Of a stretch of 64,000 nt of DNA, positions 1-64,000 are shown piece by piece (positions within the stretch are counted from its first letter, which is position 1; the number at the start of each line of letters is the position of its first letter). The notes under the pieces were generated by a model. The model saw nothing but the letters and a program-made list of their open reading frames with translations, searched no databases and was not told the DNA's origin. The stretch comes from Saprospiraceae bacterium (lineage in GTDB: Bacteria > Bacteroidota > Bacteroidia > Chitinophagales > Saprospiraceae), in assembly GCA_020848695.1 (NCBI GenBank), contig JADLHT010000017.1, forward strand, positions 103,478 to 167,477, in the 5' to 3' direction. The translations under genes and the position numbers were made by a program.

Positions 1-1524
1 GTGGTCTCCGGCACCGCATCCTTGATGGATTTGAATAACATATACTTTTTTAATATTGGGATAATCTAACATCCAATCTTGGTGAAGCGACTCAAAATTT
101 TCAAAATACAAATTACTGGAATTGCTTTCTCCTTGATACCAGAAAATTGCTTTAATGGCGTGAGCCAAGTCGGATTTCTGCGCGCGGAAGAGCAAGCTCC
201 CATAAATATTGTCTGGTTTGCCAGGATTTAAATCATTTCTCTGATGTTGTTGTATTGTTGTTCCACCAACTCCTCCATTTAATATACAAACCGGAATTTT
301 ATTATTTTCAACGATAGATTTTGCTAGATCCATTCCCCATGCACCGATATTTGCTAATCCACCATTTCCTGTAGCAATTGCTACTGACCAGGAGGTGTCA
401 TTTTTATTAAGTGAATAATTTTTACCATAAGTTTTAATAAAAGGACTTACGTATGAATTGCCTCCAAAAATACTATTGGATTGTCCTGTTACAATATACA
501 CATCTCCACATAAAAGATGTTCGCGACTTGCTATTACACTATCCTGATTTTGATTTTTTAAATGAACCTCAACCGAATATTCAGAAAGTTCAGCTTTGAT
601 TTTTACAGATAACTTGATGAATGCTTTATTTGTTGAATCATAATTTAATAATTGAACCGAGTTGGATACAAGAATCTGATTCTTGAATAATTTCAAGGAT
701 ACAGAATCATAGTTAAGCTTATCGATCTGTCCGTTTATTTCAATATTTGCTTCATTATTAAGATCTCTTGGAAAAAATTGATGATTAGAGGGGATATTTG
801 ATAAGTAAGAAACGGATTTTGGCGGATCTGTTATCCTGTATTTTTCCTTTAGTTGAAATTCAATTTTTTTTCGATCTTCGATCGGCAAATACTGATCAAA
901 CAAAATGATTTCGGAAATATCTCCATTGAAAAAATAAGAATTCTGATAAGCAGAGATGAAGATTGTACTATCCGTATTTATAGGGCAATAGGCGGAATCT
1001 TCATAGATTCCATTTAAAATTAATTTTCCGTTATGTGTTTTATTATTGTATTGTGCTACAATTAATACTGGATCGAAACCGGGATCAAAACTTGAGCTGA
1101 CTTGATTGTTAAAGTCTGCGTTGTGTAAAATTTTTGGAATACTGTTGCCTGACAACCACAGTGTTCTGCTATTTCCTCCCAATATATTATTTGTAGGCCC
1201 ATTAGCTTTACAAACAACAATGATCGTGTAATCTTTATTCACCGGAAAGACAGATGGGAGAGTCAAGTAGGATGAGCTTCCATTGAAGCGGAGTGTTGGT
1301 CTGTTTCCAATTCCATTGCTAATAAACTCAGGCTGGCTTGTGCTGTTCAATTGAGTTGCTGTAATATGATTAATCGAATCTACCCAATATTTTACTTTTG
1401 TATTAAAAACGGTTATGCCAGTATTTGCTTCCAGATGAAATATTGGTTTAGCGGTCTGTCCTGTCAATGATTGTGGTAAAATCAAAGACATTAGAATCAA
1501 GAATAAAATGTGATTTAATTTCAA
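1..1524 (-). CDS. Partial secreted sialate O-acetylesterase (SASA)-like protein with LamG-like N-terminal region; C-terminus beyond window edge
   Basis: Manual minus-strand translation is open from 1524 to 1: (TTG)KLNHILFLILMSLILPQSLTGQTAKPIFHLEANTG...CGDVYIVTGQSNSIFGGNSY...GAWGMDLAKSIVENNKIPVCILNGGVGGTTIQQHQR...AIKAIFWYQGESNS. The GQSN, GGVGGT and WYQGE motifs are typical of SASA/SGNH esterases. Missing from the ORF track because it is truncated. Confidence 0.82.
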   Translation of the reverse strand, partial: MKLNHILFLILMSLILPQSLTGQTAKPIFHLEANTGITVFNTKVKYWVDSINHITATQLNSTSQPEFISNGIGNRPTLRFNGSSSYLTLPSVFPVNKDYTIIVVCKANGPTNNILGGNSRTLWLSGNSIPKILHNADFNNQVSSSFDPGFDPVLIVAQYNNKTHNGKLILNGIYEDSAYCPINTDSTIFISAYQNSYFFNGDISEIILFDQYLPIEDRKKIEFQLKEKYRITDPPKSVSYLSNIPSNHQFFPRDLNNEANIEINGQIDKLNYDSVSLKLFKNQILVSNSVQLLNYDSTNKAFIKLSVKIKAELSEYSVEVHLKNQNQDSVIASREHLLCGDVYIVTGQSNSIFGGNSYVSPFIKTYGKNYSLNKNDTSWSVAIATGNGGLANIGAWGMDLAKSIVENNKIPVCILNGGVGGTTIQQHQRNDLNPGKPDNIYGSLLFRAQKSDLAHAIKAIFWYQGESNSSNLYFENFESLHQDWMLDYPNIKKVYVIQIHQGCGAGDH

Positions 1525-1541
1525 GATAAAATTTTTCTTGA

Positions 1542-1549
1542 CAAATATA
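1542..1549 (-). promoter_or_regulatory. Candidate Bacteroidota -7 element (TATATTTG) for the esterase-like gene
   Basis: Reverse complement of CAAATATA matches TAnnTTTG, 18 nt upstream of the TTG start; no clear -33 TTG seen. Confidence 0.35.
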
Positions 1550-1674
1550 CAAACTTAATATTAAGCTATTTGGCCGAGTATAATTTTTTTTAACAGAGTA
1601 CTATTTGTTAGCAACTTTGAATTGGATCAAGTATTTTATTATTTTTACAGCAAAGATCATTTTTATAGTTCGCA

Positions 1675-2796
1675 ATGAAGTATATAGTATGTTGTTTCAT
1701 TTATCTAATCTTATCGAAATCAGAAGCACAATGTTTTTCCTGTAAAAATGCACCATCAGGAACTATTTTCTGTGATGACTTTGATGATTCCATTTCATTG
1801 GACAAAAAGTATTTCGAGATTAACAATAATGACGGGGACTTTGTGAAAATGAAGCATATAGGCCGTGACAGCAGCTATGGAATGCGTGTTAAGTGGCAAC
1901 AAGGTGAAGTTTCGGCTGGTGGACTTTCTAAATCATTTGGAAGGACACCTGATTCTTATATAGGGAGAAATTCCTCAATGCCTACAACAGATTTTGATGA
2001 AATTTATTGGAGAATGGATGTTCGAGCCCAAAAAAATTGGATAGGTGGAGGTCCTGCAAAACTTACTAGAGCAATGTGTCTGGCAAATAGTAACTGGGCA
2101 CAGGGAATGATGGCACATCTTTGGTCAGGAGGAGCAAATGATCATTTTTTGGGAATGGATCCAGCAAGTGGTATTGGTCTGGATGGAAAACTGAAATCTA
2201 CGAAATACAATGACTTTTCTAACTTAAGGTGGTTGGGTTTTAAAGCCGGGACAATCGATTTGTTTAGTTCAGAAAATGCAGATCGTTGGTTTTGTGTGGT
2301 GGGACATGTTAAACTAAACACTCCTGATAAAAAAGACGGAATATTTGAGTTTTGGATCAACGATACCTTGCAAGCTTCGTCTCAGAATCTCGATTGGCAC
2401 AGCAGTTGGAATAGAGATGCTAAGAATATGCATATCAATGCAATTTTTTTTGAAAATTACTGGAATGCTGGATCTCCTGTTGAGCAAGAAAGATATTTTG
2501 ATAATCTGATTATAAGTGTGAAGCCCATTGAATGTAAATGTCTGTCAACAAAAACAATAGAATCTACTTATAGCATAAAGTTTGAAGTGCAAATAAGCGA
2601 GAATTCAATTGTAATTAAAACAAAAAATCTTAATAATCAATTTCAATTCACAATTCTTGATATTCAGGGACGTGTGATCCAAACAGAAATTCTTCATGAA
2701 GAAACTAAAGTTATCGATACTTCAAATTGGTTAAAGGGAATCTATTTTTTAATCATTCCAGAAACGAATTTTCGGCAAAAAATAATTGTCATTTAG
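1675..2796 (+). CDS. Secreted protein with T9SS type A sorting domain
   Basis: Signal peptide (MKYIVCCFIYLILSKSEAQ); C-terminal FTILDIQGRVIQTEI...LKGIYFLIIPETNFRQKIIVI typical of T9SS CTDs. Confidence 0.75.
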   Translation: MKYIVCCFIYLILSKSEAQCFSCKNAPSGTIFCDDFDDSISLDKKYFEINNNDGDFVKMKHIGRDSSYGMRVKWQQGEVSAGGLSKSFGRTPDSYIGRNSSMPTTDFDEIYWRMDVRAQKNWIGGGPAKLTRAMCLANSNWAQGMMAHLWSGGANDHFLGMDPASGIGLDGKLKSTKYNDFSNLRWLGFKAGTIDLFSSENADRWFCVVGHVKLNTPDKKDGIFEFWINDTLQASSQNLDWHSSWNRDAKNMHINAIFFENYWNAGSPVEQERYFDNLIISVKPIECKCLSTKTIESTYSIKFEVQISENSIVIKTKNLNNQFQFTILDIQGRVIQTEILHEETKVIDTSNWLKGIYFLIIPETNFRQKIIVI

Positions 2797-2877
2797 TTTT
2801 ATTATTTGAAAAAATTAAAAGTTTTTATTCTGTCTTTTATAATATCAGAATTTCGATTCATTAAGTATGATTTATAA

Positions 2878-2985
2878 TTATTTGAAAAATACCTAAGCGT
2901 ATAAGTGTCAAAAATATATAATCAAAATAAATTTTACAAAACCCTGAAATGCGTACTTTTTAAGTAATTTCAGGCTTAGATATTA
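2878..2985. repeat. Diverged copy of a dispersed hairpin-containing repeat (other copies at 63782-63980)
   Basis: aaatacctaagc...gtcaaaaatatataa...aaaaccctgaaatgcgtactttttaagtaatttcagg aligns to the right-end copies; inverted repeat cctgaaat/atttcagg. Confidence 0.7.
2936..2976 (-). terminator. Probable intrinsic terminator of the minus-strand gene 3255-4268
   Basis: Minus-strand reading: CCTGAAATTACTTAAAAAGTACGCATTTCAGGGTTTTG, hairpin followed by a short U-tract. Confidence 0.45.
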
Positions 2986-3254
2986 TTTTGTAATCTAACA
3001 TTTAGAATAATATTACTAAACGAAATTTTGAATTAGCAGAGGTGAGATATAATCAATATTTTAATCCATTGCATTGCTCAGATCTTGGGACATTTATACT
3101 TTTTTGACATTCAATTTACTTGACTAACATGATTAAATATAGAAAGGACAGAAATTAATTCTATTTATCAGTTTGCTAGGTTCAATTCTGTTTTAACCAA
3201 ATAGCCCTAATTATTGTATTGAAATTCTAAATGAATCAAGGCGATTATATAAAT

Positions 3255-4268
3255 CTACTGTTTTAGAAAATCTTCAAAACTTGCAGATCCAGATTTTGTT
3301 TCTTCGCGTTCAGGCACTGGGGAATTGATATTCAATGAATTGGATTTACCTCCTAAGAGAAGCAGTTTGCTTTTTTCTTCATAATTCTGAAGCATTTTTA
3401 ATCCTTCTTCCTCAAAAACTCCGTTTTGTAAGTCTACGGATGACATAAAATTTTCAGACAGTTCCATGAATCTTTCCATTTCACCAACTTTAGAGGCTAC
3501 GTCATCAGCAATATGTTCAAGTGCCTGGTCGAAAATCAGCCTTTGATCAGCATTTCCTGAAATAACATTCATTGCTGATTTCATGGCTCCATGAGAGGCT
3601 CGTATGGCTTTGCGCTCTTCTTCCTTTAATTTTACCTGATCTTTAGTGTCTTCAAGTAATATTTCTGAATTCTGATACATTTTTAATAACACTTTGCTTA
3701 AAATATCCATTTTAGACAGCAGATGATTATACTTTTCATTTGTATCCTGTAAACGTGCAGCCTTTCGAGTTGCAAGAACCATTTGTTGATCTTGTCCTTG
3801 TCGCTTTGCAACTTCTGCCATTCTTAGATTTGTTTCAATTTCTTTTGCGTTTTCGTTTACATTGGTCTGAAGTTTTCGGATTTGTCCTTTAAGAACTCCA
3901 ATCTGTTCACTCATTTTTGAAAGATTTGATTGAAGGCTTTCAATGTAGGACTTCAAGATTCCAATTGGATCTATATTTACAAAAAGTCCTGTAATCCATC
4001 TCATTATGCTTTTATACATATAGCCTATGAGATTTCTCATTCTTGGATCCAGCACCATGTATATAATTGCTCCCAAGACCAGCATCATCCCTAAAAAATA
4101 AAAGATATTTGTAGCTAAAGAAATGAGTAAGGGTAAGAACTTGTATAACAATACTCCTCCACCGATGAGAAGGCCCCCTAAAACTATGGTTCCTGTTATT
4201 CCTTCAGGACGCGACCAAAATGATTTGGGTTTTTCTAAACCTACAGGGGTAGTGACATTTGTTGACAT
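3255..4268 (-). CDS. Membrane-anchored coiled-coil protein, PspA/ESCRT-III-like layout (paralog of 32550-33560)
   Basis: 337 aa; two hydrophobic N-terminal segments, then NIDPIGILKSYIESLQSNLSKM..., long helical region, RASHGAMKSAMNVISG, EMERFMELSENFMSSVDLQNGVFEEEGLKML; near-collinear with ORF 32550-33560. Confidence 0.7.
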   Translation of the reverse strand: MSTNVTTPVGLEKPKSFWSRPEGITGTIVLGGLLIGGGVLLYKFLPLLISLATNIFYFLGMMLVLGAIIYMVLDPRMRNLIGYMYKSIMRWITGLFVNIDPIGILKSYIESLQSNLSKMSEQIGVLKGQIRKLQTNVNENAKEIETNLRMAEVAKRQGQDQQMVLATRKAARLQDTNEKYNHLLSKMDILSKVLLKMYQNSEILLEDTKDQVKLKEEERKAIRASHGAMKSAMNVISGNADQRLIFDQALEHIADDVASKVGEMERFMELSENFMSSVDLQNGVFEEEGLKMLQNYEEKSKLLLLGGKSNSLNINSPVPEREETKSGSASFEDFLKQ

Positions 4269-4354
4269 AGAAGAATGATTTAATTAATTAGGCAAAAATA
4301 TAAATTCAGGGTTAATAATACTCAAAAGTTAAAATTAGTTCCTTTAGTTATAAT

Positions 4355-5401
4355 TTAAATAAAATCAACGTCTTGAAGGTATGGATATCGCATTAGAAAT
4401 TCGATGGCTTTATTAACATCCATTTGTTCAAATAAAACGCTGTAAATCATGTTGATAATAGGAACTCTTACATGATGATACCTCGCAAGTTGGTGGGCAA
4501 TTCTAACAGTGCGGACCCCTTCCACGATTTCTTGCATATCTTTGATAATGTCATCCATTTTTTCGCCTTTTGCATATCGGTAGCCAAAAGTATAATTACG
4601 GCTTTTGTTGCTGGTGGCAGTCGCAATTAAATCACCAATCCCGGCTGTGCCTAAAAAAGAACGATGTGTTGCTCCAACTGACCTGCCAAGCTCAATTAGT
4701 TCTCTTAAGCCTCTTGTTATCAACATAGCCTGGATGTTTTTACCCAATCCCTTGCCCTCTAGCATTCCGCTTGCTACCGCAATAATATTTTTTAAGGCCC
4801 CTGCCATCTCAGCTCCTACTAAATCATAAGAGCCAAAAACGAAAAAAAATCGGCTGGAGAGATATTCAGAACCTATCCTAATAACCTCATCATATTCACT
4901 GGCAATAACACAAGCAGTCGGCTGACCTTCCAGAATCTCTTTGTAAAGGTTAGGACCTGCCAAACAACCAATTCTAAGTACGCTTGTCTCTTGTTTGATG
5001 ACAGTACTCATTGTGTGGATGTGTTTGCTTGAAAGATTCACTTTCATTAAATCTTCAATCTGGATACCTGAGATATCCAGACCCTTGGTTCCATGTATAA
5101 GAATATGACCTGGTGTTAGAAATGGTGCCATAGACTTCATGGTCGTCCTAAAACTCGATGAAGGAAGCACCGGAAAAAGAAGTTGGCAACGCTTAGTAAT
5201 TTCTTCAAGATCACCTGTAGCACTGATTTTTTCAGATAGTTTTAAGTTGAGATGTGTGTTGTGATAATTAATATTATCTATAACCTCCTGACGTCTTGAG
5301 AAGATCAACACATTTGTTTTATGAGCCAGTAAAGAGGCAATTGTGGTTCCAAAACTTCCGGCACCAACAACTCCTACAGTATGAGGATTTGACTTTTTCA
5401 T
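4355..5401 (-). CDS. gpsA: NAD(P)H-dependent glycerol-3-phosphate dehydrogenase
   Basis: GVVGAGSFGTTIASLLA Rossmann motif, KGLD, AGPNLYKEI, GAEMAGALKNIIAVASGMLEGKGLGKNIQAMLITRGLREL. The start is probably the internal ATG (MKKSNP), not the ORF-track start at 5425. Confidence 0.93.
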   Translation of the reverse strand: MKKSNPHTVGVVGAGSFGTTIASLLAHKTNVLIFSRRQEVIDNINYHNTHLNLKLSEKISATGDLEEITKRCQLLFPVLPSSSFRTTMKSMAPFLTPGHILIHGTKGLDISGIQIEDLMKVNLSSKHIHTMSTVIKQETSVLRIGCLAGPNLYKEILEGQPTACVIASEYDEVIRIGSEYLSSRFFFVFGSYDLVGAEMAGALKNIIAVASGMLEGKGLGKNIQAMLITRGLRELIELGRSVGATHRSFLGTAGIGDLIATATSNKSRNYTFGYRYAKGEKMDDIIKDMQEIVEGVRTVRIAHQLARYHHVRVPIINMIYSVLFEQMDVNKAIEFLMRYPYLQDVDFI

Positions 5402-5449
5402 TTGGAATCTACGCGAAAATAGCAAGTTGCATCTAATTTGACTTAAATA

Positions 5450-5481
5450 TTGATGATTAACAGAAGTTATAACTACCTTTG
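5450..5481 (+). promoter_or_regulatory. Bacteroidota housekeeping promoter (TTG-N21-TACCTTTG)
   Basis: TTG at 5450-5452, 21-nt spacer, TACCTTTG at 5474-5481, 21 nt before the start at 5503. Confidence 0.65.
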
Positions 5482-5502
5482 GACTTATTAATTTAAATTA
5501 TA

Positions 5503-7569
5503 ATGTTTAAAAATAGTTATTTCTACTTTTTTATTCTTATAAATACCATATTAGTTTCTTGCACGAGAGAAAATCCGAGTTGGGAGGTCGGCTTGTTGAC
5601 TCCTTTGATTAAATCTTCCTTGAAAATAAAAGATTTGTCCAGAGATTCTTTAGTAACCTCAGATACAAGTGGTTTGATACGTTTGGTTTACTCAAAAAAT
5701 TTAAACAATATCAGTGTAGATTCTTTTTTTTCAATATCAGATACAACTGTAGCTAAATCATTTGCTATTGATTCATTACGGCTATACAACTTAACAATTG
5801 ATTATCCATTTACCTTAGGTAGCATTGCCAGACAGGCTGGATCAATTGGATTACTAATCCTTGCCTTGCAGGGTAACACTATTGCGATCCCTTCTATTGG
5901 TCCTTTGTCTGTTCCAAAAATTGAATACAATGCGGATACTATTTTTACTTCCATGAGTTTGGATGATGGGAAGATCGAAGTAAAGTTTTCAAATAATCTT
6001 CCTATTGATATTACTGATGTTAAATTTGAACTGAGAAATGTATTGAATAACGAATTATTGGTTGATGGAAACTTTCCATTCATTAAGTCAAATTCTGTAG
6101 AAGCTCAAACATATTCATTAGCCGGCAAAACATTTGGCTCAAAAATTGCCATTGAAGTGAAAAGTTTTTCATCTCCTGGAAGTAATAATGTACCGGTATT
6201 GATTGATACAAACAATTCAATAGTTGCTAGTCTTCGAGTATATGATCTTCGACCCAATAAAGCCACTGCACTTTGGCCTGCACAGAATATTATTGAACAA
6301 TACTTAGATTTCAATTTAAGAAGATTAAATGTAGAATTAACTTATGCAGATATTAAGAGTGGAAAGATTTTTCTTAAATTGAAAAGTACAATAGACGATA
6401 CTTTGCATTTTTATTACGATTTGCCAGGTGCAACTAAGAATGGTGTTCCTTTTAAGATTATTAAAGATTTAGCACCGGGAACAACATCTAATCCTTCTTC
6501 AATATTTGAAGTATATGATTTTTCCGGCTATCAATTGGATCTATCCGGAAGTAATAAAGACACCTTTAATGCTACACCCAATTCGATCATAGTTAGAATT
6601 GATTCGACTGGAATACAGAAAACATTTTCTAAAGCAGATAACATTCAAGTCGAACTTGGATTTCAAAACTTGAAACCTTCTTATGCTCGTGGCTATATGT
6701 CTATGGATACTTTTAGTTTTGGACCCGCAACACAGGATTTAGAATTTTTTAAGGATATCAGTGGAAAGGTCAACTTTGATGATGCCAATATGAGTGTTGT
6801 TGTTAAAAACAGTATTGGAACAGATGCCATTGGTGAAATAAAAAAATTTAAGGTAATTAATACAAGAAAACAAACACAAACTCAATTGACCTCAACAGAA
6901 CTAAATAAGCTTATTGTCATCCCAAGAGCAATAGATAATAATGGGAAGCTTCCTGTTAGTTCTAGTTTAACAGAAGTAAAACTGAATAAGTCTAATTCAA
7001 ATCTTGCTTCACTTATTAGTACGCTTCCTGATCAAATAGAATATGAAATTCAAATGAGAACCAACCCAAATGGTGATCTGTATGGTAGAAAAGATTTTAT
7101 ATATGATGGAGAGCTTTTGGATATAAGCTTACAGTTAGACGTTCCATTGAATTTTTCTGCTGAAGATTTGAGTCTGACAAGGATAGAAAATTTTAATGGA
7201 CAAACATTCGATCTGCAGAATGTTATTGATGGAGTATTGATGCTAAATTTTGAAAATCAATATCCTTTGGCTATGCATGTTCAACTCGATTTTATTGATG
7301 ATTCTGGTGCAAATCCTGTCAAATATTTTACAATTGAGTCTAATATCTTGCCAGGTGACTTGGATCAAAACGGAAAGGTGTTAAATAAAAAAAGTTCCCT
7401 TACTCAAATTCCAATTTCTGCAAAGGAAATTGAAAATTTGAATAAGGCCAACAAAATAATAATTAAAGCAAGATTTAGTACTAAGGATAATCCAAATCTA
7501 ATTAAAATTTATGATTATTATTGTATGGATTTAGTTCTTTCAGCCTCTTTTAATTATAAAATAGATTAG
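5503..7569 (+). CDS. Large predicted lipoprotein, function unknown
   Basis: 688 aa; N-terminal MFKNSYFYFFILINTILVSCTRE with lipobox LVSC. Confidence 0.6.
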   Translation: MFKNSYFYFFILINTILVSCTRENPSWEVGLLTPLIKSSLKIKDLSRDSLVTSDTSGLIRLVYSKNLNNISVDSFFSISDTTVAKSFAIDSLRLYNLTIDYPFTLGSIARQAGSIGLLILALQGNTIAIPSIGPLSVPKIEYNADTIFTSMSLDDGKIEVKFSNNLPIDITDVKFELRNVLNNELLVDGNFPFIKSNSVEAQTYSLAGKTFGSKIAIEVKSFSSPGSNNVPVLIDTNNSIVASLRVYDLRPNKATALWPAQNIIEQYLDFNLRRLNVELTYADIKSGKIFLKLKSTIDDTLHFYYDLPGATKNGVPFKIIKDLAPGTTSNPSSIFEVYDFSGYQLDLSGSNKDTFNATPNSIIVRIDSTGIQKTFSKADNIQVELGFQNLKPSYARGYMSMDTFSFGPATQDLEFFKDISGKVNFDDANMSVVVKNSIGTDAIGEIKKFKVINTRKQTQTQLTSTELNKLIVIPRAIDNNGKLPVSSSLTEVKLNKSNSNLASLISTLPDQIEYEIQMRTNPNGDLYGRKDFIYDGELLDISLQLDVPLNFSAEDLSLTRIENFNGQTFDLQNVIDGVLMLNFENQYPLAMHVQLDFIDDSGANPVKYFTIESNILPGDLDQNGKVLNKKSSLTQIPISAKEIENLNKANKIIIKARFSTKDNPNLIKIYDYYCMDLVLSASFNYKID

Positions 7570-7573
7570 TAAA

Positions 7574-8785
7574 ATGAGGCTATTACTATTTCTCTTTCCT
7601 GTTATACTTTTTTCGCAAGGAGATGATCTTGGTAGAAAAATTAATTTTTATTTTAACTCATCTATTGATGGTGGAGCCAGGCAAGTTTCATCAAGATTTA
7701 TTAGCAGATATTTCCAAGGAGGAATTATTTCGAATGAGATTAAAAATTCATTTTTTAACAAACTCGAGAATAGTAATACTGCTGGCGCACTTCTTGATCT
7801 AGACTTTGTTATAAGGAAGTATAGAAATTCAGATAACAGTCAGATTTTAAGATCGTATTATTCATTCTCACTTGAATCATTTTCATTCTTTGAAGCGCAG
7901 TTCACAAAAGATTTATTTGGGCTCTATTTCTATGGAAATCAAAAATATGAAAATCTTGAAGCCGATCTATCTAATATGAGTTTTAACCAGTTAAGCTTCC
8001 AATCTATAAAATTAGGTTTGTTTCAAAAAATAGGCAGAATTGGAGTAGGAGCAAAAATAGCTTATGTGCTTGGACAAGGAGAGATACAACTTAAATCATA
8101 CGAATCTTCATTATTTACTGCAAAATATGGTACGTACCTTGATCTGAATTTAATGGCTAAAGGGCGAACAACAGATTTAGACAACTATCATTTTTTTTCT
8201 CATCAAGGATTAGGATTTGCTGTTGACCTCGAGTTGGTCTTAAATTATCAAGATAAATCATTTATTAAAGCAGAGATTAATAGATTGGGTTCACTTAAAT
8301 GGAATGATTATTTGAAAGAACATAGTATAGATACGAGCTATCGTTTCGAAGGGATAGAAGTTAGTTCCTTATTGGATTCTTTTGTTTTTGATTTAAAATC
8401 TCCTCTTGAATTTAAAAAAGATCTTGTTAAGACAAGTTCTGTAATAAACAGAAGAATTAAATTGCCTTCACAATACACCCTTCAGATACACCATCATTTT
8501 ATTAAAGACATCTTGTGGCTGAATAGTAGAGTAAATTTTGTTACAACGGAGAATTACAATGCTTCACTTCAATGTGATTTTAATTTAAAATTAATTCGCT
8601 TCATGTACCTTGGGTTGAGTGCCGGTATTGGCGGTTATTCCAAATGGAACTCGGGAATGACTGCAGGTATTAATCTGTGGAACAGAATTCGATTAGATGT
8701 AAAGGCTAATTCAATGTTTAATATCATTAATATGGACAAGCCGGCATCCTTAATTGGAAGTGTAAATTTTGTTTTAGGGATATAA
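7574..8785 (+). CDS. Predicted outer-membrane beta-barrel protein (DUF5723-like)
   Basis: Signal peptide, alternating beta-rich sequence, GKINFYFNSSIDGGARQVSSRFISRYFQGGIIS-type start; 4 bp after the preceding lipoprotein stop. Confidence 0.5.
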   Translation: MRLLLFLFPVILFSQGDDLGRKINFYFNSSIDGGARQVSSRFISRYFQGGIISNEIKNSFFNKLENSNTAGALLDLDFVIRKYRNSDNSQILRSYYSFSLESFSFFEAQFTKDLFGLYFYGNQKYENLEADLSNMSFNQLSFQSIKLGLFQKIGRIGVGAKIAYVLGQGEIQLKSYESSLFTAKYGTYLDLNLMAKGRTTDLDNYHFFSHQGLGFAVDLELVLNYQDKSFIKAEINRLGSLKWNDYLKEHSIDTSYRFEGIEVSSLLDSFVFDLKSPLEFKKDLVKTSSVINRRIKLPSQYTLQIHHHFIKDILWLNSRVNFVTTENYNASLQCDFNLKLIRFMYLGLSAGIGGYSKWNSGMTAGINLWNRIRLDVKANSMFNIINMDKPASLIGSVNFVLGI

Positions 8786-8802
8786 ATTAAGGTATTAGAA
8801 AA

Positions 8803-9369
8803 TTATTTTTTTTCAATTTTTTCCTTAATAAATTTTTCTACGATGTTCGAGAGATATTCCTCAAATTTCTTTAACTCAGCAGGAGCGGAATGAGAATCAG
8901 TAACTTGCTTGAATTCTCCGGTATAATTAATTCCGGTTATTGTTAGGGGAAGGTCTGCAATAATTTCCTGTTCATTGGTAGGATAATAATTTGACATGCT
9001 GCTAAATTTAATATTAGATGCTTTTGTTTTAATCTCGTTCCATTGGGATTCAGATATGAGTCCATAAAAATTACCTTCATGAGTTACATGCTGTAGTCCT
9101 TGATAGCAGGCAACTCCATTCGAGTAAAGATTGAATTCAAATGTTGGACAAAAGCCAAAGCAGGCTGTCTTCTTGAACTGCAATAATAAATCTAGCCCTT
9201 TTGTTAAGGTATCTTTTTCTGTCATTGAGCTTATAAATATGGGCATCGACGGAATATTATTTATGTTGGAAGAATGAGAAGTTGGTCGATGATTATGAGT
9301 AATTTTTTTCTTGTTACTGCAAGCCGACATTAAAAAAAGGCATATTATTACATATTCAAATACTTTCAC
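8803..9369 (-). CDS. Small lipoprotein with DUF6438-like domain
   Basis: Lipobox LMSAC; LLLQFKKTACFGFCPTFEFNLYSNGVACYQG resembles DUF6438. Confidence 0.55.
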   Translation of the reverse strand: MKVFEYVIICLFLMSACSNKKKITHNHRPTSHSSNINNIPSMPIFISSMTEKDTLTKGLDLLLQFKKTACFGFCPTFEFNLYSNGVACYQGLQHVTHEGNFYGLISESQWNEIKTKASNIKFSSMSNYYPTNEQEIIADLPLTITGINYTGEFKQVTDSHSAPAELKKFEEYLSNIVEKFIKEKIEKK

Positions 9370-9370
9370 T

Positions 9371-11206
9371 TTATTGCTTTCTTTTGGTGTTTTTTAATTT
9401 CTCTTGCTCAAGTCTTTGTCGTTCTTTCATCAGTTCTTCCATTTTTTCTCTAAAGCCACCCTTTTTCTTAGGTTTGGATTTGTTGAGTTCCAATTGGGCT
9501 CGAATTTTCTCCGTATTAAACAATATACTTCTTCCAGCAAGTGTTTGACCAATGTTCAATAGATTGCTAAAAAACATATAACAAGTCAAACCAGCCGCAG
9601 TTTTATTGAACATGAACCAAAAAATCAAAGGCATTAGATACTGCATATACAACATCGCCGGATTTGATGAAAAATCAGTGGTCTTAGAGTTAAAGTATGT
9701 AAATATTACTGTTGAAACTACCCATAAAAAGGCAAATAAACTTAGTGTGTTTCCAAAAAAAGGAATAGAGAATGGAAGGTGCATGAATACATCATAAGAG
9801 GTTAGGTCTGTAGCCCATAAAAATGACTCTTGTCGAAATTCAATGGTTGCAGGAAAAAATCGGTACAAGGCAATCCAAATAGGAGTTTGTAATAATAAAG
9901 GAAGACATCCCCCAAGAGGATTAACACCAAATTCATTGTACATTTTCATGGTTTCCACCTGTTGTTGTTGCATATCATCTTTATGCTTCGCCTTTACTTT
10001 GTCTATCTCAGGTTTTAATGCTAACATTTTTGCCTGTGATTGCAACATTTTATAGGATAAGGGGAATACGACCAGTTTTACAATTAGTGTCATGATCAGG
10101 ATGATAATTCCTTTACTTCCTATCAAACCGGCTAAAAAGTTGAACAAGGGCCTAATTAAAAATTTATTAATGGTACCAAATATTGACCAACCATAAGAAA
10201 TTACGTCTTCAAGTTTATTATTGAATGCTTTCAAATGATTATATTCGTTAGGCCCAATGTACCATTGCATGTTCATGGTATTATTGTTGATCTGTGTTGA
10301 TGAAAACACCAAGGTTGATTTTAGTATTTTCATGTCTTCAGAATTTTCCGGCAACATTACGGTCTCAATATTACCTGATGAAAAAACATTTTCTGGGATT
10401 AAAGAACTGTTGAAAAACTGATTGGAATGGGAAACCCATTCTAGATTTTTCTTGCCTTCAACCAAATCACTGGAAGTACAGGAACAATAATTGGCGTTCT
10501 CCGATTTTTCTTTGTAATATGCCGAAGAATATGATTGTTCATATTGCGTGTTCTTTTCCAGACGATCTAAATGATTTTCCCAGTAAATTTGAACATTGTC
10601 GGTTAAGTTCATTCCCTCTGCTCGAATTTTGTAATCTAGCTTATAGGAATTAGCAGAAAGACTATATTCTTGAATGAAGTATCCTCCTTTGGGTGAAGCT
10701 GCTTTTAATATAAGTTTAGAATCATTGCTCTCGATTACCTCAAAATTAAGATTGGATGAATTAAGGTCTCCATTAGATGTTTTAAGTAAGTAGTCAAATT
10801 TGTTCTTGGGATCTTCGAGTAAATACAAATCCGTTTTGCTTTCATTCTGAGCACTATCCGTAATAATTTTAAAGTATTTTAAAATTTTTGCCGAACGAAT
10901 TTGTCCTCCTTTGTTGCTAATTGAAATATCTACCAAATTATTTTTTAAAGTATAATACTTTTCAACAAATCTTGATGAGTCTAAAATAGAAGAGTCAGTT
11001 GAAGAATTTATATTTGAATAATTGTTATCGGATTCATTTTGTGTTATTAATTTATCCTCATTATTAATTTTCTCAACTTGCTTAAGTGAGTCTTGTAATT
11101 TTTTTTCAATGGCTTGTTTTTCCATTTGGGGCTTAATAAAAAATTGACTCCAGCCGAGCATTACAACTAAGATTAAAACAAAACCTATGATATGATTACG
11201 ATCCAT
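9371..11206 (-). CDS. yidC: Membrane protein insertase YidC
   Basis: MDRNHIIGFVLILVVMLGWSQFF; periplasmic domain; LPLLLQTPIWIALYRFF and FNKTAAGLTCYMFFSNLLNIGQT. Confidence 0.95.
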   Translation of the reverse strand: MDRNHIIGFVLILVVMLGWSQFFIKPQMEKQAIEKKLQDSLKQVEKINNEDKLITQNESDNNYSNINSSTDSSILDSSRFVEKYYTLKNNLVDISISNKGGQIRSAKILKYFKIITDSAQNESKTDLYLLEDPKNKFDYLLKTSNGDLNSSNLNFEVIESNDSKLILKAASPKGGYFIQEYSLSANSYKLDYKIRAEGMNLTDNVQIYWENHLDRLEKNTQYEQSYSSAYYKEKSENANYCSCTSSDLVEGKKNLEWVSHSNQFFNSSLIPENVFSSGNIETVMLPENSEDMKILKSTLVFSSTQINNNTMNMQWYIGPNEYNHLKAFNNKLEDVISYGWSIFGTINKFLIRPLFNFLAGLIGSKGIIILIMTLIVKLVVFPLSYKMLQSQAKMLALKPEIDKVKAKHKDDMQQQQVETMKMYNEFGVNPLGGCLPLLLQTPIWIALYRFFPATIEFRQESFLWATDLTSYDVFMHLPFSIPFFGNTLSLFAFLWVVSTVIFTYFNSKTTDFSSNPAMLYMQYLMPLIFWFMFNKTAAGLTCYMFFSNLLNIGQTLAGRSILFNTEKIRAQLELNKSKPKKKGGFREKMEELMKERQRLEQEKLKNTKRKQ

Positions 11207-11226
11207 GATATTTTTAAGAAAGACCG

Positions 11227-11234
11227 CAAAAGTA
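11227..11234 (-). promoter_or_regulatory. Candidate yidC proximal promoter -7 element (TACTTTTG)
   Basis: Reverse complement of CAAAAGTA matches TAnnTTTG, 21 nt before the yidC ATG and downstream of the ncRNA terminator. Confidence 0.45.
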
Positions 11235-11306
11235 CTAAAATAGTGGGAGCAATAGAGAATTCGAAGGTTTAGAACTTTAATCCGTCATTTTTAACCTTAT
11301 CTGAAT

Positions 11307-11339
11307 AAAAAAAAACTATCCGAACCTTTGTTCGGATAG
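11307..11339 (-). terminator. Intrinsic terminator of the candidate ncRNA
   Basis: CTATCCGAAC-AAAG-GTTCGGATAG perfect 10-bp stem, 4-nt loop, followed by 9 U on the minus strand. Confidence 0.85.
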
Positions 11340-11530
11340 ATCCTAAGTCAGTAGTAGGTAAATATATGTAAGAAATTTAGGCTTGAGAAATGGATGAAAT
11401 CTGTGGAATAAACTCCGATACCCGGGTACCGGAGTTAACCTTACCTATTACTACCTGAGGTAAATAACAGATAAAATATCTAAGCCACAGATTTATCAAA
11501 TCGCACATTGTTGTTGTACACTAACGTCAC
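11307..11530 (-). ncRNA. Candidate structured noncoding RNA (or yidC leader), family not identified
   Basis: 10-bp stem 11485-11494/11397-11406 (AAATCTGTGG/CCACAGATTT); hairpin 11411-11436 (AACTCCGGTAC-CCGG-GTATCGGAGTT); hairpin 11441-11446/11458-11463; perfect terminator at 11307-11339; A/T tracts upstream. Confidence 0.65.
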
Positions 11531-11813
11531 ATAATAGATGATTCCCTTAATTTAAAATTCGCTGCTTTTTCTAAAAAGTTTTTTAAAAATTTTCTAAAAT
11601 ACTAATAATCATAATTTTAAATATTAATACTAATTTATATCTATTCCACTTGAATAAATGATGCTTATCTGATTGTCTAAAATTTGTTCATCTGATACAT
11701 TGAGTATAATATGTTGATATTCAACGATATGTAAACTATTAAATTCAAGTGAATCTCACAAAAAATAATTGAATAACCAGGCACATTGATTGTTTTTTTA
11801 TTTTTACAGGCTC

Positions 11814-13055
11814 ATGATTTACTCTATTGTTCCCAATCCTTTAAAGAATAATAGTATATTTATACAACTTCCTGCATCGAAGAGTCAATCTAATAGAGCT
11901 CTGATTATTCAAGCTCTTTCTGAAGAAAAACCAATCATCCAAAATCTTTCTCAGGCAGAAGATAGCTTAATACTTGAAAAGATACTTAAAGGCAAAGCGC
12001 ATTTAATAAATGTAGGTCATGCGGGCACTACACTGAGGTTCTTATGTGCCTATTTATGTATTCATAAAGGCGAGTTTATTCTGAATGGTTCTGATAGATT
12101 GAAGCAAAGACCTATTCAGGATCTGGTAGAAGCTTTGAAGGCGTTAAAGGCAGAGGTATTATATCTCGAAAAAGATAAGTTTATTCCGATCAAAATCATT
12201 GGTAATCCACGCTTGAAAGGAGGTGAAATCGAGCTTAATGCATCTTTAAGCAGTCAATTTCTTAGCTCACTGCTAATGATTGCTCCCTGTCTTACTGAGG
12301 GCTTAAAAATAAAAATTTTGGATAAACTAGCATCTCCTGCATTTGTTGAACTAACAGTAAATATGATGCAGAGCCAAGGTGTAAAATGTGAGGTTTCAGA
12401 AAATACCTATTATGTTAAAAAACAAAAGTATAATAATGCTACAATAAATATTGAATCTGATTATACCTCCGTTTCTTATTGGTTTTCAGTACTTGCTATT
12501 ATTCCATCAGATGTTGAATTTGTATTTGACAATATTACCCAACCAAGTACTCAGCCTGATAGTATTGTTGTAAAAATCTTTGAAGAAATTGGAATTTCTT
12601 CCAATTTTAAGAACAATAAATTATTTATACGTAAAACAAGTAATTTTTCGAAACCTAAAAAACTAAAATTTAATCTGGAGTCTTGTCCGGATCTTACTCA
12701 GTCAATTATGTGTACTTGTGCTGCATTAAATATTGAATTGGAATTAAATGGTTTGTATACCTTGCCTTTCAAAGAGTCTGACCGGCTGAGTTCAATGAAA
12801 ATTGAGTTGGCTAAATTTGCAATTCATGTTGAAATTATTGATCAGAATACGATTATCCAAACAGGCGAATTTGTTAAAAATACAAATGCAATCATTGAAA
12901 CTTATTCTGATCATCGTATGGCACTTTCGTTCGCACCCTTGCTCTTTATAAATGGATATATAAACATTAATCATCCAGATGTTGTTAAAAAGTCATACCC
13001 AGAGTTCTGGAAAGAATTTTCAAAAATTTCAAAGATTGTTGAAGTAAAACATTAA
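11814..13055 (+). CDS. aroA: 3-phosphoshikimate 1-carboxyvinyltransferase (EPSP synthase)
   Basis: LPASKSQSNRALI, GHAGTTLRFL, FKESDRLSSMK, YSDHRMALSFA. Start likely MIYSIVPNP (11814) rather than 11790. Confidence 0.92.
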   Translation: MIYSIVPNPLKNNSIFIQLPASKSQSNRALIIQALSEEKPIIQNLSQAEDSLILEKILKGKAHLINVGHAGTTLRFLCAYLCIHKGEFILNGSDRLKQRPIQDLVEALKALKAEVLYLEKDKFIPIKIIGNPRLKGGEIELNASLSSQFLSSLLMIAPCLTEGLKIKILDKLASPAFVELTVNMMQSQGVKCEVSENTYYVKKQKYNNATINIESDYTSVSYWFSVLAIIPSDVEFVFDNITQPSTQPDSIVVKIFEEIGISSNFKNNKLFIRKTSNFSKPKKLKFNLESCPDLTQSIMCTCAALNIELELNGLYTLPFKESDRLSSMKIELAKFAIHVEIIDQNTIIQTGEFVKNTNAIIETYSDHRMALSFAPLLFINGYININHPDVVKKSYPEFWKEFSKISKIVEVKH

Positions 13056-13058
13056 GCC

Positions 13059-14042
13059 TTGAATAGTTTTGGGAGAATTTTAAGAGTAAGTATTTACGGA
13101 GAGTCACATGGAGCTGTAGTTGGTGTTATTCTCGATGGTGTACCGGCTGGAATAAAAATTGTCGAAGAAGATTTTTTACAGGATATTCTAAAGCGAAAAC
13201 CAGGTGGGAAGGGAACTACCACAAGAATTGAAAATGATGTTCCTGTCATAAAATCAGGCATTTTCAATAGCTTTAGTACAGGTGCGCCGATTTGTATTGA
13301 ATTTATAAATAACAATATTAGATCTGACGACTATAATCAAATAGTTCAGTTTCCGAGACCCGGACACTCTGATTTTGTTGCAAAGAAAAAATTTAATTCA
13401 TATAATGATCACAGAGGAGGAGGGCATTTTTCGGGTAGATTAACTTTGCCGATAGTTGCTGCTGGTGTAATTGCAAAGAAAATATTGCCAGATTTAAAAA
13501 TTCGATCCAATATTCTAGAGGTTGGTGGGAACAATAATATTGAAGAAGCCCTTGAATTAGCAATTGAGAAAAGAGATAGTATTGGCGGAATAATTGAGTG
13601 TACAGTTTCAAACCTTCCAATAGGGTTGGGAGAACCTTTTTTCGATTCTGTAGAATCTGTTTTATCCCATTTGATTTTTGCCATACCAGCTGTAAAAGGA
13701 ATTGAATTTGGAGCTGGTTTTAGTTCAGCCAAGATGTTTGGATCTGACCATAATGATACATTCATAGATGCTTCCGGCAAGACTAAAACCAATCATTCAG
13801 GTGGAATTTCCGGGGGGCTTTCAAATGGTAATGATTTAATACTTCGTATTGCGGTAAAGCCGAGTTCATCTATACCTTCTCAGCAAGAAAGTTATCATTT
13901 TGGATCCGGAAGAATTGAAAAGTTAATTATAGAAGGAAGACATGATCTGTGTATAGCAATGAGAGTTCCTGTTGTTCTGGAAGCGGTCGTTAGTATTGGA
14001 ATATGTGATTTGTATTTTATAAATGAGTTAAAAAATATTTGA
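13059..14042 (+). CDS. aroC: Chorismate synthase (TTG start)
   Basis: NSFGRILRVSIYGESHGAVVGVILDGVPAG, RPGHSDFVAKKKFNSYNDHRGGGHFSGRLT, HSGGISGGLSNG. Confidence 0.93.
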   Translation: MNSFGRILRVSIYGESHGAVVGVILDGVPAGIKIVEEDFLQDILKRKPGGKGTTTRIENDVPVIKSGIFNSFSTGAPICIEFINNNIRSDDYNQIVQFPRPGHSDFVAKKKFNSYNDHRGGGHFSGRLTLPIVAAGVIAKKILPDLKIRSNILEVGGNNNIEEALELAIEKRDSIGGIIECTVSNLPIGLGEPFFDSVESVLSHLIFAIPAVKGIEFGAGFSSAKMFGSDHNDTFIDASGKTKTNHSGGISGGLSNGNDLILRIAVKPSSSIPSQQESYHFGSGRIEKLIIEGRHDLCIAMRVPVVLEAVVSIGICDLYFINELKNI

Positions 14043-14048
14043 ATTTTT

Positions 14049-17000
14049 TTATAATTTTTCAATAGCGATTGAGCCTTCCAATCTATTTGAATTATAAATT
14101 TGAAGAATATAATTTCCGCGTGAAAAATTATTAAATTTAATGTTGGTAACATTTGTTAATTTTCCTTCTGTGATTTGTTTGCCAGTAATATCAAGTATGA
14201 CATATCTTATTTGTCCCTCATCCGAAAGTAAATGCTGTACAATAATTTCATCCAATACAGGATTGGGAAATACTTTCCAGATGTCCTCGTTTAATTCAAT
14301 ATTTTGAGTAATCAATCTGTCTCCGGCAACAATCCATTGTGATTCAGAATTGATATAATTCTGATTTATAAATTTTGTATTTCCGTCAGATTTTCCTGCC
14401 TGTGATTCTCCTGGAAGAGCAATCGGATTCCAGGTGTTTCCCTCAGCATTTGCAGAATTTCTAAAATATAATTTTGAGCCAATTGTTGAAATCTCTGAGC
14501 TGTCAATTAGGATTGATTTTAAACCATTGAAAGTTGAATTGCTTCCCCAATTACGAAATACAAAATATTCACCTGCGATTCGGTTGAATGAAAATCCTAA
14601 GGTGTCGGGTGAGTATTTAATTCTAGACAATACTATCTCTCCATTTGGGATTTGCCCTGTTCCAAAATCTAAACTTGAATTTGTATTTTGAAGTTTAAAA
14701 ACTTTATTTGAAAGAATTCCAATTCTGTCGCTGGTACCAGGACCTGCAGCAATTGTTGATTTAACTAAAGGGGAGGCACCATTTAAGCCATGAGCTACTC
14801 CAATTTTATCATATATAGTATTCTGATCTTCTTCATTAAACTGATAATACAGGACCATATCGCTATCTGTTGCGGAATTTATCAGATGCATCTGTTCTCG
14901 TATTTCATTTTGTGAGAGGGCACGTTTATAAATCTTTAATTCATCCATTTGACCATTGAATGTTCCACCCTGACCGGGAACACCATTGCCTAGCTCGAAT
15001 GGAGTTTTATCAATATCTATCGTAAATTTTTGGTTTCTTGTCCAGGCTTTTCCATTCATATAAACAACAGCCTTGTTGGAATCAACGGTTAATGCAACAT
15101 GGGTCCATTGATTGATAGGAACCTCATGAGAAGTGGTGAGCTGATAGGGGACATCTTTCCAACTAAAAGTTAAATTTGTTGTAGGTACATAGCCTTGAAA
15201 GGCAAATCCAAATCCTAAATTGGAAACAGATCCCCAATTGGAAATTATCTGGGTAAACCATTGTTGTTTTTCATTTATTTTTATCCAACACATGAGGGTG
15301 ATTCCTTTGGCATCTTTTAATCTGCTATTTTTAGGAATAGAAATGACCTTTCGGGTTCCATTCATAGAAATACTTTTTCCCGGGATCAACTGTATGTCGC
15401 ATTCAGATTTTTCAATATGAATCATTTTAGAAAAATTACGGTGTGAACTACCAGAGCCATTAGTTGTTTTAAGTTCAACATCAAAAATGCCTTCCTTCCC
15501 AAAAACTACTTTCGGATTTCTTGAAAATTTGTTGCTAACATAGCTCGCCTCAGGAAAATTCCATTCAAATCTTTCTTGGCCGTCGTATTCTAAAACAGAA
15601 TATGAATCAAAATAAAAAGTATCACGGCTACATGAACTTGTTTTTTTGTCTACGCTGGCCTGTGCATAGGGTAATGATTTTTCGACCAGAGAAGTTTCCC
15701 AAAATCCAATATTTGATCCAGTTCTTAATTTATTGTCACGGTAGAATGGTCTTAGTTGTCTTGATGAATGATTGACGGGTAAATTTGAATTATACAATTC
15801 CCAGCTTTTTGCGCTTTTATCTCTGTAAAATATTTTTCCGGAGGAAGTAGAAATATATACTATTTCATTCGGAGATGAAAGTTGACAAACTATAGATTCA
15901 ATGCTAAGATCATTTAATTCAGAGGTTGATAAATTGCTCCAACTCATTCCCAGATCCTCGGACTTAAAAACTTTGTTACCATTATTTCCTGATCTTAAAG
16001 CTACGTAAAGAATATTTTTTTCGGAAAGGGAGATCTGCATTACTCTTCTTTGAGAAGCACTCACTGGCAAGGGCGTAGTCTCAATAAATGAAAGTCCTCC
16101 ATCCGTTGACTTCCAAATTTTACCATTGTTTAAACTATTGTTTCTTGAAGTAAAAAAAATCAGATCAGAATTTTCCCTTGAAATTTCTATGTGTTGTACC
16201 TCAGCTCCTCTTTCCGGAATTGAGAACAATTTATTGAATGACACCCCATTGTTTTCAGATTTGTAAATACTTGAATCTTTTCCAATAAATAATGTATTAT
16301 AATATTCAGGATGGAATTCAATTTCACTAAATTCCATAGTATAATATGATTCGTTGGGCCAAAGTGAAAATGGTTTAGATATAGCATTGTCGAATTTCCC
16401 TTCTCCCATTTCGTACGATCCTATATCGGAAAAATAGACCTGCTTGTTATTCACTGAATTTACATATCCGGTAGGTGATTCTGCGCCTCCCATTCTCAGG
16501 AAAATTTGTGGTCCATAATTTTCATGCCACACCGTATTCCCATTGTGGTATCTACCACCAACTAATATATCTTCGTTCCATCCGCTTCCAAATCCCCACA
16601 TGTCTGTGGAAGTTATTCCAAATGATCTATAGGTAGCATGATTGGTAAAAAAATCATTCGAGTAGGTTATTCCGCCATCAGTACAAATATATGAATCTGA
16701 TCCGTTGCACCTGCATACTTGCAGATCAGGATGTAGCGGAAACTTTCCACCATAACCACCTACATTTTCAAAAGTATATCCACCGTCACTGCTTTTAAAA
16801 CAAGAAGCTGTTCCAACAATAATTTCATTTGAATTAGTATGATTAACCATCAAGTCAAGGTCATAGAATCCTTGCCAATTATCCATTGGGAATTCTGCAG
16901 TTTCTCCCTTTGCAGTAATTGTCCATGTTTCTGCCTGATCGTCACTTATTACCATTCTAGGTTTGTCGTTCGTTAGTAAGACTGCATAAAGTTTGTTCGG

Positions 17001-18002
17001 TGATTGAGGGCATACTGCTAATCTTCCAACTCCATTTGTTAAACCAGTAGGCCATCCGCTAACTTTAGCTCTAAATGTCAGCCCACCGTCAATGGATTTC
17101 CAAACTTCATAAAAGTTTAGAGGATTATTCTTTTTGAGTACATATACAATGTTGTTGTTGGTTGGATGGAATTCTATTTCCAGACATTGATCATTGAGAA
17201 TTCTATTCCAATTATCACCACCATTTGAAGATCTCCACAATCCTGTACTTGTTGCTGCAAATACGATATTTGTTTGTGATGAATTGTATAAGATATTGGT
17301 TATCCCCATATTGTTGTTGGTGAATACGGTAGTGAAATTATTTCCGCCATCAGCACTTTTTCGAATGGCAGAATTAACTCCTATCAGCAAGATGTTTTCA
17401 TTAGTGGGATGAATTGCCAAAGCTTCAGAATTGAGAACATAATTTTGTCCTTTTAAATTCCAGTTGTTTCCTTTGTCATTGCTTCGAAACAAGGAGCCTG
17501 TCTCAGTTATGCAATACAGCACATTTGGATTTGATTTTGAAATTTCAAAGGAATAAATATTAGCCTGCCAGGGGCAAAAAGTATCCGAAGTTGCCTTTAA
17601 CCATTGAGTTGAATAAGGACCAATATCTTTCCAGTCTGCTGCAGAAGATCGTTGATAAACTGAAGTAAGATGATTCGATTCTTTTCTTTGTCTGTAATAA
17701 TCCCATTCCTCAGAATTCCAGGATTTGATCAATCCATCATTTGAAATCTCTGAATTGTAAGATCTGATCAATCTTTTATAATATCGGGTCCAGTGGTTTT
17801 TTTTAAATGGGTGTTGTTTATAATAATCCTTATAAGCCTGATCAATTTTTAACAAATTGATAGGTTCATTATATAGTCCTTCTGCCCAATCCGGCATTTG
17901 GCTTGTTTTTTCTGGTCTTAATAAACTATTTAATGGACTGAGTTGGGAATTAACTCTTGATGTTCCCCAGAGGATAAAAAGTATCAATAAAATTCGTAGC
18001 AT
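14049..18002 (-). CDS. Large secreted BNR/sortilin-like beta-propeller, PKD and LamG protein with T9SS sorting domain
   Basis: Repeated S.DGG..W/F propeller motifs, PKD-like segment, LamG (LMCWIKINEKQQW...FNGQMDELKIYKRALSQNEI), C-terminal VFPNPVLDEIIVQ...GNYILQIYNSN. Confidence 0.85.
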   Translation of the reverse strand: MLRILLILFILWGTSRVNSQLSPLNSLLRPEKTSQMPDWAEGLYNEPINLLKIDQAYKDYYKQHPFKKNHWTRYYKRLIRSYNSEISNDGLIKSWNSEEWDYYRQRKESNHLTSVYQRSSAADWKDIGPYSTQWLKATSDTFCPWQANIYSFEISKSNPNVLYCITETGSLFRSNDKGNNWNLKGQNYVLNSEALAIHPTNENILLIGVNSAIRKSADGGNNFTTVFTNNNMGITNILYNSSQTNIVFAATSTGLWRSSNGGDNWNRILNDQCLEIEFHPTNNNIVYVLKKNNPLNFYEVWKSIDGGLTFRAKVSGWPTGLTNGVGRLAVCPQSPNKLYAVLLTNDKPRMVISDDQAETWTITAKGETAEFPMDNWQGFYDLDLMVNHTNSNEIIVGTASCFKSSDGGYTFENVGGYGGKFPLHPDLQVCRCNGSDSYICTDGGITYSNDFFTNHATYRSFGITSTDMWGFGSGWNEDILVGGRYHNGNTVWHENYGPQIFLRMGGAESPTGYVNSVNNKQVYFSDIGSYEMGEGKFDNAISKPFSLWPNESYYTMEFSEIEFHPEYYNTLFIGKDSSIYKSENNGVSFNKLFSIPERGAEVQHIEISRENSDLIFFTSRNNSLNNGKIWKSTDGGLSFIETTPLPVSASQRRVMQISLSEKNILYVALRSGNNGNKVFKSEDLGMSWSNLSTSELNDLSIESIVCQLSSPNEIVYISTSSGKIFYRDKSAKSWELYNSNLPVNHSSRQLRPFYRDNKLRTGSNIGFWETSLVEKSLPYAQASVDKKTSSCSRDTFYFDSYSVLEYDGQERFEWNFPEASYVSNKFSRNPKVVFGKEGIFDVELKTTNGSGSSHRNFSKMIHIEKSECDIQLIPGKSISMNGTRKVISIPKNSRLKDAKGITLMCWIKINEKQQWFTQIISNWGSVSNLGFGFAFQGYVPTTNLTFSWKDVPYQLTTSHEVPINQWTHVALTVDSNKAVVYMNGKAWTRNQKFTIDIDKTPFELGNGVPGQGGTFNGQMDELKIYKRALSQNEIREQMHLINSATDSDMVLYYQFNEEDQNTIYDKIGVAHGLNGASPLVKSTIAAGPGTSDRIGILSNKVFKLQNTNSSLDFGTGQIPNGEIVLSRIKYSPDTLGFSFNRIAGEYFVFRNWGSNSTFNGLKSILIDSSEISTIGSKLYFRNSANAEGNTWNPIALPGESQAGKSDGNTKFINQNYINSESQWIVAGDRLITQNIELNEDIWKVFPNPVLDEIIVQHLLSDEGQIRYVILDITGKQITEGKLTNVTNIKFNNFSRGNYILQIYNSNRLEGSIAIEKL

Positions 18003-18339
18003 AAATCAAAGTATTGTGTAAAGATAATTCTAAGAAGAGTATATTTCAATTCTTATAATTTCAGGAAGATAAAGACAATATATTAATAATCAATCTAATA
18101 TAAACGATATAATTCAATATAATCCATATAATTGATCCGCTACAAAAAATCTATGAAGTTACTGGCAGCGTTTTTGAATATCAAATAGTCAATTATGCAG
18201 TTAGGGGATAATTGAATGACTTACAATAAACTGACTAATAATTAATAAATTATAAATTAAGTTAAAAAAGTTTTAATTTAGACCCGTCAAAAGTAAAGTA
18301 TTAGGAAACAAATTAATGTATAATTCAAACATTTTCAAT

Positions 18340-21300
18340 ATGAAAAGAGTTTTTTACTTCTTTTTAACAACTATCTTTTTAGCTCTAGGGAATCATTTAT
18401 CTGCACAATGTACACCTCCTTCAGCCGATAATTGTGATGAGGCTAATGTTTTGTGTTCTCTGGATGAGGTTAATGGATATACCTGTATGAATACAGATTA
18501 TTCCAACCCAACCGGTTGTTCTCCTCTATGTCCAACAGGAGGTGGAGCGCACAATACAAGCTGGTGGGCATTTGTGACCGATGGTGGTAATGTCTGCGTG
18601 ACTATAACTTTTTCCAATTGTACAGTGAATGGAACCGGTGTGCAATTCGGTATATGGGGAGACTGTAATTGTGGTGAATCCATTTTCTGTGATCCAAATT
18701 GTAACGGACCGGGAACAAAGACAGCATGTGGAAATCTAGAGCCCTGTAAGACCTATTACCTTTTCGTTGATGGTTGTACAGGAGATGTTTGTAATTTCAC
18801 AATTAACACTTCGGGAGGAAGCGCTCCAATGTTGCCTCCTTTGGGCAACCTAACAGGTCCAACTACTTTGTGTAAGGGCGCATGTAATGTAAAATATTCG
18901 ATTGATCTATTAGGTGGAGGAGCTTGTGCACCAGCCTGGCAATGGACACTGGATGGAGTGGAAATACCGGATCAATACAATAAAGATATTTTTCTGGACT
19001 TTCCGGATGAAGGTGATTTTACCCTTTGTGTTACTGCCATCATCGGAAACCCTCAGTCCGGTTCTATCTGTGATCAGGAAGGTCCTAAATGTATAACAAT
19101 TAAGGTGAGACAAGAAAAGGATCGAAGAGATGGTCCCAGATATATCTGCTTTGAAAATGCGCCAATAACCTGGCAAGGGAATACAGTCGATGCAACAGGA
19201 GAATATACAGCTCACTTTAAAGATAAAAATTGTTGTGAATATGATTCGGTGGTATCCTTTATAGTATTGCCTGAAGTGGAGCCTCCTACGGTTTATTTTC
19301 TAGGCTGTATAGGCGAAACCTATAAAGATCCCACTACAGGAAAACTATTTTCAAATTGCCAAAATGGTACTGAGATTGAACTAAAAAAAGCAACTAACCC
19401 ACACAAATGTGACAGTTCATACAATCTTGTGGCAGCTTTTATTAATGGTACAGGAAGAATGCGTGAATATTGTCAAGGGGGAATGATCTTATTGGAAGTT
19501 TCTCCAATAGACAGAACTTGCCCCGATGGGGGATATGTTACTGAATCTTATGGATATAAATGGTATTTAAAAACAGATCCTTCTAAAAAATCAATTGGTT
19601 CCGATGAATTTCTAGAGGTGACTCAAAAAGACGAATACTGTGTTGAAATAACATTTTTTGGAAGACTTGAAAATCAAACCAAACAATGTAAGTTTGATAT
19701 TTGTGAACAGTTTAATGAGGATGATTTCAAGTATAAGAAAATTTGCCCTAAAGGAGAACAATTATTGTGTCTGGGTAAAACAGGTAAATATTCTGTTGAC
19801 ACAATATTCCCTGCTGATGCTCGGCATATTTGGACAGTATCAGGAGGAAAATTATTAACCACGAATCCAATTGCATCAAAAGAAATAGAAGTTTTATGGG
19901 ATTTTAATCCTGCTCCTGCAAAACAATATACAGGTATAATATGCTATCATATGGAAAGTTCCTGTCCTCCAACTGAAGAATGTTGCATTGATGTTGTAAT
20001 CAAAGTCGCTCCACAGCCAAGCGCGGGTCCGGATGATAGGATTTGCGGTTTAGACTACAAATTGAGAGGTAAATCAGATGTTGGAAACGGAACATGGACA
20101 CAGGTTCCAGGTGGGCCAACAACAACCATTACGCCACCTAACTCGCCAAATCCGGATGTAAACTCAAATGGATACGGAAGAGCAGTTTTTGTTTATTCTG
20201 AAACAGACTTAGGTTGTACAACAGAAGACACGGTTGTAATTGATTTCAATGAAAGTCCAATTAATGGACCATTAACCTATATATGTGGATCATCGAATAA
20301 GGATTTTGTCGCGACATTCCAGATTATTGGGGGTAAGGCACCGTTCAAAGTAATCAGAGGCAATGGTACTGTTGATTCTCTTGGTATTTATACCTCAAAA
20401 ACCATAAACAATTTAACGGATGAAATAATCGAAGTAGAAGATGTAAATGGATGTCGATTTACATTTACTATTAATTACGAATGTAAATGCACCAATGACA
20501 TTGGAGTGATGGATACCAGATCTAAAGATTTATGCCAGGATCAATGCTTGGATATTTATGCAGATAATTTGTATGACAACAGAAATGAAAAATTAGATCA
20601 AAATCCTAGGGACACATTAATTTTCTTTGTGTATACGGATCCAAATAATTTACAAGGTTCTACACGATTCAATTTAACCAGTACAAGAATTTGTTATGAT
20701 CCAAATAAATATACTTTTGGTCAAACTTTCTATGTTGGAGCAAAAATAGGTCGTGCCAACAATCGAGGAGATATTGATCCTATAAAGGGTTGTGTTCGTA
20801 TTAATGGAGGAACACCAATAACATTCTATGAAATCCCAAGACCTGATGCAGGACCTGATCGATCCGTTTGTGGTTTTTCTGTTGATTTAGAAGGAACTAA
20901 ATCATTAGTTGTTACAAAGGGATCATGGAAAGAAGTTAACAACAGGAATGTAAAATATTTTGATATTACTGATCCTGTAACGAATGTTGAAATATTAGAT
21001 GGATTTGGGGTTTATACATTTGAATACACCGAGGACAACAACAATGGACTTTGTGTAACCACAGATCGTGTTAATATAACCTTCAATCCTAATCCTGAAT
21101 TAGCCAATATTGATAAAATATGCACAAAATTTGGAGCAATCGGACAAACAGATGGTAAGTATGTGGCAACCGTAGATATTACAACAGGTACTGGTCCGTA
21201 TATTTTAGTTATTCCTCCTTCAACTCCAAATGGAAAAATAGTTGGAAATCAATGGGTGTCTGATACGATTGATAGCAATTCTAATTTTATTATTGTGGTA

Positions 21301-24108
21301 AGAGATGCAAATGGTTGTGAATCTCAGCTGTTGGATGATAATCACAATTGTAATTGCGGTGCTGTTGATGCCGGTAAACTTGACTCAAATCTTACAAGAG
21401 TATGTATTGATAAATGTGTAACAATAAAAAATATTATAGGGGAAACTATCGATCCGGAGGATATAGTAATGTTTATACTTCATAAATTTCCAACGGGTTA
21501 TAATAACCCAGCGAATGTGTTGGATACCATATATGATATCAATCAATTGATTTGCTTTGACCCTAAAACAATGGGTACGGGTTCCAATAATCCGGTATTT
21601 GTCACAAGAATTGTAGGCGACGATATTGCACCTCAGGATGGTGTTGTTGATCCTAAAGATCCTTGTAGGAGGGCGTCAAATCCGATGGAAATTGTTTTTG
21701 AACCTTATGCCGCACCGGATGCAGGATTAGATGGCAAAATATGTGGTTTAAATTATACCATGAAAGGGGTATTGACTTTTGGAAATGCTAATTGGAGATT
21801 AATCAGCGGACCTGGAAATTCAACTTTCTCAGATCCTACTGATCCTGTAACTCCAATTTCAGTTAGTACGATTGGAACTTATACCTATGAAATATCCGGT
21901 GATAACTTTGGTTGTATTGGATTGGATACAGTTAGTGTAACTTTTGTTGATGAACCGAAATTTACAGGAGTGAAAAGTATTGTTTGCGATAATGTTGCAG
22001 AAAATTACAAAATTGTAGTTGGGGCAGATTTTGGTGACAGACCAACCTGGGATCTAAAAGGAACGTTTGACAACGGAACAAATTCATTGCCGGGAACCTA
22101 TCTTGTTCCTAATGGTAAAGATTGGGAATCTGGCTGGATTCCGACCGGAAATAATTATGACCTTAGTATTGAAGATGCTAATAAATGTGCAATAGACAAG
22201 ATAAATGGTTCACATGTTTGTCCCTGTATTACTTTGCCGGGTACTGTGGTACTGACTCCTAAAGATTTGTGCCAGACTACTTGTGCTCAAGCCGTTTATA
22301 CGCCTGGTGCTATGGATGCAAATGATGTATTTAGATACATTTTATATGATGGTCTTCCCACTGACCCTAACAATGGAACAAGGTTAAGCTTTAATGACAA
22401 TGGTAGATTTTGTTTTGATCCGGCTAAGATGACGCTAGGAAAAACTTATTACGTTGCGGTCTATGCAGGTAATCTTGATCCCGCTACCGGCAATGTATTG
22501 TTTTCAGACCGTTGCATACAAAGGACAGATGGCGTTCCCGTTACCTGGTATGATGATCCTAAAGCTCTTATCACCGGACCTAATTTACTAACTTGTAAAG
22601 ATTCGGTACTTATTTTAAGTGGTAATACTTCAAGCTCAGCTTCAGGAGATCAACTCACGTATAGCTGGAACAATGGTACCTTAGGTTCAACATCTACAAT
22701 TTCAATTACTACTCCAGGTACCTACAAGCTTGATGTTGTTGATCCAAGAGCAGGTTGTACTAATAGTATAACTTTCGTTGTAACTCAAGATATTACAAAG
22801 CCAATTGTACAGATAGAGCCACCGTTGGAAATTACCTGTGATAGGACAGTAGTAAATTTGGATGGAAATAAATCTGATAAAGGAGCTATTTATTCTCCAA
22901 ACTGGACTCCTGTAGTTAATGGTAGTAATTCTTATTTGGCTTCTACCAGTACGCCCGGAATTTATACATTAACTGTTATCAATACATTTAATGGATGTAA
23001 GGATTCAAAAACAATTACAGTAACAGAAGATAAGGTTCCACCTACAGCAGATATTAAAACAATTGGACAATTAACCTGTACAGTGAATCAAGTAACTCTT
23101 GATGGAACAGGTTCGAGACCTAATTCCGGTAATGGTCTTACCTATACTTGGATTGGTAATCTAATCAACGGGCAAGGTACTGCAAATGCGACAGTTGGTA
23201 AACCTGGAGGAAACTTTGTTCTTGAAGTAAAAGACAATAAAAATGGATGTATTTCGAGAGATACTATTTTGGTAACAGAAATTGGAAATCCACTTGGGGA
23301 TTTAGTTTCAACACCGCAAAATCCAACTTGTCATGGTGATGTGAATGGACAGATTGTGATTAAAGAAGTCAGAGATAAAAATGGTAATATACTTAATGGA
23401 AATTTCACTTTCTCTATTAACGGTGGCCCATTTACAAGCAACACATCTTTTACAAATCTTAGACAAGGTCAATATACGATAATGGTTAAAGATGCCAATG
23501 GATGCTTGTTGACCGATACAGAAGTTCTAGTCGAACCAAGTAAATTGGGGATTGATGTTATTCGTTCTATAGTAGTAGAGCAGGGCACAGAAGTTAATCT
23601 GGACAGTTTGTTAATTGCACTCTTCGGAGGTACGCCTGATGCAAATGGTAATTATAAAGATACTTTATGGTTTAATTTGGATGAAAATAAATCGTGGCCA
23701 AATCGATATATTGCTGACACGACCAGAGAATTTAGAGTTACAGGTATCGATATCCCGGGATGTGAAATTAATGATAGGGTAAGAGTATTGGTTAGAATAG
23801 TTAAGGAAGTTTGGTGGCCAAATGTTATTAATCCTAATTCTGGAACTTCTGAAAATAATTTCTTTAATCTTTATGGAAAACGAGTTCGAGAAGTAAAACT
23901 GTTAAATATTTATGACAGATGGGGAGAATTGGTTTATTCTGATCAACATCTTCCTGATGGAAATAGAGGAGGTAGAAACCGTGGCTGGAATGGAAATTTC
24001 AACGGGGAAAAAGCTCTCCCCGGGGTTTATGTATTCTATGCAGAAGTTCAATACGAAGGATCTGCTTCGGTTGATAAGTTCAAAGGTGAGTTTACCTTGT
24101 TGAGATAA
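18340..24108 (+). CDS. Giant surface protein with gliding motility-associated (CHU_C) C-terminal domain; paralog of 58008-63779
   Basis: Signal peptide from MKRVFYFFLTTIFLALGNHLSAQ; Cys-rich N-terminal domain; repeated AGPD..ICG modules; C-terminal VWWPNVINPNSG...NIYDRWGELVY...GWNGNFNGEKALPGVYVFYAEV. Confidence 0.88.
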   Translation: MKRVFYFFLTTIFLALGNHLSAQCTPPSADNCDEANVLCSLDEVNGYTCMNTDYSNPTGCSPLCPTGGGAHNTSWWAFVTDGGNVCVTITFSNCTVNGTGVQFGIWGDCNCGESIFCDPNCNGPGTKTACGNLEPCKTYYLFVDGCTGDVCNFTINTSGGSAPMLPPLGNLTGPTTLCKGACNVKYSIDLLGGGACAPAWQWTLDGVEIPDQYNKDIFLDFPDEGDFTLCVTAIIGNPQSGSICDQEGPKCITIKVRQEKDRRDGPRYICFENAPITWQGNTVDATGEYTAHFKDKNCCEYDSVVSFIVLPEVEPPTVYFLGCIGETYKDPTTGKLFSNCQNGTEIELKKATNPHKCDSSYNLVAAFINGTGRMREYCQGGMILLEVSPIDRTCPDGGYVTESYGYKWYLKTDPSKKSIGSDEFLEVTQKDEYCVEITFFGRLENQTKQCKFDICEQFNEDDFKYKKICPKGEQLLCLGKTGKYSVDTIFPADARHIWTVSGGKLLTTNPIASKEIEVLWDFNPAPAKQYTGIICYHMESSCPPTEECCIDVVIKVAPQPSAGPDDRICGLDYKLRGKSDVGNGTWTQVPGGPTTTITPPNSPNPDVNSNGYGRAVFVYSETDLGCTTEDTVVIDFNESPINGPLTYICGSSNKDFVATFQIIGGKAPFKVIRGNGTVDSLGIYTSKTINNLTDEIIEVEDVNGCRFTFTINYECKCTNDIGVMDTRSKDLCQDQCLDIYADNLYDNRNEKLDQNPRDTLIFFVYTDPNNLQGSTRFNLTSTRICYDPNKYTFGQTFYVGAKIGRANNRGDIDPIKGCVRINGGTPITFYEIPRPDAGPDRSVCGFSVDLEGTKSLVVTKGSWKEVNNRNVKYFDITDPVTNVEILDGFGVYTFEYTEDNNNGLCVTTDRVNITFNPNPELANIDKICTKFGAIGQTDGKYVATVDITTGTGPYILVIPPSTPNGKIVGNQWVSDTIDSNSNFIIVVRDANGCESQLLDDNHNCNCGAVDAGKLDSNLTRVCIDKCVTIKNIIGETIDPEDIVMFILHKFPTGYNNPANVLDTIYDINQLICFDPKTMGTGSNNPVFVTRIVGDDIAPQDGVVDPKDPCRRASNPMEIVFEPYAAPDAGLDGKICGLNYTMKGVLTFGNANWRLISGPGNSTFSDPTDPVTPISVSTIGTYTYEISGDNFGCIGLDTVSVTFVDEPKFTGVKSIVCDNVAENYKIVVGADFGDRPTWDLKGTFDNGTNSLPGTYLVPNGKDWESGWIPTGNNYDLSIEDANKCAIDKINGSHVCPCITLPGTVVLTPKDLCQTTCAQAVYTPGAMDANDVFRYILYDGLPTDPNNGTRLSFNDNGRFCFDPAKMTLGKTYYVAVYAGNLDPATGNVLFSDRCIQRTDGVPVTWYDDPKALITGPNLLTCKDSVLILSGNTSSSASGDQLTYSWNNGTLGSTSTISITTPGTYKLDVVDPRAGCTNSITFVVTQDITKPIVQIEPPLEITCDRTVVNLDGNKSDKGAIYSPNWTPVVNGSNSYLASTSTPGIYTLTVINTFNGCKDSKTITVTEDKVPPTADIKTIGQLTCTVNQVTLDGTGSRPNSGNGLTYTWIGNLINGQGTANATVGKPGGNFVLEVKDNKNGCISRDTILVTEIGNPLGDLVSTPQNPTCHGDVNGQIVIKEVRDKNGNILNGNFTFSINGGPFTSNTSFTNLRQGQYTIMVKDANGCLLTDTEVLVEPSKLGIDVIRSIVVEQGTEVNLDSLLIALFGGTPDANGNYKDTLWFNLDENKSWPNRYIADTTREFRVTGIDIPGCEINDRVRVLVRIVKEVWWPNVINPNSGTSENNFFNLYGKRVREVKLLNIYDRWGELVYSDQHLPDGNRGGRNRGWNGNFNGEKALPGVYVFYAEVQYEGSASVDKFKGEFTLLR

Positions 24109-24127
24109 AAATTTAAGAATTTTTTAG

Positions 24128-24162
24128 AAAGGAGTTAGCAAAATGTTAGCTCCTTTTTTTTT
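24128..24162 (+). terminator. Intrinsic terminator downstream of the giant CHU_C gene
   Basis: GGAGTTAGC-AAAAT-GTTAGCTCC followed by TTTTTTTTT. Confidence 0.8.
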
Positions 24163-24379
24163 GAATTGATTGATACTCAAATGGATATAGGCTTAAGAGA
24201 AAGTCTGATCATGTAGTATGATTACTCAATTTCAATCCTCAGAACTATTAACTTAGTTATGTATTATAAATAGTATAAATATTTAAAAATCTGTATATCA
24301 ATTGATAATACATAGTTATTAAAAATAATTTACAAACTATTTATTCTCATTTTATTCAACATAATCCCTTAGTATAGCT

Positions 24380-24387
24380 TATCTTTG
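24380..24387 (+). promoter_or_regulatory. Candidate -7 element TATCTTTG upstream of secDF
   Basis: TAnnTTTG match 19 nt before the ATG; no clear -33 TTG. Confidence 0.45.
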
Positions 24388-24406
24388 CGCAGTTTTTTCA
24401 AAAGTT

Positions 24407-27400
24407 ATGACAAAGAGCAATTCAGGTACCGGTAATTTTACAATGGCCAAATGGATATTTATTGCCATTGTATTGGTAAGTATTTTTCAATTTATCTTAT
24501 ATCTTCCGACAAATAAGGTTGAACGCAGTGCAGATGATTATGCGAAGGATGTTTCATCTTCTATTTCTGATGAAGTGAGCAAACAATCTGCATATAAAGA
24601 GGCAAGAACAAAATATCTTGATTCAGTATCTTCGGTTAAGATTTTTAAGATTCCTTTATTAAAAGATTATACATATAATGATTTAAAAAAGCAACAATTA
24701 GGCTTGGGGCTGGATTTGAAAGGAGGCTTAAGTGTGATTCTTCAGGTAAATCTTGAAGACTTTATAACTTCCTTAGCTGGAAATACTCAAGATCCGGCAT
24801 TTTTAGCTGCAAAGCAAGCTGCTGCTGCTGATCAAGTCAATAGTCAAAAAGATTATATTACTTTGTTTTTTGAAGAGTATAAAAAACAAAATACTGGAAG
24901 ATCTTTTGCATCATTGTTTAGCCGATCGACATCATTAAAAGATAAGATTAATACCCAAACAAGCGATGAAGTAGTATTAAGGACAATTAGAGATTTGGCT
25001 AACGAAACTGTAAAAACGACATTTGAAAGAATTAAGGATAGAATTGATAAATTTGGAGTAACTCAACCAAATGTTTCTTTAGATAAGAATAGAGACATGA
25101 TACTTGTTGAATTACCAGGAGTTGATAATCCGGCTCGTGCTCGAAAATATTTACAGGCTAGCGCTAAGTTAGAATTTTGGGATGTTTATCGAGTTAGTGA
25201 TCCAGGTGTGATGGACGCTATACTAAATATTGATAAAAAGTATAAATCCTTACAAACTGGCGACTCATCTGAAGTCGCAGAGAAAAAGTTTAGAACAGTT
25301 CCTCGATATGATTATACAAGAGACAGTTTAGGAGTAGCTACAGATTCTACATTGACCGGAGTTGATACAATTCCAGAATCTCTTGATCCATTAGCAGATC
25401 GGGGTCCAATTTTGTCTTTGCTAACATTAAATGGTTCTTCGGCACAGGGTCTAAGCTTTGCCCCTTCTGTTATTGGTACTGTTGACAAATCCAATAAAGA
25501 AAAGTTACTTAAGTTGCTTGATAGCTCTGCCGTTAAAGGATTGTTGCCAAACGATTTGAAATTTTTAGCTTCTGCCAAGCCTTTTAGAGACTATCAGACA
25601 AAAGAGATTACCAACAATTACGAAATCTATGCGATTCGTAAACGAGCGGGATCTGACAATGCGCCTTTGGATGGAGAAAGGGTAGCCAGAGCTGATGCTA
25701 ATCCTGATAATATAACCGGGGAGGTTGTTGTTTCGCTTGCGATGGATCCAAAGGGAGCTAAAATATGGGGAGACATGACTACACGCGCCGCTCAAGATAA
25801 TAATCGTGAGATCGCAATTGCTTTGGATGACGAAGTAGTTTCAGCACCCAATGTAAGAGAAGCAATTCTTGGAGGAAATTCACAAATTTCAGGAAATTTT
25901 ACAATAGATGAAGCCAAAGACTTAGCCAATATTTTGCAAGTTGGTAAGCTTCCGGCAAAAGCGAAAATAATATCTGAATCATTGGTTGGTCCATCACTGG
26001 GTCAAGAGAATATCAAAAATTCAATGTTTGCTATTGGTGGCGGATTTGTTCTTGTCATGATCTTTATGATCTGGTTTTATACAGGAGCGGGTATTTTTTC
26101 GATTGTAGCCTTATTATTGAATATACTTTTTATCTTAGCAACACTTGCTTCACTAGGTACAGTTCTTACCTTGCCCGGAATTGCTGGATTGGTTTTAACT
26201 ATGGGTATCTCTGTAGATGCAAACGTGATTATCTATGAAAGAATTAAGGAAGAGTTAACGATAGGTAGATCCAAACTTGAAGCTATAAAGAATGGTTTTT
26301 CACATTCAATGCCGGCAATACTTGATGCGAATATTACGAATCTATTAACCTGTTTTGTACTTTTTTACTATGGTTTAGGTGCAATTAAGGGATTTGCAAT
26401 TGTTCTTATTATTGGAATCTTGTTTGCCTTATTCCTTGCTATAATTATAACAAGAGTTTTAATAGAATGGTGGATTGGCAGAGGAAATGATATCAATTTT
26501 TCAAACAGCTTTACAGCAAGAGCTTTTAAAGATATTCATTTTGATTGGGTCGGAACCAGACGATATGCTTATATTTTTTCCCTGATATTGACAATTATTG
26601 GACTCATTTCAGCTTTGACTAGAGGCTTTGAACTTGGGGTTGAATTTAAAGGAGGGTATTCTTATAACGTTTCCTTCGATAAGGATATAGATGTTGAGAA
26701 ATTAAGAGCGTCATTAACGAAAACATTCGAATCAAACCCGATTGTAAAATCGGTTGATACAAAAAATACTTATAATATAACTACTTCATACCTGATAAAC
26801 GATAATACTGAAGGTGCGACGGAAAGAGTGACCGAGAAGCTTTTTGAAGGTATAAAAGATGCTACAGGAGAAGATCTTAACTATGAGAGTTTTAAGAATC
26901 CTAGTACAATTGGTGTTCATATTGCCTCATCTAGTCAGATAGGACCAATCATTGCAGATGACATTAAGAAATCAGCACTTAAATCTTTGTTTTTTGCTTT
27001 ATTGATAATCTCTATTTACATTTATTTCAGATTTCATAAATGGCAATATAGTGCAGGAACTACCATTGCATTATTGCACGATGCTTTGATTGTAATAGGT
27101 ATTTTTTCATTATTTCATGGCATTCTACCGTTCCCAATGGAAATTGATCAGGCATTTATTGCTGCAATTTTAACTATAATTGGTTATTCCATGAATGATA
27201 CCATTATTGTGTATGATAGAATTAAAGAATATCTGGTTTCTGATTCTCAAAAAGACGAAAGGGAGCTCATCAACGATGCAATCAATACGACTTTGTCCAG
27301 AACAATAAATGTTTCATTGGCTACAATTTTAACTATGATTACTTTGTTTATATTTGGTGGGGCAAGCATAAAAGGATTTGCATTTGCAATGATCTGCGGA

Positions 27401-27532
27401 ATCGTTGTTGGTACTTATTCTTCGATTTATGTGGCTACTCCAATCATTGTTGACTTTGCAAAAGGAACTTTAAAGTCACAGGTGAAAGGTTCTACCAAAT
27501 CTAAAGTATCTACAAAAGTCGCAAAGGTATAA
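24407..27532 (+). CDS. secDF: Fused protein translocase subunit SecDF
   Basis: LGLGLDLKGGLSVILQV, GLVLTMGISVDANVIIYERIKEEL, ELGVEFKGGYSY, IGYSMNDTIIVYDRIKE. Confidence 0.95.
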   Translation: MTKSNSGTGNFTMAKWIFIAIVLVSIFQFILYLPTNKVERSADDYAKDVSSSISDEVSKQSAYKEARTKYLDSVSSVKIFKIPLLKDYTYNDLKKQQLGLGLDLKGGLSVILQVNLEDFITSLAGNTQDPAFLAAKQAAAADQVNSQKDYITLFFEEYKKQNTGRSFASLFSRSTSLKDKINTQTSDEVVLRTIRDLANETVKTTFERIKDRIDKFGVTQPNVSLDKNRDMILVELPGVDNPARARKYLQASAKLEFWDVYRVSDPGVMDAILNIDKKYKSLQTGDSSEVAEKKFRTVPRYDYTRDSLGVATDSTLTGVDTIPESLDPLADRGPILSLLTLNGSSAQGLSFAPSVIGTVDKSNKEKLLKLLDSSAVKGLLPNDLKFLASAKPFRDYQTKEITNNYEIYAIRKRAGSDNAPLDGERVARADANPDNITGEVVVSLAMDPKGAKIWGDMTTRAAQDNNREIAIALDDEVVSAPNVREAILGGNSQISGNFTIDEAKDLANILQVGKLPAKAKIISESLVGPSLGQENIKNSMFAIGGGFVLVMIFMIWFYTGAGIFSIVALLLNILFILATLASLGTVLTLPGIAGLVLTMGISVDANVIIYERIKEELTIGRSKLEAIKNGFSHSMPAILDANITNLLTCFVLFYYGLGAIKGFAIVLIIGILFALFLAIIITRVLIEWWIGRGNDINFSNSFTARAFKDIHFDWVGTRRYAYIFSLILTIIGLISALTRGFELGVEFKGGYSYNVSFDKDIDVEKLRASLTKTFESNPIVKSVDTKNTYNITTSYLINDNTEGATERVTEKLFEGIKDATGEDLNYESFKNPSTIGVHIASSSQIGPIIADDIKKSALKSLFFALLIISIYIYFRFHKWQYSAGTTIALLHDALIVIGIFSLFHGILPFPMEIDQAFIAAILTIIGYSMNDTIIVYDRIKEYLVSDSQKDERELINDAINTTLSRTINVSLATILTMITLFIFGGASIKGFAFAMICGIVVGTYSSIYVATPIIVDFAKGTLKSQVKGSTKSKVSTKVAKV

Positions 27533-27555
27533 TTTTAATTATAAAAAATATTTCT

Positions 27556-27588
27556 AATGAAGCCTGGCGATTTTCGTTAGGCTTCATT
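27556..27588 (+). terminator. Intrinsic terminator downstream of secDF
   Basis: AATGAAGCCT...AGGCTTCATT 10-bp stem followed by GTTTT. Confidence 0.7.
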
Positions 27589-27665
27589 GTTTTATATTTG
27601 TTTGAAGTTTTAAACTATATTGTATTTATAATTGATGTTATTTCTGCAAATTGTTTGAATAAATA

Positions 27666-29579
27666 GTGAGATACCTTTTCTTTTTTATGTTGCTTACTTC
27701 ATGCATTTATAAGGGCATTAGGAACCCCTATACCGCCTATGAGTTAAAACGATATTCATTAGCTGCTAATCTTTTTATCAATGAATACAATTCAAGTAAC
27801 ACGGTTTCTAAAAAGGCAGAAATTGCTTATTTTATTGCTGATTGCTATGATTATATGGGTAAATATGATTTGAGTAAGCAGTGGTTTAAAAAATCATACG
27901 ATCTGGAGAAGTCGAATAAAACACTTCTAGCTTATGCATATGCGTTAAAAAAGAATGAACAATATCAAGATGCAATGGATGCTTTTGCCGAATTGAATAA
28001 TGAAATTCAAGGAATGCCGGTGTTTCGGAAAGAAGCAAATCTATGCAAACTTGCCAAAGAAATTAAAAAGAATAAAAATCCTAATTTTGAATATTTAATA
28101 GAGCGATTATCTGCATCTACAGAAGCAAATGAATATTCGCCAGTTTATGGAATTCAAGATCTATTGTATTTTAGTTCTGATCGTATAGGCTCTCAAGGTG
28201 TTAAGAAGTATGATTGGTCAGGTTATTTTTATTCAGATATCTATCAGATTAATTCAAATGGAGCAATTTTTAATCTTAGCAATATCAATACTAAAGACAA
28301 TGAAGGATCCTGCTGTTTTAATTCAAAGTTCAATGAAATTTATTTTACCCGATGTTCAAATTTAAATGTTGGATCCTATTATTGCCAGATTTATTCAAAG
28401 TTTTTAAATTTCAGCAATAATGAAGCTGAGCTATTAGATCTTGGTGGGGGGATTAGTAATACGATACATCCTGCGTTGCATTATTCTGATTCAATATTAA
28501 TTTATTCCTCGGATAGGGAAAATGGTAAAGGAAAGTATGATCTCTACATAAGTTATAAAAGAGATGATCGATGGACAGTCGGCCAAAATTTATCTGAAAA
28601 TATTAATACTGAAGGAAACGAGAAGTTTCCTGTTTGGTATAAAGACACTCTTTATTTTTCATCAGATTACTTACCTGGTTTTGGTGGATTAGATTTGTTT
28701 AAAACATGGAGATTAAGTAAGGATGTTTGGTCTGCCCCTCAAAGATTGGATTACCCAATTAATAGTGGAGCAGATGATTTTTCATATTGTATTAATCCGA
28801 ATTTTATTAGATCTGACAGTATTGTAGAAAAAGCAGTTTTTTCAAGTAATCGAAATCAAAAGTATGGTGATGATCTTTTTAGTGTAATAAAAATTCAATT
28901 ACAACCGAAAATAGAGGCAAGAGACTACACTGCATCCTATCAGCTTGTGTTGCGATACTTTAAGATCAAGCCATATGATGGATCAATATCTGATAAAGAA
29001 ATACTGGATTCAGTGACTATCGAAATGAATTCAGATTTAATAACTACAGGACATTCCAATTCTGCTATTATTTATTCAGGACCGAATCAGCATATTAAAT
29101 TACGATCTGGAAGAAGGGGGTATCTGAATCATGATATAGAAGTAAAATTCGACTCAGTTTTTAATTTAGCTTCTGATACTATAATAAAAAAAGAACTCGA
29201 TATAGGCTTGGTGCCTGTTCAATTTAATAAAGAGTACCTCTTAAAGAATGTTTATTACGATCTAGATAAATTCGATATAAGAGAAGATGCAAAGCCTGCA
29301 TTAGATGAACTTTATCAGTTGATGATTACCAATCCAGCAATCAGAGTTCTAATTTCTTCACATACTGATTGTAGAGCTGATTTTGAATATAATTTGAATT
29401 TGAGTAAATTGAGAGCAAAATCTGCCGGGGAATATCTCATTAGTAAAGGAATTCTGCCTGAAAGGATTGAATATAAAGGATTTGGGGAATCAGCTCCGGT
29501 GTTGCGATGCAAGTGTGAAGAATGTTCTGACCAACAACATCAAATAAATAGGCGTTCAGGATTTCAAATTATAAAGTAA
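27666..29579 (+). CDS. PorE-like T9SS-associated lipoprotein: TPR, PD40 propeller and OmpA-like domain (GTG start)
   Basis: Lipobox-like LLTSC; TPR-like N-terminus; ...LLYFSSDRIGSQGVKKYDW...; OmpA-like NVYYDLDKFDIREDAKPALDEL...SSHTDCRADFEYNLNLSKLRAKSAGEYLISKGI with LRCKCEECSDQQHQINRRSGFQI. Confidence 0.8.
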   Translation: MRYLFFFMLLTSCIYKGIRNPYTAYELKRYSLAANLFINEYNSSNTVSKKAEIAYFIADCYDYMGKYDLSKQWFKKSYDLEKSNKTLLAYAYALKKNEQYQDAMDAFAELNNEIQGMPVFRKEANLCKLAKEIKKNKNPNFEYLIERLSASTEANEYSPVYGIQDLLYFSSDRIGSQGVKKYDWSGYFYSDIYQINSNGAIFNLSNINTKDNEGSCCFNSKFNEIYFTRCSNLNVGSYYCQIYSKFLNFSNNEAELLDLGGGISNTIHPALHYSDSILIYSSDRENGKGKYDLYISYKRDDRWTVGQNLSENINTEGNEKFPVWYKDTLYFSSDYLPGFGGLDLFKTWRLSKDVWSAPQRLDYPINSGADDFSYCINPNFIRSDSIVEKAVFSSNRNQKYGDDLFSVIKIQLQPKIEARDYTASYQLVLRYFKIKPYDGSISDKEILDSVTIEMNSDLITTGHSNSAIIYSGPNQHIKLRSGRRGYLNHDIEVKFDSVFNLASDTIIKKELDIGLVPVQFNKEYLLKNVYYDLDKFDIREDAKPALDELYQLMITNPAIRVLISSHTDCRADFEYNLNLSKLRAKSAGEYLISKGILPERIEYKGFGESAPVLRCKCEECSDQQHQINRRSGFQIIK

Positions 29580-29664
29580 AATGAGCTTTAAAATTATTTT
29601 AACAGATCGTAAAGTAACCATTGCAAACTTCTAGAATCTAACAATTAATATTAATTCTGGTAAA

Positions 29665-30288
29665 ATGAAATTATTATATACATACATATTATTTTTTATC
29701 CCAATATTGAGTTTTACTCAAGATGTTGAGGCAACTAAACTTATGTCTAATTTAGAAAGTCATTATGAGAAATATGGATACAAACTGGAATTTCAAATCT
29801 CGATAAAAGAACCTGAATCTAAAATTGCAACCGTCAAACAAGGTGTATTTAATTTGTTGAAAAATTTCTATTCAATGGAATTGGATGATTTGAAAATATA
29901 TTTTAATGGCAATACTCAATGGAGTTATTTTGTTGATAGGAAAGAAGTTCAAATTACAAATTCAACGATTGATGAGAGTTCATATCATCCCTTGAAATTT
30001 ATTAAGCTTTATAAAACAAATGAATTTAAATATAGGCTGATATCTTCAAAAGATAATATTTCAAAAGTTGAACTTGTACCTATTGCTGAGAATCAAGAAT
30101 ATTTTAAGGTAAAGCTTGGTATAAATAAAAAATTGAAACGGCTTACTGAAGTTGAATTATTCCTTAAAAATGGTAGTAAGATTAAGATAACGCTTTTGAA
30201 ACACCTGCCATTAAGTAATGTGTCAACAGAAAATTTTACCCTTGATACTCAAAAATTGAAAGGAGTTCATATTGAAGATTTGCGATAG
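29665..30288 (+). CDS. LolA-like outer-membrane lipoprotein carrier family protein
   Basis: Signal peptide; KQGVFNLLKNFYSMELDDLKIYFNGNTQWSYFVDRKEVQIT typical of Bacteroidota LolA-like proteins. Confidence 0.65.
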   Translation: MKLLYTYILFFIPILSFTQDVEATKLMSNLESHYEKYGYKLEFQISIKEPESKIATVKQGVFNLLKNFYSMELDDLKIYFNGNTQWSYFVDRKEVQITNSTIDESSYHPLKFIKLYKTNEFKYRLISSKDNISKVELVPIAENQEYFKVKLGINKKLKRLTEVELFLKNGSKIKITLLKHLPLSNVSTENFTLDTQKLKGVHIEDLR

Positions 30289-30330
30289 AAAGGTCAAATT
30301 TTTGAACCTAAAATTGTTAATTTTGCCCTG

Positions 30331-31836
30331 ATGGGTATTAGGACAGGTATTGTAAGGGCGGCAGCAAGCATTAATATTAAGAAATTAAACTCTATTGAAG
30401 GGGATGCTGTTAACAATCAGGATAAATTGCTATCGAGTTTAATTCATCAAGCTCGCAATACTCAGTTTGGCATTGATCATTCCTTTGATAAAATTAGAAA
30501 TTATAAAGATTTTCAAAAACAAGTACCTGTAAGAGACTATGAGAATTTGAAAATGTACTTCAACAAAGTAGTTTCAGGGGAAAAGAATGTACTTTGGACT
30601 GGAAAGCCAAAGTATCTAGCTAAAACCTCTGGCACAACAAGTGGTTCAAAGTATATTCCGATTACAAAAGATAGTCTTCCGAACCATATAAATAGTGCTC
30701 GAAATGCTTTATTTTCCTATTTAATTAGTAATACAGAATCTAAGATATTTGATGGACGGATGTTATTTCTGTCTGGATCCCCAAAACTTGAGGCGGTCAA
30801 TGGTTTATTGATTGGCAGATTGTCTGGTATAATAAATCATGAAGTTCCTTCATGGATGCATAATATAAAACTACCGGATTACTCATTAAATACAATTGAG
30901 CCTTGGGAGAAAAAAGTAGAACTAATCATTGAAGATCTAAGAAAACGAGATCTGCGCGTTATAAGTGGAATTCCTCCCTGGATACAAATGTTGTGTGAAA
31001 AGTTAATCCAAATTACGGGAAAGAATTCGGTAGCGGAACAGTTTCCCAATTTGGAGCTTTATATTCATGGAGGCGTTAATTATGCACCTTATCATGATAG
31101 AATTAACAAATTAATTGGCAAAGAAATTAACCTAGTAGAAACCTATCCGGCCAGTGAAGGATTCATCGCATTTCAAGATGATTATCACATAAATGCATTG
31201 AGAATTATTAGTAATTCTGGAATATTTTATGAATTTGTTCCTAAGGAAGAGGTTATGCTTGATAATCCAACTCGTATTCAATTGCGTGATATTGAAATTG
31301 ATAAAGATTATGCTTTGGTTTTAAGCAGTAATGCAGGTTTATGGGCTTATCTGATTGGTGATCTGGTTCGTTTTGTATCCAAGAATCCTTATCGATTATT
31401 AGTTACAGGTAGAGTTAGTCATTATATTTCTGCATTTGGAGAACATGTTATATCTTCAGAAATCGATAAGTCGCTATCTAGTGCTATTGATAAACATGAT
31501 CTTTCTGTTGTTGAATTTATGGTTGCCCCTATGGTGTCACCCAATAATTCTGAACTTCCTTACCACGAATGGTTTATTGAATTTAAAGAAATTCCAAAAA
31601 ATCTGGATGTTGTTGCCAAAACTATTGATGATTCATTGTGCAATCAAAATGTTTATTATAAAGATTTAATTTGTAATAAAATTCTTCAGCCATTAAAAAT
31701 TAGTCTTATTAAATCTGGTGGATTCAAAGAGTATATGATTAATATTAATAAGTATGGGGAGCAATTTAAAGTAACCAGAGTATGCAATGATCGCAAAATT
31801 GCCGATCAGCTGAATTCAAAATTGATTAAAATTTAA
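30331..31836 (+). CDS. GH3 (auxin-responsive promoter) family acyl-adenylating-type protein
   Basis: KYLAKTSGTTSGSKYIPITKDSLPNH, VNYAPYHDRINKLIGKEINLVETYPASEGF, YLIGDLVRFV. Confidence 0.85.
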   Translation: MGIRTGIVRAAASINIKKLNSIEGDAVNNQDKLLSSLIHQARNTQFGIDHSFDKIRNYKDFQKQVPVRDYENLKMYFNKVVSGEKNVLWTGKPKYLAKTSGTTSGSKYIPITKDSLPNHINSARNALFSYLISNTESKIFDGRMLFLSGSPKLEAVNGLLIGRLSGIINHEVPSWMHNIKLPDYSLNTIEPWEKKVELIIEDLRKRDLRVISGIPPWIQMLCEKLIQITGKNSVAEQFPNLELYIHGGVNYAPYHDRINKLIGKEINLVETYPASEGFIAFQDDYHINALRIISNSGIFYEFVPKEEVMLDNPTRIQLRDIEIDKDYALVLSSNAGLWAYLIGDLVRFVSKNPYRLLVTGRVSHYISAFGEHVISSEIDKSLSSAIDKHDLSVVEFMVAPMVSPNNSELPYHEWFIEFKEIPKNLDVVAKTIDDSLCNQNVYYKDLICNKILQPLKISLIKSGGFKEYMININKYGEQFKVTRVCNDRKIADQLNSKLIKI

Positions 31837-31839
31837 TTT

Positions 31840-32505
31840 ATGGCATTTATTGATAAACTTAAGGGAATATTTGTGGTAATGGATCAAGAAAAGAAAGATG
31901 TTAATCAATCTGAATCATCCGTTCGTTATGACAACGATAAAGCTATAGAAGGTAATGTCCAAAACCTACCAAGTTCTCAAAAATCACAAAAATTTATAGA
32001 ACTCTTAAGTAATTTATTGGAAAAGAATAATTTGCCTGGGTATGATTATTTTGAGTATAAGAAAGCTTTGCAATCCGTTTCAAAATTAGGAACCATGGAT
32101 GAGTCCTTATTGTTTAAAACTGTATATGCAGCAGCACAATCCATGGGTGTTGATGCGCAACAACTTATTAGTACAGCAAGAAAGTATTTAGAAGTTTTGG
32201 AGAATGAAAGATCTAATTTTATGCAAGCTGCAGATAATTATCTTAGTCAGACTTTAAAAGTAAAGTCAGAAGAGCAGAAGGCTTTGGAACAATCGCTTAC
32301 AAGTAATAAGAGTAAAATGGAGCAATTACAAAAAGAACTCGGCGAACAGGAAATTAAAATGCAAACATTAAGTAAAGAATTAGATGAAGTTAAGCTTAAA
32401 GTTGAGAACAATAAGAATGATTTTGGAACTACATATCTTGGATTTGTCGAAGAAATCAAAGTAGATATCCAAAAAATGGAACAATATCTTATAAAAAAGG
32501 GTTGA
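31840..32505 (+). CDS. Uncharacterised protein with C-terminal coiled coil
   Basis: 221 aa; helical N-domain; heptad-like KMEQLQKELGEQEIKMQTLSKELDEVKLKVENN; 44 bp upstream of the PspA-like paralog. Confidence 0.55.
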   Translation: MAFIDKLKGIFVVMDQEKKDVNQSESSVRYDNDKAIEGNVQNLPSSQKSQKFIELLSNLLEKNNLPGYDYFEYKKALQSVSKLGTMDESLLFKTVYAAAQSMGVDAQQLISTARKYLEVLENERSNFMQAADNYLSQTLKVKSEEQKALEQSLTSNKSKMEQLQKELGEQEIKMQTLSKELDEVKLKVENNKNDFGTTYLGFVEEIKVDIQKMEQYLIKKG

Positions 32506-32549
32506 TTTTTGGCGTAGTAAACAACTTTTAATAGAGTAGATATCAAAGA

Positions 32550-33560
32550 ATGAATAACAATAATTTTAAAACTAAAAAATTTTGGAGCAGACCGGAAGGT
32601 CTAACCGGAGGTTTGTTTTTGCTTGGAATTATCGGGGGATCTGCATTTATGCTAGCTAAATTTCTTCCTGCTATTATAGCTCTGGCTGAATCTTCATTTT
32701 ACCTGATTTCCATGTTGTTGCTGTTAGGAATTATTCTTTATACCTTGTTTAGTCCTAAATCAAGAAATTTAATCTGGTACTTGTATAAATCAGTTATGCG
32801 TTGGATTACCGGAATATTTGTAAATATTGACCCTATAGGAATTCTCAAAAACTATATTGAAGATCTTCGGGATAATCTCGGAAAAATGAACAAACAAATT
32901 GGTAGATTGAAATCTCAAATGCATCTATTGAATGAGCAAATTCATAACAATAGCAAACAAATCAAAGATAGTTTAAGTGAAGCTCAGAAGGCGAAAGAAA
33001 GCAATCTGGAATCTGTGCTGGTTTTGAAGTCAAGACAAGCTGGAAGACTAAAAGAATCTAATCTTAAGCTTGATGATCTTTATAGAAAAATGGAATTATT
33101 ATATCGAGTTCTTTTAAAAATGTATGAGGCTTCTGAAGTTATGGCTGAAGATATTAATGATCAGGTTAAGCTTAAGGAACAGGAAAGATCTGCAATTCAC
33201 GCAAGTCATTCAGCGATGAAATCTGCAATGAGTGTAATTTCAGGGGATAAAGATCAAAGGGCATTATTTGATGAAGCGTTGAGTACAATGGCAGATGACA
33301 TTAGCTCTAAAGTTGGTGAAATGGAACAATTTATGGAACTCTCGGAAAATTTTATGTCCTCAGTGGATCTGCAGAATGGAGTTTTTGAAGAGCAAGGATT
33401 AAAGATGCTAGAGAAATGGGAAAAAGAAGGAGTTTCACGTATTCTCGGATCCGAGAAAAACCAATTGATTGCCGGCGATAAGATGCTATTAGAAGATAAA
33501 ATTCCTGTTCAACAAACTAATTCTTCAGACAATAATTATGATCAACTTTTTAAAGGTTAG
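32550..33560 (+). CDS. Membrane-anchored coiled-coil protein, PspA/ESCRT-III-like layout (paralog of 3255-4268)
   Basis: KKFWSRPEGLTGG..., two hydrophobic segments, SVMRWITGIFVNIDPIGILKNYIEDLRDNLGKM..., IHASHSAMKSAMSVISGDKDQR, EMEQFMELSENFMSSVDLQNGVFEEQGLKML. Confidence 0.7.
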   Translation: MNNNNFKTKKFWSRPEGLTGGLFLLGIIGGSAFMLAKFLPAIIALAESSFYLISMLLLLGIILYTLFSPKSRNLIWYLYKSVMRWITGIFVNIDPIGILKNYIEDLRDNLGKMNKQIGRLKSQMHLLNEQIHNNSKQIKDSLSEAQKAKESNLESVLVLKSRQAGRLKESNLKLDDLYRKMELLYRVLLKMYEASEVMAEDINDQVKLKEQERSAIHASHSAMKSAMSVISGDKDQRALFDEALSTMADDISSKVGEMEQFMELSENFMSSVDLQNGVFEEQGLKMLEKWEKEGVSRILGSEKNQLIAGDKMLLEDKIPVQQTNSSDNNYDQLFKG

Positions 33561-33571
33561 AATTTTAACAC

Positions 33572-34867
33572 ATGAATGTTTTTAAATTTGGTGGAGCTTC
33601 GGTTAAAGATGCTAATGGTATAAGAAATGTAGCGGAAATTATCTCTAAGTACAGATCTGATGAGCTTGTTGTGGTTGTATCAGCTACAGGAAAAACGACA
33701 AACGCTTTAGAGCAAGTAATTCAAGAGAAGTTCGAGAATAAAACGAATGCACTGCAATTATTGAGAAAAATTCGGCAAGATCATGAAGTAATAATTCAAG
33801 ATTTGTTTAATAGCTTGCCAGCAGAATTACTCCGATCTATTAATGAGTATTTTGTAGAAGGCGAATGGGTTATTGATGAAGATCGAGAGATGGCTTATGA
33901 TTATGTTTATGATCAGATCATAGGTATCGGCGAGTTAGTTTCTTCACAAATTTTAGCAAGTTACTTGCTTGAAAAAGGCATTAAAACAAAATGTATTGAT
34001 GCACGTTCAATGATTATTACAGATGACACGTGGAGAGAGGGTAGGATTCAATGGACCTCAACAAATGCAAAGATTAGAGATAACTGTAATTCGATACTTC
34101 GGGATAATATTGTTGTACTTACTCAAGGTTTTATTGGATCAACAGCTGAGAATAACACTGTAAGCCTTGGGCGAGAAGGATCGGATTATACTGCTGCAAT
34201 TATTTCTGCAGCTTTAGAAGCTCAATCTATGACTATCTGGAAGGATGTTCCTGGTGTATTAACAGCTGATCCTAAAGTATTTGATAATGTTTCTAAGTTG
34301 GATCATCTTTCATTTCTTGAAGCCATTGAAATGACATACTATGGCGCAAAAGTTATTCATCCCAAAACGATTCAACCGTTAAAGAATAAAAATATTCCCT
34401 TATATGTAAAGTCTTTCCTTCATCCGGAGAAGGAGGGAACATTAATATTTGGGGAAATTGATAGAGATTATCCTCCAATAGTTGTTTTAGAATCTAATCA
34501 GTCTTTAGTTCATTTCTCTTCGAAAGACCTGTCTTTTATTGCAGAAGATCATTTGGCCAGACTTTTTGGCTTGTTTGATAAGTTTCGAATTAAAGTTAAT
34601 GTTATGAGAAATACAGCTATTTCATTTACGGTCTGTATTCAGTACGATAAAGCAAAACTAAATTCGTTGATTGAAAAGGTTCAGGATTTGTTCACAGTAA
34701 TAGTTGAGCCTAATCTCGATTTGTACACTATTCGACATTGTAATGATAGCATGCTTCCAAGATTGCTGGAGGAAAAAATAGTTATTATGGAAGAGAGAAT
34801 CAGAAAGACTGTTCAAGTTGTTGTAAAATCAGCTCCGGTCATTATTCACAAGAAAGATCATCATTGA
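33572..34867 (+). CDS. Aspartate kinase
   Basis: VFKFGGASVKDANGIRNVAEII, GREGSDYTAAIISAALEA, WKDVPGVLTADPKV, MTYYGAKVIHPKTI. Confidence 0.9.
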   Translation: MNVFKFGGASVKDANGIRNVAEIISKYRSDELVVVVSATGKTTNALEQVIQEKFENKTNALQLLRKIRQDHEVIIQDLFNSLPAELLRSINEYFVEGEWVIDEDREMAYDYVYDQIIGIGELVSSQILASYLLEKGIKTKCIDARSMIITDDTWREGRIQWTSTNAKIRDNCNSILRDNIVVLTQGFIGSTAENNTVSLGREGSDYTAAIISAALEAQSMTIWKDVPGVLTADPKVFDNVSKLDHLSFLEAIEMTYYGAKVIHPKTIQPLKNKNIPLYVKSFLHPEKEGTLIFGEIDRDYPPIVVLESNQSLVHFSSKDLSFIAEDHLARLFGLFDKFRIKVNVMRNTAISFTVCIQYDKAKLNSLIEKVQDLFTVIVEPNLDLYTIRHCNDSMLPRLLEEKIVIMEERIRKTVQVVVKSAPVIIHKKDHH

Positions 34868-35445
34868 GATTTTTGGTTGAGAATATATTTTCCTATTAAA
34901 TCAAATTCTAAATTAACTTTCTCGCTTACTTTTAATAGCTTAAAATTTGTATGGATTAAGGTGTAAGGTATCAATGAAACTTTAAATTGATTTTTTAAAA
35001 TCTTTGAAATGGTAAGACTAACGCCATTTATACAAATTGAGCCTTGAGGTATTAAATATTTTTTATTTTCAGAAGAAATATAGAAATAGAAATCACATTT
35101 TGCTTTATCTCTGTCAATTTTTAAAATTTTGGTTGTACAGTCAACATGACCTTGCACAAAATGCCCACTAATTTTTGAGTTAATTGTTAAAGAGGTTTCC
35201 AAGTTAACGAAATCACCTTTCTTAATCATTGAAAAGTTTGTTTTTAGCAGAGTTTCAGGAATGAGTTGAACTTTATGAGAATATTTATCTTTATAGATAA
35301 TTGTCAGGCATACTCCATTATGACTTACACTTTCATCAACTGCAAGTAATCTGCTTAATTTTGATTTAACAGTTAGAGTCCATATTCCTTTAGATTTTTC
35401 TACATTTGAAATAAGCCCTAACTCTTTAACAATTCCTGTAAACAT
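34861..35445 (-). CDS. ribE: Riboflavin synthase
   Basis: MFTGIVKELGLI, SHNGVCLTI, GHFVQGHVDCTTKI, CINGVSLTIS. Start likely MFTGIV (35445), not MAENK. Confidence 0.9.
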   Translation of the reverse strand: MFTGIVKELGLISNVEKSKGIWTLTVKSKLSRLLAVDESVSHNGVCLTIIYKDKYSHKVQLIPETLLKTNFSMIKKGDFVNLETSLTINSKISGHFVQGHVDCTTKILKIDRDKAKCDFYFYISSENKKYLIPQGSICINGVSLTISKILKNQFKVSLIPYTLIHTNFKLLKVSEKVNLEFDLIGKYILNQKSQ

Positions 35446-35446
35446 T

Positions 35447-38110
35447 TTATTTTCCGCCAATTAATTCTATAAATCCGTTAATAGTTGAGATTCCTCGCTG
35501 AGTAGTATATTCGCAAACATAAAAATAGGTTCCATCATTACAGATTTTTCCTTTATTATTTTTACCATCCCAGGATAATTTTGGTCCCAGAGAAGAAAAT
35601 ATCTCGTTTCCCCATTGATTGAAAACAGTAAACTTAACATTATAGATCTGCCTAGATTTTATAGGTTCAAATCGATCATTTTTGCCATCTCCATTTGGGG
35701 TAAAGGTATTTGGTAAAACAAATTCAGGACAAAAGGAAACACACTCTGTAGGAGTAGTACAGTTCAATCCTTTGCGATTCAATGTATTAATTCTGTAACA
35801 GGCATTTAAAGAGTTTGTATTGTAAATGGTATATACTCTAATATCTGATTGTAAGGGAATAACTTCAATAGCATCTCCGAGAATTGTGTGGATTTCAAGT
35901 GAAGAAATTTCTTTAGATGAACAACTATCTTCATTAAATTGCCATGACAATTCTACATAATTAGAATCATTAAGTTCACAAGGTCCTTTAACAGATAAAA
36001 TTGGGCAACAAGGAGGGGTTGAATCTTCAGCTTTAATACAGACAATATTGGATTTATTAATTAATGGTCTTTCTATTGTGTTAATTGAATAAAATCCGTT
36101 GGATTTAACATAGTAACAATAGTGAGTATCAAGCTCTATGTTGCGATCAATGAATTCTAGATTTGAAACAATGCCAATTGAATCAAATGTAACCGTTGAA
36201 ATATTCCTTCTGTAAATAGTAAATTTTTCATTAATCCAAGGTACTTCATTGTTCCAGCTTAGTTTTATATATTTATTAATATTTTGAGCTGTTAAGAAAA
36301 TTGATTTTGCCGGTTCTGATTCAAGAATAACAGAAGTGTTAATTGACTCTAAAGATACTTGATATTGGTGTGAAACATCTTTTGTATTAATTGATGAATG
36401 ATTAAATGATGTATCCAGAATTTTGAAATAATTGGAATATAGTCTTGTGAAAGCGGGTATTTCAATGAGATTTTGTTGGTTAATAGAGTGTAATACTTTT
36501 ATCTTATAGGGTGGTATAATTACTAACGTATCAATTTCTGGGATTAATGGTTTCTGGTATTTAATATAAATTTCACCATTTTGAACTTCTGTTGTAGTGA
36601 CATCTACATTAAGTATTAATGGTTTGTTAGATCGAAGATTGCTGCAGGATTCATTCGAAGGAAGAGATGGAGTGAAATTATACAAAAAACCATTTGATGT
36701 TTTTAGTGCAAATTCAGCTTGTACTCTATAACAATAATTATGATTTCTCTCAGCAGTGGTATCTACGTAAAAATAATTTACTCCATCAAATTGATTTGTT
36801 AAATATTCAATTCGTGTGTAACCGTACTTTTCTAGGCCGGGATCGCAACTATCTGAAATAAATCCTTGCAATTCTTTTCTCCAAATTGAAAATCCTCTAA
36901 AAGTGTTGTTAGTATCATCACAAAGGTAAGGATAATCCCAATTTAAAGTTATTGTTGCATTATTGGAATTGCTGGATAAATTTTCCGGTGGTGGCCCTAT
37001 TACCTTTATGTTGTAGATAAATATACTTGACAACCCAGTGGTGTCGTCAAAGTTGTCAGTTGCTTTTAAGATTATTGTATATGGATTATTGCGAACATGA
37101 GTACAAGACGTTTTCCAATGAAGATTTATATTGTATGGTGTTTTTTCAAACGAGGTTCCAGATGTAAGGCTTGCTATTGGTTGTATTTGAAACGGTGCTC
37201 CAAATCCTTCTACTTTAACTTTTCCACCACGGGTATCTCTGTTTAAATCATCAATATTAAAATTTACGTTTAAAGTATTTCCGGCAATGATGCAAGTATC
37301 TAAAGGACCTGTAATATTTGGCGGCACATTGGAAATACAATCTTTTCTAACAAAAATTTGCATATCTCGAATCGTCGAACTGATGAGTTGGCCCCTACGG
37401 AATTCTTTGATTAAAATGGCAATATTATACTCTCCTTCAAGCTGAGGACTTTTCCAAACGAAGCTTCCGTTTTTAGAATTAAACGTTATGATGTTATTGA
37501 TTCCAGGAAGAATTTGATTTGGAAATAAATAGTTTGGGACTGCGGTACCAATATCCATCAAAGGAACAATTAATTCAAATGATAGGCTATCATCATCCAG
37601 GTCGATAGCACCGGGATTATGAATAAATGTTTGATTGAGACAAGCGAAATCTATTGGAGGATTGGTTAGTTGAGGACTTCTGTTTAATCCTTGAAATGTA
37701 GAATTGAAGAGTCTAATAGTAGTTTGAATAAAAAATGGAATATTAACTGAATTTGGTGGATCGATATTTAAAATATTATCTATACGATTTGGATCCAGCA
37801 TACTTACAGTATATTCCCCTCTGCCAGGAAAAGTATGTTCCATTTCATAGATATTCATTTTTATATCATTTGGGAGAATAAACCCATTGCCGTTGTGCCT
37901 GTCGATGGAACTTACAGTTCCGTCTCCCCAAAATACAGTGATGGTGTCCCTGTCTGCGGAAACACTAGAAGTTTTCGTATAGGTAATCAGTTCAAGGCGA
38001 ATTCGCAAATCACTTATCTGTTCGTATCGGATCTCGCCGGCTCTGTTATGTGTAGCCAATGTTTGTACATAAGTTATAATAACGAAAAAGCCGATTAAGC
38101 CGTACTTCAT
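35447..38110 (-). CDS. Secreted protein with gliding motility-associated (CHU_C) C-terminal domain
   Basis: Signal peptide; HNRAGEIRYEQISDLRIRLELITYT; C-terminal NTFTPNGDGKNDRFEPI...FNQWGNEIF...WDGKNNKGKICNDGTYFYVCEYT. Confidence 0.85.
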   Translation of the reverse strand: MKYGLIGFFVIITYVQTLATHNRAGEIRYEQISDLRIRLELITYTKTSSVSADRDTITVFWGDGTVSSIDRHNGNGFILPNDIKMNIYEMEHTFPGRGEYTVSMLDPNRIDNILNIDPPNSVNIPFFIQTTIRLFNSTFQGLNRSPQLTNPPIDFACLNQTFIHNPGAIDLDDDSLSFELIVPLMDIGTAVPNYLFPNQILPGINNIITFNSKNGSFVWKSPQLEGEYNIAILIKEFRRGQLISSTIRDMQIFVRKDCISNVPPNITGPLDTCIIAGNTLNVNFNIDDLNRDTRGGKVKVEGFGAPFQIQPIASLTSGTSFEKTPYNINLHWKTSCTHVRNNPYTIILKATDNFDDTTGLSSIFIYNIKVIGPPPENLSSNSNNATITLNWDYPYLCDDTNNTFRGFSIWRKELQGFISDSCDPGLEKYGYTRIEYLTNQFDGVNYFYVDTTAERNHNYCYRVQAEFALKTSNGFLYNFTPSLPSNESCSNLRSNKPLILNVDVTTTEVQNGEIYIKYQKPLIPEIDTLVIIPPYKIKVLHSINQQNLIEIPAFTRLYSNYFKILDTSFNHSSINTKDVSHQYQVSLESINTSVILESEPAKSIFLTAQNINKYIKLSWNNEVPWINEKFTIYRRNISTVTFDSIGIVSNLEFIDRNIELDTHYCYYVKSNGFYSINTIERPLINKSNIVCIKAEDSTPPCCPILSVKGPCELNDSNYVELSWQFNEDSCSSKEISSLEIHTILGDAIEVIPLQSDIRVYTIYNTNSLNACYRINTLNRKGLNCTTPTECVSFCPEFVLPNTFTPNGDGKNDRFEPIKSRQIYNVKFTVFNQWGNEIFSSLGPKLSWDGKNNKGKICNDGTYFYVCEYTTQRGISTINGFIELIGGK

Positions 38111-38979
38111 TTATTTGTCATATTGTTTAAGCAATGATTTAGACTGATTTTCCAGTCCGGAATTGTGATATTTAAGGTCTTTTTAATTTTTTCACAATCC
38201 AGAACACTGTAGGGAGGCCTGGGTGCTTTAGCATTGAATTCCTCTGTAGATATAGGAATGCAGCTTGCTTGAATATTTTTTTGAAAAAAAATTTCTTTTG
38301 CAAAATCAAACCAACTCACAGATCCGTTATTCGCATAATGAAAGATTCCAGAGTGATTAACCAAAGAAGGACTATTAATAAACTTTATTATAACTCTTGC
38401 AATATCCCTGGCATAAGTTGGTGATCCTGTCTGGTCATTTACAATTTTAAGAATCGAATTATCCTTAGAGATTTTAAGCATCGTCTTGACAAAGTTAGAT
38501 CCAAAAACTGAATATATCCATGAACTTCTTATAATTAATGAATCTTTATTCTGATTAAGAACTAAATCTTCTCCTAATGATTTAGATATAGAATACACTC
38601 CTTTAGGTGATTTTGGATGAGATTCATTTATTGGAGAAGAAGTATTTGTCCCGCAAAAAACATAGTCAGACGAAAAATGAATGAATTTTGTATTATGGAT
38701 TTTACAGTTTCGGGCTAAATTTTCTGGTGCATATGCATTTATTAGAGTACAAATTTCTTCATGTTCTTCTGCAAGATCAACTTTCGTATATGCTGCTGTA
38801 TTGATTAAAACATCTGCTTTAAATTTTTGAAGAATTTCATTACTCTGTTTAAAATCAGAAATATCCCATTCTTCTTTGTTAAAAAAAAGGAATTGAAGAG
38901 ATTCAATGGGGTATTGAAGTAAGAAGTATTTTAGTTCCTGAGCAATTTGGCCATTGGCACCAGTTACAAGTATTCTCAT
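38107..38979 (-). CDS. rfbD: dTDP-4-dehydrorhamnose reductase
   Basis: RILVTGANGQIAQEL, NTAAYTKVDLAEE, FSSDYVFCG, YSISKSLGED. Confidence 0.88.
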   Translation of the reverse strand: MRILVTGANGQIAQELKYFLLQYPIESLQFLFFNKEEWDISDFKQSNEILQKFKADVLINTAAYTKVDLAEEHEEICTLINAYAPENLARNCKIHNTKFIHFSSDYVFCGTNTSSPINESHPKSPKGVYSISKSLGEDLVLNQNKDSLIIRSSWIYSVFGSNFVKTMLKISKDNSILKIVNDQTGSPTYARDIARVIIKFINSPSLVNHSGIFHYANNGSVSWFDFAKEIFFQKNIQASCIPISTEEFNAKAPRPPYSVLDCEKIKKTLNITIPDWKISLNHCLNNMTNK

Positions 38980-38981
38980 GA

Positions 38982-39509
38982 TTAAAAATTAGGCCAATTC
39001 ATGTCTTTATTAGAAATTATTCTTTTGTTTTCAGGTATTTTCCAATCAATATTTAAATTAGGATCTAAGGGATTTATACCTCCTTCACTTTTTGGATTAT
39101 AATAGTTATCGCATTTATAATTAAAAACTGCTGTTTTACTCAATACGGAATACCCATGAGCGCAACCTCGAGGAATATATACCTGCAATTTATTCTTGGA
39201 CGAAACTTTTATAGCTATACATCTACCATAAGTTTTGCTTGTTGTTCTCATATCTAAGATTACATCTAATACTCTTCCTTGTGTGACACGAACCAATTTC
39301 GCTTGTGAAAATTCTCCATTTTGAAAATGCAAGCCTCTAATGACTCCATAGGATGATGATGCTTCATTGTCTTGTACAAATTCTACTGAGATACCAAGTT
39401 TGTTGAGAGTTTGCAGATTATAAGACTCCATAAAATATCCTCTCTCATCCTGAATAACATTGGGTTCCAAAACTAGAACACCTTCAATTTTGGTTTTCTT
39501 GATCTTCAT
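38982..39509 (-). CDS. rfbC: dTDP-4-dehydrorhamnose 3,5-epimerase
   Basis: VLVLEPNVIQDERGYFMESYN, NEASSSYGVIRGLHFQ, AKLVRVTQGRVLDVILDMR, IPRGCAHGYSVLS. Confidence 0.9.
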   Translation of the reverse strand: MKIKKTKIEGVLVLEPNVIQDERGYFMESYNLQTLNKLGISVEFVQDNEASSSYGVIRGLHFQNGEFSQAKLVRVTQGRVLDVILDMRTTSKTYGRCIAIKVSSKNKLQVYIPRGCAHGYSVLSKTAVFNYKCDNYYNPKSEGGINPLDPNLNIDWKIPENKRIISNKDMNWPNF

Positions 39510-40810
39510 TACTTTTCTTTAAATAACATTCTAACAGGTGAGCCTGTAAAATTAAAATTAGCTCTCAACTGATTTTCTAAGAACTGTTTGTATGAGCCTT
39601 TTATCTGATCAGGGTAATTGGAAAAGAAAGCGAACAAGGGATAGTCTTTTTCAATCTGTGTAATATATTTTATTTTGATTAGATGATTTCGATAAGAGGG
39701 TGGCGGAATTTTTTGTATTGCCTCCAACATAATTTCATTTAATTTAGAAGTATTAATTTTTCGCGAACGATTGGCAAATACTTCTAAACCTTTTTCAATG
39801 GCTTGGAATACTCTCTGCTTTTCTAAAGCTGAAATAAATAATATTGGTATATCATTGAATGGTGCTAATTTTTCTTTAATAGTTTTTTCAAGTTGATTAG
39901 CAGTATTAGTCTCTTTATTGACAAGATCCCATTTATTAACTAATATAACAATTCCTTTATTTCTTTTGGTTGCCAGCGAAAACAATTCCATGTCTTGCAT
40001 TTCAACTCCTAAGGTTGCATCGAGTACCAGATAACAAACGTCTGCCTCTTCAATGGCTTGTACGGCTCTCATTACAGAATAGAATTCCAAATCTTCAGAA
40101 ACTCTAGATTTCTTTCGAATGCCGGCAGTATCAATAAGCATGAAGTTCTTTCCAAATTTATTGTACTCACTGTGAATAGAGTCTCTAGTAGTTCCTGCAA
40201 TATCAGTAACCAGATTCCTTTCTTCTCCAAGGAATACATTAACTAAGGAAGATTTACCAACATTAGGTTGTCCGATAATTGTAAATTTTGGAATATTGGT
40301 TGTATCTATTTCCTGATTTGGAATCAGTTTAGAAATCTCATCAAGTATTTCGCCTGTGCCCGAACCGGTCATTGATGAAACGGGATATATCATATCATAA
40401 CCCAGGCTCCAAAATTCCTGGGCCATAAGCAATCTTTCATGATTATCCACTTTGTTTACTACCAGGAATTTTTTCTTTTTTACTTTTCGCAACAATTCAG
40501 CTACAAATAAGTCGAGGTCTGTTATACCCGTTAAGACATCAACCATATAAATAATTACACTAGCTTCTTCAATAGCAAGTTCTACTTGTCGCCTAATTTC
40601 CTGTTCAAAAATATCTTTAGAATGAGCAACAAAACCACCGGTATCAATGACATAGAATTTTTTACCATTCCATTCTGCTATGTCATAGATGCGATCCCGA
40701 GTAACACCGCTGATATCATCTACGATTGACTTTCTTTTGCCTATTAAGCGATTAAAGAGTGTTGATTTTCCAACATTTGGTCTGCCTACAATGGCTACAG
40801 TAAATCTCAT
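39509..40810 (-). CDS. der: Ribosome biogenesis GTPase Der
   Basis: Two GTPase domains: VGRPNVGKSTLFNRLIGKRKSIV and IGQPNVGKSSLVNVFLGEERNLVTDIAGTTRDSI; KH-like C-terminus. Confidence 0.95.
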   Translation of the reverse strand: MRFTVAIVGRPNVGKSTLFNRLIGKRKSIVDDISGVTRDRIYDIAEWNGKKFYVIDTGGFVAHSKDIFEQEIRRQVELAIEEASVIIYMVDVLTGITDLDLFVAELLRKVKKKKFLVVNKVDNHERLLMAQEFWSLGYDMIYPVSSMTGSGTGEILDEISKLIPNQEIDTTNIPKFTIIGQPNVGKSSLVNVFLGEERNLVTDIAGTTRDSIHSEYNKFGKNFMLIDTAGIRKKSRVSEDLEFYSVMRAVQAIEEADVCYLVLDATLGVEMQDMELFSLATKRNKGIVILVNKWDLVNKETNTANQLEKTIKEKLAPFNDIPILFISALEKQRVFQAIEKGLEVFANRSRKINTSKLNEIMLEAIQKIPPPSYRNHLIKIKYITQIEKDYPLFAFFSNYPDQIKGSYKQFLENQLRANFNFTGSPVRMLFKEK

Positions 40811-41703
40811 CTTAAAATACCTTTCTTTTCTATATAATTAATATCTTCTCTCCAGTTCTCTTTTAATTTAACACTAAGTCCTAAATATACTCGTTGCTGT
40901 AGATATTTTTCAATCTCAATTCGAGATTTTGTTCCTAGTTCTTTAATTTTATCACCATTTTTACCTAGTATTATTGGAATCTGAGATTTTCGGTTTACAT
41001 AAATGATCGCTTCAATTCTTGCCAATTCAGCTTGTTCGTCAACTCCGGTACAAGAATTAATTTCAATAAAAACACTATAAGGAATTTCTTCGGAATACAA
41101 ATCTAGAATTTTTTCTCTAATAATTTCAGATAGAAAAAATCTAATGGGTTTGTCACTGATATAATCTTTACTATAATAAGCTTCGTGAATTGGAATGTAT
41201 TTCAATATTTCACTTTTTAAGACTTCAATTCCGGAGCCATTTAATGCTGAGATTTTGAAAATGCTATCCGTATCAAAGATGAGCTTTAAGTCTTCTTCTG
41301 AGTTTTTTAATTTTTTCGAATCAGTTTGATCGATTTTGTTTATTGTATAGATTTTAGGTAATTTGCTTTTATGTATCAGTTGAATCAATCTTTCTGAAAA
41401 CTGAAACTTTTGGGTCGGATCATGAAGAATAAGTAGAACATCTGCATCCAGATCTGAATCTCTTACCATATCGTTCATTAATTTATGTAAGGTATATTTT
41501 TCGTTTTCAATCCAGCCCGGTAAATCAGAATAAATAATTTGTAAGTTTTCCTCATTCCATATCGAGAAAACCCGTTGTCGAGTAGTTTGAGGTTTAGGGC
41601 TCACTATTGACATTTTCAAATTCATTAAAGAATTAACAAGGGTTGATTTACCGCTGTTAGGCATACCAATAATATTTACAAACCCTGCTCTGTGCTGTGT
41701 CAT
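40807..41703 (-). CDS. era: GTPase Era
   Basis: NIIGMPNSGKSTLVNSLM, SPKPQTTRQRV, SDLPGW, C-terminal KH ILGKNGDKIKELGTKSRIEIEKYL. Confidence 0.93.
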   Translation of the reverse strand: MTQHRAGFVNIIGMPNSGKSTLVNSLMNLKMSIVSPKPQTTRQRVFSIWNEENLQIIYSDLPGWIENEKYTLHKLMNDMVRDSDLDADVLLILHDPTQKFQFSERLIQLIHKSKLPKIYTINKIDQTDSKKLKNSEEDLKLIFDTDSIFKISALNGSGIEVLKSEILKYIPIHEAYYSKDYISDKPIRFFLSEIIREKILDLYSEEIPYSVFIEINSCTGVDEQAELARIEAIIYVNRKSQIPIILGKNGDKIKELGTKSRIEIEKYLQQRVYLGLSVKLKENWREDINYIEKKGILR

Positions 41704-42263
41704 TACTTAATCTTTTGTTCTATAGTTTCGTAAATCAACATCGGATTCATTTTTCTCCAGTTTAAGTCATTAAATTGCTTGCCAAAATGTAGATAGTTTT
41801 GCAATCGACACCTCTTCAATTCTTCTTCTACATGCGGTAAGGTATTTACTAAGCATATCCACCCATTATTATCCTGAATATCGTCTATCCACTCTTCATA
41901 ATAATCAGTGTCTTGTCCGTGAAAATTATATACATTTTCACAGATTAAGATGTATTTGTTGATCTTAAAGTTTAACATTTTATCAACAACTTCTCTTTTA
42001 AGATACATAATGTCATTTTCAATAATATCATTCCATTCACCGATAAATTCTATTATGCAATATCCATCATCATAGTCGCAATATAAAACTTTAAGATATA
42101 AAGTTGTAGAATCAAAACTATCCCATTGCGGATGAATATAATAATTATATACTTTATTTGAATAACTGAATTCGTTATTAATCATCCCATAAAAAGGGCT
42201 GTTTTCGTCATCTGCACTGATGTACAAATCTCTCCAATGATAATAAGGTTCTATATCGTGCAT
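41703..42263 (-). CDS. Hypothetical protein
   Basis: 186-aa ORF, stop/start-coupled (1-nt overlap) with era. Confidence 0.5.
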   Translation of the reverse strand: MHDIEPYYHWRDLYISADDENSPFYGMINNEFSYSNKVYNYYIHPQWDSFDSTTLYLKVLYCDYDDGYCIIEFIGEWNDIIENDIMYLKREVVDKMLNFKINKYILICENVYNFHGQDTDYYEEWIDDIQDNNGWICLVNTLPHVEEELKRCRLQNYLHFGKQFNDLNWRKMNPMLIYETIEQKIK

Positions 42264-42279
42264 ATTGTCAATTCACTGA

Positions 42280-42287
42280 TATCTTTG
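42280..42287 (+). promoter_or_regulatory. Candidate -7 element TATCTTTG
   Basis: TAnnTTTG match only 8 nt before the ATG at 42296, so the transcript may be near-leaderless. Confidence 0.4.
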
Positions 42288-42295
42288 TGGCATAG

Positions 42296-42823
42296 ATGAG
42301 GATTGTATTAACAGGACCTGAGTCGACAGCTAAGTCAACGCTTTGCCGAAATCTGTCTCAATATTACAAAGGTAGCATGATTCCTGAATTTGCAAGGAGC
42401 TTTTTGGAAGATCAATTACCAGTTCTTGAATACACTTTAGAAGATGTGATTTATATAGGGGAAAAACAATATGATATTTCAAAAAATTCCTCCATTAACA
42501 ATTTGATTTTTGAAGATACGGATCTGGTTAATATTCTTGTCTGGTTAAGACTGAAATTCGATCACTGTGACCTGATGCTTGAAGATAAACTTTCAAATTT
42601 CCCGCCTGATTTATATCTTATCTGTTTACCCGACATAGAATGGAGTTTTGATCCTTTACGAGACTTTAAAGGAAATAGATTACTCGTTTTAAAAGAGCAT
42701 ATTAAAGTTATTAAGAAATTTCAGACACCATTTCGGTTTGTTTCAGGACTAGGAAGAAAACGTTTAACTCAAAGTATTTTTCATCTTGACGATTACATTT
42801 CAAGTTGTACATTTGCGCCATAG
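42296..42823 (+). CDS. NadR-like/AAA-type P-loop kinase (nicotinamide riboside kinase-like)
   Basis: MRIVLTGPESTAKSTLCRNLSQYY; IPEFARSFLEDQ; IFEDTDLVNILVW. Confidence 0.75.
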   Translation: MRIVLTGPESTAKSTLCRNLSQYYKGSMIPEFARSFLEDQLPVLEYTLEDVIYIGEKQYDISKNSSINNLIFEDTDLVNILVWLRLKFDHCDLMLEDKLSNFPPDLYLICLPDIEWSFDPLRDFKGNRLLVLKEHIKVIKKFQTPFRFVSGLGRKRLTQSIFHLDDYISSCTFAP

Positions 42824-42903
42824 GGGTGCCGAATATGCAATTTGCCGGCTGAGATTAGACCCGCAATACCTGAATGGGTAATTCCAATCAGGGATACTGC
42901 AAG
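42813..42903 (+). promoter_or_regulatory. TPP (THI-box) riboswitch
   Basis: GGGGTGCC...GCCGGCTGAGATTAGACCCG...TACCTGAATGGGTAATTCCAATCAGGGA matches the conserved TPP aptamer core (GGGGUGCC / CUGAGA / ACCC / ACCUGA / GGxUAAUxCCA / xxxGGGA); P1 candidate TTGC/GCAA. Confidence 0.9.
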
Positions 42904-42933
42904 AAAGTACTTCTATAATTAAAATTTATTTAT

Positions 42934-45363
42934 ATGAAGTATTTGATGATCATCATACCATTTATTTTTGTCAATTCATTGCAAGGACAATGTGATTTAG
43001 TTGGTTCTGTATTAGATTCATCTGGTCAGGCATTTGTCAATATGGAGATTAGAATAACCCAGCTCGATCTAATTGCCAGAACAGATAAGAACGGTGCGTT
43101 TAAATTTGAAAACATCAAAGAAGGTGAGTATGCTTTAGCATTAGATCATGAGTTTGATATAGAGTACCGAAAAGTTATTGTCAAGAGCGGCTCAAATTAT
43201 TTTCATGCTATTATAGATCGAAGGATAAGATTTGACGAAGTGACGGTTATTCAATCAAGATTAGAACAGGCCAATTTAAACTCTACACAGAATCTGCTTT
43301 TGCCTGAGATTGAAGATAGAATTACAGAGAAAGATATTCCTTATATCCTCGAGACTTTACCTAATATTCAAGTACAATCAGACGCAGGAAATGGGGTAGG
43401 ATATACTGAAGTTCGAATAAGGGGTATTGATCCACAGCACATACAATATAGTTTAAACGGAATCCCGTTAAATGATGCCGAATCCTCCAGAATGTATTTG
43501 GTTGATATCCCAGATATGATTAATAGCACAGATAAGTTAAGCGTTCATTCCGGTTTTGTTCCAGGAAGATCAGGATCTGGTGCATTTGGGGCTTCCATCG
43601 ATTTGTTTACAAACCGAATGTATTTTAAGCCATTTGCGAAAATTAAAACTAGATTCGGTTCATACAATAATTCTTCCTTTTCGTTACAAGGCAATTCAGG
43701 ATTAATAGAGGGGAAGTATAATTTAGAAGTCAGATTGAGTGGCCAAAAATCAGATGGATTTATTGACCGATCATCAAGTAGACTAAAATCATTCAGTATT
43801 TCAGGTACAAGAATATCAAAAAACTATAATTTGAGATTTAATATTTTCAATGGAAGAGAGACCGTTCAACAAGCATGGAATGGACTGCCATACAAATATT
43901 TTTATATTGATTCGCTTTATACATATAATTCTGCAGGTCAAGAAAGGCCAAATGAACCCTATAAGAATGAGATTGATTACTATAAACAAACTCATGTACA
44001 GTTTTTTTATAATCAGGCAATCGGAAGAAGCACGATTTCCTTACATTCTAACTATACCAGAGGTATCGGTTATTTTGAAAATTACAAGGCAGATCAGGTA
44101 TTAATAAATTACGGATTAACTAATCCGTTTTCCGATAAATCTGATATAATAAGACAAAAGTGGCTTGACAATCATTTTCTTTATCAGTATGCCGGTATTG
44201 AAACGAGATGGAATAGAAAACTTTCTATCACCGGAGGGATCGCTCTGTCATATTATCTTGGAAATCAATTTGGAAAGGCAATTTGGTCAGATTTAGAAGA
44301 AACTGAAAATTTAAATTCGCGATACTATAACAACAATAGCAGAAAAATGGAATTTGGTTCAATTTTAAAATTGAACTATGCTATAAACCAAAAGTTCTCT
44401 ACCGGAATTGATTTTCATCACAGGACAATTCAATACTCAATAACAGGATTGGATGAGGTATATGGTAATCTTAAATACAACCAAGATTATAATCTTTTTT
44501 CACCAAAATTATATCTAATTTCGAATTTTCATAAAAATTTGAAGTTAGATTTCTCAGCTGCTTATTATGAGCGAGAACCCAACAGACAGGACGTTTTGAG
44601 TAATCCTTATGTTAATAAAGAGAAATTAATCGCTCTTGATTTAGGATTGAAATATACCTTTCTTAAAGAATCAAGTTTCAAGATTAATCTCTATTCAATG
44701 AATTATAGAGACTACCTTGCTCTAAATGGAGAAATTAACAATACGGGAGACCCTTTACGAATAAATATTGATAACGCATATAGACGTGGAATTGAGGGGT
44801 CATTGTTCTTTAAGACATTCAAAAGGATAGAACTTGTTGTTTCTGGCAGTCTTTCCAATAACAAAACTAAAAATTATAATCAAAAAGTTATCGAATTCTA
44901 TAACCCTACACTTACTTATAAAGATTATTTTAAAAAATCGACAAATCTTGCATTTTCACCATCAATTGTACACTATGCAGAATTAAAATTCAAAGCATTT
45001 AATTCAAAAAAGGATATTCATCAAATTTATTTTTCAATAGGGCATAAATTTGTTTCATCACAATATTTGGATTTATCAAATGAAAAATTTTCAAAATTAC
45101 TTTCGTATCAGATCCTTCATGCTAAAGTTAATTATAAGCTTGAATTAAAAAAGATATCATTAAGTTGCTTTTTTCAATTGAATAATATTTTAAATGAAAG
45201 ATATAGCAGCAATGGGTGGTTAAGTACGTATTTTGTTGGAAACAATCCATCATCAGCAGATGGTGATCCTTATGCGGGATACGATAGTGAACTATTATAT
45301 TATAAAGGTTTATTCCCTCAAGCTTTGCGGCATTCTAGCTTTGGTGTTGATATCGGTTTCTAG
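42934..45363 (+). CDS. TonB-dependent receptor, predicted thiamine (or precursor) transporter
   Basis: CarboxypepD_reg-like N-domain; plug YTEVRIRGIDPQHIQYSLNGIPLND...GSGAFGASIDL; beta-barrel; about 30 nt downstream of the TPP riboswitch. Confidence 0.85.
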   Translation: MKYLMIIIPFIFVNSLQGQCDLVGSVLDSSGQAFVNMEIRITQLDLIARTDKNGAFKFENIKEGEYALALDHEFDIEYRKVIVKSGSNYFHAIIDRRIRFDEVTVIQSRLEQANLNSTQNLLLPEIEDRITEKDIPYILETLPNIQVQSDAGNGVGYTEVRIRGIDPQHIQYSLNGIPLNDAESSRMYLVDIPDMINSTDKLSVHSGFVPGRSGSGAFGASIDLFTNRMYFKPFAKIKTRFGSYNNSSFSLQGNSGLIEGKYNLEVRLSGQKSDGFIDRSSSRLKSFSISGTRISKNYNLRFNIFNGRETVQQAWNGLPYKYFYIDSLYTYNSAGQERPNEPYKNEIDYYKQTHVQFFYNQAIGRSTISLHSNYTRGIGYFENYKADQVLINYGLTNPFSDKSDIIRQKWLDNHFLYQYAGIETRWNRKLSITGGIALSYYLGNQFGKAIWSDLEETENLNSRYYNNNSRKMEFGSILKLNYAINQKFSTGIDFHHRTIQYSITGLDEVYGNLKYNQDYNLFSPKLYLISNFHKNLKLDFSAAYYEREPNRQDVLSNPYVNKEKLIALDLGLKYTFLKESSFKINLYSMNYRDYLALNGEINNTGDPLRINIDNAYRRGIEGSLFFKTFKRIELVVSGSLSNNKTKNYNQKVIEFYNPTLTYKDYFKKSTNLAFSPSIVHYAELKFKAFNSKKDIHQIYFSIGHKFVSSQYLDLSNEKFSKLLSYQILHAKVNYKLELKKISLSCFFQLNNILNERYSSNGWLSTYFVGNNPSSADGDPYAGYDSELLYYKGLFPQALRHSSFGVDIGF

Positions 45364-45989
45364 AAATTCCAGGTAACACCGGCGCGATATTGGAATGGCA
45401 ATTGAGCTGAATTTTTGGGAGCTAGAAAGTCGTACATTATATAGAATTCATAGGACCATATTGAGGGTGGATTATATCCGATTCCAACAAGAAATTGATC
45501 CTGCCAAAGTCGTTCTGTTATTAGTTTGTTGTCGGCGGAAATGTCTATTATAGATAAAGAAGAATTGTAAGAATATTCAATATGTGCAAAAATTGAAGTT
45601 AAAAATTTAGCTCTGGCAAATACACCTCCACCAAAAGTATAGGAATTCAATTTAATAATTTCAGGGTTATTATCAAATCGGCCTCCAAAGTAGTTAATTT
45701 CAGCTCTTGGACCTATCGATAGCCAGTTTGTCAGTTTGTATCCTGCAATAGGCGCGATTCCGAAAGTAAAAATATTTCCAGGGACGCTTGAAGATAGTGA
45801 ATAACTACCAAATCCCAGATTGATTCCGCCTCCGAACCAAAATTTTTCCAATCGGAATGGGTTTTCTTCATCCTTTTTCTTCTTTTTAGATTTTGTACTG
45901 GTTGATTTTTTAGTCGATTGCGCTTCTAATTGTGGTGGATTTACACTGGAAAATGATAATAAAACCAACAGGATAAATATTTTATTCAT
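45360..45989 (-). CDS. Outer-membrane beta-barrel (porin-like) protein
   Basis: Signal peptide, KSTSTKSKKKKKDEEN linker, FGGGINLGFGSYS...AGYKLTNWLSIGPRAEINYFG..., terminal FQYRAGVTWNF. Confidence 0.65.
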   Translation of the reverse strand: MNKIFILLVLLSFSSVNPPQLEAQSTKKSTSTKSKKKKKDEENPFRLEKFWFGGGINLGFGSYSLSSSVPGNIFTFGIAPIAGYKLTNWLSIGPRAEINYFGGRFDNNPEIIKLNSYTFGGGVFARAKFLTSIFAHIEYSYNSSLSIIDISADNKLITERLWQDQFLVGIGYNPPSIWSYEFYIMYDFLAPKNSAQLPFQYRAGVTWNF

Positions 45990-46068
45990 TTATAATATAT
46001 TGAATATTAATTAATTATATAGTTTATTTAAGAGATTAGAAAAATTCGGTTCCAAGTTTAAATATTAC

Positions 46069-46076
46069 TATTTTTG
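46069..46076 (+). promoter_or_regulatory. Candidate -7 element TATTTTTG
   Basis: TAnnTTTG match 24 nt before the ATG at 46101. Confidence 0.4.
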
Positions 46077-46100
46077 TGATCTAAATATATAATTAGCAAA

Positions 46101-49100
46101 ATGTCGATAAGAAAAGCCTTATTTTTTCTGTTGCTTGTAGGAAACACAGTTTTAGCACAACAGTTTAACGCAATATCTTTCAGCCATCCCGATCAAAAAG
46201 AATTAAACGCCAAATTTAAGAATTATAGTTTAGTTAGTCTGGATCTTAATTCATTACAAAGTATTTTAAATCAAAGAGGCAATACACATTCATTTCAAAT
46301 TAACGCTGAGACCTTTAATTGGGATATCGTTTTATCTGAATTTAATATGTATAAAGAAGACTATTTTTCAGCGGTTGGTACAGATGGGAAGATATTAAAA
46401 TCAACGCTTAAGAAGTTTAGAACATTTAATGTTATAAATAAATCAGCCAGAGGAGCAATTTCCTGTTTTGTTACCGGAGATCAGTATTTATATGGGTATG
46501 TGCAGGATGGCGGTATTAAAAGATTTATAGAGCCTTTAAGTTATTATTTACCCAATTGTAAGCCGAATGAATTTTTAATATATTTGGAAACAGACGTAAT
46601 TCCTGTTGAAGGAGTTAGATGTGCTGCAGATGAGTTAGAAGAAAACAAACATCGACATCAGGAAGAAATTGTCAATAATAACAGAGCGGGATGTGTTTCT
46701 ATAGATATTGCCCTCTCATGTGATAAGACAGTACATGATAAACGGGGCGGTGTTAATCAGGCTGAAGCCTGGATGTTTTCAATATTAGCTCTTGTTCAAA
46801 CAAATTATGATAATGAATTTAATGTTTCAATAGAATTTGGTGTTTCTGCAACTTTTGTTCCTACAACTTCTGGTTCAGATCCATGGAATGGTATTAATAG
46901 TATTGATGGTCAATTAACGACTCATCGGAGCTGGGCGAATGGAGGAGGATATGGTGCAAACTATGCTGTAGCTACAAATTGGACGACCAAGTTTACGAGT
47001 GGAGCTATAGGGTTGGCTTATGTTGGAACAATGTGCGGAGGATCAAGATACAATGTATGTTCAGATTTTGGAGGTGCTAATGGTCTGTTGCGCTGTCTTC
47101 AATCTCATGAATTAGGTCACAATTTTAATTCCGGTCATGACGGTGGTGGTGGATTTATTATGTCTCCTTCAGTAAGCGGGACAAATGTCTGGTCACCTAA
47201 CTCAATTAACGTAATTAATAATTATGTAAATTCAATTGGTTGTAAAGGGACTTGTAGCGGTGGAGAACCACCTGTGGCCGATTTTTCTGGAATACCGGAG
47301 CAAGTCTGTCCAAATGGTGTAGTAAACTTTACAGACGAATCAAGCAATACTCCAACGCAATGGCAATGGACATTTCCCGGCGGAACACCATCAAGTTCTA
47401 CACTCAAAAACCCTTCAATAGTTTATAAAACTACAGGGGTTTATGATGTGACATTAAAAGCAACAAACTCTTTTGGAAATAATACCAAAACAATTCAAAA
47501 ATATATAGAAGTGTTGCCTTTGGTTGTAAATAGTTTTTCAGCATTTTCGATTGATCGCGACCTTTATACAACCAATACTTCTCAAAATGCAGATTTTTAC
47601 GAATGGAAATTTGGTGATGGAAATACCTCAAATGAAGAAGAACCCATACATACCTATGATAAGGATGGGACCTATACGGTTGAATTATGTGCATACAATA
47701 CTTGTGGCAAAGTCTGTAAAAAAATTACGGTCAACGTTTTTACTCCGGTCGAAGCCAATTTTACAGCTGAAGTACAAGAGGGATGCACTAGTTTAAAAGT
47801 TCAATATAGAAATCAATCATCTTCTAATGCAACAACTTTTGCATGGAGTTTTCCGGGTGGGAATCCAAGCGTTTCTACCTTAAAAGAACCTTTGGTTACC
47901 TATTCTATTAAAGGTGTATTTGATGCGAAGCTAGTTGCTTCTAACCCTAAATTTAACAGCACGAAATTTGAAAAATCATTTATTAGAGTCGATTCAAAAC
48001 CTATTGCAGAATTTGATCATAAAGCTCCATTAGGAAAAACTATTGAGTTTGTCAATAATACAGTTGATACCATCTTCCCATGGAAGTATAAATACGAATG
48101 GAACTTTGGAGACAGTTTAACAAGCACAGAGAAAAATCCAACTCATACATTTGCTAAAAGTGGCAAGTTTAATGTATGTCTAATAACTGATAATTCATGT
48201 GCTAAAGACACAGTTTGTAAAGAAGTTGAAATTTCAAGTCTTTTGAATGCATCATTTACTGTTCAAAACAATAAAGGTTGTGTACCTTATATATTTGATT
48301 TTAAAAATACCTCAACCGGTGCTACTGCATTTAAATGGAGTTTTCCAGGTGGTATTCCCAATACTTCAACAGATATAAATCCAAGGATTGCTTATAATAT
48401 TAAAGGAAAATACAAAGTAAGTTTGACTGCTTATAGCGCAAATGATAGTACTGTTATTATTCAAGACTCTGTGATAAATGTAAATGAAAAGCCTACAGCC
48501 CTTTTTAATCAAGCCGTAAAACAATATACCGTAAAATTTAATAATCAATCACTAAATGGCATAACTTATTCTTGGAATTTTGGTGATAATTCCCCGGTAA
48601 GCAATGAGCAGAATCCGGAGCATACTTATGCCCGAGAAGGTGAGTTTGATGTTGAATTAACTGTAAGTAATGAATGTGGGGAAAGTAAAATAAAATCCAA
48701 GGCGATTGTTTATCTAATACCTAAAATAGATTTTGGAGTAAATAAAAGTGAAATATGTGTAGGTGATTTAGCTCAATTTATTGATCAAAGTTCAAAAGAT
48801 GTTAATGATTGGAAATGGCAAATAGAAGGAGGAACTCCATCTGTTAGCACTGATAAAAATCCGATAAGCAGATTTAATAAGCCCGGTATTTATACCATTA
48901 AGCTTTCTGTTAAAAATTCAAATGGAGAAAACTCTATAATCAAGACAGGATATATTCAAGTTAAGTCCTCAGTTCTTTGCCCTAAGCGGGGAGGAAAGAA
49001 AAATGATGTTCCTTGGATTAGCACTGAAGGAGAAGAGGTTGTAAGCTCCAGAATAAAGAATAACTATGGCGATGTTTATTTGTACCCTAATCCTAGTACC

Positions 49101-49319
49101 GGAATATTTTATCTGGACTTTGTAGATCCAATTCTAATTGATAGCAAGAATTTTCAGATATATAACTCAAATGGTATTAGAATAAATGAACTGCATTTCA
49201 GGACTTTGAATAAAACTCGGATCGAAATGGATTTTTCCGAACTTTCTAGCGGAGTTTACTCGTTGAATATTTTAACTAAAGAAGGAGTACTTACAAAGAA
49301 ATTTGTAATATTAAAATAA
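46101..49319 (+). CDS. Secreted reprolysin/M12B-like zinc metalloprotease with multiple PKD domains and T9SS sorting domain
   Basis: HELGHNFNSGHD metzincin motif; prodomain; several PKD repeats (YEWNFGDSLTSTEKNPTHTF, YSWNFGDNSPVSNEQNPEHTY); C-terminal YLYPNPSTGIFYLDF. Confidence 0.87.
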   Translation: MSIRKALFFLLLVGNTVLAQQFNAISFSHPDQKELNAKFKNYSLVSLDLNSLQSILNQRGNTHSFQINAETFNWDIVLSEFNMYKEDYFSAVGTDGKILKSTLKKFRTFNVINKSARGAISCFVTGDQYLYGYVQDGGIKRFIEPLSYYLPNCKPNEFLIYLETDVIPVEGVRCAADELEENKHRHQEEIVNNNRAGCVSIDIALSCDKTVHDKRGGVNQAEAWMFSILALVQTNYDNEFNVSIEFGVSATFVPTTSGSDPWNGINSIDGQLTTHRSWANGGGYGANYAVATNWTTKFTSGAIGLAYVGTMCGGSRYNVCSDFGGANGLLRCLQSHELGHNFNSGHDGGGGFIMSPSVSGTNVWSPNSINVINNYVNSIGCKGTCSGGEPPVADFSGIPEQVCPNGVVNFTDESSNTPTQWQWTFPGGTPSSSTLKNPSIVYKTTGVYDVTLKATNSFGNNTKTIQKYIEVLPLVVNSFSAFSIDRDLYTTNTSQNADFYEWKFGDGNTSNEEEPIHTYDKDGTYTVELCAYNTCGKVCKKITVNVFTPVEANFTAEVQEGCTSLKVQYRNQSSSNATTFAWSFPGGNPSVSTLKEPLVTYSIKGVFDAKLVASNPKFNSTKFEKSFIRVDSKPIAEFDHKAPLGKTIEFVNNTVDTIFPWKYKYEWNFGDSLTSTEKNPTHTFAKSGKFNVCLITDNSCAKDTVCKEVEISSLLNASFTVQNNKGCVPYIFDFKNTSTGATAFKWSFPGGIPNTSTDINPRIAYNIKGKYKVSLTAYSANDSTVIIQDSVINVNEKPTALFNQAVKQYTVKFNNQSLNGITYSWNFGDNSPVSNEQNPEHTYAREGEFDVELTVSNECGESKIKSKAIVYLIPKIDFGVNKSEICVGDLAQFIDQSSKDVNDWKWQIEGGTPSVSTDKNPISRFNKPGIYTIKLSVKNSNGENSIIKTGYIQVKSSVLCPKRGGKKNDVPWISTEGEEVVSSRIKNNYGDVYLYPNPSTGIFYLDFVDPILIDSKNFQIYNSNGIRINELHFRTLNKTRIEMDFSELSSGVYSLNILTKEGVLTKKFVILK

Positions 49320-49341
49320 ATTTTATAGACTACAAATCTTC

Positions 49342-49376
49342 TGAGCCTGGTTAGTAATAGCCGGGCTCATTTTTTT
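49342..49376 (+). terminator. Intrinsic terminator between the tandem protease genes
   Basis: TGAGCCTGG-TTAGTAATAG-CCGGGCTCA followed by TTTTTTT. Confidence 0.85.
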
Positions 49377-49501
49377 ATGTTTTATTAAAGGAATAATCGC
49401 AATGATTCTGAAATCCACATTTTGAATTTGATTTCTTCTAATTTTGGAAGTGGATTTGATTAGATATTTAAGCAGAAAAGTTTTAATATTAAAAAAAATC
49501 T

Positions 49502-49509
49502 TACTTTTG
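49502..49509 (+). promoter_or_regulatory. Candidate -7 element TACTTTTG
   Basis: TAnnTTTG match 26 nt before the ATG at 49536. Confidence 0.4.
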
Positions 49510-49535
49510 TTAACTATTCAAACAAACTACTCTAC

Positions 49536-52277
49536 ATGAATAAATTACATTTAACAATTCTTGTAATTATAATAAATTGTTTTAAGTTAGACGGACAAGC
49601 TGTAAAGTTGTTAGAAATTGAAAACAGATATGAAGTTCTTGAAAGAAAATTTAAGAATTACAAAATTGTATCCATAGATGCCAATCAACTACTTATCGAA
49701 ATTGATAATAAAGAGAGTAAAAAAATTATGCATCTTAATGGTGAAGATATTCAAGTTGATTTGGAGTTAATTGAATATACGTTATTTAATCCTCAATTTA
49801 AAAGATTAATAGGAATTGATACAAATAAAGTTATTGAGTCACACAATAAATCTTCAGTACGTACATTCCGCTGCTTTCAATTGGAGTATCCCAACCAATA
49901 TACTGCGTTGACGATTGCTCCAAATTTTATTTATGGGTATTTTAATTTTAAAGGAAAACGGATGTTTATAGAACCTTTGGACTATTTGTTGGCTCATAAA
50001 TATAAAAATCAATATGTTCTTTATTATGAAGAAGATGTTATAAAATTCTCTGAGGTAAAATGTGGATCTGACGAAATTGCCGAAAATAAGTTTTATAAGT
50101 CAGATTCCCATAACGCGTCTCGAGCAGGTTGTATTACAGTTGATGTGGCTTTAGCTGCGGACAAAACAATTTTTGATAACAAAGGTGGAGTAAGTGGTTC
50201 GGAAGCATTCATGATTGGAGTTTTGAATAATGTTCAAACGAATTACGACGATGAATTTGCAAGCTCAATCGAGTTAAGTGTTTCGGCCTTATTTGTTGCC
50301 GAAACAAGCTCAGGTGATCCTTGGAATGCAACTTTTAACATTAATCAACATTTAGAGATACATAAAAATTGGGCGAATGGAGGAGGTTATGGAGGAGCAT
50401 CATACTCTGTTGCGACAGCCTGGTCACGAAAATATACATCTGGGGCGATTGGTGTTGCATATTTAGGAGCTGTATGTTCAAGTATAAGATATAATGTCTG
50501 CAGCGATTTTGGAGGAACTTCATCTGCTCTTCGTGTACTTCAGGCACACGAAATGGGCCATAATTTTAATTGTATTCACGATGGAGCAGGTTCAGGCTTT
50601 ATTATGGCTCCTTCTGTAAACGGTTCAAATACATGGTCATCTGCTTCGATCTCTGCTGTCAATGCATTTGTTCCTACCTTAGGCTGCGTTGGTATTTGTA
50701 ATGGAGGTGACCCGCCTGTAGCTGAATTTGATGGAATGCCTACTACAATCTGCCCTAATAAAATTGTTCATTTTACAGATATGTCTTTTGGTTTTCCAAA
50801 TCAATGGACCTGGACTTTCGCCGGCGGTACCCCGTCCACTTCTACACAACAGCACCCACAAGTAATTTATAAGAATCCCGGTCTCTACGATGTTACTTTG
50901 AAAATCTCAAATGCCTTCGGTTCTAATTCTGTAACGAAGAAAGGTTTTATTGAAGTAATTCCAGCGGTTACCAATTCTTTTACTGCATATACAATAGGAA
51001 ATAAACTGATAACTGAAAATAATTCCCAGGATGCCGATCAAAATCTATGGAAATTCGGGGATTCTAATACTTCAACTGAATCAGATCCTGTTCATACTTA
51101 TCAACGGGATGGGAATTATAATGTCGAACTTTGCGCAACTAATACATGCGGAACGGTATGTAAAACAACAAAAGTAATTGTTTTAACTCCGGTTGTTTCT
51201 GATTTCATAGCCGACACAACACAAGGTTGTGGGCCACTGACAATAAAATTTAAAAATAAATCTTCAGATAATTCTACTAGTTATTTTTGGACTTTTCCGG
51301 GAGGTAATCCTTCTTCTTCTCATGCCAAAGAACCAATAATTAGTTATTATGGTAGAGGCATGTTTGATGTTAGTTTAAAGGTAAGTAATTCAAAATTTGA
51401 CAGCACTAAAGTAATAAAGGAGTGTGTCAAAATTGAAACTTCACCCATTGTTGGATTTGTTACAACCCGCTTGAGTCATAATCAAATAGAATTCAAGGAT
51501 ACTACTTCTGAAAGTATAGTCGGAATTCGAAATAAAATATTATGGGATCTCGGTGATGGATCTCAAAGTGTATTAAAAAATCACATCCATGAATTTAAAC
51601 GACCTGGAAAATACAATGTTTGTCTAACTGTTGAAAATTCTTGTGGAAAACTAACTACTTGTAATGAAGTTGAAATCGAAAACGTCTTGCTTCCTTCTTT
51701 TGAAAGTAATAAAAGCGAATATTGTATTTCCGATGAAGTTCAGTTTATTAATTCATCTTTTGGAATAGGAGACTTAAATTGGGAATTTCCAGGATCGCAG
51801 ACTTTAAGTAGTAGTGATAATCAACCTACTATAAAATATTTAAAACCCGGAAGGTATGATGTACGCCTAACGATGAAAAATTCTTCAGACAGTGTAAGTC
51901 TTGTGAAAAATGATTACATATATATCAAGTCTGCGATAAATTGCCCGGTACGAAGAGGTAAAAATAGAGTATTAGATAGTCCGGAATCCGAGGAAGATGA
52001 AATTGCTGGACGCATAAATTTGCGACATGACAAGTATTTTATAATTTATCCCAACCCCACTGACAATGGAATTTTTTCAATAGAACTTTTACCCAAAGAT
52101 GAACTTCAAAAAATAAATATATTCGATGCTCAGGGTAAAAGAATTAAGTTTAGTTATATCTTTTCTGAAGCCTCACACTTTGGTATTCAAATTGAAAATT
52201 GTCATAAAGGATTATATTTTGTGCATATTGAATCAAAGTATAATAAAATTATTGAAAAAATAGTAGTCTCTAATTAA
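49536..52277 (+). CDS. Secreted reprolysin/M12B-like zinc metalloprotease with PKD domains and T9SS sorting domain (tandem paralog)
   Basis: HEMGHNFNCIHD; collinear with 46101-49319 but with fewer PKD repeats; C-terminal IIYPNPTDNGIFSIEL. Confidence 0.87.
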   Translation: MNKLHLTILVIIINCFKLDGQAVKLLEIENRYEVLERKFKNYKIVSIDANQLLIEIDNKESKKIMHLNGEDIQVDLELIEYTLFNPQFKRLIGIDTNKVIESHNKSSVRTFRCFQLEYPNQYTALTIAPNFIYGYFNFKGKRMFIEPLDYLLAHKYKNQYVLYYEEDVIKFSEVKCGSDEIAENKFYKSDSHNASRAGCITVDVALAADKTIFDNKGGVSGSEAFMIGVLNNVQTNYDDEFASSIELSVSALFVAETSSGDPWNATFNINQHLEIHKNWANGGGYGGASYSVATAWSRKYTSGAIGVAYLGAVCSSIRYNVCSDFGGTSSALRVLQAHEMGHNFNCIHDGAGSGFIMAPSVNGSNTWSSASISAVNAFVPTLGCVGICNGGDPPVAEFDGMPTTICPNKIVHFTDMSFGFPNQWTWTFAGGTPSTSTQQHPQVIYKNPGLYDVTLKISNAFGSNSVTKKGFIEVIPAVTNSFTAYTIGNKLITENNSQDADQNLWKFGDSNTSTESDPVHTYQRDGNYNVELCATNTCGTVCKTTKVIVLTPVVSDFIADTTQGCGPLTIKFKNKSSDNSTSYFWTFPGGNPSSSHAKEPIISYYGRGMFDVSLKVSNSKFDSTKVIKECVKIETSPIVGFVTTRLSHNQIEFKDTTSESIVGIRNKILWDLGDGSQSVLKNHIHEFKRPGKYNVCLTVENSCGKLTTCNEVEIENVLLPSFESNKSEYCISDEVQFINSSFGIGDLNWEFPGSQTLSSSDNQPTIKYLKPGRYDVRLTMKNSSDSVSLVKNDYIYIKSAINCPVRRGKNRVLDSPESEEDEIAGRINLRHDKYFIIYPNPTDNGIFSIELLPKDELQKINIFDAQGKRIKFSYIFSEASHFGIQIENCHKGLYFVHIESKYNKIIEKIVVSN

Positions 52278-52408
52278 GCAACGTTTCTTTAGAACAAGCT
52301 GTCATTAACAAGAAGACCAAAGTATTTTATAGAGATTGGAATTTACCAATTTAAGTATTTGAGTATCAGCACTTTAGTTATGGGACTAAAAAGCTGTCAA
52401 TAAAATAT

Positions 52409-52416
52409 TAAATTTG
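52409..52416 (+). promoter_or_regulatory. Candidate -7 element TAAATTTG
   Basis: TAnnTTTG match 20 nt before the ATG at 52437. Confidence 0.4.
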
Positions 52417-52436
52417 GCTTGTTTTCAAACTAAGAA

Positions 52437-55400
52437 ATGGGTAAGTTTTTGACCTTTCTACTGGTAATTTTATTGCCAAATTGCAGATTATTGGCTCAGT
52501 GTTGTATTGATACCAGTTTACTTATTGAAGATGAGTCCAGTCAGTCTCTCAAGATTAAAGTTTCAGGTATTATTAATAATGATTTGTCAAACCCAAATCA
52601 AGGAGTATGTAAAGTAAGTTTAAAATTCACTCATCAATATATTGGTGATTTAAGTATTGTATTATTATCTCCTGCTGGCGAAAAAGTAGAACTTATTGGC
52701 CCTATATGTAATACCGCATTCACACAGAATTCATTATTTGATGTAAGTTTTATTCCCTGTGGTAAGACTCCGCAACCGGATATCGGATTTCGGCAACGCT
52801 GGGACAATTGTCAGAAATGGGGAAGTTTTTCTAAGAGAACTGGTACTTATTGGCCGTTTAAAGATTGTCTGGAAGATTTTAACGTTGGAACAGTAAATGG
52901 AACATGGACCTTTCTAATTAAAGACGAAGATCGGTTTTATTCAGGTAAACTGTTATCTGCATGTATAGAGTTTTGTGACAGCGAAATGGAGAATTGTGAA
53001 GTGTGTGAAGCGAAAGGTGGATATTTTGATCAAACTTTTCTCAATCTTAATTTCTGTAAAGGGGATCCAAGGCTTAATATAATAGAAAGAGTTATTCTTC
53101 CAAAAGAGTTTGAAAATAATTCGAATTATTCCAATAAGTATTATATTGTTGAAAATGATAGAATCATTGATTTTACAAATAATATTAATTTAATTGGCAA
53201 GTCACCAGGAGTATACAATATTTGTAATCTTTCTTATTTAAATTCTGAAGAATTAACTTTACCAAAATCAGGATATGCAGGAAGTTTTTTAAAATTTAAA
53301 GAGGATTTATCAAATGGAAAATTGGGATTGTGTGCCGAGTTTAGTTTAAATTGTTTAACGGTCAATATTCTTGATCATTCATTACCTACAAATTTAAATA
53401 TCAGTATTTGTTCAAAAGATACTTTTATATTAGGCTCAGTTGCCTATAATAAGTCTGGCACTTATTCTGCAAATTTGCGAAATCAATATGGCTGTGATTC
53501 ACTTGTAACCGTCAATTTATCTGTACTTGATCTAAAGGCTAATATCAGTCCCGTAGCGGACTTAAACTGCCAAAGAAATAATGTTGTCATTGATGCTTCA
53601 TCTTCCAGTGTTCCTTCAGATGCAAGCATAAGTTGGACTACATCTGATGGAAATATAGCTGATCAGTCAAATATCCTTCGAATTGTTGTTAACAAGAAAG
53701 GTAAATACAAGCTGTTAATTCAAAATAAAAATTGTATAGATTCTGCAGAAGTTGAAGTTATGGAGACTGAAGTAATTCCTGAGCTTCGTATTGTAAGTGA
53801 TACTATAACGTGCCATAAACCGGAAATTTTAGTTCAAGCATTTACCAATATTGTCAATGCAACTTGGGAGTGGAAAGATATAGTAAGTACAATTATAGGT
53901 AGATCTGACACCCAGAGGATTAATAGGGCGGGACTGTACTCTGTCAATGTAAAGAATAGTACTGGTTGTTCGAATGTGATTAACTTTAGAATTTATGAGA
54001 ATAAAAAACCACCTGAATTTGATTTATTCGTTTCTGATATTACCTGCAAGACAGATAGTTCAATAATTAATATCTTTGATAGATCTCAAATTTCATCTTA
54101 TGAATGGAGTAAGGGCAGTGGAATAATTTCGACAGATTCTGTATTGATTGTTCGTGATACAGGATTTTATACTCTAACTGCAAAGGCTAGTAATGGTTGT
54201 CCAACAACCAAAATAGCATTAGTAATAAGTACTGTTAAAAAACCCGAATTTAGAGCTTTGTATTCTGACTTAAACTGTAAGGATACTATCATTAAATTGG
54301 TTAGTTTATTAGAAGACAAATATTCACTTCTTGAATTCTATCGATTTCAACCAGATAGTTTTTACTTTGCTGGATTAGAACCTGAAATTCGTATTCCTGG
54401 GAGATATCTTGTAAGATTAATAGACACTGGAAATTGTCTGTTGGACACTTTTGTTGATATTATTCAGGATACTCTAATTCCTGAATTTAGATTATCTTCT
54501 AAGAATTTAACCTGTAATGATGATTCTGTTAAAATTAATTTTAACCATATAACTGATTCAAGCTTATTTTACAAATACAGATGGTACGGACCTATAGGAT
54601 TTAGTTCTGATATTAAAGAACCTTGGCTCAAGGAAGGTGGAACTTACTTCGTAGAAGTAACAGGACCTAACGGATGCATTAAGTTAGATTCAATTGTAAT
54701 TTTTGAAGATATATCTAGGCCAAGGATTGATTTGTTTGCAGATACCATTAATTGTAACAAGCGTATTTCACACGTTTTTTCAAATGTTTCCAATGCAAGC
54801 AAGTATGAATGGCAAGGACCAGGTCTGTTTACTTCCGGATCAGACCAATTTGATACTAATTTGGAAGGACTTTATCGTTTAGTGGTAACTGCATCCAATG
54901 GATGTACATCTGAAAAATCAGTAGAAGTAATTAGGGACGAGTCATTACCATTTGCATCCATAAAGAGTGATACTATTGATTGTAATTCACCTGAAATTTT
55001 CTTAGGTGCAGATTTTAAAAATACAATAGATACTATTAAGTGGTATTGGAATGGTTCATTCATATCTGACATAAAAAATCCGTTAGCCACACAGCCAGGT
55101 TATTATCGCTTATATGCCAAAGGTAGAAATGGCTGTAGTTATACAGATAGCGTTTACATTCATATTGACACGGCACGAGTTCCCGTAGAAGTCTATTCGC
55201 TTGATACCTTATCTTGTATCCTAAAAGTCGCGAACCTATCACCGGATCCTACCATAATTGGAGCGTCTTATCATTGGATTACTCCAAAGAATGATACATT
55301 AAAATCAATTGCAATCAATGCAACTGATCCTGGATATTATAAGTTAGTTGTAACTGAAAAAAATGGTTGCAGGACCATAATTGATTATGAACTTCAGCTT

Positions 55401-57827
55401 AGAAATAAGCCTCCAAAAATTCAGTTTTTATTTGATACACTTACATGCTCTAAGAATGTCGCGCGAATTCTACCACTTACCAATGAAGCTAATCTGACTT
55501 ACAGATGGACAAAACCAGATATGACGACTTCGGATAGTGCGGCAATCAATGCCAATACACCGGGTTTTTACTTTGTAAAAGTTGTAAATAGTTATGGCTG
55601 TGAATTGTTAGATACTATAGAAATAATTTCTTTGATTAAAAACCTGAATATTTTTTTAACGGATACTTTTTTTAATTGTAAAAATAAGTCTAGCAATTTT
55701 ATAACTTTTTCTTCTAATGATTCTCTTAAAGATTTTTATTGGACAAATTCTAATAATCAAATCATTCGAGATAAAGAAATTTTCAATGTAGATGCTGGGA
55801 GATATTCATTCTATGCAGTTGATTCTAATGGATGTGAATATTCAAATACCTTTAATATAATATATGATACTCTTGCGCCTTCATTTAAGCAATTTAGTAT
55901 CGATACGCTGAATTGCAAGAATAAGATATTAGGATCTAAAATTGTACTGAAAGATTCCTCAGTAAAAGTTTTATGGACAGGACCAGGATTTAATAGCTTT
56001 CTGCTAAATCCAGAATTTCCTCGAATCGGACAATACGCTTTACATCTAGAAAAAAATAATTTTTGTGTCTTTGATACGTTGATTTCTATTGTTATAGACA
56101 CAATTCTCCCTAATTTTCAACTTCAGTTAGATTCAATTACTTGCAACAATCCTATTGCCAGTTTAACCGCAATAACTAATAATAATACTGAAGTTTTATG
56201 GATTAACAGCGTGAAGGATACTTTGTATGGGAATTCTTTAATGACTTCTAAAGCTGATGTCTTCCAAGTTATAATCATCAATAAAGATAATTTTTGTACA
56301 CAAAATAGCAATGTAGAAGTTTATGACCTAAGGAAAGCTCCGAATGTTAATTTAAAATCATTTTCCTTTATTTGTGTAGATGATTCGCTCCAATTAAATG
56401 CTGATGTAGATTGTTCAGATATCAATTATGTTTGGAGTTCAGAGACTGGTTTATTTAAAGATACTACTGCGAATCCATTCGTTACAGACACCGGGCTTTA
56501 TCGTCTCAAGGTAACCTGCAATCAAACCGGATGTGATACAACTTTGATTTTTCATATAGATAGAAAATTGACAATTCCCAATATTTTTATTTCAATTGGA
56601 TCTTTAAGTTGCAAGAATGATAGCACTTTTATCGAAGTTATGACCGGAGTAGCTGATACTCTTTTTGAATGGAAAGGTCCTAATGGTTTTAATTCAACTC
56701 AAAATAAACCAGTAATTACAACACCAGGACTGTATTCGATTAAAGTACTTAATTTACTTGGTTGTTTTAAAGATACTTCCGTCATTATTTTTATTGACAC
56801 TCTGAGTCCAAAATTTAATTTAGTACAAGTTGACACTTTTCGATGTGATTCCAATATTGTTAGAATTAGTATTATTGATCATGATGAAAGCCGGCCGAAG
56901 ATAGTATCTTGGAATACAGTTGATGGAATACTTTTATCTGCTGATTCTATTTATGCACTAGCAAATAAAGCTGGTGTATATTCTTTGACTATGGAAGATT
57001 CTATAAATGGATGTATTACAGAGCAGTTCATTAGAATTGTTGAAAGTACTCAGCAACCTTTGATTAGGCAATTAAATGTTAAGGATGTCTCTTGCCAAGG
57101 ATTTAATGATGCTTCAATAATAATAGAATCTGTTTCTGGAGGAAAGCCAAGATATTACTTTTCTTTAAATGACTCTAGTTTTGAAGATGATTCAGTATTT
57201 AATAATTTGTCGCCAGGTAGGTATGATGTTCAGGTAAAGGATTACTTTGGATGTCTTTATGATACGTCTATTTTTATTAATGATCAACCAGTACTTAGCT
57301 TAGATATACTTCAGGATACGGTTATTTCTTTGGGGGAAACAGTACAATTGAATGCACTATCAAACTTTACTAATATAAAATCGATGATATGGATTCCAAC
57401 AAGTCATCTTTCTTGTACTTCTTGTTTGAACCCAATAGCATCACCAGTTCAAACAATTACTTATGAATTAACATTGACGGATTCAAATAATTGCGAGGTA
57501 AAAGATATTGTAACGATTGAAGTTGTGACAGATGTTTATGTATTCGTACCTAATGTTTTTAGTCCAAATGGTGATGGAATTAATGATTACCTGGAAATTA
57601 CATTTTCAAAAGGTATCAAAGAGGTAGAGTCATTTTTTGTATTTGATCGTTGGGGTTCCAAGGTATATGAAAGTTTAGATTATGTTCCCGGTAGCAGCAC
57701 ACAAGGTTGGAATGGAGAGTTTAATGGAAAGCCATTAAATCCAGGTGTTTATACGTATTTAATAAAATGCAGAACTTTATCGGGTAAAGTAATTGAAAGT
57801 TTTGGGGATATTACCTTGTTGAGGTAA
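52437..57827 (+). CDS. Giant surface protein: proprotein-convertase P-domain-like N-terminus, many Ig-like repeats, CHU_C C-terminal domain
   Basis: LKFTHQYIGDLSIVLLSPAGEKVELI...NGTWTFLIKDEDRFYSGKLLSACIEF (P-domain); repeated D(T/S)(I/L).C....; C-terminal VFVPNVFSPNGDGINDYLEI...FDRWGSKVYES...GWNGEFNGKPLNPGVYTYLIK. Confidence 0.87.
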   Translation: MGKFLTFLLVILLPNCRLLAQCCIDTSLLIEDESSQSLKIKVSGIINNDLSNPNQGVCKVSLKFTHQYIGDLSIVLLSPAGEKVELIGPICNTAFTQNSLFDVSFIPCGKTPQPDIGFRQRWDNCQKWGSFSKRTGTYWPFKDCLEDFNVGTVNGTWTFLIKDEDRFYSGKLLSACIEFCDSEMENCEVCEAKGGYFDQTFLNLNFCKGDPRLNIIERVILPKEFENNSNYSNKYYIVENDRIIDFTNNINLIGKSPGVYNICNLSYLNSEELTLPKSGYAGSFLKFKEDLSNGKLGLCAEFSLNCLTVNILDHSLPTNLNISICSKDTFILGSVAYNKSGTYSANLRNQYGCDSLVTVNLSVLDLKANISPVADLNCQRNNVVIDASSSSVPSDASISWTTSDGNIADQSNILRIVVNKKGKYKLLIQNKNCIDSAEVEVMETEVIPELRIVSDTITCHKPEILVQAFTNIVNATWEWKDIVSTIIGRSDTQRINRAGLYSVNVKNSTGCSNVINFRIYENKKPPEFDLFVSDITCKTDSSIINIFDRSQISSYEWSKGSGIISTDSVLIVRDTGFYTLTAKASNGCPTTKIALVISTVKKPEFRALYSDLNCKDTIIKLVSLLEDKYSLLEFYRFQPDSFYFAGLEPEIRIPGRYLVRLIDTGNCLLDTFVDIIQDTLIPEFRLSSKNLTCNDDSVKINFNHITDSSLFYKYRWYGPIGFSSDIKEPWLKEGGTYFVEVTGPNGCIKLDSIVIFEDISRPRIDLFADTINCNKRISHVFSNVSNASKYEWQGPGLFTSGSDQFDTNLEGLYRLVVTASNGCTSEKSVEVIRDESLPFASIKSDTIDCNSPEIFLGADFKNTIDTIKWYWNGSFISDIKNPLATQPGYYRLYAKGRNGCSYTDSVYIHIDTARVPVEVYSLDTLSCILKVANLSPDPTIIGASYHWITPKNDTLKSIAINATDPGYYKLVVTEKNGCRTIIDYELQLRNKPPKIQFLFDTLTCSKNVARILPLTNEANLTYRWTKPDMTTSDSAAINANTPGFYFVKVVNSYGCELLDTIEIISLIKNLNIFLTDTFFNCKNKSSNFITFSSNDSLKDFYWTNSNNQIIRDKEIFNVDAGRYSFYAVDSNGCEYSNTFNIIYDTLAPSFKQFSIDTLNCKNKILGSKIVLKDSSVKVLWTGPGFNSFLLNPEFPRIGQYALHLEKNNFCVFDTLISIVIDTILPNFQLQLDSITCNNPIASLTAITNNNTEVLWINSVKDTLYGNSLMTSKADVFQVIIINKDNFCTQNSNVEVYDLRKAPNVNLKSFSFICVDDSLQLNADVDCSDINYVWSSETGLFKDTTANPFVTDTGLYRLKVTCNQTGCDTTLIFHIDRKLTIPNIFISIGSLSCKNDSTFIEVMTGVADTLFEWKGPNGFNSTQNKPVITTPGLYSIKVLNLLGCFKDTSVIIFIDTLSPKFNLVQVDTFRCDSNIVRISIIDHDESRPKIVSWNTVDGILLSADSIYALANKAGVYSLTMEDSINGCITEQFIRIVESTQQPLIRQLNVKDVSCQGFNDASIIIESVSGGKPRYYFSLNDSSFEDDSVFNNLSPGRYDVQVKDYFGCLYDTSIFINDQPVLSLDILQDTVISLGETVQLNALSNFTNIKSMIWIPTSHLSCTSCLNPIASPVQTITYELTLTDSNNCEVKDIVTIEVVTDVYVFVPNVFSPNGDGINDYLEITFSKGIKEVESFFVFDRWGSKVYESLDYVPGSSTQGWNGEFNGKPLNPGVYTYLIKCRTLSGKVIESFGDITLLR

Positions 57828-58007
57828 AGTATTCTGGTATTTATTGAGCAATAAATTAAGTGAGGATTAAGGAGCTCTATTTTGTATTAAGTAATTGATT
57901 AACAATGATATAGATTAGAATTATGTTTTATAAAATATTATTTTATAGCTATTCAATAAAAGATCTTAAATTGCCCTTGGTTTTAGGTAAAATTAATCAA
58001 ATTGCGA

Positions 58008-61000
58008 ATGTGTAAGAATCATATTTCTTCTACTACTTTTTTGTGCTGCTTATTATTTTACATAATTCTTATACCTTGTAGCTTATTCGCACAAGATTGT
58101 GTCCCTCCTGCAGCCAATACGTGTGAAAAAGCAAATATTCTTTGTTCTTTAGAAAGCGTTAGTGGATATAAATGTAAAAATACAGATCAACCAAACGATA
58201 CAGCTTGCAAACCATTGTGTCCTTCCGGAGGTATTGCTAATAATATTAGTTGGTGGGCATTTGTTACGAATGGTGGCAACATTACAATAAACATTGATGT
58301 CTCAAATTGCTCAATTACAGGAACGGGAGTTCAATTGGGTATCTGGGCAGATTGTAATTGTGTAGATACAGTGATATGTAATATTTCCTGTCAATCACAA
58401 ACAAGTATTTCAATCCAAGCCAATTTAATTCCTTGCAAGAAATATTATTTTTTTGTTGATGGCTGTACCGGTGATGTTTGTGATTTTGTACTTACAACAA
58501 GTGGGGGAACATCGCCTAAGGTAGATTCAATCCGTCGTATCATCGGAATCGATACACTTTGTCCCAGTAGTTGTGCAAATAATTATTTTGTTGATTCAGA
58601 TACTTCTGTCTGCAAACCAACTTATACCTGGACTATAGATGGAGTAGAAGTTCAAAAAGATACTTCCAGAAAATTAACTTATGCTTTTCTTAATCAAGGT
58701 TCTTTTCTAATGTGTGTTACAGGAGCCTTAGACAATATTGGAGCTGCCGGTTCATGCGGGGCATTTGGACCTGTTTGTAAAACAATTTTTGTTGAGAATT
58801 TGCCGATTCATAGAGGGCCTACAGTCATTTTGTGTTCCGAAGATGTTCCTTATCAATGGCATAGTCATACGATTCTAAACAGTGGAGTCTATACTGAAAG
58901 ATTTACTCTCAATTGCTGTGATTACGACTCTATTAGAACATTTCAGGTTCTTCCACCGCCAACTAAAGAAGATATTTTTTACCTAGGTTGCAGAGACGGG
59001 GATAATCAATATAACGATAGTATTAATAAAGTTACTTATTCCAGTTGTCAAGATGGAATTGATATAATTTATAGGAATCGAACAAGTGATGGTTGTGACA
59101 GCTCTATTCGATTGTTTTTTACATATTTGGATATGGATGCCACAATCAAAGAGTATTGCGAGGGTGGAAAAAGTTTTGTAGAAATAAACGCGATCGACAA
59201 GACTTGTTCAGTTCAGAATTTTTCTTCATTAGGATTTGAATATTCTTGGGTTAAACAAAGTAGCGGGAATACAATACTTGGTACAAATAGTAAATTAGAG
59301 ATTTCAGGAAATGACCAATATTGTGTAGATGTAATTTTAACTGGAAATTTAAATACAATTACAAGGAAATGCACTGTGAGAATATGTGAAGATTTAAATG
59401 AGGATCTTCTTCAACCAAAGATGGTTTGTCCGAAAGGTGATTTAGAACTTTGTCGAGGAGAAACAGGACAGTATTCATCGGATACTATTTTCCCTAACAA
59501 TGTTAGACATATATGGACAATAACAAACGGTTCTATAGTATCAGGTAATGGTACCGCTACTATTAACGTTTTGTGGGATTTTGATCCCGGAGCAGGAATT
59601 CCATTTATTGGTAAAATATGTTATTATTATGAAAGTGATTGTCCTGTCAGTCCTGAGTGTTGTATAGAAGTCAATGTTCAGCCATTTCCGGCTCCTGATG
59701 CAGGACCCGATAAGTCTGTCTGTGGTCTGGTCAATTCATTAGATGGCAATGCAAGTTCTGAAATAATGTGGAGGCAAATTTCAGGACCATCAGCATCTAT
59801 AATTTTACCTGCCAATGTTTCTAAGCCTACTGTTACCGTAACTTCTTTTGGCTCTTATACTTACGAACTTGAAGAGACGAGATTTGGATGCACAGCAAAG
59901 GACACTGTTACTTTGAATTTCTATGATTCTCCGCAAAGTTCAAATATTAGTTTTACCTGTAATCCTGCTCAGACCTCATTCGTAATGAAAACTGACATTG
60001 TTAAAGGTAGTCCTCCATATAGAATTGTGAAAGGCAATGGAATGATAATAAATGGATCTACCTATATGTCTTTACAAATTAACAACAATGTTCAGGACAC
60101 AGTTCAGATTGTTGATAATAATAATTGTATAGTCGAAATTATTTATACCCATGAATGTAATTGTTCCAATGAGATTGGTAAAATTTCTACTCTTCTTCAA
60201 AAAGTTTGTGAAGATCAACTTGTAAAAATAATTTATGATAATTCTAATGAAAAACTAGATCAAAATCCAAATAGGGACACTGTAGTTTATTTTACTTATT
60301 CTAATCCAGGAAATCCATTAGGAAGTATAATTGAATTTTTGAATTCAAGTAGTTTTGGGTACGACCCAAAGTATGTTTATGGAGTTACTTATTTTATTGG
60401 TGCAAGATTGGGAAGAGCTGATGGTAACGGAGGTATCGATAATGGAAAAGGATGTATTAAGACTTCCTTTGGTACACCCTTTGTATTCGTTCAATACCCA
60501 AATCCTTTAGCCGGAAGAGATACAGCAATATGCGGAACTAGTTTTCTGTTGGATGGATTTCAATCGCTTCCTGGAACTTCAGTTATGTGGAAAGTTTTAG
60601 GGGGACGAGCTGCAAAAATAAGCAGCCCAAATCTTTCAAGTACATTGGTAGAGCCTTTAAGCGGATATGGTGATTATGTGTTTGAGTTTACCGAAATAAA
60701 TGATAATCTATGTTCGAAAACAGATCAACTTACCATAACTTTTAATGAGAATCCAAATCTTTCTAATTTATTTAAATTTTGTACTGAACTAGGGTCGTCT
60801 AGCACAAATCCTGGAAAGTTTCAAGCTAGTATTGAGTTAAATGGTGGCAAACCTCCTTATGTTTTAGTTACACCTCCGTCAACAAATAATGGCAGTATTA
60901 ATGGTAATCTGTGGATGTCAAATGACATAGTTAGTCTCGACAGTTTTATTATACAAATCATGGATGCCAATGGCTGTGTCTCATCTGTTTTGCGTAATTC

Positions 61001-63779
61001 ACATAACTGTAACTGTGGCACTATTAGTCCGGGTAGATTGGATTCTAATCTAATCAGAGTTTGTCAGGATCAATGTGTAGCAATTCTAAGTATTGTTCCG
61101 GAAATGATTGATCCTAGTATTGAAACGACAATGTATGTTGTACATAAATTTCCTTATACAGATCCGTCTAAAGTAATTGATACTATATATTCTTTGTCAG
61201 ATTCAATTTGTTTTGATCCAAATACTATGAAACTTGGTGCTAACAATCCTATTTTTGTTACCAGAATAGTTGGAGATGATAAAAATAGTGATGGAATTGT
61301 AGACAAAGATGATTCTTGCTCACTGGCTTCAAACGATTTAAAAATCATTTTTGATGAGTATCCGACAGCTTTTGCTGGTATAGATGATACCATTTGCGGA
61401 TTAACCAGCACACTTAATGGAATACTTAACTTTGGTAATGCTTCATGGAGACTAGTTAGCGGTGGAGGAAATCCAGTTTTAGCGAATCCAAACCAAGTTT
61501 CAACTCAAGTTACAGTTCCACAAGCGGGAGTATATATTTTTGAACTTGTAGGAGATAACTTTAATTGCAAGAGTAGTGATGAGGTTAGATTATTATTTGT
61601 TAACTCTCCGAAATTCGATTCTACTTCCGTCATTTATGATTGTGATAATATAGCTGAGAACTACCGCGTAAGAATTAGGGGTCTTTTTGGCGACAGAAAA
61701 AGCTGGAATCTAACAGGAGTTTCATGTAATGGTTTAAAAATTCTTGGTGGTCAATTTTTACCAAATTCTGATATTTGGGAGTCTGATCTGATTCCTAGCG
61801 GTTGCAATTTTACTTTAAGTTTAAAAGATCAATTTGATTGTTCCACTGACATTTATTCCGGAGTACATATTTGTAAATGTCTAAGCAAAATTGATGATAT
61901 AGACTTAAGTCCGGTTAATCTATGCGAAGATCAATCTATAACTATCGTTTATCCAAAATTACCAGATACTAGTAATTTGGATGGCAATGATGTGGTTCGT
62001 TTTATATTGTATGAAGGATTATCAAGTGATCCCAAAAATGGAACAATTATTAACGAGAATTCAACAGGAAAATTTAGTTTTCAAGCTCCGATGATATTTG
62101 GAAAAACTTATTTTATTTCCGTATTTGTTGGAAATCTTAATGCTACATCCGGTGGAATTGATCTGAACGATAGATGCCTCGTGTTTACACCAGGAAAACC
62201 CGTAACATGGTATAAGTATCCTCAGGCAGTAATTACCGGAGATTCTCTTCTTACCTGTGCCATAACGAAAATTAGCTTAGATGCAGGTGCATCAGTAAGT
62301 GGTTCTGGTGATCCGCTTCAATATCATTGGAATAACAATGATCGATCTCAATCTATTGATGTCATCGTCAACGGAACTTATACGGTAACCGTTACTGACC
62401 CTCGCACAGGATGTACTAATTCGCTCAGTTTTATTGTGAATAGAAAAGTTGATTTACCAAGAATTCAGATAGATACGCCTAGTAAATTAACCTGTGATAT
62501 CAATACAGTAACGCTAAATGGTAACCGTTCAGATTCAGGTAATGATTTTAGGGTTTTATGGTCAGGACCAGGTATTGTGAGTGGTGCAAATTCATATAGT
62601 TCTGTAGTTGATCAAATAGGAAATTATAAATTCTTAATTGAAAATATACGAACTGGTTGTAGGGATAGTGTAAATATCTTTGTGAATGAGGACAAACAAG
62701 CTCCAATTGCAGATATTTCACAAATTGGAAAATTAGGTTGTGTTGTTAAACAAATAAAACTTGATGGTTCTGGTTCACGAAGTAGTTCAGGTTCAAATAC
62801 AATTAGCACTTTTATATGGACCGGGAATATACTTTCAGGTCAAGGCACTTCTCAGATTTCTATTCCGTCGCCTGGTGGAAGATATATTCTCGAAATTAAA
62901 GATCCGATGAATGGTTGTATTGATAGAGATACCATAGATATTACTGAAGATGACAATCCCTTTGCCTTTATTGTTTTGGATAGTGTGAATCCAAAATGTT
63001 TTGGTCAAAACAATGGAAATATTACGATTACTAATATTATTGATAAAAACGGGGTTTCAATACTTAATCAATCTGATCTTGAGTTTTCTATAAATGGAGG
63101 ACCATTTACTAAGAATACAGATTTTTCAAACCTGCCTAAAGGCAGCTATACGATTACTGTCAGAGATTCAAAAGGTTGTGTTCTAAATACCTCTACAGTG
63201 TTGGTTGAGCCTGGACCAATCGATATTAAAGTAAAAAGCGTTTCGGTGGATCAGAATTCCATTGTAAATATTGATTCGCTTTTATTGGAGGTATTGGGAG
63301 GTACTGTTAATCAATTTGGAGAATACAAAGATACATTATGGTTTAATGTGAGAGATTCAATTTATATCAGCAACTTGGATATATTGGCTGATACTTCAAA
63401 AGAATTTATTGTTGAAGTTATTGATCAATCAGGATGTAAAGTGCAAAAAACAATTAGGATAATAGTTCGAATAATTAAAGATGTTTGGTGGCCAACAATT
63501 ATAAATCCCTATAGTGGATTGGGAGAAAACAATAGATTTAATTTATATGGTAAGAAAGTTCGCAATATAAAATTATTACAGATTTTTAGCCGATGGGGTG
63601 AACTTGTATATTCGAATAGCAACTTCAATGATGCAAATACTCAAAGGGGTTTAGGGTGGAATGGATTTTATAATGGTGAATATGCTCTTCCTGGTGTTTA
63701 TGCGTTTTATGCTGAGGTAGAATTTGAAGGATCAACCGGCTCAACAGTTGTAAAAGGAGATTTTACTTTAGTTAGATAA
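58008..63779 (+). CDS. Giant surface protein with CHU_C C-terminal domain, paralog of 18340-24108
   Basis: CVPPAANTCEKANILCSLESVSGYKCKNTD and C-terminal VWWPTIINPYSGLGENNRFNLYGKKVRNIKLLQIFSRWGELVY match the other giant ORF throughout. The ORF-track start at 58002 is TTG; ATG is at 58008. Confidence 0.88.
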   Translation: MCKNHISSTTFLCCLLFYIILIPCSLFAQDCVPPAANTCEKANILCSLESVSGYKCKNTDQPNDTACKPLCPSGGIANNISWWAFVTNGGNITINIDVSNCSITGTGVQLGIWADCNCVDTVICNISCQSQTSISIQANLIPCKKYYFFVDGCTGDVCDFVLTTSGGTSPKVDSIRRIIGIDTLCPSSCANNYFVDSDTSVCKPTYTWTIDGVEVQKDTSRKLTYAFLNQGSFLMCVTGALDNIGAAGSCGAFGPVCKTIFVENLPIHRGPTVILCSEDVPYQWHSHTILNSGVYTERFTLNCCDYDSIRTFQVLPPPTKEDIFYLGCRDGDNQYNDSINKVTYSSCQDGIDIIYRNRTSDGCDSSIRLFFTYLDMDATIKEYCEGGKSFVEINAIDKTCSVQNFSSLGFEYSWVKQSSGNTILGTNSKLEISGNDQYCVDVILTGNLNTITRKCTVRICEDLNEDLLQPKMVCPKGDLELCRGETGQYSSDTIFPNNVRHIWTITNGSIVSGNGTATINVLWDFDPGAGIPFIGKICYYYESDCPVSPECCIEVNVQPFPAPDAGPDKSVCGLVNSLDGNASSEIMWRQISGPSASIILPANVSKPTVTVTSFGSYTYELEETRFGCTAKDTVTLNFYDSPQSSNISFTCNPAQTSFVMKTDIVKGSPPYRIVKGNGMIINGSTYMSLQINNNVQDTVQIVDNNNCIVEIIYTHECNCSNEIGKISTLLQKVCEDQLVKIIYDNSNEKLDQNPNRDTVVYFTYSNPGNPLGSIIEFLNSSSFGYDPKYVYGVTYFIGARLGRADGNGGIDNGKGCIKTSFGTPFVFVQYPNPLAGRDTAICGTSFLLDGFQSLPGTSVMWKVLGGRAAKISSPNLSSTLVEPLSGYGDYVFEFTEINDNLCSKTDQLTITFNENPNLSNLFKFCTELGSSSTNPGKFQASIELNGGKPPYVLVTPPSTNNGSINGNLWMSNDIVSLDSFIIQIMDANGCVSSVLRNSHNCNCGTISPGRLDSNLIRVCQDQCVAILSIVPEMIDPSIETTMYVVHKFPYTDPSKVIDTIYSLSDSICFDPNTMKLGANNPIFVTRIVGDDKNSDGIVDKDDSCSLASNDLKIIFDEYPTAFAGIDDTICGLTSTLNGILNFGNASWRLVSGGGNPVLANPNQVSTQVTVPQAGVYIFELVGDNFNCKSSDEVRLLFVNSPKFDSTSVIYDCDNIAENYRVRIRGLFGDRKSWNLTGVSCNGLKILGGQFLPNSDIWESDLIPSGCNFTLSLKDQFDCSTDIYSGVHICKCLSKIDDIDLSPVNLCEDQSITIVYPKLPDTSNLDGNDVVRFILYEGLSSDPKNGTIINENSTGKFSFQAPMIFGKTYFISVFVGNLNATSGGIDLNDRCLVFTPGKPVTWYKYPQAVITGDSLLTCAITKISLDAGASVSGSGDPLQYHWNNNDRSQSIDVIVNGTYTVTVTDPRTGCTNSLSFIVNRKVDLPRIQIDTPSKLTCDINTVTLNGNRSDSGNDFRVLWSGPGIVSGANSYSSVVDQIGNYKFLIENIRTGCRDSVNIFVNEDKQAPIADISQIGKLGCVVKQIKLDGSGSRSSSGSNTISTFIWTGNILSGQGTSQISIPSPGGRYILEIKDPMNGCIDRDTIDITEDDNPFAFIVLDSVNPKCFGQNNGNITITNIIDKNGVSILNQSDLEFSINGGPFTKNTDFSNLPKGSYTITVRDSKGCVLNTSTVLVEPGPIDIKVKSVSVDQNSIVNIDSLLLEVLGGTVNQFGEYKDTLWFNVRDSIYISNLDILADTSKEFIVEVIDQSGCKVQKTIRIIVRIIKDVWWPTIINPYSGLGENNRFNLYGKKVRNIKLLQIFSRWGELVYSNSNFNDANTQRGLGWNGFYNGEYALPGVYAFYAEVEFEGSTGSTVVKGDFTLVR

Positions 63780-63781
63780 GC

Positions 63782-63968
63782 AGGCTCATTCGGTAAATAC
63801 CTAAGCTTCTGATTATCAAAAATATATTATAAAAAAAGTTAATAAAAAAACCCTGAAATCCGTACTTTTTACGTAGGCTCATTCGGTAAATACCTAAGCT
63901 TCTGATTATCAAAAATATATTATAAAAAAAGTTAATAAAAAAACCCTGAAATCCGTACTTTTTACGTA
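63782..63968. repeat. Tandem direct repeat, period 93 bp, two near-identical copies, ending in a hairpin
   Basis: aggctcattcggtaaatacctaagcttctgattatcaaaaatatattataaaaaaagttaataaaaaaaccctgaaatccgtactttttacgt occurs at 63782 and again at 63875. Confidence 0.93.
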
Positions 63969-63980
63969 ATTTCAGGGTTA
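63940..63980 (-). terminator. Hairpin/terminator-like structure within the repeat
   Basis: CCCTGAAAT-c-CGTA-ctttt-TACG-ta-ATTTCAGGG; read on minus it is followed by TTTTTTT. Confidence 0.5.
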
Positions 63981-64000
63981 GAAAATTATTTTATTATATG

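Follow-up and report, generated by a model that had tools for sequence, protein, structure and literature searches.

A predicted small RNA gene between aroA and yidC

Most likely, a small regulatory RNA is encoded in the interval that separates aroA from yidC, and judged by its conservation the RNA gene is real. The reading that we favor, and consider rather probable, is of a stand-alone, trans-acting base-pairing sRNA, presumably driven by an ECF sigma factor, whose 3′ strand (termed C) pairs with the leader of gldK and represses that gene. The predicted RNA of ~223 nt occupies positions 11307–11530 on the minus strand of the window (the whole 64,000-nt stretch of DNA that was analyzed, from contig C17 of the 3.18-Mb genome G000), and is flanked by aroA on the plus strand and by yidC on the minus strand. 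A covariance model of the RNA, R1, matched all nine genomes of the genus sample (G000–G008; Saprospiraceae or Bacteroidota MAGs, G000 being the window's own) with E values of 7e-28 to 5e-33. A scan with R1 that took in 248 genomes of the family and 41 relatives located the RNA in this genus alone; none of the 111 other family genera (112 scanned) gave a match, with stricter scan filters that can lose weak matches. The pattern GTRGTRATAGGTAAGGTT occurs in 26 stretches of GTDB genomes, where strong R1 matches are restricted to Saprospiraceae/Bacteroidota MAGs of this genus; six viral contigs carrying the pattern gave no R1 match.

The preliminary description of this DNA, made by eye, had proposed an unannotated, structured, stand-alone ncRNA and had suggested searching Rfam. 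That search returned nothing for the window at the gathering threshold, and the only low-threshold matches, to MicC, BSR1350, Spot 42 and an Aspergillus RNA, lay far under the gathering score and were set aside as chance. ARAGORN detected no tmRNA, with its tRNA-like ends and tag frame, in the window; the preliminary description had likewise noted no tmRNA hallmarks. Together with the Rfam result, a low-energy fold, covarying helices, an own terminator and a separate promoter box for yidC support the proposal of a stand-alone RNA.

Fold and covariation

For the minus strand the predicted fold has -66 kcal/mol compared with -43.2 ± 4.6 kcal/mol for shuffled sequences (z = -5.0; 0 of 200 as low), and the plus-strand fold is weaker. 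An alignment of eight sequences retains three helices, namely A:B, P2 and the terminator. Pairing is kept in 95% of cells in these helices as opposed to <47% in slid helices, and nine pairs show double-sided changes versus 4.3 ± 1.3 after shuffling. The comparison of related genomes that had been advised at the outset yielded homologous intergenic regions with compensatory changes.

The A:B helix, absent from the preliminary list of pairings, joins CTRTYA to TRATAG (11465–11470 with 11445–11450, minus strand). Arm A, the 5′ side of this hairpin (11458–11476, minus strand; core CTGTTA at 11465–11470), is paired in 94.9% of cells, and one A:B pair changes on both sides between CG and UA in half of the aligned sequences. 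Arm B (GTAGTAATAGGTAA, 11441–11454, minus strand) is near invariant; besides pairing with A it shows complementarity to strand C and similarity to the site in the gldK leader. Hairpin P2 (11411–11436, minus strand) has four double-sided pair changes and 97% of cells paired, and its loop reads CCCGGG in eight of the nine genomes and CCGG in all of them. The intrinsic terminator (11307–11339, minus strand), consisting of a 10-bp stem, an AAAG loop and T9, is kept in all sequences and likewise has four double-sided pair changes. As a separate observation, the CCCGGG of the P2 loop (11421–11426, minus strand) is self-complementary in 8/9 genomes and might permit loop–loop dimers.

Every pairing named in the preliminary description is present in the window: a stem of 11485–11494 with 11397–11406, a hairpin of 11426–11436 with 11411–11421 closing on a CCGG loop, the terminator stem 11330–11339/11316–11325 followed by T9, and complementarity of 11441–11454 to 11351–11361. 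Set against the eight other genomes of the genus, these pairings fare differently. The P2 and terminator hairpins are conserved with double-sided changes; the outer 10-bp stem (AAATCTGTGG/CCACAGATTT) is not conserved and recurs only partially in one close relative; and the local TTACCT/AGGTAA hairpin fails where TTACCT is absent, as in L004 and L005.

Two mutually exclusive pairings of arm B had also been suggested. The complementarity needed for the second of them, B:C, is indeed conserved, as it exists in every sequence and hardly ever varies; for that same reason covariation cannot test B:C. The notion of a switch is where the suggestion falls short. In nine predicted transcripts of 202–235 nt the A:B helix has a probability of 0.81–1.00, and B:C is 7–16 kcal/mol costlier than A:B in each. 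Because A:B is favored in all nine and the invariance of C is explicable by pairing with gldK, a switch is unproven. Strand C is 37–94% unpaired in the predicted folds, and the RNA most likely exposes it beside the terminator.

Could the constraint on this region be that of a short translated ORF rather than of an RNA? A frame through arm B (...QVVIGKV...) is open in 8/9 genomes, and the little variation that B shows is at third positions; these substitutions are also compatible with pairing to A. However, L005 has an in-frame stop just 5′ of B, groups of sequences differ in P2 length by 1 or 3 nt such that the frame shifts while pairing stays, and neither the start nor the C-terminus is conserved. 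We consider translation very improbable, and the stop in L005 and the frame shifts in P2 led us to reject a leader-peptide ORF.

Relation to yidC

The gene for the membrane insertase YidC (9371–11206, minus strand; NCBIfam PRK01318, 525 bits vs a cut-off of 460) lies directly 3′ of the RNA and on the same strand in all nine genomes. The identity of yidC across the genus is only 47–72%, yet a DNA search located RNA homologs upstream of it in all eight other genomes. This constant position, together with the presence of mutually exclusive pairings and a terminator, is what would be expected of a cis-acting yidC leader. In such an attenuator or riboswitch the choice between B:C and A:B would decide whether transcription reads through the terminator into yidC. 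Several features argue against such a leader, and we judge it improbable. Transcription of yidC would have to pass solely through the element, whereas a TAnnTTTG (-7) box of yidC's own promoter (TACTTTTG, 11227–11234, minus strand) is located beyond the terminator; the preliminary description had noticed this box, and one precedes yidC in 9/9 genomes. The gap between terminator and yidC varies from 87 to ~330 nt. The terminator stem overlaps with neither A:B nor B:C and would stay free in both states, so the choice between them has no obvious bearing on termination. Finally, strand C recurs beside the terminator of an unrelated gene.

Strand C and the gldK leader

What would strand C pair with? 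This predicted seed (AUUUACCUACUACUG, 11349–11363, minus strand), the 3′ strand with the invariant sequence UUACCUACUACUG, has the same core in 9/9 genomes and is mostly unpaired in the predicted fold. Targets were sought among near-matches to the complement of C, most of which were inspected in their sequence context for a position next to a start codon. The first sighting was a site at the same place before a lipoprotein gene in two genomes, and this gene was chosen out of ~150 near-matches and then confirmed in the remaining genomes. Its best family is GldK/PorK (247 bits over a 225-residue N-terminal fragment, the 350-bit cut-off applying to the whole protein). GldK is a lipoprotein of the type IX secretion ring and a core part of that machine.

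In all nine gldK orthologs AGTAGGTAA occupies positions -21 to -7 relative to the start codon, in a predicted leader of 34–40 nt whose flanks are variable, and the C complement AGUAGGUAA is invariant at these positions, such that a conserved seed faces a conserved complement at an mRNA start throughout the genus sample. Positions 11352–11363 of the RNA pair 12/12 with the gldK leader in the window's genome. Twelve continuous pairs are formed in G000, G001 and G002; G008 likewise reaches 12, its end pair being U-A in place of A-U; the leaders of G003–G007 have only 9 continuous pairs plus a second block, UGUCUU:AAGACA (6 bp). Duplex energies range from -14.6 to -21.3 kcal/mol. The gldK leaders of the nine genomes are the nine best among 188 gene starts, a sample partly selected by near-matches, and gldK ranks first when the 278 gene starts within 463 kb of G000 are scored (mean -6.2, sd 2.5). 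Shuffled seeds performed as well as C in 0–6 per 1000 trials.

Surface-protein genes were also considered as targets; CAGTAGTAAGTAACGATG is present in one homolog (L175/L101, G001) and is missing in ~27 others inspected, and this match was attributed to chance. A copy of AGTAGGTAA is additionally located ~30–42 nt upstream of the ATG of a secreted-protein gene (MRSTTIVLLISINSLFSQ..., L281, contig C98 of G002), and could be either a second target or a chance occurrence.

The constraint on strand C also bears on an earlier suggestion that the element might be a lineage-specific 6S-type RNA. A length of ~200 nt fits that class, as does the fact that the genome otherwise has no 6S match. Yet the sequence constraint resides in C, matching gldK, and the RNA is limited to one genus; moreover, the consensus comprises separate hairpins and a 3′ terminator rather than a single stem conserved from end to end and interrupted by a central bubble. 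The 6S models RF00013 and RF01685 found no match in the window's own genome, in a search whose 6S-Flavo control matched nowhere. A 6S identity is for us scarcely credible.

A second copy of C in an OmpA-like 3′ UTR

The 3′ UTR of an OmpA-like lipoprotein gene also carries a C module (TTACCTACTACTG) ahead of its intrinsic terminator; the module was seen first in G002 and G008 and occurs in 8/9 genomes, having been lost in G005. This copy is predicted to pair with the gldK leader at -13.3 to -18.6 kcal/mol. The arrangement resembles that of 3′ UTR-derived sRNAs in that the seed lies just before a terminator, a separate processed RNA being putative here. At L109–L111 the same 3′ UTR has an extra hairpin, GGG(A/C)AAAAAAGTTTG(T/C)CC, followed by T runs, ahead of the C module, possibly forming a tandem terminator.

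The existence of this copy raises an alternative in which the OmpA-like 3′ UTR RNA is the true gldK regulator and the aroA/yidC RNA is a sponge, or target mimic, whose arm B captures it. The pairing energies of the OmpA-like copy with gldK would allow this, and B, being near invariant, is more strictly conserved than its pairing with A would require and is complementary to the C of both RNAs. Against this, B is locked inside A:B, the RNA keeps an invariant C of its own, and G005 retains both the RNA and the gldK site without the OmpA-like copy. We hold a sponge to be unlikely.

Promoter and possible link to an ECF sigma factor

Upstream of the RNA is a candidate ECF-type promoter, AGCAGCG-N17-ATC (11533–11568, minus strand), with a predicted start at ~11530 and a spacing that is invariant in 9/9 genomes. 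The consensus is (A/G)GCA(A/G)C(A/G)-N17-(A/G)TC, most relatives having GGCAGCA-N17-GTCTTA. All nine genomes thereby possess, at the sequence level, a promoter-like element and a terminator that belong to the RNA and are apart from the flanking genes.

A degenerate promoter search revealed a copy immediately before an ECF sigma gene in G003, which scored 32.2 with a weight matrix trained on the RNA promoters alone (training scores 26–37). Orthologs of this sigma gene are present in 7/9 genomes; six of the seven score 14–32 at ~50 nt upstream, and the seventh has upstream GGGCAGCATTTCAACAACTTAAAGGATCT, which was recognized by eye. Other ECF genes have GGCARC paired with CGT-type -10 boxes. G005 and G008 (97% and 66% complete, respectively) yielded no ortholog, although their RNA promoters are intact. 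The RNA promoter appears to be ECF-type and, given the two genomes without an ortholog, this sigma factor is a candidate for it.

Model for control of gldK and its relation to known systems

We hypothesize that the ECF-type promoter drives an RNA of ~200–235 nt that, going by sequence and covariation, would stop at its own terminator. The A:B and P2 hairpins are predicted to form first, which would leave strand C free just 5′ of the terminator and able to pair with AGUAGGUAA(A), a site that lies 7–21 nt before the start codon of gldK, where complementarity is seen in 9/9 genomes. By covering the ribosome-binding region of gldK, strand C would repress GldK and probably the whole operon that gldK leads; we infer repression, and not activation, from the position of the site alone. 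The OmpA-like 3′ UTR RNA, having the same C and a terminator, probably targets the same site. Arm B, which resembles the gldK site and is sequestered within A:B, could, more speculatively, silence or titrate the seed. Pairing in vivo, repression, an effect on type IX secretion and ECF control are all inferred from the nucleotide patterns described above.

A more elaborate version, which we put forward tentatively and regard as doubtful, is that GldK levels, and with them the level of type IX secretion, are set by a single seed common to two RNAs, one ECF-controlled and the other from the 3′ end of the OmpA-like mRNA. Arm B, through refolding from A:B to B:C or by acting in trans, would titrate both seeds and make the brake self-limiting. 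If true, such a brake would couple the state of the envelope to assembly of the secretion machine.

The proposed sRNA has parallels in other bacteria. MicA, RybB and VrrA are Sigma-E-dependent sRNAs of enterobacteria and vibrios that repress omp mRNAs (PMC1804206, PMC2628432). The favored model shares with them the sequence of an envelope ECF sigma factor, a stand-alone sRNA, and repressive pairing with an outer-membrane protein mRNA close to its start, the sigma factor and repression being putative in this case. It differs from them in phylum, sequence and fold, in a seed that lies beside the terminator instead of at the 5′ end, and in a predicted target that is a type IX secretion component. 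If true, the model would carry over to the Bacteroidota a scheme known from enteric bacteria, in which an envelope sigma factor acts through an sRNA on an outer-membrane mRNA.

Within that phylum, the SM6 (ECF) motif of Flavobacterium psychrophilum, with a CGT box, precedes an ECF sigma/anti-sigma pair, Rfp11, gldN and porU, and the sRNA Rfp18 is also described in that species (PMC9723704). By regulon content this is a similar case of a Bacteroidota ECF-type regulon with a regulatory RNA and T9SS genes. However, the promoter box here is GTC and not CGT, and GldN and PorU are direct sigma targets there and not known sRNA targets. In Porphyromonas gingivalis the ECF factor SigP (PorXY-SigP) controls T9SS genes (PMC4800418), which again ties an ECF sigma factor to T9SS component genes, but SigP activates at promoters without an RNA. 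No sRNA acting on gldK/porK or on type IX secretion was found in text searches of the open-licence literature. Known control of type IX secretion is transcriptional (PorXY, SigP). Since the predictions for target site, seed and promoter class go down to single bases in each of nine genomes, the idea can be tested directly.

ECF-like promoter elements elsewhere in the genus

Elements resembling the RNA promoter were also noted at other genes. GCAGC(G/A)-N17-(A/G)TCT-like elements lie just before start codons in L166, L168, L180, L181, L183, L186 and others, and their occurrence at many members of one surface-protein family across the genus suggests a large ECF regulon of surface proteins. In the window itself, an ECF-like promoter (CTGGCAGCGTTTTTGAATATCAAATAGTCAATTATG, score 16.6) is located at 18162–18197 on the plus strand, before an ORF at 18316–24108. 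The element sits ~120–150 nt ahead of this ORF, whose product, a 1930-aa surface protein of that family, has a T9SS type B sorting domain that is only weakly matched. From position 58008 onward the plus strand encodes another family member, of 1923 aa and 46% identical to the first in the N-terminal part.
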